A stretch of 64,000 nt of DNA, from assembly GCA_001769975.1 (NCBI GenBank), contig MEPW01000018.1, forward strand, positions 1-64,000, written 5' to 3'. This document shows positions 1-64,000 of the stretch, one piece after another. This DNA is from Bdellovibrionales bacterium RIFOXYA1_FULL_36_14. GTDB taxonomy: Bacteria > Bdellovibrionota > Bacteriovoracia > Bacteriovoracales > Bacteriovoracaceae. The position numbers and the translations under genes were made by a program. The first letter of the stretch is position 1. Each line of letters starts with the position of its first letter. The notes beneath the pieces are model-generated. The model ran no database searches and was not told the origin of the DNA. It saw only the letters and a program-made list of their open reading frames with translations.

Positions 1-362
1 ACTCGCCCACCATCCATTCCGGGCATTCGATAATCTAAAACCACAATATCGAAGGCATCGGGGTTGGCCATATATCTTTCATAACCCCCATCAGAATTAA
101 TAAAACCTTCAGCGTAGTGTCCCAGTTTATGGGCTTCGTCGGTCAGAAATTCAATCAGCTCTGGACTGTCATCGATGAATAAAAACGACTTAATATTTTT
201 TTTAAAGGCCTGGTTTATATCTTTAATGAATTTTTTTAAATTAATGTCTTCAATAAAAAAGTGATTAGTTGCTAAAAAATTGTGTAGATTGAATTTTTCA
301 TCTACCTGCACTTTTTTGATTTCCTTACCAGTTTTATTGGAGAGAGATATATTTAAATACAT
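1..362 (-). CDS. Response regulator receiver protein, 3' end cut by the window edge
   Basis: About 120 codons of a reverse-strand gene that begins at the ATG at 360-362 and runs off the left edge. The first ~55 residues match nothing I recognise. From about residue 62 a CheY-like receiver fold begins: FLFIDDSPE supplies the acidic pocket and VVLDYRMPGMDG carries the expected phospho-acceptor Asp. It lies 19 bases downstream of the dihydrouridine synthase gene on the same strand, so the two are probably co-transcribed. Any output domain is outside the window. Receiver assignment is from visible motifs; partner kinase and output are unknown. Confidence 0.75.
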   Translation of the reverse strand, partial: MYLNISLSNKTGKEIKKVQVDEKFNLHNFLATNHFFIEDINLKKFIKDINQAFKKNIKSFLFIDDSPELIEFLTDEAHKLGHYAEGFINSDGGYERYMANPDAFDIVVLDYRMPGMDGGR

Positions 363-381
363 TTGGTGTCCCTAACAAAGT

Positions 382-1473
382 TTAACCATGCCCACCGGAT
401 AAAAAAGGTAGATCATGATTAACATGCTTGGAAATATTGTCTTCCAATAATTGGAAATATTCAACCAGATAATTATGAACGTTTAAGTGTCCTGATAAAG
501 TAAAAAGTTTTTTTCTAAGACCACTGGCTCCGGGAAAGCCGGCAGTTATCCACAGGGCATGTTTTTTTAGTTGGATTTCAATAATCCGATCTTTTTCATA
601 AAATTTTTGCATATAGGAATATAATTTGTTGATTACCTCCAAGTGATCTGCGGGAGTAAAAAAAATCTTACGCTCAGTAGTATCTGGGATAAAAGATTCC
701 AAAAATAAAAAAGGATTACGCAAAGGTCCACGCCCTAGCATAAAGGCCCCACAAGATGAAGTTTGTAATTTCATGCGCACAAATTGAGCGTTATGAAGAT
801 CACCGTTACCGACCACTGGGATTTTGGTATTTTTCGCGATATCCTCAATGTAATCCCAATTGGCAAATCCACTATAAAGTTGATCCTTGCTACGGCCATG
901 CAAGCAAATAAATTCAATTTTTTCGTCCACGGCCATATCGGCAATATCTTGGGCCACCAATTCGTTTTTAGACCAACCAGTTCTGATTTTTAAGGTTAAA
1001 GGGATGGAGATACTTTTTTTCACGGCTAAAATTATTTTTTGGAGAAGTTGGAGATCTTTCAAGAGAGCTGCCCCAGCTCCTTTTCCCACCACTTTTTTCA
1101 CCGGGCAACCAACATTTATATCAATAAAATGAGGCCCAAGCTTTTCACAAAATACGGCGGCTTTGGCCATATCGTTCGGATTTTCACCAAAAAGTTGGAT
1201 ACCTACATTCTTTTCGGCTTCATTAATTTTTAGCATCTTGATGGTTTTTTCGTTATTATAGTTGATACCATGGCAGGATATCAATTCAGTGACCGATCCT
1301 CCAGAACCTAGATCTTGCATTAATAACCGGTAGGGTACATCGGTGATACTGGCAAGTGGTGCCAAAATTAGTTTGGAAGAGAAGTTGACCCGTCCCAGGC
1401 ATACGGGGGTTTTTTTTTGATTTAAATAATCAATTTTTTCTTGTAGTTTATTGGAAAAGTTATATTCCATCAT
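382..1473 (-). CDS. dusB: tRNA-dihydrouridine synthase (DusB-like)
   Basis: An FMN enzyme that reduces uridine to dihydrouridine in the tRNA D-loop. The 363-residue protein shows the Dus TIM-barrel signatures in order: LILAPLASITDVPYR near the N terminus, the catalytic-Cys motif INVGCPVKKV, LKIRTGW, the HGRSKDQLYSG phosphate/tRNA motif, and VVGNGD followed by MLGRGPLRNP. The length is normal for the family. The start is a double Met; the second ATG, three bases in, is equally possible. It is divergent from ffh with about 100 bases between them. Dus membership is firm; the DusB subtype rests on general resemblance, with DusA and DusC as alternatives. Confidence 0.88.
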   Translation of the reverse strand: MMEYNFSNKLQEKIDYLNQKKTPVCLGRVNFSSKLILAPLASITDVPYRLLMQDLGSGGSVTELISCHGINYNNEKTIKMLKINEAEKNVGIQLFGENPNDMAKAAVFCEKLGPHFIDINVGCPVKKVVGKGAGAALLKDLQLLQKIILAVKKSISIPLTLKIRTGWSKNELVAQDIADMAVDEKIEFICLHGRSKDQLYSGFANWDYIEDIAKNTKIPVVGNGDLHNAQFVRMKLQTSSCGAFMLGRGPLRNPFLFLESFIPDTTERKIFFTPADHLEVINKLYSYMQKFYEKDRIIEIQLKKHALWITAGFPGASGLRKKLFTLSGHLNVHNYLVEYFQLLEDNISKHVNHDLPFLSGGHG

Positions 1474-1576
1474 TTTTTATAACAGGTTGTGGAAAAAGAA
1501 GTTGGCCCAGACCATCTGTGCAATTTTATAAAAACATGTTATATACTCTAAAACATCTATTGAAAAGGAAAGTGGA

Positions 1577-3043
1577 ATGTTTGATATTTTAAGCGAAAAA
1601 TTCTCAGACGCCTTTAAAGTAATAAGGGGCAAACACAAGATCAGTGAAGATAATATTGAAGAAGCCTTAAGTCAGGTTAAAACGGCCCTACTTGAAGCCG
1701 ATGTTAATTTTAAAGTAGTTAAAAACTTTGTAACTGCAGTAAAAGAGAAGGCCATTGGTGAGAAGGTTATTGCCGGCGTGAATCCTCAGGAGCAATTTAT
1801 TAAGATTGTTCACGACGAACTTGCAAGTATTATGGGTAGTGCCAATACGGAACCCAACCTGGAAAGAAAGGGAACCTTGCCGATACTGGTAGTTGGACTT
1901 AATGGACAAGGTAAGACTACTTTTTCAGGCAAACTTTCTTTGCATCTGCGAAAAAAGAAAAAGAAAAGTGTACTTTTAGTTCCCGCCGATACTTACAGGC
2001 CAGCGGCTAAAGATCAACTTATAACGCTTGCTAAATCTATGGACGTAGAATGGTTTGATTCAGACCTGTCTTCTTCTCCCAAAGAAATTGCTCTTAGTGC
2101 AATGAAATACGCCACTGATAATAAAATTGATGTCGCTATTATAGATACAGCTGGTCGGCTCCATGTTGATGAGCATTTAATGAATGAACTTCGAGGTGTC
2201 AAAGAAGCACTTAATCTTTTTAAACCAGAAGTCTTAATGGTAGCCGATGCTATGACTGGTCAGGAAGCTGTTAACGTGGCCAAAACTTTTCATGATTCCA
2301 TTGGATTGACCGGGGTGGTGCTTTCCAAAATGGATTCAGATGCCCGTGGAGGGGCAGCGCTTTCCATAAAATATGTAAGTGGAGTACCCATTCAGTATAT
2401 TTCCACTGGAGAAAAGATGAAAGATCTTGAACTCTTTCATCCAGATCGTTTGGCCGGCAGAATTCTAGATATGGGAGATGTTTTATCATTAGTAGAAAAA
2501 GCAGAAGAAGCAATTGACGAGAAAGAAGCTGAAAAAATGATGAAGCGTCTAGAGAAAAATAAATTTACAGTTGATGATTTTCTCAATCAGATGAATATGA
2601 TTTCCAAATTAGGTCCACTTACCTCCATAATGAAAATGATTCCTGGAATGGGGGGAATGCTAAGAGATATCGGAGATCTAGGCCCCGCCGAAAGCGAAAT
2701 GAAAAAAATCAAAGTCATTATTTCATCCATGACTAAGGAAGAAAGAGATAATTATAAAATTCTAAACGACTCTCGGATTAAACGGATTGCCAGAGGTTCG
2801 GGAAATCCAGAAGTATCTATTAAAGATTTCATAACAAAATTTAAGCAAATGGAAAAAATGATTGGCCCGATGATGCAGATGATGAAAGGTGGTATGCCTG
2901 ACATGAGTGGAATGGGGATGCCGGGAGGTGTACCAGGAATGGGCCCGCAAAAAGGTTTCAGGCAGACATCAAGTGATGCTTCTTTTAAAAAGAAAAAAAA
3001 TAAAGGAAAGGGGAATTGGGGCGGTGGTTATTTTTCACGCTAA
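1577..3043 (+). CDS. ffh: Signal recognition particle GTPase Ffh
   Basis: The protein half of the SRP, which binds signal peptides on nascent membrane and secreted proteins and docks with FtsY. The 488 residues show an N-terminal four-helix N domain, the G domain with P-loop GLNGQGKTT (residues 107-115), DTAGRLHVD, and LSKMDSDARGGAALS, then a Met-rich M domain (MIPGMGGM, MMQMMKGG) that binds 4.5S RNA and the signal peptide. The C-terminal tail is rich in Gly and Met and ends in a basic Lys run. SD sequence GGAAAG lies upstream of the ATG. The next genes are rpsP and khpA, the usual ffh neighbourhood. The P-loop Asn-Gln pair is a slight variant of the common GLQGAGKTT. Confidence 0.97.
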   Translation: MFDILSEKFSDAFKVIRGKHKISEDNIEEALSQVKTALLEADVNFKVVKNFVTAVKEKAIGEKVIAGVNPQEQFIKIVHDELASIMGSANTEPNLERKGTLPILVVGLNGQGKTTFSGKLSLHLRKKKKKSVLLVPADTYRPAAKDQLITLAKSMDVEWFDSDLSSSPKEIALSAMKYATDNKIDVAIIDTAGRLHVDEHLMNELRGVKEALNLFKPEVLMVADAMTGQEAVNVAKTFHDSIGLTGVVLSKMDSDARGGAALSIKYVSGVPIQYISTGEKMKDLELFHPDRLAGRILDMGDVLSLVEKAEEAIDEKEAEKMMKRLEKNKFTVDDFLNQMNMISKLGPLTSIMKMIPGMGGMLRDIGDLGPAESEMKKIKVIISSMTKEERDNYKILNDSRIKRIARGSGNPEVSIKDFITKFKQMEKMIGPMMQMMKGGMPDMSGMGMPGGVPGMGPQKGFRQTSSDASFKKKKNKGKGNWGGGYFSR

Positions 3044-3151
3044 GCTCTCTCATTATATCCCGGTTGGACAGTTTAATACTATTGTATTCAAAAAACCTTT
3101 AATTTTAGTTATTTACTCTATTTTGAAATACTAATAATCTTTATATTCTTC

Positions 3152-3180
3152 TTGACTTGTAAGATTAGCCGGTTTATTTA
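3152..3180 (+). promoter_or_regulatory. Probable sigma-70-type promoter of rpsP-khpA
   Basis: TTGACT at 3152-3157 and TATTTA at 3175-3180 are separated by exactly 17 bases and lie about 50 bases upstream of rpsP. The -35 box is near consensus; the -10 box is weak. It suggests rpsP-khpA can be transcribed independently of ffh. Pattern only. Confidence 0.45.
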
Positions 3181-3231
3181 ATTACCACTATTATTATCAA
3201 CTATAAATTTTACTAATGTTAGGAGTTGTTT

Positions 3232-3474
3232 GTGATTAAGATTAGATTAGCGCGAAGAGGAAGAGTTCATACACCTATTTATTCTATTGTTGCCATTGAT
3301 TCACGTTCTGCCAGAGACAGTCGTTGCTTAGAGCAATTAGGACAGTACGTTCCAACCGAAAAAGAAGTTTTGAAAAATATTAAAGCAGAACAAATTTCTG
3401 CTTGGGTTAATAAAGGAGCGGTACTTTCTGATACCGTAAGATCCTTATTCAAAAAAAATAATGTAAAAATCTAG
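3232..3474 (+). CDS. rpsP: 30S ribosomal protein S16
   Basis: S16 is a small subunit protein that helps 16S rRNA folding. The 80-residue product starts (M/V)IKIRLARRGR and continues with the conserved stretch around YSIVAIDSRSARDSRCLEQLG and a C-terminal WVNKGAVLSDTV segment, typical of the family and of normal length. I choose the GTG at 3232 because AGGAG at 3221-3225 is 6 bases upstream; the in-frame TTG at 3226 would leave no spacing. It is followed after 70 bases by khpA, with a terminator after that. Confidence 0.96.
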   Translation: MIKIRLARRGRVHTPIYSIVAIDSRSARDSRCLEQLGQYVPTEKEVLKNIKAEQISAWVNKGAVLSDTVRSLFKKNNVKI

Positions 3475-3544
3475 TGATTACTGATGGTCAAAGGGACCGT
3501 TAAATAACATAAGACCTAGGTCTTAATAGCGTGGGAGTTTGAGC

Positions 3545-3784
3545 ATGTCTGAACTTAGAGATCTGATAGAGTACGTAAGTAAGTCTTTAGTGGACATTCC
3601 AGAAAAGGTTGACGTTACTGAAATAACTGGTGAACAGACCACGGTTATCGAATTAAAGGTTGATAAAACTGACCTCGGTAAGGTGATTGGAAAGCAAGGC
3701 AGAACCGCCAGAGCTTTACGGACGATTTTAAATGCCGCTTCCACCAAGCTCAAAAAACGTTCAGTATTAGAAATTATCGAATAA
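3545..3784 (+). CDS. khpA: KH-domain RNA-binding protein KhpA (YlqC family)
   Basis: A 79-residue single KH domain protein that binds RNA, known in other bacteria to pair with KhpB/Jag and influence cell division and translation. The KH GxxG loop is visible in [15 protein letters not shown] at mid-protein, preceded by an [14 protein letters not shown] helix. The ATG at 3545 is 7 bases after GGGAG (3533-3537); the in-frame TTG at 3539 is too close to the SD. rpsP-khpA adjacency is common in bacteria. The usual next genes rimM, trmD and rplS are missing; a terminator follows instead. Confidence 0.92.
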
Positions 3785-3832
3785 CTCTGAAAGAGGGACC
3801 TGAATTGGTCATTTAGAAGTTATATCGCATAT

Positions 3833-3876
3833 AGAGTGTTGTTTTCAGTTGCTTGATCACAACACTTTTTTTTTTG
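3833..3876 (+). terminator. Rho-independent terminator after rpsP-khpA
   Basis: Ten-base stem (3833-3842 with 3859-3868, one G-T wobble; core AGTGTTGT/ACAACACT), a 16-base loop, then a T tract to 3875. It lies 49 bases after khpA and just beyond the stop codon of convergent queF. Confidence 0.85.
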
Positions 3877-3885
3877 TGCCTACTC

Positions 3886-4392
3886 TTAGGTTTTTGAATA
3901 TTTGCCAGGGAAATAATCTTCTAACCTTTTCGCTTTTAATTTTTTATATTTTAAAGAGGATGAAGATTGTGAACAATAAGGCCAGATAGCTATACCACCT
4001 CTTGGGGAAAATTCGCCAATGACTTCTATAAAGTTAGGCCGTAAAAGCTTAAATAAGTCCTTACAAATCACATTAATGCAGTCTTCGTGAAAGGCCCCAT
4101 GATTTCTAAAACTAAAAAGATAAAGTTTCAAAGATTTAGATTCCACCAGTTTTTGAGCAGGGATATAGTTGATATAGATCTTGGCAAAATCTGGTTGATT
4201 GGTTTTGGGGCACAAGGAAGTAAATTCGTTACAGATGAGGCTTATCCATGCATTATCTGTGGTATTTAGACAGGAGATACTTTCGAGAATTTCTGGAGCG
4301 TATTGAGTTGGGTATAGTGTATTAGTGCTGCCTAGATTGAGTTTGGCTAATTCTTGGCTATTTCTTTTACTAATCATCGTTTGACCTTTCAT
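3886..4392 (-). CDS. queF: NADPH-dependent 7-cyano-7-deazaguanine reductase (QueF)
   Basis: QueF reduces the nitrile of preQ0 to the amine preQ1 in queuosine biosynthesis. The 168-residue protein is the short, unimodular type. It has the nucleophile Cys61 in FTSLCPKT, Asp68 in QPDF seven residues later (the family's spacing), the NADPH motif [13 protein letters not shown] (from residue 84), and FHEDC with His102. A second Met at residue 6 is an alternative start. It is divergent from hemH with only 44 bases between start codons, so there is no room for a preQ1 riboswitch. No other queuosine gene is in the window. Confidence 0.95.
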
Positions 4393-4436
4393 TGATATAA
4401 ACTAATAATCAAAGTCCTATATCATAGAGGATTTAC

Positions 4437-5384
4437 ATGGGAAAGTGTGATTGTAAACTTATCTTAATGCAAATTGGATCGCCGGCAGCACTGAGTGAAG
4501 AAGCAATTCAAGCTTATCTTTATGAATTTTTATCTAATAAAAAAGTGGTGGATTTGCCTCATTTTATCTGGTTGCCCATTCTTAAAAATATCATTTTGAG
4601 GTTCCGGGTTAAAAAACTTCTTAAACGTTATGAGAAAATCTGGGATGGAGGTGAGTTCTTGCTGGTCAAGCAGACTCGGTTGTTATGTGAAAAACTGCAG
4701 ACAGAACTTAAGCGTTTTAACATTGAATGTGACTATGCTTTTTATTATGGAAAGAAAAATATAAAAGAACAGATATTGAAGTTGAGTTCATCTCAGAAAA
4801 ATGTGGTGCTTCCTCTTTTTCCTCAATACTCTAGATCAACTTGGGGAATTGCCGAGGATTTTACAGGATTAAATTGTAAATTTCTGCCACCTTTTTATGA
4901 AGAAGATTTTTATATCGATAATGTACTAAAAAAGATTGAGTGGAAAATCAGTGAAATCAAAAGTAATAACCAGGCCATAGATATTGTGTTAATTTCATTT
5001 CACAGTGCTCCTTTAAGGCAAATAAGCAAACATCAAGACCCCTATCTGATTCAATGTGAAAAAACATTTCAAAAATTAAAAGAGAAGTTAGAAAAGCTAA
5101 CAAGTGACCTAAATATTGTTATGTGCTTTCAATCCAAATTTGGGAAAGGAAAGTGGGCAGGGCCATTGCTTGAAGATTTGATCAGCGTTAATTATAAAGG
5201 CCAACAAGTGGTGGTGGTTTCACCTTCATTTATAACGGACTCCCTGGAAACTGAAGTGGAGATTAATCAGGAATTACGGTCCCTTGCTTTGGCCCAGGGG
5301 GGGCAATTATATTACGTTAATTGCCTTAATACCGAAGCAGGGTGGATCAGGGATTTGGCATTTTGGATTAATCGAAATATTTAA
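4437..5384 (+). CDS. hemH: Ferrochelatase
   Basis: HemH inserts Fe2+ into protoporphyrin IX, the last step of protoheme synthesis. The 315 residues follow the family: LMQIGSPAALSEEAIQAYLYEFLS, the WLPILKNIILRFRVKK segment, FPQYSRSTWG (residues 128-137, where other members have PQYSASTTG), the metal-site His189 in ISFHSAPLRQ, and FQSKFGKGKW near residue 235. Length is typical of bacterial ferrochelatases. The 3' end overlaps the convergent hydrolase gene by 4 bases. No other heme gene is close by. HemH implies heme proteins and probably respiration. Confidence 0.95.
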   Translation: MGKCDCKLILMQIGSPAALSEEAIQAYLYEFLSNKKVVDLPHFIWLPILKNIILRFRVKKLLKRYEKIWDGGEFLLVKQTRLLCEKLQTELKRFNIECDYAFYYGKKNIKEQILKLSSSQKNVVLPLFPQYSRSTWGIAEDFTGLNCKFLPPFYEEDFYIDNVLKKIEWKISEIKSNNQAIDIVLISFHSAPLRQISKHQDPYLIQCEKTFQKLKEKLEKLTSDLNIVMCFQSKFGKGKWAGPLLEDLISVNYKGQQVVVVSPSFITDSLETEVEINQELRSLALAQGGQLYYVNCLNTEAGWIRDLAFWINRNI

Positions 5385-6052
5385 GTTAAATAGGGATTAT
5401 ATTTTTTTTCATCACCTATATTGGTAACTGGCCCGTGTCCGGTAATAACCACGGTAGCATCAGGGTAGATGAATAATTTATTTTTAATGGAGCTAACGAT
5501 CTGGTCAAAATCACCGCCAGGTAAATCAGTTCTTCCCACTGATTGTTTAAACAAAGTATCTCCTGCAATAAGCATTGGATAGCCAAAGTTATCCGTGAAA
5601 AAACAACATCCCCCCTGGCTGTGCCCCGGGGTATGGATCACCTTAAGTGACAAAGTTCCCTGGTCAAATTCAATAATTTGGTTATCACTTAAAAAGTGAT
5701 CAATAGGAGAAAGATTAATTTTCAGAGAATATCCAAAAAGGCTTGCTTGGTGAATGAGGTCTTTAAAAAAATGTTCATCTCCTGGGTGAAGATAAATGGG
5801 GGCTTTCGTCATCTCCCGAAGTTCTGAAGAGGATGTTATGTGGTCAAAATGTCCATGTGTGTGGAGAATATGAGTGACTTTTAATTTATTTTTTTGGATG
5901 AGTTGATTAACGGGGGCAATGGTGAAACCTGGATCAATAACTAGGGCGTTTTTAGTAGCGTCACTATAAATTACCGTACAATTGGAAGCAAAATCGCCTA
6001 CAGGAAAAGTGACAATGTGAAGATGGTCTTTTTTGGTTTTGTAAACTTCCAT
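5381..6052 (-). CDS. Metallo-beta-lactamase-fold hydrolase (glyoxalase II-like)
   Basis: A 223-residue zinc hydrolase with the binuclear metal motif HTHGHFDH (residues 64-71), followed by the metal ligands in HTPGHSQGGCC, IAGDTLF and the C-terminal ITGHGP. The order and length fit the short hydroxyacylglutathione-hydrolase-like (YcbL) group, which hydrolyses thioesters; the true substrate cannot be read from the sequence. No signal peptide, so cytoplasmic. It starts 10 bases after the RimK-like gene on the same strand, so the two probably form an operon. Confidence 0.85.
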   Translation of the reverse strand: MEVYKTKKDHLHIVTFPVGDFASNCTVIYSDATKNALVIDPGFTIAPVNQLIQKNKLKVTHILHTHGHFDHITSSSELREMTKAPIYLHPGDEHFFKDLIHQASLFGYSLKINLSPIDHFLSDNQIIEFDQGTLSLKVIHTPGHSQGGCCFFTDNFGYPMLIAGDTLFKQSVGRTDLPGGDFDQIVSSIKNKLFIYPDATVVITGHGPVTNIGDEKKYNPYLT

Positions 6053-6062
6053 TATTTTCCTC

Positions 6063-6944
6063 TTAATTTAGCCCGGTTGAGATTATTTCCTTAGCTACAT
6101 TATTACCAGTAACGAGCTCCATTTGTCTAAATCCGGGTACTAAATTTATTTCTACCACCATAAATTGATCCTGCCATAAAAACAGGTCCAAAGCAGCGTA
6201 ATTGGCGCCTGATTTTAAAAAGGCATTTTGGGCAAAATCGATTAACCCAGAGGGAAGATTGTTTAATCTACAAGCTGTACCATGGTGAGCATTGGCGCGG
6301 AAATCATTTTGATCAGGTGTCCTTTGAATTGCTCCCAGCACATTTTTTTTAGTGGTCAAAATTCTATATTCATAAGCTTCTTTAAGAAAAGGTTGAATAA
6401 GAAAATTTTGATCTCTGATGGCCCATAAAGTTTCCAAGAGGCTTTTTAAAGATTTAGTACCGTTAACTAAATTAGTGCCGACACCTTGATTACCTCGAGT
6501 AGTTTTAATGATGTAGGAGGGAGGAGCTTTTTTATCTAAATGATAAGGCGATAATTTCTCAATAATGTGATCAACTTCTATTTGAGTTAGGCGTTTTCTT
6601 ACACTAAAAGCGGGGATGACTGGTATTTTATGATAACGAAAAAAAACTGCTTGTTGTTCCTTATCCCGAAGTTTTTCAAATGCATCCAGGTTATTAATTA
6701 TTTTTGCTCCGTTAGCTTGAAGCATTCCTGAAAAATTTAAATCAAAATTTTGATGTTTTATTCCTGTAACTCTATGCATGACTAGGGTTTCACTTAAGTC
6801 TTGACCGGTGGAAGCTGATAAATCAAGCAAGGATTCATATGGATTAATTACTTGGGTTGCAAGTTTGAGAGATTCTGCGGTTTCCAGTAGGCGCAAGGAG
6901 CTTTGAATGTCAGGGTGTTCAGAGAGTAAAATAAAATTTTTCAT
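6063..6944 (-). CDS. ATP-grasp ligase of the RimK family
   Basis: A 293-residue ATP-grasp protein. RimK-family enzymes join amino acids, often glutamate, to a protein or small-molecule carboxylate. Visible features are LRDKEQQAVFFRYHKIPVIP (the pre-grasp to grasp transition), the ATP loop IKTTRGNQGVG, EYRILTT, and the Mg2+ motif MVVEINLVPGF, equivalent to the family's LEVNASPG. Substrate is unknown. It is first in an operon with the hydrolase gene, and is divergent from an M14 peptidase gene with about 100 bases between. A ligase beside a carboxypeptidase hints at opposing add/remove activities, but that is inference. Confidence 0.8.
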   Translation of the reverse strand: MKNFILLSEHPDIQSSLRLLETAESLKLATQVINPYESLLDLSASTGQDLSETLVMHRVTGIKHQNFDLNFSGMLQANGAKIINNLDAFEKLRDKEQQAVFFRYHKIPVIPAFSVRKRLTQIEVDHIIEKLSPYHLDKKAPPSYIIKTTRGNQGVGTNLVNGTKSLKSLLETLWAIRDQNFLIQPFLKEAYEYRILTTKKNVLGAIQRTPDQNDFRANAHHGTACRLNNLPSGLIDFAQNAFLKSGANYAALDLFLWQDQFMVVEINLVPGFRQMELVTGNNVAKEIISTGLN

Positions 6945-7042
6945 TTGAATTTCTTACTTTTTAATAATATTGTTACGCCATTAAAAAAATTTGAGCCATG
7001 CTATCACTAAGTTGTTTGTTTGAATATGGTAATCAATTGATT

Positions 7043-8107
7043 ATGGAAAATATAAAATATTTTGTTGTGCACACTATCTTGATCCTCTTCATATTAGGAG
7101 GTGCATGCGCTAAACAGCAGTCAGTAGAGGACGCACCTCCATTATCAAGTACGGAGATTGCACAACCGGAAAACATTATTGAACAAGTACCGACGGATGA
7201 AATTTCGGTTGCGATTAATACGCCTAAGGTTAAAGAGTTTTGCAAGAAGATTGAGAAAAAATTTGAACAATTGGGATGGATTTCAGCCCGTTGTGAAAAA
7301 AATCAATGGCATCATGTACGAAATTCATATCTTGGTGATCCTCTGATGTGGGTCGTCTTCGGTGATGAAAATGCTCACAAAACAGACAAAAAAGATTGCA
7401 CGATGTTTTTTTGTGGTGTCCATGGTGATGAGACGACCACCATTAAATTTTGCTTTGATTTAATAGACACTTTATTGGTCAAGCCACCGGCGTATTTTCA
7501 TGACAAATTGGTAGTAGTGGTGCCGCTAGTAAATCCTGACGGTTTTTTTGCGGACGCTCCAAGCAGGACCAATCATCGCGGAGTGGATATCAATAGAAAT
7601 TTTCCTACTAACGACTGGAATAAAAGTGCTCTAAAATTGTGGGATAAAAAGTTTAAAAAAAATAAGCGACGTTTTCCCGGTCACCATGCCATGAGTGAGC
7701 CGGAAACCGTCTTTCATGTAAATATTATAAAAAGATATAAACCAACTAAGATTGTTTCGCTACATTCTCCTTTAAGTTTTGTAGATTACGATGGGCCTGG
7801 AGATTTTAAAAAAGATACTAACAAAGTCGGAACTGAAGCGAGTAATTTACTTTTACAAATGAGTGAAAGTTCTAAAAAATTTCGTATTTCTAATTATCCT
7901 TTTTTCCCAGGAAGCCTGGGCAATTGGGCGGGTAATGAAAGGGATATTCCAACTTATACACTCGAATTGCCTTCCTCCGATCCACTAAAAGCAACTCGTT
8001 ATTGGGTTTTGTTTCAAGAAGCAATTTTCAAGGTCATTGATAAAGATTTAAATGTTTTAGATAATTCCCAGTTACAGAAAGTGGATATTGAAAAATTTGA
8101 AGATTAA
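7043..8107 (+). CDS. M14-family zinc carboxypeptidase, probable lipoprotein
   Basis: A secreted zinc peptidase of 354 residues. From the ATG at 7043 the protein begins with a classical signal peptide and a loose lipobox, ILFILGGAC, suggesting lipid attachment. An upstream in-frame ATG at 6998 would add 15 residues in front of the signal peptide, so I reject it. M14 zinc ligands are visible: GVHGDETT (HxxE), the substrate-binding RGVDINRNFP, the third ligand His in VSLHSPLSF, and the catalytic Glu in YTLELPSSD. It resembles the murein-peptide amidase MpaA/D,L-carboxypeptidase branch, so a peptidoglycan peptide substrate is plausible but unproved. No clear SD precedes either start. Confidence 0.85.
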   Translation: MENIKYFVVHTILILFILGGACAKQQSVEDAPPLSSTEIAQPENIIEQVPTDEISVAINTPKVKEFCKKIEKKFEQLGWISARCEKNQWHHVRNSYLGDPLMWVVFGDENAHKTDKKDCTMFFCGVHGDETTTIKFCFDLIDTLLVKPPAYFHDKLVVVVPLVNPDGFFADAPSRTNHRGVDINRNFPTNDWNKSALKLWDKKFKKNKRRFPGHHAMSEPETVFHVNIIKRYKPTKIVSLHSPLSFVDYDGPGDFKKDTNKVGTEASNLLLQMSESSKKFRISNYPFFPGSLGNWAGNERDIPTYTLELPSSDPLKATRYWVLFQEAIFKVIDKDLNVLDNSQLQKVDIEKFED

Positions 8108-8267
8108 AATACTCAGGTAATCTCCCTGGCAGATTTTTTAACTTACTAAATTTAAAAGAAATTTGAAGAAAATGCCAGACATTGTGGGCAATTTTTCTTT
8201 AGATTTGTCTCAAGGTACCGAAGAATCCCTAGAGATTTTTTATGTCATAACATCAAAGGGGATGGTT

Positions 8268-10196
8268 ATGTTGCTTTCAAGTTTTTCAGAATTTAAATTT
8301 TACCAATCATTTAGAATACCAATTGAAGAGGCTGATGATCTTCGCTTTTTAGTGGAGATGGATAACCAGAACGGGAAATCTGAATATATAGAGGACGCCC
8401 GGATTAAGGATTTAAGTGTGACGGGTCTAGGGTTTCAAACTAAAACTAGATTATCGGTGGGAACACCTCTTGATATATCGTTACAATTTAAAAAAGTACA
8501 TCTTGATTTGGTAGGTAGGGTAGTGCGTGCCTTTTCAGTTGGGACTGGGGATGAAGAACTCATTTATGGTGTGGAGATAGATGAAGAGAAGAAAATTTAT
8601 CGTTTTTTAGAAAATTTTATTTCTAGTTTTTCAGCTGAGAGATTAAAAGATTGCTTGGTCGAATCTGCATTGAAAGAAAAATATACTAAACCCAGTGATG
8701 GTTTTGAAATGTTTTCGCTTTTATTGTCTCTGTTTAAGGATATTACTAATTTTGCAGACAAGGATGGGTTTGTAGATAGCATGCTTTCGGAAGTGGTGCG
8801 AATTTTAAATGCTCAAAGAGGATCTATCTTTTTAATTAACCCCGAAAAAAATGAATTAGAAGCCGCCTCAGCGATTGGTGTAAATAAGGAAGATCTGCGT
8901 TTTGATTACCGGCTTGGTATCGCCGGTTCAGTATTTACGACCGGGGTAGCTTTAAATATCGATACACTAAAAGACAAATCCAGATTCAATGAATTTTTTG
9001 ATAAAAAATTTAATTACGAAACACGCTCTATTATTTGTTATCCGATTCATAATCGGGAAGATAAGGTAGTCGGAGTCATTGAGGTTTTAAATAAGAAGAA
9101 CCAGGATTTGTTCACAGTAGAAGATGAAAAAACTATGAAAGTTTTGTCACTTATTTTTTCCGCAGTCTTTCATCAATATAATCCAATAACCGAAAATTCG
9201 CTGATCAGAAAATTTTCAAATCCAAGGGCCAGAGATAATGCCATGATTGGAAATACTCCGCATATTAAATCGCTTAGAAACAATGTGATCAAATTAAAAG
9301 ATCTAGATACCCCTGTAGTTATTATGGGAGAGGTCGGAACTGGGAAGACTTTATTCGCTAAAATTTTACATTTTGAAGGGCAAAGAGGACTTCAACCCTT
9401 TGAAGTCATTGAATGCTCTGAAAAAAATATGGAAAAAGTTGAAGATCAGTTATGGGGAGCGGGATCATACCTAAGTAAATGTAAAGGCGGAACCGTCGTT
9501 CTCAGGGATATATCCAAGTTACCAATGGCATTTCAAGAAAAGCTTTTTGATGTATTGGTTAACCGAAAAATACCTAATATGGATAATTTGACTTTGGATG
9601 TAAGAGTGATTGCCACTACTTGTGATAATTTGGATCATATGGTGGACGATGGGGAATTTCACCGTGATCTTTATTATTTTTTAAATCGATCATATATTCA
9701 TTTGGAGCCACTCAGGCGAAGGGAAGAAGATATACCACTTCTAGTTGATTATTTTTTAAGGCACGAGTGTAAACGTCAAGGATTGTTACTTAAAAGTTTT
9801 TCCACTCGGGCCATTTCTAAATTGGGCAATCACAACTGGCCTCGAAATATTGAAGAGTTAAAACATTGTGTGGAAAGGGCCGTACTCTATAATCCTAAAG
9901 CTCATATTATCACTGAGTTTGAACTAACTAATAATTCAGCACCACTGTTTGATACGTCGGAAAAGGTTAGTATGTTTGGTGATATTCCCTTTGTCAGTGA
10001 TCACTCGATTAGTTTAAAAGATCGCGTGGCGATCATTGAAAGAGAAATGATTCTTGCTGAGATTAAAAGATTAAATGGCAACAAATCCCAAGCCGCTAAA
10101 ACTATGGGTATCAGCAGAGAGGCACTTCGTAAAAAGCTCTTGTTAAGCCGAGATGTTTTAGAAAGCATTAAGATCGTGGATAAGAAAGCTGCTTAG
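8268..10196 (+). CDS. PilZ-GAF-AAA+-Fis protein with a degenerate sigma-54 activator module
   Basis: 642 residues. Order: PilZ (residues ~10-125, with the DLSVTGLGF motif), GAF (~155-305), AAA+ of the sigma-54 activator type (~320-550), Fis-type helix-turn-helix (KSQAAKTMGISREALRKKL). Walker A GEVGTGKT is intact. However, the Walker B LDEI is replaced by LRDI, the L1 loop that carries GAFTGA is deleted (only 11 residues lie between LWG and GGT), the sensor II NVREL is NIEEL, and the Arg-finger motif reads FHRDLYYFL. So it probably cannot remodel sigma-54 polymerase; DNA binding may remain. The start at 8268 has AAGGGG 6 bases upstream; an ATG at 8172 without a good SD would add 32 residues. 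It converges on htpX with a 4-base overlap. Confidence 0.85.
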   Translation: MLLSSFSEFKFYQSFRIPIEEADDLRFLVEMDNQNGKSEYIEDARIKDLSVTGLGFQTKTRLSVGTPLDISLQFKKVHLDLVGRVVRAFSVGTGDEELIYGVEIDEEKKIYRFLENFISSFSAERLKDCLVESALKEKYTKPSDGFEMFSLLLSLFKDITNFADKDGFVDSMLSEVVRILNAQRGSIFLINPEKNELEAASAIGVNKEDLRFDYRLGIAGSVFTTGVALNIDTLKDKSRFNEFFDKKFNYETRSIICYPIHNREDKVVGVIEVLNKKNQDLFTVEDEKTMKVLSLIFSAVFHQYNPITENSLIRKFSNPRARDNAMIGNTPHIKSLRNNVIKLKDLDTPVVIMGEVGTGKTLFAKILHFEGQRGLQPFEVIECSEKNMEKVEDQLWGAGSYLSKCKGGTVVLRDISKLPMAFQEKLFDVLVNRKIPNMDNLTLDVRVIATTCDNLDHMVDDGEFHRDLYYFLNRSYIHLEPLRRREEDIPLLVDYFLRHECKRQGLLLKSFSTRAISKLGNHNWPRNIEELKHCVERAVLYNPKAHIITEFELTNNSAPLFDTSEKVSMFGDIPFVSDHSISLKDRVAIIEREMILAEIKRLNGNKSQAAKTMGISREALRKKLLLSRDVLESIKIVDKKAA

Positions 10197-11089
10197 TTTT
10201 TTAATGCCGCAATTCTTCGGTCTAAATCAGGATGCGTAGAAAGTAATGCAATAAATTTTGATTTGTTGGAAATTTGAAGTGCAGCAATGGCCTTGTTTTC
10301 TTTGGTGCTTTCTTGTAAGACATGATAATTTCGCTTGAGTCCCTCAAGCGCGGCGATCATCTTGGGTTTACCAACTAAATCAGCGCTCCCTTTATCGGCG
10401 CGAAATTCTCGAATTCTTGAAAAGAATGCTACAATCATGGTTCCAATTAAACCAAAGATTATTTCAAAGAAAAAGACTGCCATCATGTGACCAAAAAAAC
10501 CGAGTCCTCCATCACGATCATTATCTTTTCTTAAGGCGGAATCAAGAAGATATGCGGCAATACGAGCAAAAAACATGACAAAAGCGTTCATGATTCCCTG
10601 GATTAAAGTCATCGTCACCATATCACCATTGGCTATATGGGAGACTTCGTGTCCAAGCACTCCTTCAATTTCGTTTTGATTCATTTTATTTAATAGTCCG
10701 GTGGATACTGCCACCATCGAGTTGTTCTTTGAAGGGCCGGTAGCAAAAGCGTTAATGTCAGGGGATTCATAAATTCCAACTTCAGGCATTACACTTAGCC
10801 CGGCGGCTTTGGATAGCTCATGCACTTTCATGACCAGCTGATTGTATGGTCCGGTCATGGATAAAATCTTTACTCCGTAGACCGTTTTGGCCATCCATTT
10901 TGATATCCATAAACTAATAAAAGCTCCACCTGTGCCCCATACCAGACAGAAGATGAAAAGCGATGAGTAATCAATTCCGTATGCGGATAGATATGGTTTG
11001 ACTCCAAGTAAATTCAAAATAATAGAAAGCATTACGATAATACCTAAGTTTACCAGAGCAAAAAAGGTCATTCGTTTAAACCAAGTCAT
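10193..11089 (-). CDS. htpX: Membrane zinc metalloprotease HtpX (M48B)
   Basis: HtpX degrades misfolded inner-membrane proteins and supports FtsH. The 298-residue protein has two N-terminal membrane segments (MTFFALVNLGIIVMLSIILN and SLFIFCLVWGTGGAFISLWI), ESPDINAFATG, the zinc motif GHEVSHIANGDM, two further membrane segments (around 10440-10620), and EFRADKGSADL with the third ligand Glu. C-terminal LSTHPDLDRRI is typical. Length matches the family. A perfect TTGACA -35 box on the reverse strand (11158-11163) lies about 70 bases upstream, though the -10 box is not clear. Confidence 0.96.
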   Translation of the reverse strand: MTWFKRMTFFALVNLGIIVMLSIILNLLGVKPYLSAYGIDYSSLFIFCLVWGTGGAFISLWISKWMAKTVYGVKILSMTGPYNQLVMKVHELSKAAGLSVMPEVGIYESPDINAFATGPSKNNSMVAVSTGLLNKMNQNEIEGVLGHEVSHIANGDMVTMTLIQGIMNAFVMFFARIAAYLLDSALRKDNDRDGGLGFFGHMMAVFFFEIIFGLIGTMIVAFFSRIREFRADKGSADLVGKPKMIAALEGLKRNYHVLQESTKENKAIAALQISNKSKFIALLSTHPDLDRRIAALKN

Positions 11090-11199
11090 AATATCTCCGT
11101 TATTAATTAAATTTTTATAAACTAAATTCTATCTTAGAATGATAGTACTTTCATTTTTGTCAAGTTTCTAGGCTTATCATTTCTTGTTAATTAAGTTGC

Positions 11200-11246
11200 A
11201 ATCCTTAAAAAAACATTTCATAAACGTTTTTTATTTTTTAAGGATT
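11200..11246. repeat. Perfect 13-base inverted repeat upstream of glmM
   Basis: AATCCTTAAAAAA at 11200-11212 pairs perfectly with TTTTTTAAGGATT at 11234-11246, with a 21-base spacer containing AAACGTTT. It ends 24 bases before a TATAAT box (11271-11276) and overlaps the expected -35 zone, and is between divergent htpX and glmM. Operator or activator site is the likely role; it would not be in the glmM transcript. It is not an obvious terminator because no gene reads into it on the plus strand. Confidence 0.55.
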
Positions 11247-11270
11247 AGACCTTTTTTATTTTTGCTGCTA

Positions 11271-11276
11271 TATAAT
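11271..11276 (+). promoter_or_regulatory. Consensus -10 box for glmM-tsaE
   Basis: TATAAT 54 bases upstream of the glmM ATG. No good -35 hexamer is found at 16-18 bases (GACCTT or similar), so it may need an activator, perhaps bound at the inverted repeat just upstream. Confidence 0.45.
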
Positions 11277-11329
11277 GACGTAATTTATTTTACTATTTTA
11301 CTATATGAATAGTTGTTGGGAGTATTGAG

Positions 11330-12694
11330 ATGGGCAAAAGAAAATTGTTTGGTACAGATGGAATACGCGGTAAGGCAAACATATATCCAATGACATGCGA
11401 GGTAGCAATGGCGCTTGGCAGAGCGGTTACCTACTATTTTAAAAAAACTTCAGGGAAAAACAAGCAACCGCTAATTGTACTCGGAAAAGATACCAGGCTT
11501 TCATGTTATATGTTGGAACTGGCCTTTTCTTCGGGAGTATGTTCACAAGGTGGAAGAGTCGTCTTAACCGGCCCGTTGCCTACACCAGGTGTAGCTTTTG
11601 TTACGGGCTCGATGAGAGCTGATGCTGGGGTTATGATTTCTGCTTCACATAACCAGTATGAGGATAATGGAATAAAGATATTTGATGGAGAGGGATACAA
11701 ATTACCTGATAGTGTGGAGTTGGAATTAGAACAAATGATATTGAATCCTGAATTGATACCTGCCGTGGCTGGTTCAGAACTTGGGCGGGCCACACGGTTG
11801 GATGAAGTGATCGGGCGATATATTGTTCAAGTAAAAAATACTTTTCCGCAGGTCTATAATTTATCTGGAACCAGAATGGTTTTAGATTGCGCTAATGGAG
11901 CCAGTTATAAAGTAGGGCCTATGATTTTTGAAGAGCTAGGTGCAGAGGTTATTTGCATTGGCGATAATCCCAACGGACAAAATATTAATGAGAATTGCGG
12001 TTCTCTTTATCCTGAAACATGCCAGGAAAAAGTAGTCGAATATCGGGCGGACCTTGGTATTTGCTTGGATGGAGATGCTGATAGGCTCATCGTAATTGAT
12101 CAAAATGGAAAAATAATTGATGGAGACATGATCATCGGTATTTCAGCTAAGCTGATGCTGGATAAAGGTGAGATTAAAAAAGGTGATACGGTGGTGGGCA
12201 CGGTCATGACTAATCTAGGCCTGGAAAAATATTTAGAATCCATTGGGCTTAAGCTGCATAGAACCCAAGTGGGAGATCGCTATATAATGGAATATTTAAA
12301 AGAGTCTGGCGCGATTTTGGGAGGAGAACCATCGGGACATTTGATTTTTAAAAACTATGCCACTACAGGAGATGGCATTTTAGCGGCACTGATTGTGATG
12401 GAATGTTTGAAGCGCTATAAGAAACCCATTGGTCAGTTGGTAGATGATATTAAGCTTTACCCGCAGATATTGAAAAATGTTAAGATTGAAAAAAAGATAC
12501 CCTTCGAGGAAGTTCCTGGATTGCAAAATGCTGTAAAAACTATTGAAAGTAATTTTGCTGGAAAGGGTAGAGTGCTGCTTAGATATTCAGGAACTGAATA
12601 TCTTTGTCGGATCATGGTCGAAGGAGAAGATTTTCAGGAAGTGGAAAAAGTTTGCGAAGCCCTTGTTAAAGTGGTTAAAAGAGAATTGGTTTAA
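11330..12694 (+). CDS. glmM: Phosphoglucosamine mutase
   Basis: GlmM converts glucosamine-6-phosphate to glucosamine-1-phosphate for UDP-GlcNAc, feeding peptidoglycan and LPS. The 454 residues show LFGTDGIRGKAN at the N terminus, the phospho-serine motif MISASHNQYEDNGIKIF (active Ser about residue 106), the Mg2+ loop LDGDADRLIVID, the sugar-binding GGEPSGHLIF, and the phosphate-binding RYSGTEYLCRIM near the C terminus. Length is standard. GGGAG lies upstream of the ATG. The stop codon overlaps the start of tsaE, indicating translational coupling. Confidence 0.97.
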   Translation: MGKRKLFGTDGIRGKANIYPMTCEVAMALGRAVTYYFKKTSGKNKQPLIVLGKDTRLSCYMLELAFSSGVCSQGGRVVLTGPLPTPGVAFVTGSMRADAGVMISASHNQYEDNGIKIFDGEGYKLPDSVELELEQMILNPELIPAVAGSELGRATRLDEVIGRYIVQVKNTFPQVYNLSGTRMVLDCANGASYKVGPMIFEELGAEVICIGDNPNGQNINENCGSLYPETCQEKVVEYRADLGICLDGDADRLIVIDQNGKIIDGDMIIGISAKLMLDKGEIKKGDTVVGTVMTNLGLEKYLESIGLKLHRTQVGDRYIMEYLKESGAILGGEPSGHLIFKNYATTGDGILAALIVMECLKRYKKPIGQLVDDIKLYPQILKNVKIEKKIPFEEVPGLQNAVKTIESNFAGKGRVLLRYSGTEYLCRIMVEGEDFQEVEKVCEALVKVVKRELV

Positions 12695-13167
12695 TGGGGA
12701 TGGGGAAAAAAATAATAAAAAGTTGGAATTGCCAAGCGGAAAATGATCTAGAATTCATTGCTAAAGATTTATTAAATTATACGCAAACGCCCATGGCGGT
12801 TATTTTAACTGGAGTAGTGGGGGCGGGAAAAACCACTTTCTCAAAATATTTTGCCAATACGATTACCAATCATAGTGATGAATATGTGTCTAGTCCTACT
12901 TATTCAATCATTAATGAAATGGAAAATTTTGTGCATGCAGATTTTTTTAGAATCCAAAAATCTTCCGAAATAATTCACTTAGAAATCCCCCTTTACATTG
13001 AGGGCAAAAATTATTTTTTTATTGAATGGGGAATAAATTGGTTACGTGATATTAAAAAAGAGTTAAGTTCTTCATTTACGATTTATGAATTAGAAATAAA
13101 TATTTTGAAAAAACAAAATAATATTAATCAGGATGAACGCGTTTTTAGTTTATATGTTCTTGATTGA
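12694..13167 (+). CDS. tsaE: tRNA threonylcarbamoyladenosine biosynthesis ATPase TsaE
   Basis: TsaE is the P-loop ATPase that works with TsaB and TsaD in making t6A at position 37 of ANN-decoding tRNAs. The 157-residue protein has Walker A TGVVGAGKTTFSK, the switch-like SSPTYSIINEM, VHADFFRI (family VHHDLYRL) and FFIEWG (family IEW). The N terminus has a close second ATG (12700). It overlaps the glmM stop by one base. The C-terminal ~30 residues, Lys/Asn-rich, extend a little beyond the core fold. No tsaB or tsaD is in the window. Confidence 0.92.
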   Translation: MGMGKKIIKSWNCQAENDLEFIAKDLLNYTQTPMAVILTGVVGAGKTTFSKYFANTITNHSDEYVSSPTYSIINEMENFVHADFFRIQKSSEIIHLEIPLYIEGKNYFFIEWGINWLRDIKKELSSSFTIYELEINILKKQNNINQDERVFSLYVLD

Positions 13168-13532
13168 AAACGGTCCGATTGAACTCGGAAATATATTCCG
13201 ACAGAATTAATCAGATCACTTTTTATTAGCAAAAAAAGCATCCTGTACATTAGTGTGAATGGTGCATAACTGTCCGTAATTAAAGAATAAAAAATTTTCT
13301 TGTCAGGAAAAATAAAGTGCGCAAAAAATTAAATTTTTTTTTAATAAAATTTGTTTGACTTGACCCTTTTGGTCGGGTCATACTAATCATGTTGAAACAA
13401 ACTGATCTTGTAAAAATGATTGGTTTGAAATTTCAGTGAGAAAGAAAAATATGGATATTTTTCTCCAAAAGGCAGCACATGCATTTAATAAAAACTTAGC
13501 TTACGGGCTTTATTGGATTATGGAGGAGACCA
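13168..13532. other. Non-coding stretch upstream of the Rrf2 regulator
   Basis: 365 bases without a convincing gene. Near tsaE there is a short perfect stem TCGGAA-N5-TTCCGA (13185-13201) lacking an immediate T tract, so it is a poor terminator. The rest is A/T-rich and holds the promoter/operator described separately. A 38-codon reading frame from 13451 runs into the Rrf2 gene in another frame and has no support. Confidence 0.5.
13355..13384 (+). promoter_or_regulatory. Promoter with an internal palindrome, likely Rrf2 autoregulatory site
   Basis: A -35-like TTGACT (13355-13360) and -10-like CATACT (13379-13384) are 18 bases apart. Between and over them sits the palindrome TGACCC (13361-13366) - 8 bases - GGGTCA (13375-13380), with a smaller GACC/GGTC echo inside. 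Placement between the -35 and -10 boxes is typical of a repressor operator. The regulator gene begins about 150 bases downstream, so autoregulation is a reasonable inference. Confidence 0.4.
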
Positions 13533-14081
13533 ATGAGACTTACATCAAAAGGACGTTATGCAATTAGGGCGATGCTGGATTTAACATCAAACAGTAACGG
13601 AAATCCAGTTCGGTTACAGGAAATTTCACAAAGACAAAACATTTCACTACATTATCTAGAGCAGCTTTTTAGAAAGCTTAGAAATGGCCAAGCAGTCAAG
13701 TCTGTTAGAGGACCAGGTGGTGGATATGTTCTATCAAGATCTATGGATCAAATCACGATTAGAGACGTGCTTGATTGTGTAGGCGAGAACATCAATCCTG
13801 CTAAAGACATCATTGGTAGTGAATCTGAAAAAGCTGACACGGTTGAATATCAGCTATCTAGAAATTACTTTCAAAATCTTGGTATCATCATGAAAGAATA
13901 TCTTGAGACAACTTCTCTTGGAGATCTTATGAGAAAGTCTAAAGATATTAAAATAGAAAAAAGGGAACAGCCCAATTTTACACAAGAGATTTTGAATCAA
14001 AAAGAAACTACAGTGGTTTCGGAAGAAAGAAGTAATGTTGATAGCTTGATAAGAAGTCCTTTTGGTGAAGTTAACCAATAA
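13533..14081 (+). CDS. Rrf2-family transcriptional regulator without Fe-S cysteines
   Basis: 182 residues. The N-terminal winged helix is clear: MRLTSKGRYAIRAMLDL, then the LQEISQRQNISLHYLEQLFRKL helix-turn-helix and the wing SVRGPGGGYVLSR. Family members include IscR, NsrR, RirA and CymR. The IscR cluster ligands (three closely spaced Cys plus His) are absent; only one Cys (VLDCVGEN) is visible, so a cluster-free sensor such as CymR fits better. Residues after ~130 are a charged tail. GGAGGAG lies 6 bases before the ATG. The gene overlaps the cysteine desulfurase gene by 17 bases, an arrangement also known for cymR in Bacillus, suggesting control of sulfur/cysteine metabolism. Confidence 0.88.
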   Translation: MRLTSKGRYAIRAMLDLTSNSNGNPVRLQEISQRQNISLHYLEQLFRKLRNGQAVKSVRGPGGGYVLSRSMDQITIRDVLDCVGENINPAKDIIGSESEKADTVEYQLSRNYFQNLGIIMKEYLETTSLGDLMRKSKDIKIEKREQPNFTQEILNQKETTVVSEERSNVDSLIRSPFGEVNQ

Positions 14082-15222
14082 AAGATACTACTTTGATTAT
14101 AATTCGTCGTCCCCGCTGGCTAAATCAGTAATTAAATGGTTTACCAGCGGGGATTTTTTTGTAGCTAATCCTAATTCGCTACATACTTCCGGAAAGAAGT
14201 CGCTAAAGTTGATTAGAGAAACCCAAAATTTTTTATTCGACACCTTTAAGCTTGGTTCGACTCACAAAGTTTTTTTTCACTCAGGTGCGACAGAAGGTAT
14301 TAATACATTTATTATTAATGAATTGAATCAAGGGGATGGGGAAAAACATCTGATTCTGTTTGAAACTGATCATTCCTCTGCCTATAAAATTAAAAATATT
14401 ACAGATCATTATAAAATAAACCTTCACTTGAAAACATTAGTGAATAGTGATGGGGAACTTCAAACTGACCAGTTGATAAGCTTTATTCAAACCCTTAAAG
14501 GGAAAATAATTATAAATTTTACCTGGGTTAACAATGAAACCGGGATCATTTGGCCCTTGATGGAGGCAGTTAAAATTAAACAGGTAACTGGTGCTTTTAT
14601 TCATGTTGATGCTACCCAATCGGTATGTAAAATTAAAGACTGGAATCAACTATCTCCCCAGTTGGATGCCTATACTTATTCAGGACATAAATTTGGATCT
14701 TTAACCGGCGTAGGATTTAGTTTTTATAAAAAAGATTACCCAATACAATATCTGGTAAATGGCGCCAAGGGTGTGCTTCACAGTAGACCCGGAACTCCAA
14801 ATACCACGGGAATATATTCAGTCTATCTGGCCTTGTCGGAAACGATGAAAAGTTATGATTATGCTGAAAGTCTGGCGGCCATAAATTATTTAAAAGATAA
14901 TTTGGATCAATTAGTAAAACCTCAAGGTTTTGTGGTTGGCAAAAATTCCACTAACCGTTGCACTAATACTATAAGCCTTTTTTTAAATGATAAAAAAGGG
15001 CAGGATCTATTAAATATATTTGATATGAACGGATTAGAGGTTGGTGTTGGTTCGGCGTGTTCGTCCGGCGTTTTAGGGCCTAACAGAGTGTTGATAGCCT
15101 ACGGGGTTGATGAAAACAAATCTAATAATTCGATCCGCTTTTCATTTGAAACAGATTTAGATATGGAAAAAGCTAAAAACTATTTTGAAATGATCAAAAA
15201 AGTCTTAATGAAAGCCATCTAA
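14065..15222 (+). CDS. Cysteine desulfurase (NifS/IscS family)
   Basis: A PLP enzyme that takes sulfur from cysteine for Fe-S clusters or tRNA thiolation. The 385 residues show YFDYNSSSPL at the start (family YLDNNATTP), HSGATEGIN, VNNETG, FIHVDATQSV, the PLP-lysine motif YSGHKFGSLTGVG, and the catalytic Cys in VGSACSSG. The start is in the end of the upstream regulator gene: GTG 14065 or TTG 14062; I prefer GTG, with AGAAG 8 bases upstream. There is no ATG near the conserved N terminus. No scaffold gene (iscU, sufU) or mnmA follows. The role in the cell, Fe-S or thiolation, is not decidable here. Confidence 0.92.
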   Translation: MKLTNKRYYFDYNSSSPLAKSVIKWFTSGDFFVANPNSLHTSGKKSLKLIRETQNFLFDTFKLGSTHKVFFHSGATEGINTFIINELNQGDGEKHLILFETDHSSAYKIKNITDHYKINLHLKTLVNSDGELQTDQLISFIQTLKGKIIINFTWVNNETGIIWPLMEAVKIKQVTGAFIHVDATQSVCKIKDWNQLSPQLDAYTYSGHKFGSLTGVGFSFYKKDYPIQYLVNGAKGVLHSRPGTPNTTGIYSVYLALSETMKSYDYAESLAAINYLKDNLDQLVKPQGFVVGKNSTNRCTNTISLFLNDKKGQDLLNIFDMNGLEVGVGSACSSGVLGPNRVLIAYGVDENKSNNSIRFSFETDLDMEKAKNYFEMIKKVLMKAI

Positions 15223-15590
15223 GACGCTCTGCGAAACAAAATCTCTCTTTTTATAATATTTTGACCCCAAATAAGTGTCAAAAGAAACCAGTGGGGTTTG
15301 ATCATGCCAAAAACGAGCTAAATCTTTGTTTTTTGCTCAGTTATTTTTGGCATGTGATGTGCACATTTAAGATCAAGGATGGTTGGTAACCGGGTTTTGG
15401 CCTTGATCAGCGACCAAAGTGTTTGTCACATTAGTCCTACCTTCGCCAACCTCAATATAAGGGCCTGAATAGGCACCTATCAGAATATATCCATAATCAA
15501 ATCTATAGACACTTTAAACAAACGATCAAGGCAAATTCCTTTTTTGTTTGGACCAACTTAATGAAGTTTGACCCCATCCTTGGAAGGCCT
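15223..15590. other. Non-coding stretch dense in inverted and repeated motifs
   Basis: 368 bases between convergent genes with no credible coding. TTTGACCCCA occurs at both ends (15260-15269 and 15567-15576, direct). GATCAAGG or its complement occurs three times (15371, 15401, 15524). GCCTTGATC...AAAGTGT (15400-15422) recurs inverted as ACACTTT...GATCAAGGC (15509-15532). There is also the long hairpin listed separately. It could be a structured RNA, or a decayed small mobile element flanked by direct repeats; the sequence alone does not decide. Confidence 0.45.
15303..15354. repeat. Long inverted repeat (hairpin)
   Basis: CATGCCAAAAA at 15303-15313 is matched by TTTTTGGCATG at 15344-15354 (11 of 11), and inside it GAGC (15315-15318) pairs with GCTC (15335-15338). 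The loop is T-rich. It follows the cysteine desulfurase gene by 80 bases and might end its transcript, though no clean T tract follows the outer stem. Confidence 0.6.
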
Positions 15591-15971
15591 TTAGAATTGA
15601 TCAGTAGATAATAAGACTAATGTGCAACCTCGAATAATTTCTATATTGTGTGAGGTTACTTTTTTTATTAGCTTTTCGTTTTCCGTTCCCGGATTAAAGA
15701 TAATTCTTTTGGGTGATAATTTGATGATAGATTCGGTGAGGTCATCTAATTTATCATGACTGAGATAGATGGTTAGGGTATGTATTGGTTTTTTTATTTC
15801 TGCTAATGTTTTCACGGTTTCGATTGCGGGTAGAGATATGTTTTTGGGGGTTATACCAATTAAGTTTTTATAACCATTTTCTAAAAGTTTTTTGTAAGCC
15901 TTATATGAGTAGCGGTCCTCATTATCTGATATGCCGAGGATGGCAATAAATGAGGATGTCTCGGTTTGCAT
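15591..15971 (-). CDS. CoA-binding-domain protein (YccU-like)
   Basis: A 126-residue Rossmann-like protein of the CoA_binding_2 type. IAILGISDNEDRYSYKAYKKLLENGY gives the nucleotide-binding beta-alpha unit; IGITPKN and the late IIFNPGTENEKL motif match the family. Biochemical role is generally unknown. It is the second gene of a pair: its ATG overlaps the TGA of the methyltransferase gene (TGATG), so the two are translationally coupled. The N terminus has a short extension MQTETSS. Confidence 0.78.
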   Translation of the reverse strand: MQTETSSFIAILGISDNEDRYSYKAYKKLLENGYKNLIGITPKNISLPAIETVKTLAEIKKPIHTLTIYLSHDKLDDLTESIIKLSPKRIIFNPGTENEKLIKKVTSHNIEIIRGCTLVLLSTDQF

Positions 15972-16711
15972 CAGCGTATCTCCTTTAAAAATTCATAAAA
16001 ATACGTGGCCTGTTTTAAATTTAAAAATTCCTTGCGATTGAGCGCAAGGTCGTCATAGGTTAGTGATTCAACTTCTTTGAATTTAGGTGTTTGGTTTGAA
16101 GAAGTCATTTGGCGAATAACTCCGATGCCGCAGTCACAATCTAGAACAAAAATATCTAAGTTCGAGTTGTTTTTTCTTAAATGAGCAACCGATTTCCACA
16201 CGTCACCAGTCCAACCGCCATCCCAATCGGGGTAATTATCTCTTTTGGCTATGTGGATGGCTTCATCAAAGGAGAGTGCTCTGATCGCAGCAGCTTTGGA
16301 CCAGGGGTTACAGTCGTGAACTAAAATAACTCCATCTGGTGCCAGATACTTAAGAGTGTTTTCAATATCACGTAGAACTTGTTTATATTCATGGAGTCCA
16401 TCAATGAAAGCTACATCAATTTTTCTGTTTTTTAATATAACGGGAGCATCTATCATGAAAAAATCATCGCTGGTCTTTTGAAAATAAATATTTTTTTTAT
16501 CTAAAACTTGTTGAACTTTTTTAGCGGGAGCGACGGGATCAACTCCAATTTTTAAAGGGCCGTGGATGATTTCAAAGACTTTTCCCTGATCAACTCCGAT
16601 TTCCAAATATGTTTTAGCTTTTTTTTCAGCAATAATGGTTTGGATAATTTTTACTCGCTCCAATTTGGTGGAGAAAGGAAGTATAAATCTTCTAAGTGTT
16701 CTCTTAATCAT
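15971..16711 (-). CDS. Class I SAM-dependent methyltransferase
   Basis: 246 residues with the Rossmann methyltransferase motifs: motif I YLEIGVDQGKVF, the later acidic VAFIDGLHEYKQVLRDIE, and ILVHDCNPW, matching the Methyltransf_24 group whose members often modify glycans or small molecules. The N terminus is basic and amphipathic (MIKRTLRRFILPF), and there is no signal peptide. Substrate is not known. It is coupled to the downstream CoA-binding protein gene by a TGATG overlap. Promoter should lie in the 160 bases shared with the divergent histidine kinase gene. Confidence 0.8.
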   Translation of the reverse strand: MIKRTLRRFILPFSTKLERVKIIQTIIAEKKAKTYLEIGVDQGKVFEIIHGPLKIGVDPVAPAKKVQQVLDKKNIYFQKTSDDFFMIDAPVILKNRKIDVAFIDGLHEYKQVLRDIENTLKYLAPDGVILVHDCNPWSKAAAIRALSFDEAIHIAKRDNYPDWDGGWTGDVWKSVAHLRKNNSNLDIFVLDCDCGIGVIRQMTSSNQTPKFKEVESLTYDDLALNRKEFLNLKQATYFYEFLKEIR

Positions 16712-16872
16712 GCAATATCATCCTGAAAAAATAATTTAGTGTTATAAAAATAACAATCACAAAGATGATTGTATACGTTTTTTTTTTGATTTTTAGATAG
16801 GAATTGATAATGGAAGACCTTATAATTAAATAAGTTTGGGTGATGAATGCCTATTTAAACTGTGACTTATAA

Positions 16873-17970
16873 ATGGAAGATTTATTCTATAAAAAAATGT
16901 TAATGACTGCTCCATTTGGGTATGCCTATCATCGCATTATTCTTGATAATCATAAAAATCCCGTTGATTATGAATTTCTAGAGATAAATGAAGAGTTTGA
17001 AAAATTAACCGGTTTAAAAGCTGCCAATATCCTGGGTAAAACTATTAAGTCAGTACAGCCTGACATAGTAAGTGGAGATTTTGATTGGATCAAATGCTAT
17101 GGTCAGGTCGCCTTAAATGTTAATCAAACCGAATTTGAACAGTATTCCTTACCCTTAGATAAATGGTTTAGGGTGCAGGCTTATTCCAGTAAGAAATACT
17201 ATTTTTCCACTATCTTCACAGATATTACTAAGCGTATACAGATGGAAAAAGAAAAAGAGCAATTGCAAGTGGAGTTATTTCATGCTTCAAAGTTGGCGAC
17301 GTTGGGAACTTTATCAGCAGGAGTGGCCCATGAAATTAATAATCCATTGGCCATTATTGTGGGGGCGGTGGACCTCATTGAGGGGCGTTGCAAAAATTTA
17401 GCGGAGCAAGATTTTTTTAAAACCACTAAAATGATCAGGAGTGCCGTTGACCGGGTTTCTTTAATTATTAAAGGACTTAAGACTTATGCCAAAAAAGACC
17501 CAGAAAATTGTGAGGGGGTAGATGTTCATTCTGTTATTAATGAAACTTTATTATTTTTAAAGGGTGTTTATAAAAATGACAATATCGAGATAATGACTGG
17601 GTTGAAGGCTCCTAATTTTAAAATTTGTGCCAGCAGAGGTAAGCTTCAGCAAGTAATTGTCAATCTACTTAATAATGCTAAAGATGCTCTTGAAAGTCGA
17701 CCACATGGTTTGATTCAAATTAATACTCACAACTATGGTAATAATTTGGTCATCGAAATTATTGATAACGGTGCGGGTATTCCAGAAGATTATCTTCCTA
17801 AATTGTTTGATCCATTTTTTACTACCAAAGCTCCTGGTAAAGGAACCGGGCTGGGTCTTTCAATCTGTCAGTCAATAACGGAATCGTTTGGTGGTAAAAT
17901 AAGTGCAAAGAGCAAATTAGGTGAAGGCTCTACATTTAAGATTTTATTACCGCTTTTGTCGATTAAGTAA
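16873..17970 (+). CDS. PAS-domain sensor histidine kinase
   Basis: 365 residues, apparently soluble. An N-terminal PAS domain (about 1-125: YAYHRIILDNHKNPVDYEFLEIN, ending FTDITKRIQMEKE) is followed by a short coiled coil, the dimerisation/phospho-acceptor helix with the H-box GTLSAGVAHEINNPLAII, then the ATPase domain: N box VIVNLLNNAKDAL, G1 IDNGAGIP, F box LFDPFFTTK, G2 GTGLGLSI. All kinase boxes are intact. No membrane segment and no receiver domain; no adjacent response regulator, so the partner is elsewhere. No clear SD precedes the ATG. Confidence 0.93.
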   Translation: MEDLFYKKMLMTAPFGYAYHRIILDNHKNPVDYEFLEINEEFEKLTGLKAANILGKTIKSVQPDIVSGDFDWIKCYGQVALNVNQTEFEQYSLPLDKWFRVQAYSSKKYYFSTIFTDITKRIQMEKEKEQLQVELFHASKLATLGTLSAGVAHEINNPLAIIVGAVDLIEGRCKNLAEQDFFKTTKMIRSAVDRVSLIIKGLKTYAKKDPENCEGVDVHSVINETLLFLKGVYKNDNIEIMTGLKAPNFKICASRGKLQQVIVNLLNNAKDALESRPHGLIQINTHNYGNNLVIEIIDNGAGIPEDYLPKLFDPFFTTKAPGKGTGLGLSICQSITESFGGKISAKSKLGEGSTFKILLPLLSIK

Positions 17971-17998
17971 AATAAAGTTATTGCAAATTGCAAAGTGG

Positions 17999-18628
17999 TT
18001 AAGAATCAAGCTTATCTAAGTCAACATCTGACGCAATTTTAACACCTTTAATCACGGTAGCTTTGTTTTTAATAAATGGAAAATTGAGTTTGTAGGCACC
18101 ATCAAATTCATAATCAAAAGCAATGCAGATCGTTTTGGGAACAATATCTTTTAAAACATTATAGTAGTAATCCTTGGGAAGATTGGATAACGATGTTTCC
18201 ATTGGATCTGATTCGTCTTCCATCGGAATTTCGTTCATTGGTCGCGTGGAGCTATTTTTGACGATTATGGCCCCTTGAATTTTTTCTTTGGGAATATCGT
18301 TAGTGAGATTCCAGGTAGCTGTATTAAAAAAATCTAGATAAAAAAACGAGTTATTATATTTTAATTTACGAGGCAATGTAAGGGCCTGCAGAAATTTTCG
18401 AGTAGATGGATCTTTGGCCCGTCTTTGTAATTTATCAACCAACTGGCTGTCTTCCACTCTTAAAATAAAGGCACCTGGTACTTTAGTGGATCTAAAGAGC
18501 ATATATTGGAAAGCAATACTAAAGAGGGTAAAAAGCTTATGCTGATTTAAATGGATGTGAGGTTGATTAAGTTCGACTAAAGTCTTCACCGACTCGTAGA
18601 GGTCTTTCTTTGATAATTGATCACTCAT
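17999..18628 (-). CDS. Conserved-looking protein of unknown function
   Basis: A 209-residue protein I do not recognise. It is mostly hydrophilic, with an N-terminal helical part (KKDLYESVKTLVELNQPHIH), an aromatic stretch FSIAFQYMLFRSTKVPGAFI, a basic segment LQRRAKDPSTRKFLQAL, an acidic loop PMEDESDPMETS, and a C-terminal part IAFDYEFDGAYKLNFPFI. No signal peptide or membrane segment. Convergent with the histidine kinase gene and divergent from the LysR gene. Codon and base composition are like its neighbours, and the frame is well defended, so it is probably real. Confidence 0.6.
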   Translation of the reverse strand: MSDQLSKKDLYESVKTLVELNQPHIHLNQHKLFTLFSIAFQYMLFRSTKVPGAFILRVEDSQLVDKLQRRAKDPSTRKFLQALTLPRKLKYNNSFFYLDFFNTATWNLTNDIPKEKIQGAIIVKNSSTRPMNEIPMEDESDPMETSLSNLPKDYYYNVLKDIVPKTICIAFDYEFDGAYKLNFPFIKNKATVIKGVKIASDVDLDKLDS

Positions 18629-18813
18629 CTTTAGCTGATATCTCCACTACTTCAATTTTCAAAACGATCTTAAAGTTTTTAATGTATATTTTGGGGATTG
18701 TAAAGGAAGTTCATGGAAGATATTTTTAATAAAATATTCATCAATAGATGTCCAAATAAGAAAAATTGTATTATTTTCTATAATATCTAATTTTTATTTA
18801 CAGGATGATTATT

Positions 18814-19716
18814 ATGCTTGAAATTTCCCAACTACAGACTCTGGTGGCCGTTGCTAAAGGGAATAGTTTTTCTAAAGCTGCAGACGAATTAGGTGTCACC
18901 CAGTCAGCAATTAGTCAGAGTATTAAAAATTTGGAAATCAAATTGGGGGTGACGCTTTTTAATCGTTTGGGTAAAAAGGCTGTGCTTACCAATGAAGGGG
19001 AAAAACTGCACCATTTAGCTTCAACTTTCATAACTCAATTGAATAATACCGTAGATGAAATCAGACATGACAAGGATAAGATGAGTGGACCCATAAGAAT
19101 AGGAACACTTACTGGTATTGGGAAGAGCTGGCTTGGATATGAGATGCTATCTTTATCAGAAAGTTTTCCTGAACTTAAAGTTGAAGTGAAATTTGGTTTT
19201 GAAGAAGATCTACTCAAATCTTTTGAAGGACGTCATTTAGACTTTCTGGTTTTGCCGGAGTCAGCTCTATCTAAATGTAGTGGCGAGCGAATTTATATTA
19301 TTCAAGAGAAACTGGCATTAGTGTATCCTAACGATAATAAATTTAAATTAGGAGAAAATGTGACTTTGGAGAGTCTTGGCAGTGTCCCAACTATTCTCTT
19401 TGAATCTCACGATCATCTACATGCTAAATGGTGCAAAATGGCTTTGGGAGGCATGCCTGATCATGTTAATGTGAGATTGGTAATCAATTCTCACGGCAAA
19501 ATGCTAGAAGCTGTTCATAACGGGCTTGGAATTGCGGTTATCCCAACGCATGTTTTAAATAGATCATACTATAAGGACAAAATTTCCAGATTAGGTAGCA
19601 AGTATGAGGTGGATGATGATAAATTTTATCTTGTGTATCATAAAGAGGGTCTGGATTTTTTAAGAATAAGAGAAACCATAGATCGCCTGGTTGAAAATAA
19701 AAAAAGATTATTATGA
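18814..19716 (+). CDS. LysR-family transcriptional regulator
   Basis: 300 residues. N-terminal winged helix with the family pattern MLEISQLQTLVAVAKGNSFSKAADELGVTQSAISQSIKNLE, followed by LGVTLFNR, a linker helix, and a periplasmic-binding-like effector domain (IRIGTLTGIG, EVKFGFEEDLLKSF, GLGIAVIPTHVL). The ATG at 18814 is preceded by AGGA at 8 bases; the in-frame ATG at 18805 overlaps that SD and is less likely. The target and ligand are unknown. Its stop overlaps the start of the nucleotidyltransferase gene (ATGA), so they are translated together, an unusual pairing with no obvious functional link. Confidence 0.93.
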   Translation: MLEISQLQTLVAVAKGNSFSKAADELGVTQSAISQSIKNLEIKLGVTLFNRLGKKAVLTNEGEKLHHLASTFITQLNNTVDEIRHDKDKMSGPIRIGTLTGIGKSWLGYEMLSLSESFPELKVEVKFGFEEDLLKSFEGRHLDFLVLPESALSKCSGERIYIIQEKLALVYPNDNKFKLGENVTLESLGSVPTILFESHDHLHAKWCKMALGGMPDHVNVRLVINSHGKMLEAVHNGLGIAVIPTHVLNRSYYKDKISRLGSKYEVDDDKFYLVYHKEGLDFLRIRETIDRLVENKKRLL

Positions 19717-21008
19717 CCGATTCTTGTAATATTTCTATCCCGCCAATTGATAGCTTATTTCCCAAAGAAGTTATCAAGCTTTTAAATTTTATCCAGTTAA
19801 AAGGCTTTATTTTGACCTTGGTCGGAGGAGCTGTTCGGGATTATTTTCTGTATCAAAAAATTACCGATGATTTGGACTTTGAATTACGTAAGTTGGAGAG
19901 TGTAAAAGAAGATGCTTGGAAGCAGTCGATGACTGATTTAGCTGAGAATCTTAAAAAAAAATTTCGTTTAAAAATTGAGTTTTTAGAATTTGGAATTATA
20001 AAGTTTTCGTATGGCGGTAAAAATTTTGAATTTTCATCACCCCGGGCGGAAAGATATGATGAAAATAAGCAAAAATGGAATCATAAAGATTTTGCAGTTT
20101 CGCTCATAAGTAATTTGGATTATGCAAAGTCCTTTGCTCGCAGAGACTTCACCATGAATGCTATAGGTTTTGAATTTTTAGAAAATCATACACTTAAATT
20201 AATTGATCCGTTTAATGGTGTAGGCGATATTGCTAAGAAGATTTTAAGGCCTTGCGGAGCTCATTTCTTTAAGGATCCAATTCGTTTTCTAAGATTACTT
20301 AGATTTGCTATCAATACCGAGTTTAAGTTTTCCAGCGAGATAAGTTTAAATTTACATAAGTTTAATATGGAACATTTGACGCATTCCTATTTTTTGAAAG
20401 AAGCATTTAAGACCAATGCGTTGAAATTTTTTAAACTTTTTTTTCATTATGTTAAAACAGCTTCCATCGCCTATAATCCGAGCTTGTCACCACTTTTTTT
20501 TCTTTTAAATAAAGAGGATTTATCAAACACTCAGACTGTGCAGTTCCAGGATGAAAAAAGTTTGCTGGTTTGGATGATCTTTTCCAACTGGTATACGGAT
20601 AAAAATATTATGGATTTTGCCAGCTATGCTAAAATTAATCAGAATTTTCTGAAAAATATGCTTGGACTCAGAGATGGGTTAGCCTTACTTGTACAAGTAG
20701 ATTTGGAAAAATTGTTAAGCCGTCTCCAACAAGCAAATTTTTTGCCATTACCAGACCAAAAAGATCTGGTAATAATAAGTGACCTTTATACATCATATAA
20801 AAGAAATGCGTTGCTGATGGTCGCATATCTTAAGTTGCTTCCTGATCGTCCCTATAGATTGAGTTATCGATTATGGGAGGAGATTTTTAGCTTTTATCCC
20901 CGAGATTTAAATGCTATTGAGGAGGTTCCCCCTAAATCTAGAAAAGTTTTGAGTATCTGTTTGATGCTAAAAAGTTATCATGAATCCCGGCAAAAACTGC
21001 CTAAATAA
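19713..21008 (+). CDS. CCA-adding enzyme / poly(A) polymerase family nucleotidyltransferase
   Basis: A class II polynucleotide nucleotidyltransferase, 431 residues, that adds CCA to tRNA 3' ends or A tails to RNA. Key motifs: LTLVGGAVRDYFL, the catalytic carboxylates in ITDDLDFEL, RRDFTMNAIGFEF, and the nucleotide-selection region PIRFLRLLRFAIN. The C-terminal half is helical and diverged, so I cannot separate CCA-adding from poly(A) polymerase. It overlaps the LysR gene by 4 bases and has no separate SD. A poly(A) polymerase would influence RNA decay; a CCA enzyme is needed for tRNA repair. Confidence 0.85.
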   Translation: MTDSCNISIPPIDSLFPKEVIKLLNFIQLKGFILTLVGGAVRDYFLYQKITDDLDFELRKLESVKEDAWKQSMTDLAENLKKKFRLKIEFLEFGIIKFSYGGKNFEFSSPRAERYDENKQKWNHKDFAVSLISNLDYAKSFARRDFTMNAIGFEFLENHTLKLIDPFNGVGDIAKKILRPCGAHFFKDPIRFLRLLRFAINTEFKFSSEISLNLHKFNMEHLTHSYFLKEAFKTNALKFFKLFFHYVKTASIAYNPSLSPLFFLLNKEDLSNTQTVQFQDEKSLLVWMIFSNWYTDKNIMDFASYAKINQNFLKNMLGLRDGLALLVQVDLEKLLSRLQQANFLPLPDQKDLVIISDLYTSYKRNALLMVAYLKLLPDRPYRLSYRLWEEIFSFYPRDLNAIEEVPPKSRKVLSICLMLKSYHESRQKLPK

Positions 21009-21082
21009 AATTAACTGGAAAAGTTTCCCGCTTTGTGGCAGACTATAATCGGGCTTTTTATGATATCAACAAAGGATGTGTG

Positions 21083-21508
21083 ATGCCTGACTTACATAGT
21101 ATACTTGCAGATCACAAATCGAAAAGAAGGAAGAGCTTGATCTCTACGCAAGAGCACCAGGAGCTAAAAAGGGCCTCTACTTCCCAAATCCCAGATATCT
21201 TTTTCGATGAAATTCTAAAAAATTATAAGTTAACTCGTATTGAGATTATTGTTTTAATGTTTCTCTACCGTCAGGTTTGGTGCCGGCCCAATCTTTACAA
21301 GGTTTATGGGATTTCTCAACTTCTAAGTCACACCGAAATGGCAAAAACACTCGGTTTATCCTTAGAAGAAGTGCATTCTTCGCTAAGAAAGTTAGAAGAA
21401 TACACTTTTATTGAAACGGTTCGGTCAGGGCAGTATTTTGTTAGGAAATATTTTTTTAAACAATATGATGAGGAATTTAATCAGACATACGACGATTTTG
21501 AAATCTAA
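21083..21508 (+). CDS. Putative winged-helix DNA-binding protein
   Basis: A 141-residue protein. From about residue 45, FDEILKNYKLTRIEIIVLMFLYRQVW is followed by SHTEMAKTLGLSLEEVHSSLRKLEEYTFIETVR, a winged-helix pattern resembling MarR-like or replication-initiator-like domains. The N terminus is basic (DHKSKRRKS). The ATG at 21083 has AAAGGA 6 bases upstream; a frame open from 21035 lacks an SD. No effector domain. It sits alone between the nucleotidyltransferase and the receiver/PilZ protein gene. Regulator or replication accessory are both possible; I have no evidence for a target. Confidence 0.6.
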   Translation: MPDLHSILADHKSKRRKSLISTQEHQELKRASTSQIPDIFFDEILKNYKLTRIEIIVLMFLYRQVWCRPNLYKVYGISQLLSHTEMAKTLGLSLEEVHSSLRKLEEYTFIETVRSGQYFVRKYFFKQYDEEFNQTYDDFEI

Positions 21509-21605
21509 ACCCGATAGTTTTTTCTCTTAAGATGACTACAAGCAATTAATTTCTATACCATTCAAATAAAATCTAATGTTATAATATTCCTATAACGAAG
21601 GAACT

Positions 21606-23573
21606 ATGGCAGAAAAAGATAAATCGGGCAAAGATAAATCAGGTAAAGAAATCAGAGTAGTTGTTTATATTGGAAATGATAATAAGTATTTTGATAATAT
21701 TCGTCAAAGATATATAAATTTATATCAGTCAGATAAATATGAATTTGATTTTCATGAACTATGGGGTTTTGAAGAGGATAATTATTATGGCATGTTCATT
21801 AACGTACTAAGTTTAAAACCCAACATCGTTTATATCGATGTCACTGAGCGCACTGAACAACTTTTGGATATAGCATTTTTGGTTTCTCAAGACATTCGGT
21901 TTCATAAGGTTCCGGTTGTGGGTCTTATCGAATCACCTAACATGATCCACCCGTGCCGTTCGGCAGGGCTTAGTTTTACCCATATAAAATGTGCTGAATA
22001 TCATGATCTGGTTTATGATCCGATGTGCGTAGCTTTTCCTTCTGATGCCATTAAACCTGAATTTGTTGAAGCCAAATTTAGTGAGAATATGGATTTAGTA
22101 GTCGATTTTAAAATTCTATCTATTTCTGCCACCGGTTTACATGTTGAGGGAAATATTCGGTTGGAAAAAGGCCAGGTTATTGAACTTAGAAATTATCTTC
22201 CCAAAAATATCGTTCCTTCCAGTAGGTATGTGGTCAAGCAAATTTATAATAAAAACCTCTACTACGATGCCATGTATGGGTATGATTTGGATTTTGTTTT
22301 TGTAGATGAACCTCTGTTTGATGAAAAAGGGCTTGAGATAGTACGAAACAAGACCCAGGCTCCCAATGAAGCAGAGAATAAGGCCCAAAAAGAAGAAGCG
22401 GTAGAAGTAAAAAAAATAGAAGAGCGGGTTAAAAATAAGGCTCAACAGCTAAAGAATGGTAAAAATAGCCAGGATGAGAAAGCCGAAGTTAAAGAGGAAA
22501 TTGATCCCAAAATCGTTGAAAAAATGAAAAGGGAGAGAATTGCCGAGTATCAACTGGATTTAGAACAGGCCAAGAAAAAACATCGTGACTGGGTGCTTGA
22601 TCATTTAAACGATTATAAGTTTCCCAAAACCAAGGTTCTCTTAGTTGATATGGATATGGATGTTTTAGGAAAATTGTCAAAATCACTTGAAGGACGTCCC
22701 TATATTATAAGAACCCAAACTGCTTTGGACAAAGAACTATGGGTGATTGATAAAGTAAGACCGGATATTATTGCTTTTAAGTATTTTTATGACGAGCAAC
22801 CTGAGGAAGAAGGCGAAGCTGTAGAAAAACCTGATGGCGAAGATTTTATAGAAGAAAGCGATGATCCATTTTCTGCGGTAAATCAGCTGTTAAACTTGAT
22901 AAAAAAAGTAAAAGAGGAAGAGCGATATCAACCTTTTATTGTTATTTTTAACTGCGATTCTTACGATTCGGAATCCTTTAGAAACACTTTTGGTTATCCG
23001 AAGGTGTTAGTGGTCAAGGAAAGGATTAACTTACCTTTTATTTTAGGTATGGCCAAGATGCACGAAGAAAAAAATGAAAAAAGATATAAGCAGCTAGTGA
23101 GTGCTAAAATAACTCAACTTAAAAAAGAAAATCCAGAAAAATACCGAAATTTGAAAGCAGAAGATTTTGAGGAGCAAAAGTACGAGATTAAGAAAAATGT
23201 CAAGCTGAGCTTTGCCGAAGCCAGATACAAAGTCACCATGACCAGAATGACTGAATCTGAAGTTGGTTTTAAAATTGATACCCCCCTGGAATTAAAAACT
23301 TATCGTTTTGATGAACCTATACCATTATCCATTTATATACTTCCTCCTGATGAAAAAAAACTGAAAGAAGGAGCCAGCAAGGCTGGGGAATTTGCTTACG
23401 ATGCCCTTATTCATTCAGTGGGGGAAGATCGCAAGAAAAGTATTCGTTTGTTTGTAAATGATTTCTTCTTTGAAAGTGTTAACGAGCAAAGGGAAAAAGA
23501 TAAAGCCGAATTTCAACAAAAAAACCAGGCCTTTATTGAAAAAAATGAAAGTGATTCAGGTGGTAAAAAATAA
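21606..23573 (+). CDS. Double receiver-like / PilZ-like protein
   Basis: 655 residues, cytoplasmic. Two similar halves: a receiver-like domain (about 16-140) with IVYIDVTE holding the phospho-acceptor Asp, a PilZ-like beta-barrel (145-250) whose motif reads ILSISATGLHVEG, a highly charged Lys/Glu linker (260-340), a second receiver-like domain (345-470) starting TKVLLVDMDMDVL but with IIAFKYFYD where the Asp is expected, and a second PilZ-like domain (510-640). The PilZ (D/N)xSxxG position is Ser in the first copy, so c-di-GMP binding is doubtful. Start ATG follows GAAGGA. The end overlaps the convergent DUF1624 gene by 18 bases. Signalling scaffold is a guess. Confidence 0.7.
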   Translation: MAEKDKSGKDKSGKEIRVVVYIGNDNKYFDNIRQRYINLYQSDKYEFDFHELWGFEEDNYYGMFINVLSLKPNIVYIDVTERTEQLLDIAFLVSQDIRFHKVPVVGLIESPNMIHPCRSAGLSFTHIKCAEYHDLVYDPMCVAFPSDAIKPEFVEAKFSENMDLVVDFKILSISATGLHVEGNIRLEKGQVIELRNYLPKNIVPSSRYVVKQIYNKNLYYDAMYGYDLDFVFVDEPLFDEKGLEIVRNKTQAPNEAENKAQKEEAVEVKKIEERVKNKAQQLKNGKNSQDEKAEVKEEIDPKIVEKMKRERIAEYQLDLEQAKKKHRDWVLDHLNDYKFPKTKVLLVDMDMDVLGKLSKSLEGRPYIIRTQTALDKELWVIDKVRPDIIAFKYFYDEQPEEEGEAVEKPDGEDFIEESDDPFSAVNQLLNLIKKVKEEERYQPFIVIFNCDSYDSESFRNTFGYPKVLVVKERINLPFILGMAKMHEEKNEKRYKQLVSAKITQLKKENPEKYRNLKAEDFEEQKYEIKKNVKLSFAEARYKVTMTRMTESEVGFKIDTPLELKTYRFDEPIPLSIYILPPDEKKLKEGASKAGEFAYDALIHSVGEDRKKSIRLFVNDFFFESVNEQREKDKAEFQQKNQAFIEKNESDSGGKK

Positions 23574-24269
23574 ATATCTTATTCCCCACAAAAGTCCAAA
23601 CATAATGGGTTGATGAATCAAATAAATCAGTAGTGAATGTTTCCCTAAGAAAAGAAAAATCTTGCCAACTTGGTGGACCTCTTTTATTAGGAACCAGAAT
23701 CGGCTAGACTGCACATGAGCGGTAGCTATCCCAATTAAAAAAGCACCCATCCAAGGAAACGGAGAAATATAATCCATAGAAGGATGTCCCAGTTTAATCC
23801 ATGCTCCTTCGAAGCCCATAAAGTCACATAAAAAGAAAATAATGCCGGTACATAATGAAATGCGGGGATAATGAATGAAAATTGGCCCCACTAGGCTTAA
23901 GAAGGTTATACAGTGAAGGGTACCAAAATAAATCCATTTTTCTGGAAATAGTATGTAGGATGTTAGAGATACCAGTAGTGAGCACCCAGAAAGCAGCAGA
24001 ATTCGCTTGAGATATTTGGAAGGGATAAACTTTTTTAAATGGGCGAAGGTTAATGAAATCCCTGTGCAAAAAAGGAATAAAAAAACAATTACTCTGGGGA
24101 AAAAGTACCAAAAGGGGTTGTTTTGTAGATTAATGATCACAAAGCCCAGCGCATTTAAATCATAGGAAAAATGAAAGATGATCATTAAAAAAACAGCTAA
24201 TCCCCTTATGAGATCGACCAAGAGGGATCGTGGTGATGATTTTAGTGCGGTGGTATCGGTTACATTCAT
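23556..24269 (-). CDS. DUF1624 / heparan-alpha-glucosaminide acetyltransferase-like membrane protein
   Basis: 237 residues with about seven membrane segments. The N-terminal signature LLVDLIRGLAVFLMIIFHFSYDL is that of DUF1624, related to YeiB and the catalytic part of HGSNAT-type acyltransferases, where the conserved His in FHF is proposed to relay the acetyl group. The other segments are at WYFFPRVIVFLFLFCTGI, ILLLSGCSLLVSLTSYI, and the end IYLIHQPIMFGLLWGI. Probably moves acetyl groups across the inner membrane onto a sugar; substrate unknown. Its 3' end overlaps the receiver/PilZ gene. Confidence 0.8.
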   Translation of the reverse strand: MNVTDTTALKSSPRSLLVDLIRGLAVFLMIIFHFSYDLNALGFVIINLQNNPFWYFFPRVIVFLFLFCTGISLTFAHLKKFIPSKYLKRILLLSGCSLLVSLTSYILFPEKWIYFGTLHCITFLSLVGPIFIHYPRISLCTGIIFFLCDFMGFEGAWIKLGHPSMDYISPFPWMGAFLIGIATAHVQSSRFWFLIKEVHQVGKIFLFLGKHSLLIYLIHQPIMFGLLWGIRYLFFTT

Positions 24270-24424
24270 AGCAATATTATATTAGATGCTCCAAAGAAAC
24301 AGAATTAAAATATCAAAGAAAAGAAATGTTCTTGCCGAGTAATAAAGCAAAAGGTTATAATATTTTAAAGATTCGATACGTAGGTGTGAAAACAAGAATA
24401 TGTTAGGGATGATTTATTGAAATT

Positions 24425-24910
24425 ATGAGTGAGCAAACAGTTAACTTAAATTTTAAGCAAGCTAAGACGGATAAGGATATTCGGGATATTTTTGATCACA
24501 CCATTGATGCCTTTAGTGATACACCGGATTTTCATTGGAATCTAAGTGAAATCAAAAGGGAAGTAAAAGATGGATGGCAACTATATGCATGTCAGCTGGA
24601 TAAGGAAATTATAGCGGCACTGTTTTTGAAAATTGACGGGAAAGTATTATTGAGTAAGAATACTGCTGTAAAAATGAATTACCATGGAAGTGGTTATTCT
24701 CATAGGATCAAAGAGTTTTTAGAAGAATTTGCCAGTGTTAAAAAGTTAAGCGAGATTAGGCATTATTGTAGAATAGATAACTTTAGAATGTACTCTTTGA
24801 ATGAAAGCCATGGCTACGAAAAAACCCAGAACGTATTGGGTGAAGATGGCCAGATTGTAGAATGGGTTAAAGTTTTTGATGGCACGAAGAAGGTTAGGAA
24901 AAGGAAATAG
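24425..24910 (+). CDS. GNAT-like acetyltransferase
   Basis: 161 residues. The GNAT fold is suggested by LYACQLDKEIIAALFLKIDGKVLLSKNTAV (central strands) and a CoA-loop-like MNYHGSGYSHRIKEFL, then the C-terminal HYCRIDNFRMYSLNESHGYEK, where GNATs have xxNxxAxxxYxxxGF. The match is distant: the usual RxxGxG reads YHGSG. Substrate unknown. There is a basic tail (TKKVRKRK). It precedes the histone-like gene by 47 bases on the same strand. Confidence 0.62.
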   Translation: MSEQTVNLNFKQAKTDKDIRDIFDHTIDAFSDTPDFHWNLSEIKREVKDGWQLYACQLDKEIIAALFLKIDGKVLLSKNTAVKMNYHGSGYSHRIKEFLEEFASVKKLSEIRHYCRIDNFRMYSLNESHGYEKTQNVLGEDGQIVEWVKVFDGTKKVRKRK

Positions 24911-24957
24911 TTTCCAGTTATATAAACAAAGAATCTGTTATTTACTCGGAGGTATCA

Positions 24958-25347
24958 ATGGCAGTTAAAAAGAAAGCAACTAAGAAAGTAGCAAAGAAAG
25001 CAACCAAAAAAGCAACAACTAAGAAAGTTGCCAAGAAAGCAACTAAAAAAGTTGCTAAAAAAGCAACCAAAAAAGTGGTTAAGGCAAAAGTAAAACGTAA
25101 ACCAAATCCTGCGTTTATGAAACCTATGACCCCAGATGCATCTCTTGCAGTTATCGTTGGAGCAAAAGCTATTCCTAGAACCCAGATTGTTAAAAAAATG
25201 TGGGATTATATTAAAAAGCACAAGCTTCAAGATCCAAAAAACAAGAGAAACATCATTGCAGATGAAAATTTAAAAATTGTTTTTGGTGGCAAAACTACCG
25301 TAACTATGTTTGATCTTGCTAAAATTATTGCAAAACACATTAGCTAA
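24958..25347 (+). CDS. Histone-H1-like tail fused to a SWIB domain
   Basis: 129 residues in two parts. Residues 1-45 are tandem Lys/Ala/Thr units (KKVAKKATKK repeats), like the C-terminal tail of histone H1 and bacterial H1-like proteins; they probably bind DNA or RNA electrostatically. Residues ~50-129 form a SWIB/MDM2 domain: FMKPMTPDASLAVIVGAKAIPRTQIVKKMWDYIKKH, LQDPKNKRNIIADENLKIVF, and TMFDLAKIIAKHI. SD GGAGG is 5 bases upstream of the ATG, a strong site, so high expression is likely. SWIB-containing histone-like proteins occur in chlamydiae and Bdellovibrio-like bacteria. A bidirectional terminator follows. Confidence 0.9.
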   Translation: MAVKKKATKKVAKKATKKATTKKVAKKATKKVAKKATKKVVKAKVKRKPNPAFMKPMTPDASLAVIVGAKAIPRTQIVKKMWDYIKKHKLQDPKNKRNIIADENLKIVFGGKTTVTMFDLAKIIAKHIS

Positions 25348-25372
25348 AAAGTAGCTTTTATTTGCTAAGCAA

Positions 25373-25408
25373 AAGAAGGCCTTGATTATTATCAGGGCCT
25401 TCTTATTT
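25373..25408. terminator. Bidirectional rho-independent terminator
   Basis: AAGAAGGCCT (25373-25382) pairs with GGGCCTTCTT (25395-25404): nine perfect pairs plus a T-G wobble, 12-base loop. T-rich sequence follows on the plus strand and A-rich precedes, so it can serve both the SWIB gene and the convergent gene ending at 25409. Confidence 0.82.
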
Positions 25409-26602
25409 CTAAAGGCTTTGTTGGTAGGTTTGTTTAAAATGGGGCGGAAGCCAGTTCTCTTTGTCAGATTTTTTGAAAAGCTCATGACAACCCGGGGTAG
25501 GGTTACCACTAGTGGATTGGATTTCACCTCGGAGATAGCGGATGCAGGTCATTGCATAGTAGTCAAGATATTCCGGTATATTTTTGGATAGTAAAGACAT
25601 AATAATTTTTAATCTTTCTTGATTGCTGGTTTTAAAAAGTTCACCGGGTAGCCAAGGTAATTGTTTGAATTTATCGAGTACCGCTTCTCTTCTCTTATGG
25701 TTCTTACCTAGTTCGTTAATAATATTCCACGCCAAGTTGAAAAGTTGCCCGTTTGAAGGCCCGTCTAATACATAGCTAGTGAAAAAAAAATCAATTTCCA
25801 GCGGAGTTAGGTATTTTTTGGCATGTAGCATAGACAAATACAACCCTTTAAGCTTTGGGTTTTGAGAATCCAAAATTCTTTGTTTAAGGTGGGGAACCAT
25901 ATATTCAAAGCAAGAAGAACTGGCAAATTGATCGATAACTTTGTCACAACTACTTGGCGAGTTTTCACAAACATTCTGACTTTCAATTTGCTTTAAAAAA
26001 AAGTCAACCAGCTCGGTTTTATCACAGGTGGACCCAGCGTACTTATTAAGCAGGATAGTTGAATAGTAAAACCCGACATCACTACTGGGCAAAAATTGAT
26101 TAACCAAGACCGCTAGATCTATACCAAGCTGAAGATTAATAAAGTCTTTAGGAGTATTTTTCCAAAAAGTATGCATTTCTTCTTGGCAAAGTTTTATTTC
26201 ATTTGATGTACCCTTACGGGCATTGTCTAGGCAAATATTAAAATATTTTAATCCATACTGGGCCCGTTTTACCTGGAAGATTTCATTATTTCTAAGGGTT
26301 GGCCAAAAGGCTAGTTTCTCAACATATTTGATGGTTTCTTTGCCGTATTGTTGGGTCTCTATTATTTCGTTTAAGTAATTTTCAGCACCTTTGTAAACCA
26401 GGTCTTGCCAGTGAGTATTGCGATTAAGGGGTCTTATATCCATTGCATGATCAAAAAATTCAATAAAATTTTTTTCTTCACTTAAAATTTCCAGATCCCT
26501 CATACTATAAGTAGGCGACATAGCTCCATAGGTGCTTAGTACAAAAAAAACCAGTGACACCAAACAGGTTAAAATATAAGCGATAGGTGTGTAATATTTC
26601 AT
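25409..26602 (-). CDS. Exported protein of unknown function
   Basis: 397 residues with an N-terminal signal peptide or anchor (YIPAYILTCLVSLVFFVLS-like segment, residues ~6-26, no lipobox). The rest is helical, with seven or so Cys residues, e.g. NICLDNARK, IKLCQEEMH, STCDKTELV, QNVCENSPSSCDKV, SSCFEYM, typical of a periplasmic protein with disulfides. Repeated helix pairs such as LKGLYLSMLHAKKYLTPLEIDFFF suggest a helical-repeat solenoid. I recognise no family. Convergent with the SWIB gene and divergent from the PutA-like gene. Confidence 0.6.
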   Translation of the reverse strand: MKYYTPIAYILTCLVSLVFFVLSTYGAMSPTYSMRDLEILSEEKNFIEFFDHAMDIRPLNRNTHWQDLVYKGAENYLNEIIETQQYGKETIKYVEKLAFWPTLRNNEIFQVKRAQYGLKYFNICLDNARKGTSNEIKLCQEEMHTFWKNTPKDFINLQLGIDLAVLVNQFLPSSDVGFYYSTILLNKYAGSTCDKTELVDFFLKQIESQNVCENSPSSCDKVIDQFASSSCFEYMVPHLKQRILDSQNPKLKGLYLSMLHAKKYLTPLEIDFFFTSYVLDGPSNGQLFNLAWNIINELGKNHKRREAVLDKFKQLPWLPGELFKTSNQERLKIIMSLLSKNIPEYLDYYAMTCIRYLRGEIQSTSGNPTPGCHELFKKSDKENWLPPHFKQTYQQSL

Positions 26603-26660
26603 ATGCGATAATCCTAATTAAGTTATTTTAACTTTTTATTTCGTATTCAGTCAAACAGGC

Positions 26661-26825
26661 ATGGAGCTTAAGTTTAAAAGTCAGTATGTAATAATCATCG
26701 TATTATTATCACCATTTATTATTCCCAAGCTTTTTGGGGGAAAGAATATGAAAAATCATTTTGGGTTGATGATTATCTGGCTAAAATATGAATGGCACTT
26801 ATTAATAATGCAGATTTACGCCTAG
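26661..26825 (+). CDS. Possible small hydrophobic protein (54 residues), weak support
   Basis: An open frame starting at ATG 26661 with ~54 codons encodes a hydrophobic peptide: YVIIIVLLSPFIIPKLF near the N terminus and HFGLMIIWLKYEW later. An internal ATG at 26748 has a good GGGGGA SD 7 bases upstream and would give 25 residues. It lies in the leader of the PutA-like gene, so it could be a leader peptide. Could equally be chance in AT-rich sequence. Confidence 0.2.
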   Translation: MELKFKSQYVIIIVLLSPFIIPKLFGGKNMKNHFGLMIIWLKYEWHLLIMQIYA

Positions 26826-26879
26826 ATAGAGCAGTGCTAAGATTAGGTCACTTTGGATATGTATCTTAAGGGAGTATTT

Positions 26880-29800
26880 GTGGATGCCAATCGATCTAAT
26901 ATGGAGCTAATTGAGTTAAAACAAGTAAGTTTTAACTCACGTTCAAATCAATCTTGGTCAGTTTATTTTTTGGGGAGTTTTTCCAATATAATATTAGCAG
27001 ATAATGGAAACCTCAAAACGGAAATTATCAATATTTTTGAACAATTCGTGCATGATGTTTTTATGGATTTTAAGACCCAAGTGGAACTCGAAGGTACGCA
27101 AATCCTAATAGGTTTTTATTTCGAGTCAAGAGAGATAAGACTGTATTCAATCAGGCTTGGGCAGGAGCTTTTTTTGTTGGAGGAGCAAACTTGTAAAAAT
27201 GCCTCTCCCTATATTCAATTAAAAAATCATGTTGGTAAAATTACCAATTTAATTCATACCCAGCACCCTTCTATGCTCGATATTGTTACTCATAAATACA
27301 CTTTGCCGGATTTTCTGGGGGATTCCAGGTATTTTGATTTGGAGTATGATTTACAAGAAATCATCATAAAATTGATGAATAATATTGATGAATATAAACC
27401 CAAGACTTTTGAAAAGGTTTTTAGTTGGGTATTTTATAAACTGGCAAGGTTACCTGATCTTAAAAACAAATTACTGGAGTATCTATTTGTCATACTAACG
27501 GTGGATGATGAAACCGGTGAGGAACTTAAAAAAAATCTTATTGAAGGGCTTTCTAATTACCAAAAAAAATTAATGAGTAACCATAAGGATAAAAGGTCAA
27601 AACCAAGGAAGAGATCCTGGTCTATTTTAAATATTATAAAACATATTTTAATTTGGATTCCTCCAACAGCTATAAAAAAGATTTCCAATGCAGTTATTAG
27701 CCGGATTGCCGGTCGATTTATTGCCAGTAACAGCATTGAAGACATTGGTAAGATTTCTTCCAGGTTGCTTGCCTCTAAAAGAGAGCTTGCCTTTGATTAT
27801 ATGGGAGAGCATTTACGAGATCACCAAAGCTGTGAAGAATTTTTAGAGAATGTTTTGAATCTGATGGATAGAATGGATTTATTCTTTCTTTCCAACGAAA
27901 CCACTAAGGATAAATTACCTCGTAAATTTATTTCGATAAAATTATCAGCGTTATCCTCCGATTCTAATTATTATGCACTTGAGGAAGCCTACAAACAAAT
28001 TGGGGTTCGTATCGTTAAAATTTTAAAAAAGGCGCTGGACCTTAAAGTGTTTGTGTGCTTCGATGCCGAACTCTACGTGAACCGCGAGATTATGCTTTAT
28101 ACGGTCGATCGAGTGTTAAAGGAGCATGCTGAATTTCGCACAATAAATTTGATAGGAGTGACTCTTCAAGCTTATTTCCGGGATAGCTTTGAGACTTTGC
28201 AAGATATTTTAAAAATTGCTAAAAAATATGAGATTGAGTTACCCATCCGTTTAGTAAAAGGAGCCTATCACGAAGAGGAAATAACCCACGCCTATTCTAG
28301 AGGATGGCCTTCCAATGTTTTTTTAAACAAGGAAGAAACAGATTTGCACTACCGTCAACTGATGGTAAAAATTTTAGAAAATTCCAGATATCTAAGATTG
28401 ATGGTGGCATCACACAATCCCCTTGATCATGCTTTTAGTGAAGTGCTTAGAAAAAAATATTTCCCCACCAGCAAACTGTTAGAGCATCAGTGCCTGAATA
28501 TGACTAACGAGTCCTTGTCACAGGCCATGGCTTTGATGAATTGGAATGTGCGTAATCATATTCCTGTGGGACCGGTATTAAAAGGACTGGGCTTTTTGAT
28601 AAGAAGGGTAATGGAAAATACTTCCCAAATCGGTGTGTTATCCTTGCTTAAGTCCTATGGAACTAAGAAAAATTTGGAAACACCCATCAAAACCCACTTG
28701 GACAAAAAGAAGAAAATGAGTATGGAGAGTGACAAGTCCTTTAGGGAACTCACTAGTGTTTTTAACAATGTTCCTGCTGTTAAAATATTCCTTAAAAAGA
28801 ATAGGGATTATATCGGACAGGCCAAAGAAAAACTGGGATTTGACGAACAATCCCCGAAATTTATAGATGATCCGGATATGCATGGAAAGATATTGGATAT
28901 TATTGGTCCAGAAAACAGTGATAAAATACTCGGAAAAATCAAGCTTGCCAAAAGCGAAGATATCTCTAAAATAATTAATGATCTCCACGAATGCTATCTG
29001 CAAGGTTCCTGGGCCACTTGTTCTGATATTGACCGAGGTACAATTATCATCAATGTAGCTAATTTATTATTAGCAAAACGACATGTGTTTGCTGCGCTTA
29101 TTTTCAAAGAAGCAGGCATTAACATCGCTGAAGCTTACCGAGAAGTTGATTATGCCATCGATTATCTTAATTTTCATGCGAGAGAGCAAATAAGATTAAA
29201 AAAGAAAAATGGAAATTTAAAATCCAAGGGAGTTATTGCGGTTTTTTCTGCTTGGAGTTCACCCCTGGCATCACTCGCATGTTACGTTTCAGCGGCACTA
29301 GTAAGTGGAAATGTGGTACTGATAAAACCGGCTATTCAAACGCCTCTTGTTTGCTACCAATTAGTATACTTGTTTTACGAGGGTGGATTACCTGAAAATG
29401 TACTTAAGTGCCTGGTACCCGAGCATAAAGATGATCTTTTCCAAATTATTAAAAATCAATATATAGCAGGGATTGCTTATGAAGGACCTTTAAATCTAGG
29501 GAAAAAATTTTATTCTATCTTTTCCCAAAAAATTATCAAAAACAATTTGTTTAATAGTGTCTTTAAAGCGGATGCCGTTTTATCTTTGGGAGGAAAAAAC
29601 GGCATGATTGTCACGGCCAGTGCTGATTTGGACATGGCAATCGGAGCTTTGTTTAATACCACGCTTTGCCGGTCAGGTCAGATGGCCAGTTGCCCCACTC
29701 GCATTATTATTGATAGAAAAATTAAAAATAAATTTATCATAAAATTGAAACAAAAATTGGAAGCGATGATTGATAGCTCACAAAATGGGCTCAGTCGAAG

Positions 29801-31079
29801 TGTTGATCCGATAATTGATAAATTTGAAAAAGAAAGACTGTTAAACGTGATTACTAATGTTAAGGAGGAAATTGCTCAATTCTCCGGAACAATTATTTGT
29901 GATCATACTTGTCGATACAAAGAACAGTATATAGGACCTTTGGTAGTGTCTCTGGATGCGTTGCGCGCCTGCAAATTTGAAAGTCTGGCCTGTAGTGAGT
30001 TATTTGGGCCGATCATCTATATAATTGAATACGATACCTTAGAAAACGCCCAACATGTTTTTAATTCAGGGGAATATGTACGTACTGGATCCATTTATTC
30101 CCAATCCTCCGAAGATGTTAAGTATTTAGTGGATCATCTTTTGGCAGGTAGTATTCATATTAACAAATATGATTTACAAACCAAGGTTGCAGTAATGCCT
30201 CAGGGCGGATTTAAATTATCTGGCACTGGTCCCAAAATAGGGGGACGGGCCCTCCTATATGCTTTTATGGTCAATTATATGAGAGATGTTGAGCCCGAAG
30301 ATTTGGAAGAAGGTCGTGGTAGTGATTATCGCTTTAGTTTAATGAGGCCATCCGGTCTGGGGATATATGGTCGATTAATGCGTTTAGAAAAGGTTATGGA
30401 GACAGTGATTCATAACTTTGAACATATATTTACTGGTATGTATGGAGAATACAAGGAAATACTTATCAAATTTAATCAATGGATAAAAAAAGATTTTATG
30501 TCTTTTCACCTTGGACCACATGAAAATTCCAAAGTGATGGGAGAAGATAATTTTAATGATTTTGAAAAATCTGGTGAGCAGGCAGTTTTTTTGGTTTATA
30601 ACCCCCAGGTGGAATTTTCTACATTTATGAGATTTTTAGGGGCGTTAGTCATGGGGGTTGGCATAACTATTATTGCCCGAAATGAAAAAGCTTTTGCTTG
30701 GTGGTCAACCCTTAAATCAATGATTGTTAAGGCCGGTATATCCAGACAAAATTTTGATGTTTTTTATCCAACGGAAGAACTACTCTATCAAGCTATTACT
30801 GAACCATGTCTTTCCTATATAATTATAGATGGCAACATTAATAAAATTGAAAAACTGTTAAAAGTCATTTTTATGGAAGAAGACAATATTTTACGGTTTA
30901 AAAAAATTCTAACCCCTCACAACGCTCCGGCACTTAGGGATTATAAGCAATACCTCTCAGAATTTGTTTGGATTCGTTCTATTTCAGTGAGCAAAAAAAG
31001 AAATGGCATAGACGTTCATCAAAGTGGAAAAAAAGTAACTGATTATAAGACTACCGAAGAGTATTTTTCGGATTTTTAG
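26880..31079 (+). CDS. PutA-like fusion: proline dehydrogenase plus inactive-looking aldehyde dehydrogenase
   Basis: 1399 residues. The first ~330 match nothing I know. ProDH barrel next (~345-590): KFISIKLSALSS, FDAELYVNRE, LPIRLVKGAYHEEEI and GFLIRRVMENTS keep the usual flavin/proline residues, so proline oxidation to P5C is likely. The ALDH domain (~780-1150) retains fold and cofactor Lys (VVLIKPA) but lacks catalysis: PWN is WSS (Ser793), the base Glu of ELGGK is Ser902 (LSLGGKNG), and the nucleophile of GQxC is Ala936 (GQMAS), 34 residues after Ser902, exactly the ALDH spacing. The last ~250 residues resemble the PutA C-terminal domain. Start GTG 26880 has AAGGGAG 5 bases upstream; ATG 26859 is the alternative. 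Confidence 0.85.
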   Translation: MDANRSNMELIELKQVSFNSRSNQSWSVYFLGSFSNIILADNGNLKTEIINIFEQFVHDVFMDFKTQVELEGTQILIGFYFESREIRLYSIRLGQELFLLEEQTCKNASPYIQLKNHVGKITNLIHTQHPSMLDIVTHKYTLPDFLGDSRYFDLEYDLQEIIIKLMNNIDEYKPKTFEKVFSWVFYKLARLPDLKNKLLEYLFVILTVDDETGEELKKNLIEGLSNYQKKLMSNHKDKRSKPRKRSWSILNIIKHILIWIPPTAIKKISNAVISRIAGRFIASNSIEDIGKISSRLLASKRELAFDYMGEHLRDHQSCEEFLENVLNLMDRMDLFFLSNETTKDKLPRKFISIKLSALSSDSNYYALEEAYKQIGVRIVKILKKALDLKVFVCFDAELYVNREIMLYTVDRVLKEHAEFRTINLIGVTLQAYFRDSFETLQDILKIAKKYEIELPIRLVKGAYHEEEITHAYSRGWPSNVFLNKEETDLHYRQLMVKILENSRYLRLMVASHNPLDHAFSEVLRKKYFPTSKLLEHQCLNMTNESLSQAMALMNWNVRNHIPVGPVLKGLGFLIRRVMENTSQIGVLSLLKSYGTKKNLETPIKTHLDKKKKMSMESDKSFRELTSVFNNVPAVKIFLKKNRDYIGQAKEKLGFDEQSPKFIDDPDMHGKILDIIGPENSDKILGKIKLAKSEDISKIINDLHECYLQGSWATCSDIDRGTIIINVANLLLAKRHVFAALIFKEAGINIAEAYREVDYAIDYLNFHAREQIRLKKKNGNLKSKGVIAVFSAWSSPLASLACYVSAALVSGNVVLIKPAIQTPLVCYQLVYLFYEGGLPENVLKCLVPEHKDDLFQIIKNQYIAGIAYEGPLNLGKKFYSIFSQKIIKNNLFNSVFKADAVLSLGGKNGMIVTASADLDMAIGALFNTTLCRSGQMASCPTRIIIDRKIKNKFIIKLKQKLEAMIDSSQNGLSRSVDPIIDKFEKERLLNVITNVKEEIAQFSGTIICDHTCRYKEQYIGPLVVSLDALRACKFESLACSELFGPIIYIIEYDTLENAQHVFNSGEYVRTGSIYSQSSEDVKYLVDHLLAGSIHINKYDLQTKVAVMPQGGFKLSGTGPKIGGRALLYAFMVNYMRDVEPEDLEEGRGSDYRFSLMRPSGLGIYGRLMRLEKVMETVIHNFEHIFTGMYGEYKEILIKFNQWIKKDFMSFHLGPHENSKVMGEDNFNDFEKSGEQAVFLVYNPQVEFSTFMRFLGALVMGVGITIIARNEKAFAWWSTLKSMIVKAGISRQNFDVFYPTEELLYQAITEPCLSYIIIDGNINKIEKLLKVIFMEEDNILRFKKILTPHNAPALRDYKQYLSEFVWIRSISVSKKRNGIDVHQSGKKVTDYKTTEEYFSDF

Positions 31080-31852
31080 AAAGATGACAGTAACTCTCTC
31101 ACTTTCTCTTCCGTAATCATACCATCTTTCATGAGGGAGGTTCCAACTATGGCACCATCGGCATACTGGAATAATTTTTGTGCATTTGACGGATGAAGCC
31201 CAGAGCCAATCAAAATGGGAAAATCAGCGATGTCTTCTTTTAATTTTTTTAGTTCAGAAATATCTGGAGCAATACCTGTTATATTTCCTGAGACGACCGC
31301 CGCTGAGCTTTGGTGGGCTTTAGCTTCCTGGGCAGAATCGCTCAAGCTTTTATTTGGTTCGAGCATCTTAGCGTATTTGACCTGTATATCGGTAAATATT
31401 TTTATGTTCGTGGCTTTTAGCTGCTTTCGATAATTTATAAGTTCGGTGGGATTAATATACATTTCACCACCATATTCTTCCCGACTCATGCGATCGACAA
31501 AGTAATCGGTTCTGATAAATTGAGCTCCTGAAGCATGGGCGATAGCAAGTGATGCTTTGGGATCATTGAGTAGAAATTCAACTCCAACTTTGATATGTGA
31601 AAATTTTTCTACCACTTTAGTAGTTAAAGTGGTCATCGAAGCAATAATTTCAGGGGTAGCCAAAATACGATAAGGACGGTCATTTTCATTTTCAAGTAGT
31701 ACCCCTGCCACTTGGTATTTTACCAGAATATTTACTTGCTGGTAAATCAGGTCCAAGCATGTTGCTAATCCGGGATGATTGGGATAGCCCGGCAATGGTG
31801 GAAGATAAATAACTGCAATTATTGGCCTTGTTTGAGTGAATAATTTTTTCAT
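31076..31852 (-). CDS. BtpA/SgcQ-family TIM-barrel protein
   Basis: 258 residues of the BtpA family, named for a cyanobacterial photosystem I biogenesis factor but broadly found in non-photosynthetic bacteria with unknown enzyme activity. The N-terminal IAVIYLPPLPGYPNHPG, then GVLLENENDRPY, FIRTDYFVD, TDIQVKYAKML, and ILIGSGLHPSNAQKLFQYADGAIVGTSLMKDG are the family's landmarks, the last being phosphate-binding-like as in TIM-barrel phosphate enzymes. Cytoplasmic. It ends convergently with the PutA-like gene, 4-base overlap. Confidence 0.88.
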   Translation of the reverse strand: MKKLFTQTRPIIAVIYLPPLPGYPNHPGLATCLDLIYQQVNILVKYQVAGVLLENENDRPYRILATPEIIASMTTLTTKVVEKFSHIKVGVEFLLNDPKASLAIAHASGAQFIRTDYFVDRMSREEYGGEMYINPTELINYRKQLKATNIKIFTDIQVKYAKMLEPNKSLSDSAQEAKAHQSSAAVVSGNITGIAPDISELKKLKEDIADFPILIGSGLHPSNAQKLFQYADGAIVGTSLMKDGMITEEKVRELLSSF

Positions 31853-31927
31853 AGTTGTACGACCTAAGTATCAAATTGTGTGAATATAACATATAAGGTC
31901 AAAAAGCAATTTGCAAGGAATCAGATT

Positions 31928-33307
31928 ATGAAAAAAGTTATTTTACTTCTATGTAGCATCTCTATCTGTAGTTTAGGTGCAGAAATTTCTCAACCGTTTG
32001 CCCAAGGTGTTGCTTTTAATGATTTAAAATGGGAAGCAAGATTTAACATGCCGGATTGTGATAACGAGGGTGGAAAATTAAATGCGTGGTGTTTGCAAAG
32101 TAAGGATATGAAAAAGTCAGTGGAAAAGTCTGGCGTAGAGGCGAAATTAGCAAGTTGGATAAATGACCCTAAAATAAAATCTTTATATCTGGCCTATTTT
32201 TCTTTTTCTAACGAAGGCGTAAAAAAGGCCCTTTGCGATGGCGTTAATAAAAGAGCTGATTTAAATTTAAATATTTTTATTAATTATGATTCCTATGAAT
32301 CCTTGACCAAATATTTTAGTAAATGCGGGGATAACAAAAATGTAAGAATTTATTCAAGAGGCAAGGGGCCCTTTAGTTCTTCAGGGGCCTATCTTCAACA
32401 TGCAAAAATATTTTTAGGATTGGAAACTCCAGATTTGAAATCGATTTTTGAAAATGATGAACAGTCTAGTGAAAAACGTATTAGATTTACTTCTTCCTCA
32501 GCCAATATGTCATCCTACGGAACGAATTTGCATTTCGAAAATTGGCTTTTTTTTGATGCCAGGGAAGATGATTATGTGGCCCAGCAAAATATCTGTGTAT
32601 TTAAGGCTTATGGTAATGAGGAGGATTCTTTAGACTCTAAGTATAAGGGAGTGTTTAAACAAAGATACGCAGATTGCGTTCAAGCTTTGAATAAATCCAA
32701 GAAAGTAGTAGCCAGAGAGGATATCAAGTTTTATCTGGTTCCTCTAATAAAAAGTGCCAAATATAATTTTGAAAGGCCCTATGATGCCATGAAAAGAGTA
32801 GTGCTTTCGGCTAAAGAAAATGTTTATGTTGCCATCCACAGACTGATGACTGGAAAAATCACCAAAGATCTTTTCGCGACGATTGCCCTAACAGATGTCA
32901 ATTTTGAAATTATCTACGACGATGATACGTTGCGATTTGGTAAAGAGGATGGGGGAGATTTTTTTGATGTGGATCGCAACGATGTTATGAACTATCGGAT
33001 GTTAAGAAGAAAAGCAGATCAAATCTATTTCATGGAAACCAATGCGAAGGCTTCTGGCGAAAGTGGAAGACCACATCTTTTTCATAATAAGTTTATTGTC
33101 GTGGATGACAAATATCTTTTTCAAGGTGCTGGAAACTTTACGGCTTCCTCACTTAATATAACCGAAGATGGTAATATTGAAAATTTTTACCTTATCGAGA
33201 TACCTGAAATAGTAAAAGTATATGGTCAAGCCTGGCAGCTTTTAAAGCAAAGGGCCACTAGGCAGGAAGATCATGAGATTTATAACCACGAAGATAAGGT
33301 GTATTAG
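31928..33307 (+). CDS. Secreted phospholipase D-fold protein (probable nuclease or phosphodiesterase)
   Basis: 459 residues with a signal peptide (MKKVILLLCSISICSLGA). Two PLD half-domains follow. The C-terminal HKD motif HNKFIVVDDKYLFQGAGNFT is canonical and gives the HxKxxxxD active site; the N-terminal half has LQHAKIFLGLE, with H and K but a weaker acidic position, then SSSANMSSYG. PLD-fold proteins cleave phosphodiesters in lipids or nucleic acids. The next gene, 2 bases on, is a DNase I-like exonuclease family protein, so nucleic acid is the likelier substrate. Start ATG 31928 has AAGGAA 7 bases upstream; an upstream in-frame start at 31880 would precede the signal peptide. Confidence 0.82.
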   Translation: MKKVILLLCSISICSLGAEISQPFAQGVAFNDLKWEARFNMPDCDNEGGKLNAWCLQSKDMKKSVEKSGVEAKLASWINDPKIKSLYLAYFSFSNEGVKKALCDGVNKRADLNLNIFINYDSYESLTKYFSKCGDNKNVRIYSRGKGPFSSSGAYLQHAKIFLGLETPDLKSIFENDEQSSEKRIRFTSSSANMSSYGTNLHFENWLFFDAREDDYVAQQNICVFKAYGNEEDSLDSKYKGVFKQRYADCVQALNKSKKVVAREDIKFYLVPLIKSAKYNFERPYDAMKRVVLSAKENVYVAIHRLMTGKITKDLFATIALTDVNFEIIYDDDTLRFGKEDGGDFFDVDRNDVMNYRMLRRKADQIYFMETNAKASGESGRPHLFHNKFIVVDDKYLFQGAGNFTASSLNITEDGNIENFYLIEIPEIVKVYGQAWQLLKQRATRQEDHEIYNHEDKVY

Positions 33308-33309
33308 TA

Positions 33310-35037
33310 ATGAAGAAAACTTGGACTTATGTAAGTTTATTTTTGATAGCGCATACTGCTTTGGCTTATAAAGAATTTGATAGCAATATTTTAAGCGAAT
33401 GCCAGAATAATGTGGTTATCCTTGGAGCTTTAGCTGAATGTAATGATATGTATCACCATTATCCGCCTAAGTTGATGGGAAAAGAAAATAGACAAAGAGT
33501 TGATACCCATAAAGGAAATGCGGAAATTAAGATTGGCGGATTTAATGTCTTTAACATGACCACCGGACAGACTAAATATAAGGATTTAGAAATTATCGCC
33601 GATATTATATCTCAGTGGGATGTGGTGGGAGCTGTAGAAGTACTACCAGCTATGGGGGACGATGCTAAAACAAATGTTCTACTTAGAAAGATGCTTGATG
33701 AAGGCAAAATTTCTCTGGCAGATGCTCAAAAAGCTTATCGGACTCCCGGGTATTTAAATATCTTGAATTTGTTAAAAAAGAAATACTCTGGTTCCAATTG
33801 GGGAATGATTTTGGCTCCCTATAGTCAAAGCAAGACTCAGGAATTGGTGGCATATTTTTATCAAGGAAATTCCATAGAGGCGATAGAATCACCACATTGT
33901 AAAAACGAAGTTTATCGTCATTTACAAAAGCCAACGATTTTAAATTGGGATGCAACTGGAAAAATATCCTATAAGGATGCTGTCCTACCTTTTAAACATC
34001 AAGCCCTCGGTTGTATACCTTACTTTGAAGAAAATATAGAAAAACAGTTTGCTCGAATTCCATTTATGGCCAGTTTTAAGGCCGCGGACTTTGATTTTAC
34101 CTTACTTGCCACCCATGCAAGATTTAGGGCCCCCCATGAGTTAAATAATCTATGTCAAAAAGATTGTATGGACGCCATTAAGAAAATGCTGGATGAAGAA
34201 TTTGATCCAGAAGGAAGTGCAATTCCTGCCCTAAGTTCAACTTTACTGGCTAAAATCTTAAAACAAGTCAAGGGTAACGAGGCTGGGCAAGTTACGGACT
34301 GTTTATCAGCTGACGAAAAACAGATGCCAGAGGTCCAAGCTGCTTTGAAAATATGTGCGAATGTTTTAGAAAAAAGACTTAAATATTTAATTGATCCAAG
34401 AGTTTTCACCCGTTTTTATGAAACTAAAAAATTACTTCAGTTTATGAATACCTTAAAAGATGAAGGTGAGAGAGATATTATCTTACTAGGGGATTTTAAT
34501 CTGGAAACTAAGGAACTGGTTAGAAACAAGGTTGATTATTGGGAAGAAATTCTAAGAGAGTTTCCCAAAAGTGAATTGTTGGTAACAGATAAAACCTCGC
34601 TTTCTCGCAATAAGGAAGGGGATGGACTGGTTAGTAACTATGATCATTTTATTTTTGTTCCAGATGAAGTGAAAGAATGTAAGCCTGCAAGTGCGCATGT
34701 TTTTGATTTTAGATTTGAGCAGTCATTTATTGATGAAAATCTTCCCAACCGAGTTGGTAAGTATATATTAGAAAGTAAAGCACTCAACGTAGGACAAATG
34801 ATTTCTGAATATCGAAAATCTCTAGAGAATTTATTAGTGTTTAAAGGCTCGGGGAACGCTCAACGATTAGAAAAAATTACCGAAGCTGAAATTGATACAG
34901 AAGTGGCGGACTTTGAAAGACGGATTTTTAGTACTCAAAAAATTGAAAAATATTCGCAGATGTTTTTTCAGGAAATTATATCAGATCATCTTCCCATAAG
35001 TATGACATGTATCACGTCCTTGGGTGATGATGATTAA
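33310..35037 (+). CDS. Secreted endonuclease/exonuclease/phosphatase family protein (DNase I fold)
   Basis: 575 residues starting with a signal peptide ending near LIAHTALA. EEP-fold active-site landmarks appear in order: IGGFNVFNMT, the metal Glu in DVVGAVEVLP, the His in ATHARFRAP, LLGDFNLE with Asp and Asn, SNYDHFIF, and the catalytic SDHLPIS near the C terminus. A helical insertion interrupts between THAR and GDFN (about 250-380). Probably an extracellular or periplasmic DNase/RNase. It is tightly placed between the PLD-fold gene and an unknown secreted gene, forming one operon. Confidence 0.85.
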   Translation: MKKTWTYVSLFLIAHTALAYKEFDSNILSECQNNVVILGALAECNDMYHHYPPKLMGKENRQRVDTHKGNAEIKIGGFNVFNMTTGQTKYKDLEIIADIISQWDVVGAVEVLPAMGDDAKTNVLLRKMLDEGKISLADAQKAYRTPGYLNILNLLKKKYSGSNWGMILAPYSQSKTQELVAYFYQGNSIEAIESPHCKNEVYRHLQKPTILNWDATGKISYKDAVLPFKHQALGCIPYFEENIEKQFARIPFMASFKAADFDFTLLATHARFRAPHELNNLCQKDCMDAIKKMLDEEFDPEGSAIPALSSTLLAKILKQVKGNEAGQVTDCLSADEKQMPEVQAALKICANVLEKRLKYLIDPRVFTRFYETKKLLQFMNTLKDEGERDIILLGDFNLETKELVRNKVDYWEEILREFPKSELLVTDKTSLSRNKEGDGLVSNYDHFIFVPDEVKECKPASAHVFDFRFEQSFIDENLPNRVGKYILESKALNVGQMISEYRKSLENLLVFKGSGNAQRLEKITEAEIDTEVADFERRIFSTQKIEKYSQMFFQEIISDHLPISMTCITSLGDDD

Positions 35038-35057
35038 CCGGATAGACAGGAGTTAGT

Positions 35058-36968
35058 ATGAGAAAATTAATGTTTGCTGCCATAGTTTGGAGCATCCTCG
35101 GAAACGCTTACGCAACTTCAACTCTGGTAGAGTATCCCCAAGGGAGTATATTATGGAATGAGTTTTGTAATGCTAATGCAATCGAACAAGATAGTGCCGA
35201 TATTCCATATCCAAATTATAAAAATGGGGAGATTTTAAAAGCTGTTGAAAAGCTTAACTATATTGCTAATGCGCAGGAAGCTGATTCGGATACCTTCTGG
35301 CTTTATAGCGATATTGAAAAAGTTTATAATCTGTGCACTGGCACTAAAAAGCAAAATCACACTTGTCCTGAAATAAATGTGAATGGTTTAATTGTTCACC
35401 AGAATACCCATAATTTTTTAACCATTCTTTGTGGAGAATTCAGAGATAATGTAGCTTTATTGGAAGCTAAACTTAAATGGGTGCAAAATATCAATATCGT
35501 TAAAAATCAAAAACAGACCTACGATAAAAACAAAGGTGTTTGGGAACAATTGACTGGATCAGGGTACAACAATCTGGTTAGACAAAGTGGGCGCCTTTAT
35601 AATTTTAGGTTAAATGCTCTTGGTAGTAATGGTTCTAGTAATAAAACCGTAGATCAACATTCTGTGGATGCCATGACCACCTGCGAATACCGCTATCTTT
35701 TGAAGCAATATATATCTAAAGAAGATAAAAATGTTTATTATGAAGAAGATTTTGCTAAATATGAACAAGGTTTACAAAAATTCTTCAATACTAGTGAATG
35801 TAGTGAAGACGAAAAAACACACTACAATGAATTCAGAGGAGATGGTAATTTCAAACCCCAATCCCTGGAATCTAATGCATTCATTTGGAATACTCGGATT
35901 TTTTCGCAAAATTGTAAAACGACCAAGCAGGCCAATCCGGGGAGTGTTTTGACTAATGAGCAGTGTGAAAATTATTTTAAACATCCCTTTAGTAGTAGAT
36001 ATAACCTTGCCATGGAAGGAGTTTATCGATTGTTTTTTTATCCGAAAGAACTTGATCGGGTGATGGAAAGATCCAGCGTAGAGTTAGTGTTTATGACCGA
36101 GGATCTAAATAAAGATGGTGTGGCTGACATGATTGTGCTTGATGTTTCCGAAAAACCCGGTGAAAAAATTGCACAACTGAGAGCACAAATAACTGCTTTG
36201 AAAAAAGCTGGCCAGCATGGAATTGCTAATGTTTATACCAAAGTTATGCATTTTGCGCTTTTGAAAGCTGGACTTTCAGTGGCTCAAATAGATCCTCAAT
36301 ATGAGAAAGTTTTGGAGCAGTCATTGATTACTGCTGAAAAAGTAATTATTGAATTAAAAGCAAAGTGGCAGGAAAAAGTGGACAAGGAAGGTAATGATAA
36401 TTTCAAAAAAGATATAGAGGTTATAGACTATTTTTTAAATCTTGAAAATTTTGACGGTGTCAATTTTGTAACCGAAACAGAAAATACTCTGGAGAAATCT
36501 TTAGGCTTATTGGATAAAGGTTTTTTTGATGTGTTCCCTCGCAAAGAGGATGCCTGGAACCGGATCGCGACTGTTTTAGATCGTCATACCGATTGGTATA
36601 AAATTGATATGCTTTATCTTGGTTATGGTTTTTATCAACCAACTTATTCGCCTTGGGTGGCCAGTAGCTATTATATCAATAAATCCGACGTATTTACCAA
36701 ACCAGGGTATGCCATGGGTCTTGCTGGTGATGGACATAAACATTGGATGTTTGTTCAAAAGGTAAAAATGCATAAGTGGTATCGGGCCTACGATATGAAT
36801 GGGTCATGGAATAAAAATGCTTTTGATCTATTGAATACCTGGTTTGACGAAACAACTTTTTCTCGCACTGGACTGGGTGCTCAGGAACAAGGTTGGGATC
36901 GCTTTGGAAGTGTTACAAGCGATGAACTGGACGCCAACCTATGGCTCTATGAGATTAATCCAGAGTAA
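35058..36968 (+). CDS. Secreted protein of unknown function with a calcium-loop motif
   Basis: 636 residues with a signal peptide (MRKLMFAAIVWSILGNAYA). No family recognised. Notable: a DLNKDGVAD loop (about residue 353), the DxNxDGxxD pattern of EF-hand/dockerin calcium loops; around ten Cys in the first half (NLCTGTK, HTCPE, TILCGEF, TTCEYRY, SECSED, QNCKTT, EQCENY), suggesting disulfides; and a Trp/Tyr-rich C terminus (WYKIDMLYLGYGFYQPTYSPW, HKHWMFVQKVKMHKWYRAYDM). It is the third gene of the PLD/EEP operon, separated by 20 bases with an SD AGGAG. Co-secretion suggests it acts with the nucleases, perhaps as inhibitor, adaptor or a third enzyme. Confidence 0.65.
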   Translation: MRKLMFAAIVWSILGNAYATSTLVEYPQGSILWNEFCNANAIEQDSADIPYPNYKNGEILKAVEKLNYIANAQEADSDTFWLYSDIEKVYNLCTGTKKQNHTCPEINVNGLIVHQNTHNFLTILCGEFRDNVALLEAKLKWVQNINIVKNQKQTYDKNKGVWEQLTGSGYNNLVRQSGRLYNFRLNALGSNGSSNKTVDQHSVDAMTTCEYRYLLKQYISKEDKNVYYEEDFAKYEQGLQKFFNTSECSEDEKTHYNEFRGDGNFKPQSLESNAFIWNTRIFSQNCKTTKQANPGSVLTNEQCENYFKHPFSSRYNLAMEGVYRLFFYPKELDRVMERSSVELVFMTEDLNKDGVADMIVLDVSEKPGEKIAQLRAQITALKKAGQHGIANVYTKVMHFALLKAGLSVAQIDPQYEKVLEQSLITAEKVIIELKAKWQEKVDKEGNDNFKKDIEVIDYFLNLENFDGVNFVTETENTLEKSLGLLDKGFFDVFPRKEDAWNRIATVLDRHTDWYKIDMLYLGYGFYQPTYSPWVASSYYINKSDVFTKPGYAMGLAGDGHKHWMFVQKVKMHKWYRAYDMNGSWNKNAFDLLNTWFDETTFSRTGLGAQEQGWDRFGSVTSDELDANLWLYEINPE

Positions 36969-37662
36969 AGCGATACAAAATAGTTTGATAAAAAGATTTC
37001 ATGGCGGCTTTTAGCAGTTTCCATTTTTTGATGGAGACTTCTCCCAATTTGCGATCGCTATGGGGTATATCAAACGATTTACATCTAGCATGGTAATGAG
37101 AAGCCAGTCCTGAAAGAATGACGTTAGGGGCAAAAGTGTCGCTTGGTATTTTAGTGATTAGCTTGTCGAAAAACTCTGCTTTAAATAATCTATAGGGAGA
37201 ATTAACATCATACACGCTGCCACCGTATAAAAGGGTTACTGTAAAACGAGAAATAAAGCTGATTATTTTTCGCGGTAGAGGAGAGTGGCGGTTGGTTCTG
37301 TACCCAATTAAAAAATCATAATTTTTTCGTTCATTCCAAAGTAGATGAAAGTATTCGGGTGACATTTCATCATCAGAATCCACTTGAAATATCCATTCGG
37401 TGGGAGTGCGGTCTTGGTAGCCGGTCAACAGAGTTGGGCCATGACCTGAGTTTTCCTTATGTATGGCAATAAGTTCCGAGTGTTTTAGTTTTAATTGTTC
37501 TAGTTTTTCACGTGTGGCGTCTTTAGATCCGTCATTGTAAGCAAATAATTGGAAAGATATTTTTAGTTTTCTAAGTTCAGTTATCCAGTCCACAATGACT
37601 TTTTCTATGTTTAATTCTTCATTGTAGACCGGCATTACAATTTTTAAATCAAGTTTGCTCAT
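36955..37662 (-). CDS. Glycosyltransferase family 2
   Basis: 235 residues of GT-A fold. The N-terminal LKIVMPVYNEELNIEKVI nucleotide-binding segment, FAYNDGSKDATREKLEQL, and the metal-binding IFQVDSDDEM (DxD equivalent) are typical GT2. No membrane segments, so a cytoplasmic or peripheral enzyme adding sugar to a lipid-linked intermediate. Convergent with the secreted operon (14-base overlap) and divergent from UDP-galactopyranose mutase, which suggests it may use UDP-Galf or act in the same surface glycan. Confidence 0.85.
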   Translation of the reverse strand: MSKLDLKIVMPVYNEELNIEKVIVDWITELRKLKISFQLFAYNDGSKDATREKLEQLKLKHSELIAIHKENSGHGPTLLTGYQDRTPTEWIFQVDSDDEMSPEYFHLLWNERKNYDFLIGYRTNRHSPLPRKIISFISRFTVTLLYGGSVYDVNSPYRLFKAEFFDKLITKIPSDTFAPNVILSGLASHYHARCKSFDIPHSDRKLGEVSIKKWKLLKAAMKSFYQTILYRFTLD

Positions 37663-37733
37663 ATTATTTTTTCCTTTTTGAAAGTCTCATTATAAACTAT
37701 AAATCATAAATTGAAATATGATCAGGAGAAAAA

Positions 37734-38864
37734 GTGGATTTTTCAGGTTTTAGATATATTGTAGTGGGAGCGGGTTTTTGGGGATTGACCCTGGCTGAAA
37801 GGATCGCCAAGCTTAAAAAAGAGAAAGTTCTTATTCTAGAAGCCAAAAATCATCCTGGGGGAAATTGTTACTCCTACTTTGATAAAGAGACGAATATTGA
37901 AGTTCATCAATATGGCAGTCATATTTTCCATACGAATAATGATCGGGTGTGGGAGTATATCAACCAATTTAGCGGATTTAATAATTACCGACATAAGGTG
38001 CTTACTAAGTACAAAAACGAAGTCTATACTATGCCGATTAATCTCATGACGATCAATCAGTTTTACAAAAAAAATTTTACTCCGAAAGAAGCCTGCGGGT
38101 ACCTGGAAAAAGAGGCTATGGATGCTCACATTGATACACCTCAAAGTTTCGAGGAGGTGATTGTTTCTCAAATCGGCTACCCCTTATATAATGCGTTCAT
38201 TAAAGGTTATACCGTAAAACAGTGGAATCAAGATCCTAAAGATTTGCCAGCGTATATTATTAAAAGACTTCCTGTGCGATACAACTATAATTTAAATTAT
38301 TTTGATGATTGCTACCAGGGAATACCTAAGTTTGGTTATGGAGAAATTTTCAATCGCATGCTCCAAACCCCAGGCCTGGAAATCCGATATAATGTGGATT
38401 ATTTTGCCATAAGAGATCAGCTTCCCAAAGATGCTATGATTTTTTATTCAGGGCCAATTGATAAATATTTTGACTATTGTTTTGGTGAGCTGAGTTGGCG
38501 TAGTCTTACTTTTATATCAGAAACTGTGCCAGTGAATGATTTTCAGGGAACTAGTGTCATGAATTTTGCGGACATGGATACCCTTTATACAAGATGTCAT
38601 GAATTTCGTCATTATCACCCCGAACTGGATTATTCGAGTTTAATGAAGACCATTATTTTTTATGAGAAATCCAAGGAAACCAAGAGAGGGGAAGTGCCTT
38701 ATTATCCGATTGGTTTGAAAAAGGATAAAGAGATTTATGAAGAATATAAGCTTCGGGCACAAACGCTAAAAAATGTTTACTTAGGTGGACGTCTCGGAGA
38801 GTACGCCTATATGGATATGCATCAAGTTATTTTGAAAGCATTGGATCTTTTTGACCAAATTTAA
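37734..38864 (+). CDS. glf: UDP-galactopyranose mutase
   Basis: Converts UDP-galactopyranose to UDP-galactofuranose using reduced FAD. 376 residues: FAD dinucleotide-binding motif YIVVGAGFWGLTLAERIA, the second flavin motif NHPGGNCYSYFD, the signature YGSHIFHTNNDRVWEYI, substrate residues around NLMTINQFY, YTVKQWNQDPKDLPAYIIKRLPVRY, and a C-terminal GGRLGEYAYMDMHQ. Start is GTG with AGGAG 5 bases upstream. Paired with a GT2 gene across a 70-base divergent region, implying galactofuranose in LPS O-antigen, capsule or similar. Confidence 0.95.
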   Translation: MDFSGFRYIVVGAGFWGLTLAERIAKLKKEKVLILEAKNHPGGNCYSYFDKETNIEVHQYGSHIFHTNNDRVWEYINQFSGFNNYRHKVLTKYKNEVYTMPINLMTINQFYKKNFTPKEACGYLEKEAMDAHIDTPQSFEEVIVSQIGYPLYNAFIKGYTVKQWNQDPKDLPAYIIKRLPVRYNYNLNYFDDCYQGIPKFGYGEIFNRMLQTPGLEIRYNVDYFAIRDQLPKDAMIFYSGPIDKYFDYCFGELSWRSLTFISETVPVNDFQGTSVMNFADMDTLYTRCHEFRHYHPELDYSSLMKTIIFYEKSKETKRGEVPYYPIGLKKDKEIYEEYKLRAQTLKNVYLGGRLGEYAYMDMHQVILKALDLFDQI

Positions 38865-39655
38865 ATACAGGCCAGCGGGTACATAATCATAACGCTTTTT
38901 TTATTTTGAATATTCCAAATAGATTGGCATTGGTAACTTTGATAAAGTTTTTTGCCATTTTTTTCGGCTTTAAATTTTATTTTGAGCAGCTCAGGACAAT
39001 CGATTAAGTGAGGAAGCTCGGTTGGCGTAATCAAATCTGTGATGCTGATATTTCCTTGTGCATTTAATTTAACCCCTAAGTACCGATCATTTTCTTCCTT
39101 GATAAAAACGATTTCAGAACCATCCATATAGATAGGCCTCTCGTTGCGAGGAATTTGGTATTGGGTAATGTTGTCAGGTGCGAGCATGACCCAAAGGTCA
39201 TCCCAAAAGATATCTTTACTTTCTTGGAGAGCTCCTTTTTGGAAAATAATAGCTTCACTAATTTTATTATTTTTTTGACGATGGTCTGGACAACGAGAGT
39301 CCCAGAAAACTATTTCCAGGTCATCGTATTTTATAAGCGTTGACCAGGCAGGAGTAGGCATGCCTTCAGTTTTAATATAATTTTCAATTTCTATATTGCT
39401 TTTAGACGATTTTAAAAATTGATACCATTTGCTTAATTTTTGACCAGTGGCCTGGCTACAGAAAGAATTGTCCGGACAACCAGGGTTTTCATGCATAACC
39501 ATGTCAAGGGTAAGTTTTTCAACTTCCTCGGCTTTGGGTTTTGGTTCTACAACATTTAAAGAGTTGCCTAGGATATCCACACAAATAAAAATTGATGAGA
39601 TCATTAAAATTAAAATGTAAGAAATTAAAGGTTGCTTAGGTATTAATTTTTTCAT
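38861..39655 (-). CDS. Exported or anchored protein of unknown function
   Basis: 264 residues with an N-terminal hydrophobic segment (SYILILMISSIFICVDILG) acting as signal or anchor. The rest is soluble with Cys pairs (GCPDNSFCSQ, SRCPDHRQ, DCPELL, YQCQSI, PLACI) suggesting an oxidising location. Other stretches: LIKYDDLEIVFWDS, LWVMLAPDN, RPIYMDGSEIVF. No recognised family. Convergent with glf (4-base overlap). Confidence 0.6.
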   Translation of the reverse strand: MKKLIPKQPLISYILILMISSIFICVDILGNSLNVVEPKPKAEEVEKLTLDMVMHENPGCPDNSFCSQATGQKLSKWYQFLKSSKSNIEIENYIKTEGMPTPAWSTLIKYDDLEIVFWDSRCPDHRQKNNKISEAIIFQKGALQESKDIFWDDLWVMLAPDNITQYQIPRNERPIYMDGSEIVFIKEENDRYLGVKLNAQGNISITDLITPTELPHLIDCPELLKIKFKAEKNGKKLYQSYQCQSIWNIQNKKSVMIMYPLACI

Positions 39656-39799
39656 AAATTTTTAGACCTTAAAGATGGTTTGGTTTTCTGGTTTATTCCT
39701 CATTAACATAACCTAAATAGCATAAAACGACAGATTCAATTTGGATACATCTGAGAGCGAGTTCAAGCTAAAAGCAGAAGTGTATCAAAAAAGTCAGGA

Positions 39800-39856
39800 A
39801 TACAATATCTAGTATGTTGTCATAAATCTGACGATAAACGGCACTATATATTGTGG
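39800..39856. promoter_or_regulatory. Two NrdR boxes upstream of nrdJ
   Basis: The NrdR consensus is ACACWATATATWGTGT. Box 1 (39800-39815, ATACAATATCTAGTAT) matches 13 of 16 positions and box 2 (39841-39856, GCACTATATATTGTGG) matches 14 of 16, including the full CTATATATTG core. Start-to-start distance is 41 bases, about four helical turns, so both sites face the same side of DNA. This is the expected arrangement for NrdR, the dATP/ATP-sensing repressor of ribonucleotide reductase genes. The rest of the 305-base intergenic stretch (39656-39960) holds only the promoter below. Confidence 0.7.
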
Positions 39857-39876
39857 TTTTTATTCTTGACGGAACT

Positions 39877-39905
39877 TTAAGGCTGAGTAACCATAAGATT
39901 ATAAT
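39877..39905 (+). promoter_or_regulatory. Possible nrdJ promoter
   Basis: Consensus -10 TATAAT at 39900-39905, with only a weak -35 (TTAAGG, 39877-39882) at 17 bases. A TTGACG at 39866-39871 lacks a good partner. The NrdR boxes would lie about 50-100 bases upstream of this start, so a second promoter nearer the boxes is possible. Confidence 0.35.
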
Positions 39906-39960
39906 TTTTAACCCTAGAAATTAAGCACACACTAAATTTCAAAAAATTAAGGAGAGATGG

Positions 39961-42900
39961 ATGAAATTTAAGAGACTATTTACCAAAAAAAATAAAGGCC
40001 CTTATGAGAGTTTTAAATTTGTAAAGAGAATAAGTGAAATTAAAAGCGTTGATGGCAGCGGAAGCAATTTATTAGAGGTTGTGGTGCCGGATGGATGGTC
40101 ACAAGTTGCGACTGACATAATTGCTCAAAAATATTTTAGAAAAACTTCTGTTCCTCAATATGATCAAAATCAAAATCCGTTAAAAGATGAAAAAGGTAAT
40201 CCGATTCTTTCCAGCGAGACCGACGCCCGACAAGTTTTTAACCGAATGGCAAAATGTTGGAGAGCCTGGGGGGAGTCATTTAAATATTTTGAAGGGAAAG
40301 AGGATGCAGATATCTTTCAAGATGAACTTGAATATATGCTTGCCAATCAAATGGCAGCACCAAATTCTCCCCAATGGTTCAACACCGGGCTTTTTAATTC
40401 TTATAATATTGTTGGAAAACCGCAAGGTCATTACTATGTAGATCCTCAAACCAAGGAAGTTTGTCTTTCTACTTCAGCTTATGAAAGACCACAACCCCAT
40501 GCTTGTTTTATCCAATCTATAAATGATGATTTGGTTAACAAGGGTGGAATTATTGATTTGCTTATTAGAGAAGCAAGACTTTTTAAATATGGTTCTGGTA
40601 CCGGTACTAATTTTTCTAATTTGCGAGGTAAAGGTGAGTGTCTCTCTGGTGGAGGTGCTTCATCAGGACTTATGAGCTTTTTGAAAATTGGTGATCGTTC
40701 AGCGGGAGCAATTAAATCAGGGGGAACCACCAGAAGAGCCGCTAAAATGGTTTGTATAGATTTGGATCACCCAGATATTGAGGAATTTATTACTTGGAAA
40801 GCCAAAGAAGAAAGAAAAGTGGCAGCGCTCGTGACGGGATCAAAAGTTTGCCGCAAGCATTTGAATAAAATTTATGAAAGCTTAAGCCAGGAAGATGGAG
40901 AAAAAAGATTTTCTGCTAAAACCAACAAAGCTCTAAAGCTCGCTATCAAGGACGCAGTTAATGACAATGTACCTATGAATTATATAGCGAGGGTCATCGA
41001 TCTGGCCAAACAAGGCGAAAAGAAAATAGACTTTGAAGTTTATGATACTGATTGGAATTCAGAATCATATGAAACCGTGTCTGGACAAAATTCAAATAAT
41101 TCACTTAGAGTTCCAAATAGTTTTTTTAAGGCATTGGATGAAGACAGTGATTTTGAACTTATAAACCGCATCGATAAAAAAGTGGCTAAAAAAGTTAAGG
41201 CAAAGGACCTGTGGAATACCATCAATCAAGCAGCATGGAGCTGCGCTGACCCTGGACTTCAGTTTGATGATACTATCAATGAATGGCATACGTGTTTGGA
41301 GGATGGCAGAATTAATGCTTCCAACCCATGCAGCGAATATATGTTTTTAGATGATACAGCTTGCAATCTGGCTTCGCTTAATCTGTCCAAATTTTATGAT
41401 CAAGTGACTGGAATGTTCAATGTGGATGCATTTATTCATGCATGTTCGCTTTGGACAGTCGTTTTGGAAATTTCAGTATTAATGGCCCAATTTCCTTCTG
41501 AGAATATTGCAAAACGATCTTTTGATTATCGTACCTTGGGTCTTGGATTCGCTAATTTAGGTGCACTCTTGATGGTTATGGGAATTGCTTACGATAGTGA
41601 GCGCGGTAGAAATATTGCCGCCAGTATTGCTGCAATTATGGGAGGAACTGCTTATAAAGTAAGTGCTCTTATGGCCAAAGAGCATGGGCCATTTGCCAGA
41701 TATGAAAATAATAAATTGCATATGCTTAAAGTAATAAGAAACCATCGCAGAGCTGCTTATGGTGAAAAGACTGGTTATGAAGGGCTTACTATAAAACCAG
41801 TTGCGCTTTCGAACTTTGACTCTGACCACTACCTTAAAGACGAAGCAAAGAAAGCCTGGGACGAAGCTCTAAATCTTGGAGAAAAACATGGATTTAGAAA
41901 TGCTCAAGTGACAGTCATTGCTCCTACCGGAACCATTGGTTTGGTAATGGATTGTGACACTACCGGTATTGAACCAGATTTTGCCCTGGTCAAATTTAAA
42001 AAGCTTGCCGGAGGGGGATATTTTAAAATTATTAACCAGTCCGTGCCAACCGCTCTTCGGGTTTTGGGATATAACCAAAAACAAATAGATGAAATTGTTT
42101 TCTATGCGGTGGGGTCTGGTTGTTTAAAGGGTTGTCCCCATATAAATGAAAAAACTCTTAAGGAAAAAGGTTTTTCTGAAGAGGCGATCAAAAAAATTGA
42201 TGGAACCCTTTCAAGCGCCTTTGATATTTCTTTTGCTTTTTCTAAATATATTGTGGGAGAACAATTTTTAAGAGAGACATTGAAATTATCAGATAATGAA
42301 ATAAATGATCCGGAATTATCTGTACTTAAAAAATTAAATTTTTCTAAAGAACAAATACAAGCCGCCAATGATTATATTTGTGGAACCATGACTATTGAAA
42401 ATGCTCCTCATATAAAACCAGAACACCTTTCAGTTTTTGATTGCGCTAGTAAATGTGGAAGGTATGGGAAACGCATGATATCTCCCATAGGGCATCTCAA
42501 GATGATGGCCTGTGTACAACCCTATATCTCAGGGGCAATTTCCAAAACAGTTAATATGCCAAGCGAAGCTACGGTAAAAGAGATTGGTGATGTTTATAAA
42601 TTATCCTGGCAGTATATGCTAAAGGCCAATGCCATTTATCGTGATGGTTCAAAACTATCTCAACCTTTAAATGCACAAGCTTTTGAAGATTTGGCAATTT
42701 TAGATTGGGACGATTTAAGTCAAACCGAAAAAGTGGAAGTGGTTGCTCAAAAAATTGTTGAGAAGATTATCTATAAGGAAGTGTCAAAAAGAAGGGCCTT
42801 GCCAAATAGAAGGCTTGGTTACACTCAAAAAGCTACCGTCGCAGGACATAAAGTTTATATTAGAACAGGTGAATATGATGATAATACCCTTGGGGAAATT

Positions 42901-43443
42901 TTCATTGATATGCACAAGGAAGGGGCAGCTTTTAGATCTTTGATGAACTGTTTTTCTATTGCCATTTCACTCGGTCTTCAATACGGAGTTCCTTTGGAAG
43001 AATTTGTAGATGCGTTTACATTTACCAGATTTGAGCCAAACGGTATGGTGGTCGGGCACGATAATATCAAGATGGCCACTTCGGTAATTGATTATATATT
43101 TAGGGATCTTGGTATGAAGTATTTAGGAAGGCATGACCTCGTTCACGTAGTTCCTGAAGATCTCAAAACAGACACGGTCCGTGGTGAGAAAGTTAATGAG
43201 GAGCCACTACTACAAATAATGGAAAGTGATAATCATCATGCTGATGGCAGGGTTAGCAGTACGCAAAAAGTTTTCTCTAAACAGTCCAATTCCGAAATGC
43301 TGGTGGAGGCTAAAAAAAGGCAAAACGCCAAGCTGAAAGGATACGAGGGTGATCCTTGTCCAGAGTGTGGCGCCATGACACTACTGCGAAACGGAAGCTG
43401 TTTAAAGTGCAATAGTTGTGGAGCAACTACGGGATGTTCATAA
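39961..43443 (+). CDS. nrdJ: Class II (adenosylcobalamin-dependent) ribonucleotide reductase
   Basis: Reduces ribonucleotides to deoxyribonucleotides with a B12 radical, working with or without oxygen. 1160 residues of the long proteobacterial type: [27 protein letters not shown] (redox Cys), [14 protein letters not shown], the ~85-residue insertion before [10 protein letters not shown], the active-site segment [41 protein letters not shown], and a C-terminal zinc-ribbon-like CPECG...[14 protein letters not shown] that probably holds the reducing cysteines. SD GGAGAG is 4 bases upstream of the ATG. Two NrdR boxes precede it. One base after its stop a surface-protease gene begins, so they are co-transcribed. 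Confidence 0.97.
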
Positions 43444-43444
43444 G

Positions 43445-46105
43445 ATGTCAAAAACAATCTGGATAGTTTTTTTTTTGCTAGTTAGTTTTAATGCGTTTTC
43501 TTTTTTGGCCCCTGATGGAACAGATTACAAGACGGTAGAGCTAAAAAAGTTTAGAGTCATCTATTCAGAAGATTCTAAAGAATTTTTAGAAAGACTGCTT
43601 TTGATTGAGGAAAAAATCATTGAGGATTTTGAAAGGAATTATAGATGGGCGTTAAAGGATAGGTTGACGGTGATCTTGGCCTCTGATGGCAACCAGATAG
43701 CGAATGCATTTTCTACGGCCTTTCCTAAAAATATCAATACTTTTTATAATGGAGGGGGGGCGCTACTGGATTATTTTTCTATGCAATCTTGGCTTTTTGC
43801 TCTGGCCAGTCATGAAGGTGCCCATGCTTACCAACTGGATATCAAACAAAGCATATCCCAGGTTTATTATAATGTTTTTGGCAGCAGTCCCATCCCGCAC
43901 ATTTTTATTCTGGTGCCCATCTTTACTAATCCCAATTTTTTATTGCCGACTTGGCTCATAGAAGGCAATGCTGTTTTTAATGAATCGAGATTTGGTAACG
44001 GTGGTCGACTTTTTAGTGGAGAATTGCGGGCCCTTTACTGTGCTTTGGTTAAAGATAAAAAGTTGAATGAAAAAAGACTTACCAACAATCATCTTTTTTT
44101 CCCATACACCCAGGAAAAATATATTGTGGGAGGATATTTTTTCAATTTTTTATATGAACGTTTTGGTCTGGAAGCGGTTAATACTTTCTATTTTGCCCAG
44201 GCAGATCATTGGATCAATCCTTTTTTAGTCAACTCTACTTTTGAACTACATTTTCGCGCTAGGTATTCTGATCTAATTAATGAATTTTTAAATACTTATT
44301 CGAATTTTTGTCATCAACAAAAAAAACTGGCGGTGGATCCGTTTTCTAGATCAGTTTTTTTAGTCCCACTTTCGGATGACGAACAAGAAATTTGGTCACT
44401 TGCCTCTGATGGAAAGCAGACTCCTGAATTATTCGTAGTCAATAAGACAGATGAAACTATTTTTAAAAAACGAGTTGATTTGGATGCCGAGAAAATATTT
44501 AAAATAGAGGATGGAGTCTTCGTCAGTAACGATTCTAAATTGGTAGGACAAAAATCTATTAAGTTTTCACTTTGGGATGAGTCGGGGAAAGAAGTTGAGC
44601 GTTACCGTGGAAAGATTATTTCCGATATGAGAAAAGATAATCTGCTTTGGATTAATCCCAAGGAGTCAGTCGATGAACAAATCCTTTATTACAACGATAA
44701 AAAAATTGGGGTGACCCATTCTAGTGCTAAATTTGATAAGGATCTGAATATTTACCGATTTATCCAAAGAAAAAACGAGAGAATCTTATACAAAAATGAT
44801 ACTCCGATTTTTTCCTTTAAATCCTTTTATGCCAAAGTCGTGGATATCGATGACACTGGTAGGATATACTTTATAGGAAGTACCGACTTCGGATCAACGC
44901 TTTTTTATTTTGCAGACAACAAGTTCTACAGAGCAATTGCTTCAGATGTTATTGTTGATGCGAGGAAATTAAACGATAAATTTCTGGTGACGGAAGTTTC
45001 TTCAGAGGGCTATGAATATAAAATTGCGACTTTGGAATTTAGTGAAGAACTGCCCAGTTTTTATGATTACAAGTTTACCCATAGAAGTGAGTTTGAAATT
45101 TATAGTAATATTCCGTCGCAAACTGCGACTTCTTCTTTTGCAATAACTGATGCCAAAGATTATTCAATGATAAAAAACCTAGAATTTCATGGAGGGAATT
45201 CAATTATCACCCTGGCCGATAGCAATGTTTCGGCATACCTTTCTATGAATGTTGCTGACCCCCTTGAATATAATCAAATTATGCTGACTGGGGGAGTGGA
45301 TAGATACAATGGGCAAGATTCGATTGAAGCCACTTATACCTTGAAAAAATATTTATGGGACTATGCGATTTATCATCATTTTCAAAAAAAATATCCAACC
45401 AATGCTAATCCAAGTAGGGCCAAAGAAAATGAACAGGAATCTGGAGTTGGCGTAATAGTTCCTATAATAGAATCTAAAAATCATCTGCTCTTTTCCAGTT
45501 TGTTTTCAGGGTATGAATTTACGGACAGGCTTCATACCGGATATGGTACACTTTATTATCAATTTCAAAAAATTTATGGATTGTCCTTTTTTTCTTATCG
45601 TCAATTTGATCTGGTTTTAGAACATTTGGTGAAATCCGATGGTGAATTTGAAAATGCCAATTGGTCCAAATGGTCGATGGATGTAAAAAACGAAACATTT
45701 CTATCAGTAGATCTTTTGTTTAAGGTAACCAACGATATTGAACTTCCGCTATCATTAATAAATAATGCAAATGCTACTCCCATTATTTCAGCACCGTATT
45801 CTTTTTATAGTTCAGATAATCGTAAACAGAGTTTGCGGACGGGACTGGAGTTTAAAAAAGTGGTGAATTTTAGTTATTATTTTGAGAGATTTCCTATTTC
45901 CTTGCGAAGATTGGCACCAAAAACTTTTGCACATTATTTTTATTATGAGGATAATCATAGTTCGGGGAACTTTTATGAAGTCGGAGTAGGACTTACCACT
46001 GAACTTTTACTGGGTCACTTGGCCCCTTTTAATATCTCGCTTAATTATATAACCAAAGAATTTGATGAAAATCATATTGTTTTGGATACCGCGATATCAT
46101 TTTAA
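43445..46105 (+). CDS. Surface zinc-metalloprotease-like protein with C-terminal beta-barrel
   Basis: 886 residues. Signal peptide IWIVFFLLVSFNAFSF. Region 1 (~30-270) has the zinc signature ASHEGAHAYQLD (HExxH) and, about 55 residues later, LPTWLIEGNAVF with the likely third ligand Glu, as in Peptidase MA-like gluzincins. Region 2 (~290-545) is beta-rich like a TolB/propeller. Region 3 (~560-886) alternates short amphipathic strands and ends in a Phe (VLDTAISF), the usual mark of an outer-membrane beta-barrel. So a protease domain is likely displayed by a barrel. It begins one base after nrdJ; with no SD of its own it may be translated by coupling. ATG 43445 is chosen because an upstream start at 43418 would precede the signal peptide. 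Confidence 0.7.
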   Translation: MSKTIWIVFFLLVSFNAFSFLAPDGTDYKTVELKKFRVIYSEDSKEFLERLLLIEEKIIEDFERNYRWALKDRLTVILASDGNQIANAFSTAFPKNINTFYNGGGALLDYFSMQSWLFALASHEGAHAYQLDIKQSISQVYYNVFGSSPIPHIFILVPIFTNPNFLLPTWLIEGNAVFNESRFGNGGRLFSGELRALYCALVKDKKLNEKRLTNNHLFFPYTQEKYIVGGYFFNFLYERFGLEAVNTFYFAQADHWINPFLVNSTFELHFRARYSDLINEFLNTYSNFCHQQKKLAVDPFSRSVFLVPLSDDEQEIWSLASDGKQTPELFVVNKTDETIFKKRVDLDAEKIFKIEDGVFVSNDSKLVGQKSIKFSLWDESGKEVERYRGKIISDMRKDNLLWINPKESVDEQILYYNDKKIGVTHSSAKFDKDLNIYRFIQRKNERILYKNDTPIFSFKSFYAKVVDIDDTGRIYFIGSTDFGSTLFYFADNKFYRAIASDVIVDARKLNDKFLVTEVSSEGYEYKIATLEFSEELPSFYDYKFTHRSEFEIYSNIPSQTATSSFAITDAKDYSMIKNLEFHGGNSIITLADSNVSAYLSMNVADPLEYNQIMLTGGVDRYNGQDSIEATYTLKKYLWDYAIYHHFQKKYPTNANPSRAKENEQESGVGVIVPIIESKNHLLFSSLFSGYEFTDRLHTGYGTLYYQFQKIYGLSFFSYRQFDLVLEHLVKSDGEFENANWSKWSMDVKNETFLSVDLLFKVTNDIELPLSLINNANATPIISAPYSFYSSDNRKQSLRTGLEFKKVVNFSYYFERFPISLRRLAPKTFAHYFYYEDNHSSGNFYEVGVGLTTELLLGHLAPFNISLNYITKEFDENHIVLDTAISF

Positions 46106-46123
46106 ATTAAACAAAATTGAAAA

Positions 46124-49100
46124 TTACTTACAATACCAATGATGGTTCCATCTCCAACCGTTGGTAAAGGGCACGGAGCCGGCGAATTGATCTGAGTTGG
46201 AATCAGTAATATTATCTAGGTTATCTACAATTGAATAATATCTTCCCAGCTCAGCGTCACTGGAAACCCCTTGAAAATTTGATACCGCGCCAGTTGAGGG
46301 TTCCGCTGTAAAATTGCCGAATGCTCCACCTTTAGTGACTTCTCCAGAAGCACAATATAATAATCCTAGCGACCTGATTTTATCATCCGTGGATTGTCGC
46401 AGTTTGGGTTCTCCGGTTTCTGGAATAAAATCATCGTCAGTAAGTTTTGCGGTTTCGGTAACTTCAGTACCAGAGCCTTCGCTGGAAACAAAGCGATTAA
46501 AATAAACATGTAAATCTGTTCTACTTGGCAATTTGCATGTTTTTATGCGGTCACCACTTTGGGTTTCAACTTCTTCGGCAAAACCGCTGCAACACTGGCT
46601 TGGGTCGGTGGTAATCGTGTTTAATTTTTGGCAGCAGGCAAATTCGTGAGGGGAGAAAATCGGGGGAGCTGCTAGCTGGTTGCTGAAAGTTATGCGTTCG
46701 CTACGTGCTGCACCGGTAAAGGCAGCGAGGGAGTGGTCTACTCCCGTGGCGGTGGAATCATAAATTTGAGAGAGCGTTTTCTCCACGCTAGAGCCTCGAT
46801 TTACAAATCGGTCGTAAACAAAAGAAATATTTTGAAACTCGGTTCGCGTATTGGCGTTATTAAACATTCCTTCCACAATTTTGCTACGATCACTATTACA
46901 ATAAAGGGGTTCATAAAAAATTTGCGGAATTCCGTTTAATTCGAGTCTTCCTAGTTTGGTTAGATAATAAAGATCATTGCCCGCGGTAAGCCCAGTAAGG
47001 AGTGGATTAACTCCGGTCCCATAAATATAGCTATTGCCGTTAATATAATAATATTCAATCACAATACCTGCATAGGCCCATCTGATGAGATCATTATTTG
47101 CATCTAAACCGAAAGTTCGATTGGGATTGGCTCGCAGATGAAAAATATCGCCATAACTGGCCACGTTGACTACACACCAGGTATTATCAAGCATGGCCCC
47201 TGCATTGTAAGGATCATAAGGTTGGGTACCACCGTCGCAGTTGTTAAGCCAGGCGGGGGTATCAGTTGCCAAAAGCTTGTCTTCATCGCTAAAATATTTA
47301 ATTCTGACCGCGGTGATATTAGTTAATCCTCCAATATAAATTGGTAAGTAAAAACTTGATCCAGGTATGTTTAACCGGCTAGCCACATAATAAAACGGGC
47401 CATTGGGATCAACTTCTTCACCGATGGGATAATTTTGCTTAAATACCACGGGCATGTAAGAAGCTCTGGGATGAAGAACTGGAATATTGGCGGTAGCTGA
47501 ACCACTATAGGTTTGCACACTTTGGGTGGGAGAAGTATCTAGTTTAGCGGTATTAGGAGCTGCTCCACGATAATCAGCCGGAATAAAGATTTCAGCAGGT
47601 GGAGTAAGCGTGTACTCATCAGAAGCAACAATTCCAATCTGCACACAACCACCATTTTGTTCCGGGTCGCCGTAGTGGGGATGTTTACATAAGTTGGGAT
47701 AATCTTGATCGTAATTAAGCTGGCGAATATTATGGGCCACCGGATCATCATTATCCAGGAAGGCCAGAGTATTTTGATAATTGAGACACCTTAGTTTGGT
47801 GGCATCAAATTCTAATTTTTTATAAGACTGCAACCAATTGTGAGTGCGATCAGCGAATAGACGGATGAAACTTCCACCACAACAGGTTTTTTTGCCGGTG
47901 TCATTAATAGTTTTCCACTGAAATTGTCTGGGGGTTACATTCTGTGCAATCCTTGGAACTTCGGCGTAAGGAGCTGAAGTGGACGGCGTTCCCAAAGGAT
48001 AGGCTACCGTAAAACGTGAGTAACGACCGGTTGCTCGAGGATTATCTTTTGGCAAACTCGCGGTATTTAAAGCAGTATTGTTTCTCATGATATCTTGGAA
48101 AGATACATTAAAAAGATTTAGCGAATCAAACGACGTATACATGGTCATTTTTTCACCAATAGCTCTACAGCAGCGATTTAGTCCCATGTCGTAGGTGTAA
48201 TAATTGGTGGCATAAAGAGACGGCTTGGGGGCAGCCTGACCGCATACCAGTGATTCCTTCCAATATTCTCTTTCGGCAGATGTGCCGCCAAAGAGTTCTG
48301 GGGGATAACCGTCTTGCGCAAAACTTTCATGGAGTTTATTAGGAGAGCAATCCAGATCCGTATGGCAAACTGCTCCTGCCCGTCTTAGGCAAGCATCTTT
48401 GACGATGGTGGGGCGATCTGGGGTAAGCGATACGACGTTAGAAATAGTAGCGGCTTCGATAAATTTAAAAGTGGATTCAAAGTCTCCGCTCGTGTTGTGT
48501 TGAGATTCCATTTGGCAGGAGTTTTGTTGGTGAAGCCCTATATAATTGTTAATAGTAAAATCAGTCGTTAGTAAAATATAGTTACCAGTAGTCTCATCAA
48601 TAAGTGGGCAAGTGGAAACCCGATCATTTCCCAGAATACTAGCAATGGAATTAGAATTACACGATGCAATCTGATTAATATAATCCGTTCTTCCTGCTGC
48701 ATCTTTAGACTGGTGTTGGGTGAGTTGATTAATCGGCTGGCCCTGGGCACTATTAATGGCCTTACCTGGTCGGCATAATCCAAAATCATCGCTATCAGAG
48801 GAATATATTTTAGTACTTTCGGAGATATTACTTCGGATGACGTCAGAGAGTTCTTCACTGGCATTTACATAACTTAGTTGTCTGCCCAAAACATCCGCTT
48901 CTTGCCCTAGTTGGATATTAGTATATTTGAGTGTGGCCAGTTCTCTGGCAACTCGATCATTAAACTCATCAGATTGAATATTGGCACAATAAAAGTTCGG
49001 AGCACAGGTGAGCAATTTTCGAGTTTCGGTATTTGTAATAGTTGAATAATTGGCCTTGCAAAGGGCACCCGCTCCTCGATAAACGCATCTTTTCATACTC

Positions 49101-52100
49101 CCCGTGGGAAATTCACCTTGAAGAATGTCCATAATAGTGAGGCTGTCATGTTGAGTATTAACACTTTCAAGTGATTTATCACTAAATACAGGCCATGTGG
49201 TTTTTAGCTTGGAAACATCTCCACATACATATTCCCAGCCCAGACGAGTTATGCAATCAGTATCTTTAGTGCATTGGTGATAGGACTGACAGGTGGCACC
49301 TTTGTTTTGTAAAGGATTGTCAACTATAAGAGCTGGGTCATAGTCAAAAGAAGAAACGCTGTTACCTCCATTATCTACGATAATTTGTACGGTGGTCGAG
49401 CTATAATCAGCTACGTCTCCAAAAGGAGCGTTTATGGCCAGATATAATTTGTTACTGGTAGCCTGAACTCTTCTGCCAGTACCAATAGCAAACCAAGTTA
49501 CCCCATCAAAAGAACCAATGACAGCACCTTTATTAAATCCAAACCAGTCACGCTTATAACCATTAACAAAATAAGCTGCCTGGGTTTGTAGTCGATTTAA
49601 TCTTTGGGTTTGTAAATTGGTATTTTTCTTATGGGAAAAAGGAATCATGGTTGGTGGTATAAAACAGGCCCTACCGAAAATTGTATCCTCATAGTTGCCA
49701 AAACTTAAATTATTATCCAGCCCATCTCTTTGCGTAGAGTGTCCAATGGAACGAAGTCCAGCGCCGTCATAGGTCACCGGAAAAGCGGTAAATGTTTCAA
49801 ACCAGCTATCCTTAGAACATCCTGAACAGGATGAATAGTAAGCCCCCTGCAAGGCACTTATGATATAAATTTGATCATGTTCTACGTTGACGACTTGAGC
49901 TGGTAGAGCTTCATCAAGTAGCAAAGACATTTGTCCTAAAATAGCATTCATACTATATGGTCCATCTATGGGAGCAAATTTTCTGCTTTTATCCAGATAC
50001 ATGAAAGGAGTTCCCTCTACGGCTGGAGCACTACTTGATCCTTGTAAAGTGGAGAGGTCATCGACCGGATCTCCTTTTTTAACAGTTTTATTATATCTAT
50101 TAAGTCCTTCTGTACCTGCATAAAAACGGTGAGGAACGGATCGGTTTAAAAGAATCTGTTTTAACTGTTGAAACGGAGTTGGTTCCAGAGAAGGTTGAGG
50201 AATATCACAAATAACTGCTGTGATATTTTCATTGATGTCGGTGACTGCTTTTAGCCCAATATCTGGGCAATAAGGTCTTGGGTCATCTGGGCCTGGGGTG
50301 GCCATGTCAGCTACACAACCGCATCTGGCCCACACGTTTCTTCTAATTAAATCCCAGGAAGTATAATTTTGATTGGGTGTGCAATTGGTATAATTGGGAG
50401 GTTCTAATTTACCACCCTCGAGACAATTATATTCTTTCTTATGTTGTTCAAACAGAGCATTAGCAGTTGCTTGGGCATCAGGAGTTGCAGTTGGGGTGGG
50501 GGTTGGATTGGGAGGAGTTGATCCACACACATAATAGATATTTGGCCAACGAGTAAAATTTTTCGGATTGACTAAAGTATCTGCCATCGCTTGGGAATAG
50601 TCAGAGTGGTAGATAGCACTGGGTTTTAAAAGTCCATCATGCACACACTGTCCTTGCAAACAGCAATCATAACCTTTACTTTGACAACCATCTAAGGTGC
50701 AAAGGATCGGGTCGTTAAGGGTGGAATTGGTAGTATCGATTTTTAAATTTAGTTCATCCAGACTTAAAGCAGTCGCAGCCACTTTGGTAGAATTTGCTAT
50801 GCGGTTAGCTTTCGAGTAGAAAATATTTAGCTTGGATGAAGTCAATATGGTGGAACAACTTGGACAAAGATCGAGTAAATCATACGCGGAGGCTGTTGCT
50901 TTCAGGGCCAAAAAAGTAGTACCTGACAGATCGTTAGAGTAGACAAATCCTTGGTCAGTAGCTCCATAAATTTGAGTACCACTGCTAGTTACGTCCAGTA
51001 TAGTATTGGAACTGAGCCCATGGAGCGTAGTCTTGTTGGTAAAGCTGGTACCGGCATTAAGTGAAATGGCCAATCCATTTGGGGTCGCTGCATAGATATT
51101 ATTTCCGCTGGCGCTTACGGCATTGATTTGATTGCTGGTCAATCCATTTAGAGTAGTTTTGTTGTTAAATGTAGAGCCGCTGTTGGTAGAAATTGATAAC
51201 CCGTCGCTGGTCGCTGCATAAACGTTGGTGCCAGAAATAAAAATATCATTTATCACATTGCTACCTAGTCCGTGTGTGGTAGTTTTGGTTAAGAAGCTTG
51301 CTACGGTAGCATCGGTCGAATAGGCGAGACCTTGATTGGTACCGACATACACAATTCCTGATGCGTTTACAAATACGGAATTGATAGAGTTTGTCGGTAA
51401 TTGGTTGCCGGTAGTTCTATTACTAAAAGAAGCATCCGTGGTTTTTTTAAATGACAGTCCACTAGCAGTGGCCGCAAAAACAGTACCTGTTAGTGAGACA
51501 TAAACATCTTTTACAATATTAGAACCGAGTCCATCAGAAATACTCCAAGTGGCAAAGGAGTCTCCATTATTGAAAGAATAAGAAAGTCCATTTTCAGTGG
51601 CCACGTAAATGGTGCCCAGATTAGTTACAAATATGCCGTTAACCTGGTTGCTCCCGAGTCCATCTACCGTCGTTTGATTATTAAAAGTCAATCCACCGTC
51701 GTTAGAAATATAAAGACCTTGATCGGTGCCAATGTATAATTGATTGTTCAAAGAAACTATGGAGGAAATAGTTTTTTGTTCCAAGCTGTCGATGTCGCCT
51801 AGACAGGTGGTTTGATTAGTGGTTTTTTCCGAGAGATCTAATCTTAAAAATCTTTCTATCGTACCGCCAGCGTTAGTGGTCATGGGCACTGCACGCACCC
51901 GCAGCTGGTCTTTGGAATAAGGGTTAGAGTATTGGGCAACGACGCAGAAAATTTGCGAATAATTATAGGTGTTGTTAGAACCAAGAGCAGATAAAAAATT
52001 ATTGACATTTTTTCCTTGAATATAAATTTTATTCAAACTGTCCTGATTAATGGTTATGGAATTGTTATAGCGTTTATCTGCGTACCAATAGATTAAATCA

Positions 52101-52243
52101 GAGCTGGTATAATCAGGAGTAACCATATCAGAATCAACCGCTTGATTTTGAGAACTTTTTCTTCTGCCTCCACCCGGTGAACTGGGTAGACATCCAGAAA
52201 GAATAAGTACAATGAATATTAAGATGATGAGACTTTTAAACAT
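46124..52243 (-). CDS. Giant Cys-rich lipoprotein with a seven-bladed propeller
   Basis: 2039 residues. Signal peptide and lipobox LILSGC give an outer-membrane lipoprotein. Residues ~160-453 contain seven ~43-residue repeats of the type IYVATENGLSYSxxxGxSFxxxTTxxGLGSN, most like BNR/sortilin or two-component-regulator propeller blades. A Pro/Thr spacer (NPTPTPTATP, ~580) separates the rest, which is very rich in Cys, often in CxxC or CC pairs (DLCPSCS, CSGCSKD, KKTCCGG, FACCQKL, SQCCSG), implying many disulfides. The remainder matches no family I know. Function is unknown; a surface adhesin or receptor is plausible. It is convergent with the barrel-protease gene. Confidence 0.75.
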   Translation of the reverse strand: MFKSLIILIFIVLILSGCLPSSPGGGRRKSSQNQAVDSDMVTPDYTSSDLIYWYADKRYNNSITINQDSLNKIYIQGKNVNNFLSALGSNNTYNYSQIFCVVAQYSNPYSKDQLRVRAVPMTTNAGGTIERFLRLDLSEKTTNQTTCLGDIDSLEQKTISSIVSLNNQLYIGTDQGLYISNDGGLTFNNQTTVDGLGSNQVNGIFVTNLGTIYVATENGLSYSFNNGDSFATWSISDGLGSNIVKDVYVSLTGTVFAATASGLSFKKTTDASFSNRTTGNQLPTNSINSVFVNASGIVYVGTNQGLAYSTDATVASFLTKTTTHGLGSNVINDIFISGTNVYAATSDGLSISTNSGSTFNNKTTLNGLTSNQINAVSASGNNIYAATPNGLAISLNAGTSFTNKTTLHGLSSNTILDVTSSGTQIYGATDQGFVYSNDLSGTTFLALKATASAYDLLDLCPSCSTILTSSKLNIFYSKANRIANSTKVAATALSLDELNLKIDTTNSTLNDPILCTLDGCQSKGYDCCLQGQCVHDGLLKPSAIYHSDYSQAMADTLVNPKNFTRWPNIYYVCGSTPPNPTPTPTATPDAQATANALFEQHKKEYNCLEGGKLEPPNYTNCTPNQNYTSWDLIRRNVWARCGCVADMATPGPDDPRPYCPDIGLKAVTDINENITAVICDIPQPSLEPTPFQQLKQILLNRSVPHRFYAGTEGLNRYNKTVKKGDPVDDLSTLQGSSSAPAVEGTPFMYLDKSRKFAPIDGPYSMNAILGQMSLLLDEALPAQVVNVEHDQIYIISALQGAYYSSCSGCSKDSWFETFTAFPVTYDGAGLRSIGHSTQRDGLDNNLSFGNYEDTIFGRACFIPPTMIPFSHKKNTNLQTQRLNRLQTQAAYFVNGYKRDWFGFNKGAVIGSFDGVTWFAIGTGRRVQATSNKLYLAINAPFGDVADYSSTTVQIIVDNGGNSVSSFDYDPALIVDNPLQNKGATCQSYHQCTKDTDCITRLGWEYVCGDVSKLKTTWPVFSDKSLESVNTQHDSLTIMDILQGEFPTGSMKRCVYRGAGALCKANYSTITNTETRKLLTCAPNFYCANIQSDEFNDRVARELATLKYTNIQLGQEADVLGRQLSYVNASEELSDVIRSNISESTKIYSSDSDDFGLCRPGKAINSAQGQPINQLTQHQSKDAAGRTDYINQIASCNSNSIASILGNDRVSTCPLIDETTGNYILLTTDFTINNYIGLHQQNSCQMESQHNTSGDFESTFKFIEAATISNVVSLTPDRPTIVKDACLRRAGAVCHTDLDCSPNKLHESFAQDGYPPELFGGTSAEREYWKESLVCGQAAPKPSLYATNYYTYDMGLNRCCRAIGEKMTMYTSFDSLNLFNVSFQDIMRNNTALNTASLPKDNPRATGRYSRFTVAYPLGTPSTSAPYAEVPRIAQNVTPRQFQWKTINDTGKKTCCGGSFIRLFADRTHNWLQSYKKLEFDATKLRCLNYQNTLAFLDNDDPVAHNIRQLNYDQDYPNLCKHPHYGDPEQNGGCVQIGIVASDEYTLTPPAEIFIPADYRGAAPNTAKLDTSPTQSVQTYSGSATANIPVLHPRASYMPVVFKQNYPIGEEVDPNGPFYYVASRLNIPGSSFYLPIYIGGLTNITAVRIKYFSDEDKLLATDTPAWLNNCDGGTQPYDPYNAGAMLDNTWCVVNVASYGDIFHLRANPNRTFGLDANNDLIRWAYAGIVIEYYYINGNSYIYGTGVNPLLTGLTAGNDLYYLTKLGRLELNGIPQIFYEPLYCNSDRSKIVEGMFNNANTRTEFQNISFVYDRFVNRGSSVEKTLSQIYDSTATGVDHSLAAFTGAARSERITFSNQLAAPPIFSPHEFACCQKLNTITTDPSQCCSGFAEEVETQSGDRIKTCKLPSRTDLHVYFNRFVSSEGSGTEVTETAKLTDDDFIPETGEPKLRQSTDDKIRSLGLLYCASGEVTKGGAFGNFTAEPSTGAVSNFQGVSSDAELGRYYSIVDNLDNITDSNSDQFAGSVPFTNGWRWNHHWYCK
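50885..51770 (-). repeat. Seven tandem ~129-base coding repeats (propeller blades)
   Basis: The coding sequence of the giant lipoprotein carries seven units of about 43 codons, each with a NxIYVATxxGL core and (except the third) a HGLGSN-like joint. They are clearly homologous in protein but diverged in DNA, so this is an old duplication rather than a phase-variable tract. Confidence 0.7.
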
Positions 52244-52483
52244 AAAAAACCCAGACTCCTTCTTCCAACTTATCGGATGGAATTTCCAAATTATTTACCA
52301 GAGAAATCCAAGGCTTAAGACTATTTTACCCTGTAAAATGGACAAAAAGAGACAGCCTTTTGGGCTTTTAAAAAAAGCGGGTAATGTATTGAAATGGTTA
52401 AGGAAATTTGGCGTAAAAAATACCAAAATTAAAAGAAGAAAAAAGTAAAGAATATTTATCGGAAAAAAGTGCCCATTTTTTGG

Positions 52484-54865
52484 TTAATATTCGTTAAGAT
52501 AGGGTAGTCCGCGGTCACGAATATATTGCTTGGTATAGTCTGAATAATCTGAACTCTTATAACTTAAATCAAGCCCGGTATAAGTATTATATGCATAAGG
52601 GGAGTAGGGCTGCCAGTTAAGCATGCTTTGAATATTATAAATTTGTCTTGCCCAATGATCTTGTTGAATTGCTAACTGGGAGTACATCACTTGACGGTTG
52701 ATGGTACCTTTATTGAGACCGGATAATTCACCCACCCAAATCGAGGTATATCGCTGGGGGGATTGATAAAGTTGGGTGTTGGGTAATGCTCCATTGAGGA
52801 GATCCCACATGCCTCGACGAGGTTTAAAGAGTAGTTTCCCGGTAGCAGGGTCTATTGTAATATGATATTTATTGGATAGTTGAGATACGCTTCCACTAGC
52901 TATATGCTTACCATTTCGATCCACTAGATGTCTTATAGGAGTACGTAGCAGATCATCTTTAGGGGGCTCATATAAATTAAGGAGTTCTTCTTCTTTTTCG
53001 TTTGGTTTAGATGTTGGTGATGGTGCTTTGGGAGGGAGATCTCCTGTTGCTTCTACCGTTGGCAATGATTGAGTTTGGTTTGAAATAATGACGTCTTCTT
53101 CCTCTTCTGGTGGAGTAGAGCTAATTTGTTCGGCCGGACTAGAACTTGGTTCTTGGGAAAGTTCTATATGTTCACCCCAGTGTTTTTTTAAGTATTCTTG
53201 AAAAGTTTGGTATTTTTGTTCTTGTTCAATTGGAGAGGCATTTGGCTCTTTAGAAAGTTTTATATATTCACCCCATTGTGCCTTAATGTAATCTTGAAAA
53301 CTTTGATATTCTTGTTCCGGTTTGGTTGGGTTGGCACTTTGTTCTTTAGATCGTTTTAAATATTCATCCCAAAGTTTTTTAAAATATTCTTTGGAAGCTT
53401 GATATTCTTTTTCTAGCTCAGCCAGGGTGGCACTTGGTTTTTTGGAAAGTGTTTTATATTCGCCCCATCGTTCTTCGAAGTAGTCTTGAAACTTTTGATA
53501 TTTTTTTTCTTTCTCAATCGGTGTGACTCGTTGTTCGAATAAATCTAAGGGAACTGCCCATTTGGTATTAGGGTGTTGTGCAATACGGAGATTAATTTCT
53601 GCAAAATTTATTAATGGTTGATCAACTACTGTAAAACAATCATCTTTAGTTTTAGATGGTATGACTTCTGGTTTTTTCTTACAGTCGAGAGCTGATATTC
53701 TATTTGAAAAGTCCAGATTCATTTTATTTATTTTTTCGAGTAATTCGCTGGAATTAGGGGCGTACGCTTTATTCATTTTAGCATATTCTTCCAAACATTG
53801 TTTGGGCGCTTTCATTTTGAAAATGGCGGGAGGGTATTCCTTTTTAGTAGGAGTTAATTCTTGGTTAAAGCAACCAAGTTCATTGAGAACGTGGGAATAA
53901 ATTTCATTGATGGTGGTTTTAAAAAAGGGATTTAAGTCTAGGTCTTGATCAGGAGTATTGATGGCGTTTTGTTTTAGCTGAGCAAATAAATAATTTTCAC
54001 GGACGGGATTGGGTGATTTATTACTCTGATAATGTTTAGAGATTAAATCAAGGTCCCCATAACGAGATTCGACATATGCACTTTTGTGAGTTGTGACATT
54101 TAAAGAAAGATTATTTTTATAGCGGGTGAAGTGATATTGGTTTTTTTTGCTTACTTTTTCTTGGTCTAGCTTTTTCATAAATTCCAAGGTTAAATGCATA
54201 GGAGATAAATGCTTATCAAAGCTTGGAAGATTTTGGTGCAAAGCTTTTTGGTAAAGTTTTAGATCGGCTTTTCGTTCCTTTGGATCAGTGGAAGAGTGTT
54301 TATATCGCTTATAAAAGAAGGTAATGGCCGGCACCGTTTTGGATAAATAATCGTCACTGCACTGCTTTTGTCCTAAAGCATCGGTTATGTGTTTTTGGCA
54401 TTTTTCCCTTTCCGCAGCAAAGAATTTTTCTAACACCTGGTCATTTTCCTCTTTAGCATGATCAATGGCGATTTGTTTATCTTGGCCTAGATAATCTATA
54501 AAATGAGTGAAAGTACTCATCATGGCAATAGTGTTGAGTTTTGATTCAAGAAAATTTTTAAGTTCTTTGGAATTATCAATTTTTTTCAAAGACACTTCGT
54601 ATAGAAAAGCTTGGTAGTGCCTATTGATGTCCAAAAGACCATTGGCAAAAATCTTCTCATCTATTTCGCCTTCCAAAATAGTGTGTTTAGATTGCAAAGT
54701 TGCAAAGCTTTTATGGTACTCGTTAGAAAGCTCAGTTATCTGTTGTTGACAATTTTTTGCAGTTTGTTCTTGTGATTTTTGGATTGGAGCAGATCCTAAC
54801 AAAACGATAGTAATTAATACTGATAGTGTAAAAATCAAAATATATTTAATTTTTGACATATTCAT
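52484..54865 (-). CDS. Large exported protein with four 32-residue WGEY repeats
   Basis: 793 residues. N-terminal signal/anchor YILIFTLSVLITIVLLGSA. The first ~400 residues are helical and charged. Residues ~450-580 hold four tandem ~32-residue repeats with core (K/E)YQxFQ(D/E)YxxxxWGEYxxLSKEPSxSPxE. A low-complexity acidic/Pro linker (PAEQISSTPPEEEEDVII, TSKPNEKEEEL) follows, then a Tyr-rich C terminus. No family recognised. Same strand as the 2039-residue lipoprotein, 240 bases upstream of it, possibly with its own promoter. Might be a cell-envelope structural or adhesive protein. Confidence 0.65.
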   Translation of the reverse strand: MNMSKIKYILIFTLSVLITIVLLGSAPIQKSQEQTAKNCQQQITELSNEYHKSFATLQSKHTILEGEIDEKIFANGLLDINRHYQAFLYEVSLKKIDNSKELKNFLESKLNTIAMMSTFTHFIDYLGQDKQIAIDHAKEENDQVLEKFFAAEREKCQKHITDALGQKQCSDDYLSKTVPAITFFYKRYKHSSTDPKERKADLKLYQKALHQNLPSFDKHLSPMHLTLEFMKKLDQEKVSKKNQYHFTRYKNNLSLNVTTHKSAYVESRYGDLDLISKHYQSNKSPNPVRENYLFAQLKQNAINTPDQDLDLNPFFKTTINEIYSHVLNELGCFNQELTPTKKEYPPAIFKMKAPKQCLEEYAKMNKAYAPNSSELLEKINKMNLDFSNRISALDCKKKPEVIPSKTKDDCFTVVDQPLINFAEINLRIAQHPNTKWAVPLDLFEQRVTPIEKEKKYQKFQDYFEERWGEYKTLSKKPSATLAELEKEYQASKEYFKKLWDEYLKRSKEQSANPTKPEQEYQSFQDYIKAQWGEYIKLSKEPNASPIEQEQKYQTFQEYLKKHWGEHIELSQEPSSSPAEQISSTPPEEEEDVIISNQTQSLPTVEATGDLPPKAPSPTSKPNEKEEELLNLYEPPKDDLLRTPIRHLVDRNGKHIASGSVSQLSNKYHITIDPATGKLLFKPRRGMWDLLNGALPNTQLYQSPQRYTSIWVGELSGLNKGTINRQVMYSQLAIQQDHWARQIYNIQSMLNWQPYSPYAYNTYTGLDLSYKSSDYSDYTKQYIRDRGLPYLNEY
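53126..53520 (-). repeat. Four tandem 96-base coding repeats
   Basis: Encode the four 32-residue WGEY/WDEY units in the 793-residue protein. Copies 3 and 4 are the most similar. The DNA is diverged but alignable. Confidence 0.7.
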
Positions 54866-54980
54866 TCCAAGTCATACATTTTTTTAAAACTCTCCTGTTT
54901 TATTGATCGGTTATTTGGAAATAAATTATTAGAAAAAGACTCCAATCTTTGCATCTTTTTACCTAATTTCAGGGAATTAT

Positions 54981-55018
54981 CTAACGATAAAATTATGATT
55001 TTATGGTCAAAACGTTAG
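54981..55018. repeat. Nested inverted repeat in the leader of the fumarase genes
   Basis: CTAACG (54981-54986) pairs with CGTTAG (55013-55018), and inside lies ATAAAAT (54987-54993) - TATG - ATTTTAT (54998-55004), a perfect seven-base hairpin. It ends 20 bases before the first start codon, so it may be an operator or a leader hairpin near the ribosome site. Confidence 0.4.
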
Positions 55019-55037
55019 CAATATGTTAGAAAAATGA

Positions 55038-55940
55038 ATGATTAAAGCAAGCGAAATGACCCCCAATTTATATAATTCTTTGCAACTTTTGATTGAATCA
55101 ACTTCCAGTGAATTACCCATCGATGTAGCTATGGCCATGGACCTTGCAAAGAAAAATGAACGAGAGAAATCTTCTGCTGCCTATGCTTTAAACATCATTG
55201 AAGAAAATCGAGTGTTAGCGAAAAAATATATCGCTCCACTTTGCCAAGATACGGGCACTATCAGTTTTTATATCAATCATCCCCAACACTTTGATCGAAC
55301 GAGTTTTGAAAAAATTGCGATAGATGCGGTAATTTTGGCCACCAAAAAAGGCGTACTTCGACAAAATTCCGTTGATAGTTTAAGCGGGTTAAATTCTGGT
55401 GATAATATAGGTCTTGGTCACCCTGGTTTTTATTATGAAGAAAACCAGACCGGCTCACTGGAAATTAAATTAATGTTAAAAGGTGGAGGATGTGAAAATG
55501 TGGGGGCCCAATATTCTCTGCCAGATATTAGCTTAGATGCCGGCAGGGATTTAGTTGGAGTTAAAAAAGCGGTTCTGGATGCTGTTAAAAATGCGCAAGG
55601 AAAGGGATGTTCTCCTGGAATACTAGGCGTGTGTATTGGTGGGGATCGCTCCACAGGATATGCCCACAGTAAAAAGCAATTACTGCGTTTTTTAAATGAT
55701 GAAAACCAAATTGCGGAATTAAAAAAGTTGGAAGAAGAAATATTGGCCGATGCCAACCAACTGGGAATTGGTGCCATGGGGTTTGGCGGTAAGACGACCT
55801 TGTTGGGAGTAAAAATTGCACCTCTTCATAGATTACCTGCTTCTTATTTTGTGTCTGTCTCGTATATGTGTTGGGCCCATCGTCGGCAAGGAATTATTTT
55901 GGATAACGATATGAACATAAAAAAATGGATCTATAGATGA
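55038..55940 (+). CDS. Class I fumarate hydratase, alpha subunit (or tartrate dehydratase alpha)
   Basis: The [4Fe-4S] half of a two-subunit fumarase/L-tartrate dehydratase. 300 residues, with the three cluster Cys in PLCQDTGTISF, GGGCENVGAQY and GVCIGGDRSTGYAHSKKQL. The latter also gives substrate residues. Typical length for an independent alpha subunit. The start is ATG 55038. Overlaps the beta subunit gene by 4 bases. Fumarase is more likely in an aerobic TCA cycle; tartrate dehydratase cannot be excluded from sequence alone. Confidence 0.9.
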   Translation: MIKASEMTPNLYNSLQLLIESTSSELPIDVAMAMDLAKKNEREKSSAAYALNIIEENRVLAKKYIAPLCQDTGTISFYINHPQHFDRTSFEKIAIDAVILATKKGVLRQNSVDSLSGLNSGDNIGLGHPGFYYEENQTGSLEIKLMLKGGGCENVGAQYSLPDISLDAGRDLVGVKKAVLDAVKNAQGKGCSPGILGVCIGGDRSTGYAHSKKQLLRFLNDENQIAELKKLEEEILADANQLGIGAMGFGGKTTLLGVKIAPLHRLPASYFVSVSYMCWAHRRQGIILDNDMNIKKWIYR

Positions 55941-56506
55941 TTTTGTTAAAATCGCCCTTTGATCGCAATGAAATTAAAAAACTCAAAGTGGGAGATATAG
56001 TTCACCTCAGTGGAACGATCGTGACTGGGCGGGATGCCGTCTGTAAATATTTATACGATGGCAATGATTCGCCTATGAATTTAAATGGTCAAATCCTTTA
56101 TCATGCAGGGCCGGTGGTGATTAAAGATGAAGCTGGTCGCTATATTGTAAAAGCCGCAGGACCAACCACTTCTATTAGGGAAGAACCTTACCAAGCTGAT
56201 ATCATTAAAAAGCATGGATTGGTAGCCGTGATTGGTAAAGGTGGCATGGGAACCAAAACTCTGGAAGCACTTCGCGATTTTGGTGCCGTATATTTTCATG
56301 CCATTGGTGGAGCTGCGCAAGTCTATGCTGTTCGCATCAAAAAAGTCAATTCAGTTCATTTGTTAGAGTTTGGTTCTCCAGAAGCAATGTGGGAATTTGA
56401 GGTGGAGGACTTTCCTGTTATCGTAACGATGGATAGCCACGGAAACTCTCTTCACAAAGATTTGGAACAAAGTAGCGAAAAAATATTTAAAAAACTTATT
56501 GGTTGA
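55937..56506 (+). CDS. Class I fumarate hydratase, beta subunit (or tartrate dehydratase beta)
   Basis: 189 residues of the C-terminal swivelling domain that completes the active site of two-subunit class I fumarases. Landmarks: LKVGDIVHLSGTIVTGRDAVCKYL, AGPVV, GPTTSIREEPY, and VIGKGGMGTKTLEALRDFGAVYFHAIGGAAQVYA. Starts by ATGA overlap with the alpha subunit gene, so translation is coupled. metG begins 14 bases after the stop. Confidence 0.92.
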   Translation: MILLKSPFDRNEIKKLKVGDIVHLSGTIVTGRDAVCKYLYDGNDSPMNLNGQILYHAGPVVIKDEAGRYIVKAAGPTTSIREEPYQADIIKKHGLVAVIGKGGMGTKTLEALRDFGAVYFHAIGGAAQVYAVRIKKVNSVHLLEFGSPEAMWEFEVEDFPVIVTMDSHGNSLHKDLEQSSEKIFKKLIG

Positions 56507-56520
56507 TCTGGAGATCTTAC

Positions 56521-58233
56521 ATGAAAAAGAAAAAATATCTCATTACTTCGGCACTTCCTTATGCCAATGGGCCACTCCATTTTGGACATTTGGCGGGTGC
56601 TTATATACCGGCGGATATAATCGTTAGACATAAAAGACTTCATGATCATGAAACCCTTTTTATTTGTGGCTCAGATGAACATGGGGTTGCCATTATGTTA
56701 AATGCGAATAAGCAAAAAAAACCTTACAAGGAATACGTGGATGCCTGGCATCTTGAACATCTTGAATTGATGAATAAATATGAGATTGAATTTAGCTATT
56801 TTGGACAAACCAGCACTGAATATCATGCTGAGGAAACTAAACGTTGGTTTTTAGAATTATATGAAAAAGGATTGGTCGGCACTAAAGATAATCAGCAACT
56901 GTTTTGTAATGATTGCAAAAACCATCTGCCTGATCGCTTTGTCACGGGAACCTGTTACCAATGCGGGTACACCGAAGCCAGAGGGGATGAATGTCCTAAT
57001 TGTGGAATCTGGGTGGAACCGGCGAAATTAAAAAATCCTGTATGTCAGATTTGCAAAAGTACTAACATTGAAGAAGTTACCGTCACTCAATATTATTTGC
57101 TACTTTCCAAATACCACCAAGAGTTTAGAAAATGGTTTGAAACCAAAGAGAGTTCATGGCGTAAAACGGTTTGGCCTTATGTGGATTCGCTGACTAAAGA
57201 AGAACTGGTTGATCGGGCCATTAGTCGTGATCTGGATTGGGGGATTGATGTACCACTGGCAGAAGCCTGCGGTAAAAAACTCTATGTTTGGTTTGATGCA
57301 CCGATTGGCTATGTAAGTAATACCAAAAAATATTTGGAAGAGATAAAATCAAACGAACATTATCTTTTAGACTGGTGGAAAAATAAAGATACGGAAATTT
57401 TGCACTTTATTGGTAAGGATAATATTATTTTCCATACGATTATCTTTCCGATAATGGGAATGGCAACGGGGTTTATCAATCCACCCACCGATGTTCCGGC
57501 CAATCAATATGTCAATTTGCTCGGAAAGCAATTTTCTAAATCCAGTGGTTGGTATGTGGATGCTAAAGATGCTCTTGATAAATTTGGATCAACTGCACTA
57601 CGCTATTATTTAATTTCCTTAATTCCAGAAACTAGTGATTCAAGTTTTGTTTGGGAAAATTTCAAACTTAAAGTGAATGGGGAATTGGCCAATAATATTG
57701 GAAATCTGGTTAATCGGGCCATGAAGTTTTATAAGAAAAATTGGCCGGAAGGTCTAAGCGCAAAGTATTTTAGTGGCTTTTCAAGTAGTGACTATGGAAA
57801 AAAATTACAAGAAAAACTAAAAGAGCATAATACCTTTCTGGATGAGATTCAAATTAGAAAAGGTCTTGATCTGGTTATGAGTATAGGACATGATGCCAAT
57901 AATTATTTCTCTGAAAAACAGCCATGGGCGAGTGTAAAAACAGATATGGATGAGGCCCAAAGAACCATTGCTTGGAGTGCTCAGTATATTTTAACCCTGG
58001 GAGTTTTGTTTTCACCTTATTTGCCGCTGCTATCAAAAAATATTTTGGATTTATTTCACTCAGTCTTAGATGAGACTGATATTAAAAAACTCTATGGTGG
58101 TGACATTAAAATCCTTGATGATATTTTCAAAAATGGTATGAAGCTAGATAAAGATCCAGTTGCGTTAGTGCCTAAAATTGATGATGAAGTCATCAAAAAT
58201 CTGGAAGCGCAGCTTTTGGAGAAAAGCGTTTAG
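56521..58233 (+). CDS. metG: Methionyl-tRNA synthetase
   Basis: Charges tRNA-Met. 570 residues: HIGH variant PYANGPLHFGHLAGAYIPADI, CGSDEHG, four CxxC knuckles (FCNDC, TCYQC, ECPNC, VCQIC) for probably two zinc ions, IGKDNIIFHTIIFP, and a KMSKS variant QFSKSSGW. The anticodon-binding helical domain follows, and there is no C-terminal tRNA-binding (EMAP-like) domain. ATG 56521 has GGAG 7 bases upstream; an in-frame frame from 56503 lacks support. Located downstream of the fumarase subunits, likely read through from them. Confidence 0.96.
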   Translation: MKKKKYLITSALPYANGPLHFGHLAGAYIPADIIVRHKRLHDHETLFICGSDEHGVAIMLNANKQKKPYKEYVDAWHLEHLELMNKYEIEFSYFGQTSTEYHAEETKRWFLELYEKGLVGTKDNQQLFCNDCKNHLPDRFVTGTCYQCGYTEARGDECPNCGIWVEPAKLKNPVCQICKSTNIEEVTVTQYYLLLSKYHQEFRKWFETKESSWRKTVWPYVDSLTKEELVDRAISRDLDWGIDVPLAEACGKKLYVWFDAPIGYVSNTKKYLEEIKSNEHYLLDWWKNKDTEILHFIGKDNIIFHTIIFPIMGMATGFINPPTDVPANQYVNLLGKQFSKSSGWYVDAKDALDKFGSTALRYYLISLIPETSDSSFVWENFKLKVNGELANNIGNLVNRAMKFYKKNWPEGLSAKYFSGFSSSDYGKKLQEKLKEHNTFLDEIQIRKGLDLVMSIGHDANNYFSEKQPWASVKTDMDEAQRTIAWSAQYILTLGVLFSPYLPLLSKNILDLFHSVLDETDIKKLYGGDIKILDDIFKNGMKLDKDPVALVPKIDDEVIKNLEAQLLEKSV

Positions 58234-58244
58234 TATAAGTTTCG

Positions 58245-58751
58245 CTAGAGGTTAGTGGGGGTTAATTGATTAGCCTTAGGATTTAAATCTTCATGTTTGG
58301 TTCGATTCCAGACTCTTATAATTTTACCATTTTCTAAATCAACGAGAGCGGTGGCCCCGGATTGGCGATTGTTGGGATATAGATAGGTGATAATGATTTT
58401 TTGTGCGAACCTAGGTCTGCCTTTATCCATGAGAGTCAGGATCTCTAAATCTTGAATAATAACTTTGGTATTATTTTCTTGAAACTTTAGTAATTCGCTA
58501 GATAAAGTTCTTTCCCAGTTTCGGTGTTCTGATTTTGGAATTTTTTTATTAGAAGAGGCGGGAGTTCTTTTAACTGGTTTGTTTTGATTAATTTTTGCTA
58601 ATTCTTCCGGGGTACTTTGATAAGAAGTTATCTGGTTATCTTGTTTTTTATAAGTAATCGTTGGGACATCTGTTTTAAAAATTATTTTAGATAAAAAATA
58701 AACTCCAACTACACAAACAACCAGTAATGTTATTTTTAATAAATTCTTCAT
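58245..58751 (-). CDS. Small membrane-anchored protein of unknown function
   Basis: 168 residues: one N-terminal hydrophobic segment (LLKITLLVVCVVGVYFLSKIIF) followed by a basic, Pro/Lys-rich linker and a C-terminal beta-rich part (IIQDLEILTLMDKGRPRFAQKIIITYLYP, ATALVDLENGKIIRVWN) that resembles small periplasmic domains. No family recognised. Third gene of the reverse-strand operon, only 3 bases after the metallopeptidase gene, so probably functionally linked to it. Confidence 0.65.
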   Translation of the reverse strand: MKNLLKITLLVVCVVGVYFLSKIIFKTDVPTITYKKQDNQITSYQSTPEELAKINQNKPVKRTPASSNKKIPKSEHRNWERTLSSELLKFQENNTKVIIQDLEILTLMDKGRPRFAQKIIITYLYPNNRQSGATALVDLENGKIIRVWNRTKHEDLNPKANQLTPTNL

Positions 58752-58754
58752 ATC

Positions 58755-61127
58755 TTAATCTGTCACCACAAATTGAAAATTGATAATCTTATAGGGGCGA
58801 TTGCCGGTATATTCATAATCCAAATAGTTGTCGAGATCGCTTCGTGCGGTATCGGTGAAACAATCACTACAGTTGGAAAACCTCACCCGCATACGGCAAT
58901 TAAAGGTAGTTCCGGGGTGAATATGTTCGCTGACTTCAAAAAAGATGATGTTGGAATAATTAAATGCGGGAGTGTTTTTATCCTTGGCTCGTGGTGCTGA
59001 ATCCTCCCATGACTTATTTGCATTGATTTTGGCAAACCATGCATGATCTGCGCCTTTTAATATTCTAACAAAACAGTCACGGGTTTTGGTGGCATCTCCG
59101 CTTAAACACAGATGAGGTTCCAAACCCAGTTTTTGTCTGAGTTTTTCTTGGCCTGCCCATTTGGTGGCATCGTCATCGCCTATTTCCACCATGCAAACAG
59201 GGTAGAGATCTTCGTTAGCTTCATTCCCCAAGGTCCTGGTTATGTAATTACAATCCCCCGGCACTAACGAGGGGTTAGCTTCAGCAGATGAGTCAGCTGC
59301 GCCCTCAGCACTTTGGGGAAAATTATCTTCGAAAGTATTACAAGGTTTATCGTTTTTCATATGGTCCCAATCGTTGGCCAGTAATTGGATACCGCCCATG
59401 TCAGTGTTGGAACTGTTAAATAAATTAAAAGCTATCCCGACCAATTCGCCGGGGCTTACCTTTCCGTTGCCGTTATTACGAGGTAGACTGGATTTGATAT
59501 ATGGGGAGATTTCCGTGGCCTGTAAAGATCCGGTTAAATTTTTTAAAGCGTTTTGCATTTCGGTTCGATCATCAAAAATAAAGCCAGAAACTAATCCATC
59601 ACCACTGACTAGTTTGATTTTACTCTTTGGAATCGTGACTGCTTTTAAACGATTGGATGGGGTGATGGAAGTATTGGTTCCAAGGTGTCCAGTAACGGCG
59701 TTTCCACCATTGTCGTTGTAAGTGGAAAAAAGCAGTAGACCATAAGCATCCAGGAGAGTTTCAATATTATCTTTGGAGTAATTATATCCATTGCAGCGGT
59801 TACCGGAAGCATACATGGTGAGTAGTTTTCGAGCAAGAGTTTGAGAAAAATTAAAATAATTTATACTACCATCTACGCGGGCAAAGTCATGAGAATAGGG
59901 ACTAGAAAGATTGACCGTAAAAGCTGGATTGGAATTTCCTGTGGATGTTAGATCCCCTAGCTCTGCCAGAGTTTCGCTTATAACGTTGTGGACATATGCA
60001 ATTGCGTTTGGTTTTGACAGATAACACTTGTTCATGAAATCTTCAGTTAGGGCCACTAAGTAATGCGTGATAATCATGCTAGAAACGTGAATTTCTTCAA
60101 AAACCACACCCGGTTCATTGGGGTCGTAGGTGAGGTAAGCGGGATAAGAAAGCCGTTCTGCCGGATCAGTTGAGATTCCAGGAATATGCAAAAAGCTATC
60201 TTCACTCAGCGGTCGTGACAAGGATAAAAGGCCCAATGCCCATTCAGAAAATTCAGTTCGCTTATTGATCGTATAAGCAAAATAATCCGCTAAACCTTCG
60301 TTAATGGCGCCACCTTCATCGTATTGCAGGTATCCTAGTTCTGATTCATAGAGAGGATCAGCATTACTTCCATGAGCTGTATTTCTTAGGTTAAGGAGTA
60401 CGTTGATTGCTGCATGTCCAGTTTCATGATAGATAATGCTGGGATCGTGGACCATTTTAACTTGAGGATATTTCTTCAAGTAGCCCATATGAATAGAAAA
60501 ATCTGATGGTGAAAATGAAGAATTATTTTCTACGTCGGAATTTGAATACCCCTGTAAAGTAGTAAGCGATCCCCAATGTCCGAGTTCCGCGTAAAGCGAG
60601 TAGGGAATGGAGGTATAATAACTGGGAGTTTTTTGACTACCAAAACTATCCAGATGAAGAAGTTTATAATAAGTATTTAGATTGGCCTGAAAAGTTTCAA
60701 TGAGTCTTCCCATGTGATAAAAGGTGTGGACTTGATTAAATTCTAAAGTCTCGGCAGGAAAGGCCCATTTATAGTCGCTGGAAATGAGAGGGGGAGAGTA
60801 TTGATCCTGATAAACCCGGTAGCAAGGATTATTAATGTCTGTGATATCCTGGCAACTGCCCACCAGGGTGTTGTTGCTGGTGATATAATCCTGGGCATGT
60901 AAGAGATATTTGCCAATTTTCGTATCCGCCGGTAAATTATAGTTCCCACTTAAGATTACCGGATTGTCACGTAGAACTCGTCCATGAAATTTATCCACGG
61001 TACTGGAATTATTAACCACCTGGCCGTTGACGGTTCGCTTTCCTTTTCCAGAGTTGGAAATGCATCCCTCTAGGATTAGAAGAAAGCTGAAAATAAGAAT
61101 GTGAGCGTACCTATTATTTTTCATCAT
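58755..61127 (-). CDS. Lipoprotein zinc metallopeptidase (M4/M36-like gluzincin)
   Basis: 790 residues. Signal peptide with lipobox LLILEGC, so a lipoprotein. The active site IIYHETGHAAINVLL (HExxH) and, ~60 residues on, GGAINEGLADYFAYTIN supply zinc ligands in the gluzincin pattern, where the ExxxD of NEGLADYFA matches M4/M36 (fungalysin-type) enzymes. The C-terminal half is beta-rich with Cys pairs (CFVRILK, FNCRMRVRFSNCSDCF), perhaps binding modules. It lies 12 bases after the large helical protein gene. Probably digests extracellular or periplasmic protein. Confidence 0.8.
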   Translation of the reverse strand: MMKNNRYAHILIFSFLLILEGCISNSGKGKRTVNGQVVNNSSTVDKFHGRVLRDNPVILSGNYNLPADTKIGKYLLHAQDYITSNNTLVGSCQDITDINNPCYRVYQDQYSPPLISSDYKWAFPAETLEFNQVHTFYHMGRLIETFQANLNTYYKLLHLDSFGSQKTPSYYTSIPYSLYAELGHWGSLTTLQGYSNSDVENNSSFSPSDFSIHMGYLKKYPQVKMVHDPSIIYHETGHAAINVLLNLRNTAHGSNADPLYESELGYLQYDEGGAINEGLADYFAYTINKRTEFSEWALGLLSLSRPLSEDSFLHIPGISTDPAERLSYPAYLTYDPNEPGVVFEEIHVSSMIITHYLVALTEDFMNKCYLSKPNAIAYVHNVISETLAELGDLTSTGNSNPAFTVNLSSPYSHDFARVDGSINYFNFSQTLARKLLTMYASGNRCNGYNYSKDNIETLLDAYGLLLFSTYNDNGGNAVTGHLGTNTSITPSNRLKAVTIPKSKIKLVSGDGLVSGFIFDDRTEMQNALKNLTGSLQATEISPYIKSSLPRNNGNGKVSPGELVGIAFNLFNSSNTDMGGIQLLANDWDHMKNDKPCNTFEDNFPQSAEGAADSSAEANPSLVPGDCNYITRTLGNEANEDLYPVCMVEIGDDDATKWAGQEKLRQKLGLEPHLCLSGDATKTRDCFVRILKGADHAWFAKINANKSWEDSAPRAKDKNTPAFNYSNIIFFEVSEHIHPGTTFNCRMRVRFSNCSDCFTDTARSDLDNYLDYEYTGNRPYKIINFQFVVTD

Positions 61128-61139
61128 AATAAATCTTTA

Positions 61140-64000
61140 TTATCTCCCGTGTGTTTGAGCACCCCATTGATCTATTGGTGTGCTAAACCCTCTTTGAGAG
61201 TCGTTCATAAATCCTCTTTGCATATCATCTTCACCTATACATGTCCCATGTAGGTTTTCACCCATCCCTTCCCATACTTCGGAAAACGGAGGCTCCAGCG
61301 GAAGCAGCATGTAATTTTGCAATTGCACATTAAGATTTCTAGAGGCCAGAGATACACCTTCACCGTCAACGAAAGCCTCTTTTTCTTTTTCCTTATAGCA
61401 AGACAGAGGATCATCCTTTTTTTTAAGACAAGTTTGGGCTAAATCTACGACAATTTCTCGTTGTAAAATAGCGCAAGCATCTTTATCACCAGGTTTGAGC
61501 ATCTTTACAAATTTCTCTTTAGCATCATTTTTATCGTTGAGAGTATCTTTATTGGTAACGCGTTTTTGAATATTTTTGGCTAAATCACTGGACATAGTGT
61601 GTATTTCGGGTTTCATCGGATCATCTTTTAAAGCTGAGGCAATCGAACTTAATTTCAGGTTTAATTTTTCAAGATTGTCAGCTTCAAATGCCTTGTTAGC
61701 TTCATTTATCAGTTCCTTAACGTTGTTATAAATTATTAGGTTATTAGGTGTAGTGGTTGCACCGTCATTGATATGGTCAATTTTTTCTTGCAAATCTTTC
61801 AAATCTTTTTTAATTTTTTCATCTGATATATCACCGGATTTATCATAATTATTAATTTCTTTGGTATGGAATTCTTTTGAACTCAAAGTCTGGTCTTGAT
61901 CCGCATGACTTTTTGCTTGCATGAAAAAATCTTTTAACCCTTTTAGTTTTTGGTCAAAATAATATTCCCCAGTTAAGGTAAGTTCGTCTTCATCATCATC
62001 ACTTCCATTTTTCTTATTAAGTTTGTCAAAACCTGAAAACAATTTTTTCTTTTTCGAAGGTTTATTTTTGTCTGCTTTCGCAGTGTCTTTATTAGGTTCA
62101 GTTTCGGTGCCCTCATTTAGATAGTCTAAAATTTCCTGTTTGCTGACTCCTTCGGGTGCCATGGCAAGCAGTTTTTTGATTAATCCTTTCTTCAGGGCTT
62201 CAAAACTATAATCGTTATTCAAACAAAGTTTAGGAAGGCTGAGTTGCTTGATCGCATCATCCTCATTTTCATCTTTTTCGTTATTAATTTTGTCGCAAAT
62301 AGTTTTATAGGAATTTAAGTTATACAGAACTTGGTCTGGATCTTTGATGGCGATTGCTACGTCATCCAGACCATCAATGAGACTTTGAATTTCTTGATCA
62401 CATCCAGGTCCTGGGTGAGGTCGATTCAGACTATGATATTTGGTACAATATCGTTTTTTATCGTTAATTTCCTCGAACATTTTTTTCTGTAGCTCTTCTT
62501 GTTCTCTTTTGGCTTCTTCTTTCATGTGCTTTTGATTCATATCAATTTCAGCAATTTTATCCGAACAAAGTGTCCTGAAATCATCCCACTTGCGTTGATT
62601 TTCTTTTAACTTCTTTCTGGTTTTATCAACATATCCGCCTGCTTTACCTACACTTTGAATGTCATCATTTACTTTTTGGATAGTCTCCATGAGCTTTCCA
62701 ATGTTGTCAGAAAGATCGTCCATAAAGGAGAATTTCTTTTTACCGGTGACATCTCCGAGCAGGTCAATGTCGTAAGGACTCATAACTTTTTCTGGTAGTT
62801 TTACAAAGAGATCTTCTGGAAGAGGGATGTTCACTTCGGGAAATTGAGCGGCGAAAACTGCCATATCTTGAAAAACTTGGGTCTTTAAAACGTTAAGTGT
62901 TCTTTCTGTTTCAGCAGTGAAAGCTAGGACATTTTGATTATATGTACCAGCGACATTTTTTATCTGAGTCACTCTATCTTCGATATGCTTTTGGGCCAAG
63001 GACTGACAAGACTTTACTCGCGTAGCACATTTAACAGCATTATCCAGACAAAATCCTATAGACTCAGGAGTCAGGGTTTTTGTATTACAACTGGCAGCAG
63101 TTTGATTAATGCCCCCTCCACAATTAAGCGTACGTTCCCTGATTTCTTTGGCCAAATCAGTGGTGAAATGAGATCCTAAATTTTTAATTTCATTTACTAA
63201 GCGTTCCCCTTCTTTTACTTTTTCCATACCACTTCTAGCATCTCGCGCTCCTTCTTTGGTAGAAAAAGCATTGGTGCCTTCTAATGGCCCGTTGGATTTA
63301 GAACATTGATTAACAATTGATAAATAAACCGCGTAGGGAGTTTTGGGAGTATTCCCCTTTAGGGTGGCAAATGAACCTTTAAGGATAACGTCGTTGCCAT
63401 ATTTCTGATCAAGGGCCTTTATTTGGTTTAATTTATCTTCGATAAAAGAATTTCTAGATAATATACCATCAAGTTCCGTTTTGTAATTTTTCACAGTAGG
63501 ACTGTTGGAATTTCCTGGAAAATCTAAAAGAGAAAGGACTTGTTGGTTGGTAAGTCCTACCCCGGTTTGATCCTTCATTGTTACGCAATCATGGACCATC
63601 TTTTTTCTAAAATAATCTTTGGCTTCAGTAGCAAACTGTTGCACATTGGTCATGAAGTGACGATCAAGGGCCGGGAGTTCATAACCAGGAAAATCTTTTG
63701 CCAATTGGTCTTTAATTTGTTTATGGCGTTTGGTTAGAATGTCTTGTTGGCGTGCGACGGCAAGTCCCATCTCGTAAAATACCGTTTCTCCCCCTCGATC
63801 AAGATAACCGTCTTTAATATCGAATTCGCCAGGACCGTAGGTATTGACCAGTTTTACGAGTCTTTGAATTTGCACTTCTACCTGGGCCTTTAATTTATCT
63901 TTATCAGACAGCAAGTTAGAAGCATTGCCGTAGAGACTCTTTCCATTTGAATCTGGCGTAGGTGTGGTTAAAGCATCTCTGACTCCTCGAATCCCTTTCT
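61140..64000 (-). CDS. Large helical protein of unknown function, 5' end off the window
   Basis: At least 952 residues; the frame is open through 64000 (sequence before the TTG at 63914 reads KGIRGVRDALTTPTPDSNGK without a stop), so the true start lies outside. Highly helical and charged, with coiled-coil-like stretches (HMKEEAKREQEELQKKMFEE) and scattered Cys (NCGGGINQTAASCNTK, NAVKCATRVKSCQS), suggesting export. Ends with FMNDSQRGFSTPIDQWGAQTHGR. No family recognised. First gene of the reverse operon with the lipoprotein peptidase. Confidence 0.65.
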   Translation of the reverse strand, partial: KGIRGVRDALTTPTPDSNGKSLYGNASNLLSDKDKLKAQVEVQIQRLVKLVNTYGPGEFDIKDGYLDRGGETVFYEMGLAVARQQDILTKRHKQIKDQLAKDFPGYELPALDRHFMTNVQQFATEAKDYFRKKMVHDCVTMKDQTGVGLTNQQVLSLLDFPGNSNSPTVKNYKTELDGILSRNSFIEDKLNQIKALDQKYGNDVILKGSFATLKGNTPKTPYAVYLSIVNQCSKSNGPLEGTNAFSTKEGARDARSGMEKVKEGERLVNEIKNLGSHFTTDLAKEIRERTLNCGGGINQTAASCNTKTLTPESIGFCLDNAVKCATRVKSCQSLAQKHIEDRVTQIKNVAGTYNQNVLAFTAETERTLNVLKTQVFQDMAVFAAQFPEVNIPLPEDLFVKLPEKVMSPYDIDLLGDVTGKKKFSFMDDLSDNIGKLMETIQKVNDDIQSVGKAGGYVDKTRKKLKENQRKWDDFRTLCSDKIAEIDMNQKHMKEEAKREQEELQKKMFEEINDKKRYCTKYHSLNRPHPGPGCDQEIQSLIDGLDDVAIAIKDPDQVLYNLNSYKTICDKINNEKDENEDDAIKQLSLPKLCLNNDYSFEALKKGLIKKLLAMAPEGVSKQEILDYLNEGTETEPNKDTAKADKNKPSKKKKLFSGFDKLNKKNGSDDDEDELTLTGEYYFDQKLKGLKDFFMQAKSHADQDQTLSSKEFHTKEINNYDKSGDISDEKIKKDLKDLQEKIDHINDGATTTPNNLIIYNNVKELINEANKAFEADNLEKLNLKLSSIASALKDDPMKPEIHTMSSDLAKNIQKRVTNKDTLNDKNDAKEKFVKMLKPGDKDACAILQREIVVDLAQTCLKKKDDPLSCYKEKEKEAFVDGEGVSLASRNLNVQLQNYMLLPLEPPFSEVWEGMGENLHGTCIGEDDMQRGFMNDSQRGFSTPIDQWGAQTHGR

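Follow-up and report, generated by a model that had tools for sequence, protein, structure and literature searches.

Substrate channelling between two active sites is classically illustrated by PutA. In the type B PutA of Sinorhizobium meliloti (SmPutA; 5kf6, 9c34-36 and 9bbo) a proline dehydrogenase (ProDH) barrel, an aldehyde dehydrogenase (ALDH) module and a C-terminal ALDH-superfamily domain follow one another in a single chain. SmPutA keeps the catalytic residues Asn707, Glu810 and Cys844 of the P5C dehydrogenase (P5CDH) reaction, and depends on them: its C844S variant is disabled in the second step (PMC12398946). The type A PutA of Bdellovibrio bacteriovorus (5ur2), from the same phylum as the organism studied here, is a 984-residue construct without N- and C-terminal domains, and its catalytic residues are likewise intact. 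Two human proteins offer further parallels. ALDH16A1 has an ALDH fold in which none of the Cys/Glu/Asn triad survives, and is nevertheless kept by selection (PMC10650815), much like the ALDH module described below, but it is not fused to a ProDH, belongs to another ALDH subfamily and is not linked to a second, active P5CDH. HYPDH/PRODH2 is a ProDH relative found beside a normal ProDH, with one P5CDH in common (PMC13155685, PMC8779045); being monofunctional and eukaryotic, it serves as an analogy only. The open-access literature searched yielded no description of a PutA whose P5CDH module is inactive.

Gene and domain layout

The window, a stretch of 64,000 nucleotides from Bdellovibrionales bacterium RIFOXYA1_FULL_36_14, contains on the + strand an open frame running from a TTG at 26853 to 31079 and holding a PutA-like protein; the features given below with coordinates are on this strand. 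A Shine-Dalgarno-like AAGGGAG (26868-26874), read directly from the DNA, lies five bases upstream of a GTG at 26880, and this GTG is likely the best start of the frame. The protein is then 1,399 amino acids long (26880-31079). Residue numbers are counted from this GTG; those of the TTG frame are 9 higher. Pfam matched Pro_dh (5e-54) and Aldedh (4.6e-70) and nothing else, and NCBIfam matched PRK11904 with 350 bits, under the equivalog cut-off of 747. Both searches, together with the fold match, place a ProDH barrel and then an ALDH module in a single chain, as in PutA. Structure prediction for residues 272-1399 still gave a PutA fold (pTM 0.83), with the Bdellovibrio PutA 5ur2 (the best match in both sequence and fold, E 1e-91) and full-length SmPutA as best matches; the alignment with SmPutA extended over about 1,130 columns.

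Four parts were distinguished. The N-terminal domain (26880-27722) is followed by the ProDH (FAD-type) barrel with its flanking helices (27723-28652; Pfam and residue alignment), the ALDH module (28878-30272; Pfam and catalytic columns) and a C-terminal domain (30273-31079). The latter gave chance matches only in a profile search against PDB sequences and was identified by fold search instead: the predicted structure aligns to full-length SmPutA, and the domain is ALDH-superfamily-like, as in type B and C PutAs. Its terminal motif has changed from RSFAVNTMRHGAPL in the intact family members to RSISVSKKRNGIDV, so that this SmPutA feature is replaced here. The original prediction held that the N-terminal 330 or so residues match nothing known. 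Profile and fold searches against the PDB gave nothing significant for this predicted alpha/beta domain, but it is not peculiar to the present protein, as it is common to the PutAs of the whole family Bacteriovoracaceae. This family domain, some 280 residues long, is without a counterpart in SmPutA, and no Pfam match to the ribbon-helix-helix DNA-binding domain of type C trifunctional PutAs was obtained in the N-terminal region.

The flanking genes encode an unknown protein, a BtpA family protein, a PLD-like protein, a glycosyltransferase, a UDP-galactopyranose mutase and a SWIB protein. No link to proline was found among them.

The ALDH active site

PutAs were gathered from 129 genomes of Bacteriovoracaceae, all drafts, and aligned. 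The window genus is represented by two species, that of the window (G000) and Bdellovibrionales bacterium RIFOXYC1_FULL_37_79 (G001); a metagenome-assembled genome, G022, represents a sister genus, and G085, G086 and G019 represent the genera g46/g19. Alignments to the solved PutAs 5ur2 and 4nm9 and the family columns placed Ser793 (29256-29258) at the oxyanion-hole Asn, Ser902 (29583-29585) at the general-base Glu and Ala936 (29685-29687) at the nucleophile Cys, corresponding to Asn707, Glu810 and Cys844 of SmPutA. These are the three replacements named in the original prediction. Its further point, that they are true substitutions, was also borne out: there is no gap at any of the positions, the Glu-Cys spacing in SmPutA is likewise 34 residues, and Asn, Glu and Cys are intact in 109 of 109 family PutAs, from 41 other genera, in which all three columns are readable. 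A misalignment was ruled out by the exact spacing and these intact columns. A sequencing or frame error was excluded because the PutA of G001, 88% identical to the window PutA, carries the same three substitutions.

Within the family the triad was lost only in G000, G001, G022 (His, Leu and Leu at the three positions) and the three g46/g19 genomes. A cysteine two residues past Ala936, Cys938, was considered as a substitute nucleophile and rejected. It is not a conserved replacement, because the column holds Ala in the intact PutAs and Ala in the sister genus as well. The ALDH module thus combines a retained predicted fold and a lost triad with purifying selection, described below, and is almost certainly an inactive, conserved pseudoenzyme. 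Lacking the catalytic Asn, Glu and Cys of a P5CDH, the protein is, as judged from its sequence, a PutA homologue that is not bifunctional in activity.

The changes in the module are not confined to the triad. Forty-four of 95 near-invariant family sites were changed, compared to a median of 0 and a maximum of 6 in intact members. A loss of catalysis with retained ligand binding would make the module a sensor of NAD, as suggested in the original prediction, or of an aldehyde. This would fit the retained fold and the presence, in the window genus, of the Glu and Phe of ELFGP and of the cofactor Lys (VVLIK). The NAD loops of the Rossmann domain are rewritten, however: KsAEq reads KPAIQ, with Ile for the Glu of KPAEQ, GxGxxVG reads PEHKDDLF and FTGS reads YEGP. 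In the sister genus the cofactor Lys and ELFGP are lost too. The rewritten signatures and the loss of the Lys in G022 argue against NAD sensing, and a sensor role of the module is very improbable.

Separate enzymes and selection on the PutA gene

If the ALDH module is inactive, P5C could be passed to another enzyme, as was also proposed from the sequence at the outset, and a search of the genome for a separate P5CDH was suggested there. Such an enzyme was found. Among the five ALDH-family genes of the window genome, one on contig C51 encodes a stand-alone P5CDH (TIGR01236, 733 bits, cut-off 613.6), next to genes for a LysR-type regulator and another aldehyde dehydrogenase. A conserved dead module and a separate P5CDH that could take the P5C speak for this part of the proposal, but NAD sensing, its other part, is not supported. 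A TIGR01236 P5CDH was present in five of the 129 family genomes, and all five have a degenerate PutA-ALDH; the association gave a naive Fisher p of 4e-8, to be read as coming from only two independent clades. Elsewhere in the phylum the enzyme is common (69 of 369 genomes), and the P5CDH tree gave no resolution between one source and separate sources for the window genus and g46/g19. G022 is the sixth genome with a degenerate PutA. Neither a P5CDH nor a second ProDH was found in this genome, which is 95% complete, and outsourcing of the reaction therefore fails to explain that lineage.

A stand-alone ProDH of 307 amino acids, with canonical Lys, Tyr and Arg-Arg motifs, is encoded on contig C7. 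Among the 129 genomes an intact stand-alone ProDH was seen in the window genus only; the one other match was a weak one of 286 amino acids in G084. The genome thus appears to hold separate enzymes able to carry out both proline steps. proC was not found in the window genome, which is 86% complete.

In a tree built without the ALDH columns, on those of ProDH and the C-terminal domain only, the window clade is nested among intact PutAs (g39, g47 and g61; SH-aLRT 99) and g46/g19 stand at the base of the family, giving a minimum of two losses. An ALDH-only tree groups the five degenerate sequences, which is read as long-branch attraction. The triad loss is a derived state that the tree without ALDH columns places twice, in the window genus with its sister genus and separately in g46/g19.

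A simple explanation for the state of the ALDH half could be decay after it became redundant, with the gene on its way out. In G019, G085 and G086 the ALDH module is so degraded that it is hard to recognise and the C-terminal domain is truncated or missing, which resembles relaxation; the readable ProDH residues (G086 and G019) are normal. A PutA reduced to its ProDH, with the ALDH and C-terminal parts eroding, would be the simpler outcome in g46/g19. In the window genus both species have an unbroken 4.2-kb frame, and their dead modules share 91% identity. dN/dS between the two species, the only ones known for the genus, was 0.048 for the whole PutA gene. By domain, it was lowest in the C-terminal domain (0.027) and the dead ALDH module (0.030), followed by ProDH (0.038), and highest in the N-terminal domain (0.119), compared to 0.070 for the functional stand-alone P5CDH, 0.106 for the stand-alone ProDH and 0.036-0.136 for eight flanking genes; dS is saturated (about 1.5), and the values are therefore relative only. 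The N-terminal domain is the least conserved part in this pair (82% identity). The estimates point to strong purifying selection on a PutA gene that is not decaying, and mere decay of the redundant half can be given hardly any weight.

The constraint on the dead clade is distributed in an unusual way. Between the window PutA and that of G022, identity was 55% in the C-terminal domain, 45% in ProDH and 37% in the ALDH module, making the C-terminal domain the most conserved one, whereas in none of 3,639 intact inter-genus pairs was it conserved at or above the level of ProDH or ALDH. Given this inverted constraint, whatever keeps the protein conserved is no longer centred on its catalytic pockets.

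The ProDH half and the retained protein

The statement that the ProDH barrel keeps its landmarks needed to be qualified. The motifs are present: Lys354, Asp395, Tyr463, Leu539, Arg575, Arg576, Glu310 and Glu579, equivalent to Lys329, Asp370, Tyr437, Leu513, Arg555, Arg556, Glu289 and Glu559 of E. coli PutA, are kept in all three species of the window and sister genera, and the catalytic and carboxylate-binding residues Lys329, Asp370, Arg555 and Arg556 are thus all represented. The barrel is nevertheless altered, with 38 of 106 near-invariant ProDH sites changed, including three pocket residues. His464 (28269-28271) replaces the equivalent of Trp438, His560 (28557-28559) that of Tyr540, which is Tyr473 in SmPutA and a Ser in the sister genus, and Phe572 (28593-28595) that of Tyr552; 112 of 112 other family PutAs have the Trp and the two Tyr at these positions. 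Tyr540 and Tyr552 pack against the proline ring (PMC10651016), and both ring-packing tyrosines are absent here.

In E. coli PutA, Tyr540 enforces proline over hydroxyproline, according to Ostrander et al. (2009) as cited in PMC3718742. Oxidation of 4-hydroxyproline is possible, the one hint being the substitution of Tyr540. The ProDH half might accordingly be a dehydrogenase for hydroxyproline or another substituted proline that feeds the shared stand-alone P5CDH, like the vertebrate HYPDH pathway, in which one P5CDH is common to proline and hydroxyproline breakdown (PMC8779045). The residue that sets the proline preference is His in the window PutA and Ser in the sister genus, and in the window genus the normal stand-alone ProDH would cover proline. 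His is not the known substitution, though, the sister genus is without a P5CDH, and neither a hydroxyproline epimerase/proline racemase (PF05544) nor an aldolase of the KDPG/KHG type (PF01081) is present in these genomes. This specific pathway is distinctly unlikely.

The changes in the barrel could also mean that both halves are pseudoenzymes and that the whole protein is non-catalytic, acting through its C-terminal domain as a regulator, a scaffold or an FAD-bound structural protein. ProDH identity is 45% between the two dead genera, compared to 71-81% between intact sister genera, and this together with the 38 altered sites, the canonical separate ProDH of the genus and the C-terminal domain as the now most conserved part would be in line with such a loss. 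If catalysis were wholly lost, changes should also have reached some of the key residues, but the catalytic Lys and Asp, both Arg, the gate Glu and the equivalents of Tyr437, Leu513 and Glu559 are retained in all three species. Complete loss of catalysis is rather unlikely.

The reading that we prefer, with a probability of roughly 0.6, is that of a true PutA whose P5CDH half became a pseudoenzyme because its reaction is carried out elsewhere, and which is retained as a scaffold with an altered ProDH. Proline would be oxidised by the stand-alone ProDH and then by the stand-alone P5CDH; the P5CDH step, and in the window genus perhaps the whole route, would have moved to separate enzymes. PutA would be kept as a large scaffold in which the ALDH and C-terminal domains, as their conservation suggests, serve to maintain the shape, the dimer or contacts with a partner. 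The altered barrel probably still carries FAD, and its specificity has probably shifted to the oxidation of some compound resembling proline, whose product would be released and not channelled. More tentatively, and short of even odds, the whole PutA may have been repurposed once the duties of both halves had passed to the stand-alone ProDH and P5CDH. It would then serve either as a flavoenzyme with a new substrate specificity or in a role centred on the C-terminal domain (assembly, or the binding of a membrane or partner).

Loss of the second site on two occasions, with a free-standing P5CDH present both times (G022 excepted), would make this family a natural experiment on the dispensability of channelling. 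The conserved dead copy in turn raises the question of which roles the ALDH and C-terminal domains of PutA may have besides catalysis.

Reduced PutA proteins in a second clade

The PutAs of G019 (L133), G085 (L130) and G086 (L128), genomes of a second clade with loss in the aldehyde-dehydrogenase (ALDH) half, were about 1,200-1,266 aa long. Their ALDH was strongly degraded and the C-terminal domain was missing or shortened, while the proline dehydrogenase (ProDH) motifs were normal where read. A separate P5C dehydrogenase (P5CDH) was present in addition to the degraded PutA in all three genomes. PutA is reduced towards ProDH in these genomes, independently of the clade of the window.

N-terminal domain and upstream gene

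At its N-terminus PutA carries a domain some 280 residues long (window 26880-27722 and A1), which was found family-wide with an invariant core. An alpha/beta fold with a helical bundle was predicted, and comparison with the PDB gave no significant matches by fold or sequence. Two genes upstream of PutA, at window 24958-25347, a 129 aa protein with a SWIB/MDM2 domain is encoded; this domain is mainly eukaryotic and chlamydial.

Other aldehyde dehydrogenases and proline synthesis

A putative second pseudo-ALDH, judged from its residues, was observed in the lineage of the dead PutA-ALDH. This AstD-like aldehyde dehydrogenase (G000:C38:23821-25338, L003/L198; other loci L199, L200, L207, L209, L210) had lost Asn and Glu and retained Cys in the genus of the window and in the sister genome G022. 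Glu, Cys and the PFN motif were gone in G087 and G142, Asn to Asp was the sole change in G055, and the enzyme was intact in nine other sampled genera. dN/dS for the genus pair was 0.027.

Directly after the P5CDH gene lies another aldehyde dehydrogenase gene (L181:6405-7859, minus strand), nearest to models of alpha-ketoglutaric semialdehyde dehydrogenase at 516 bits, below the cut-off of 770. No match to proC (P5C reductase) was found in the 86% complete genome of the window, and the organism is possibly a proline auxotroph.
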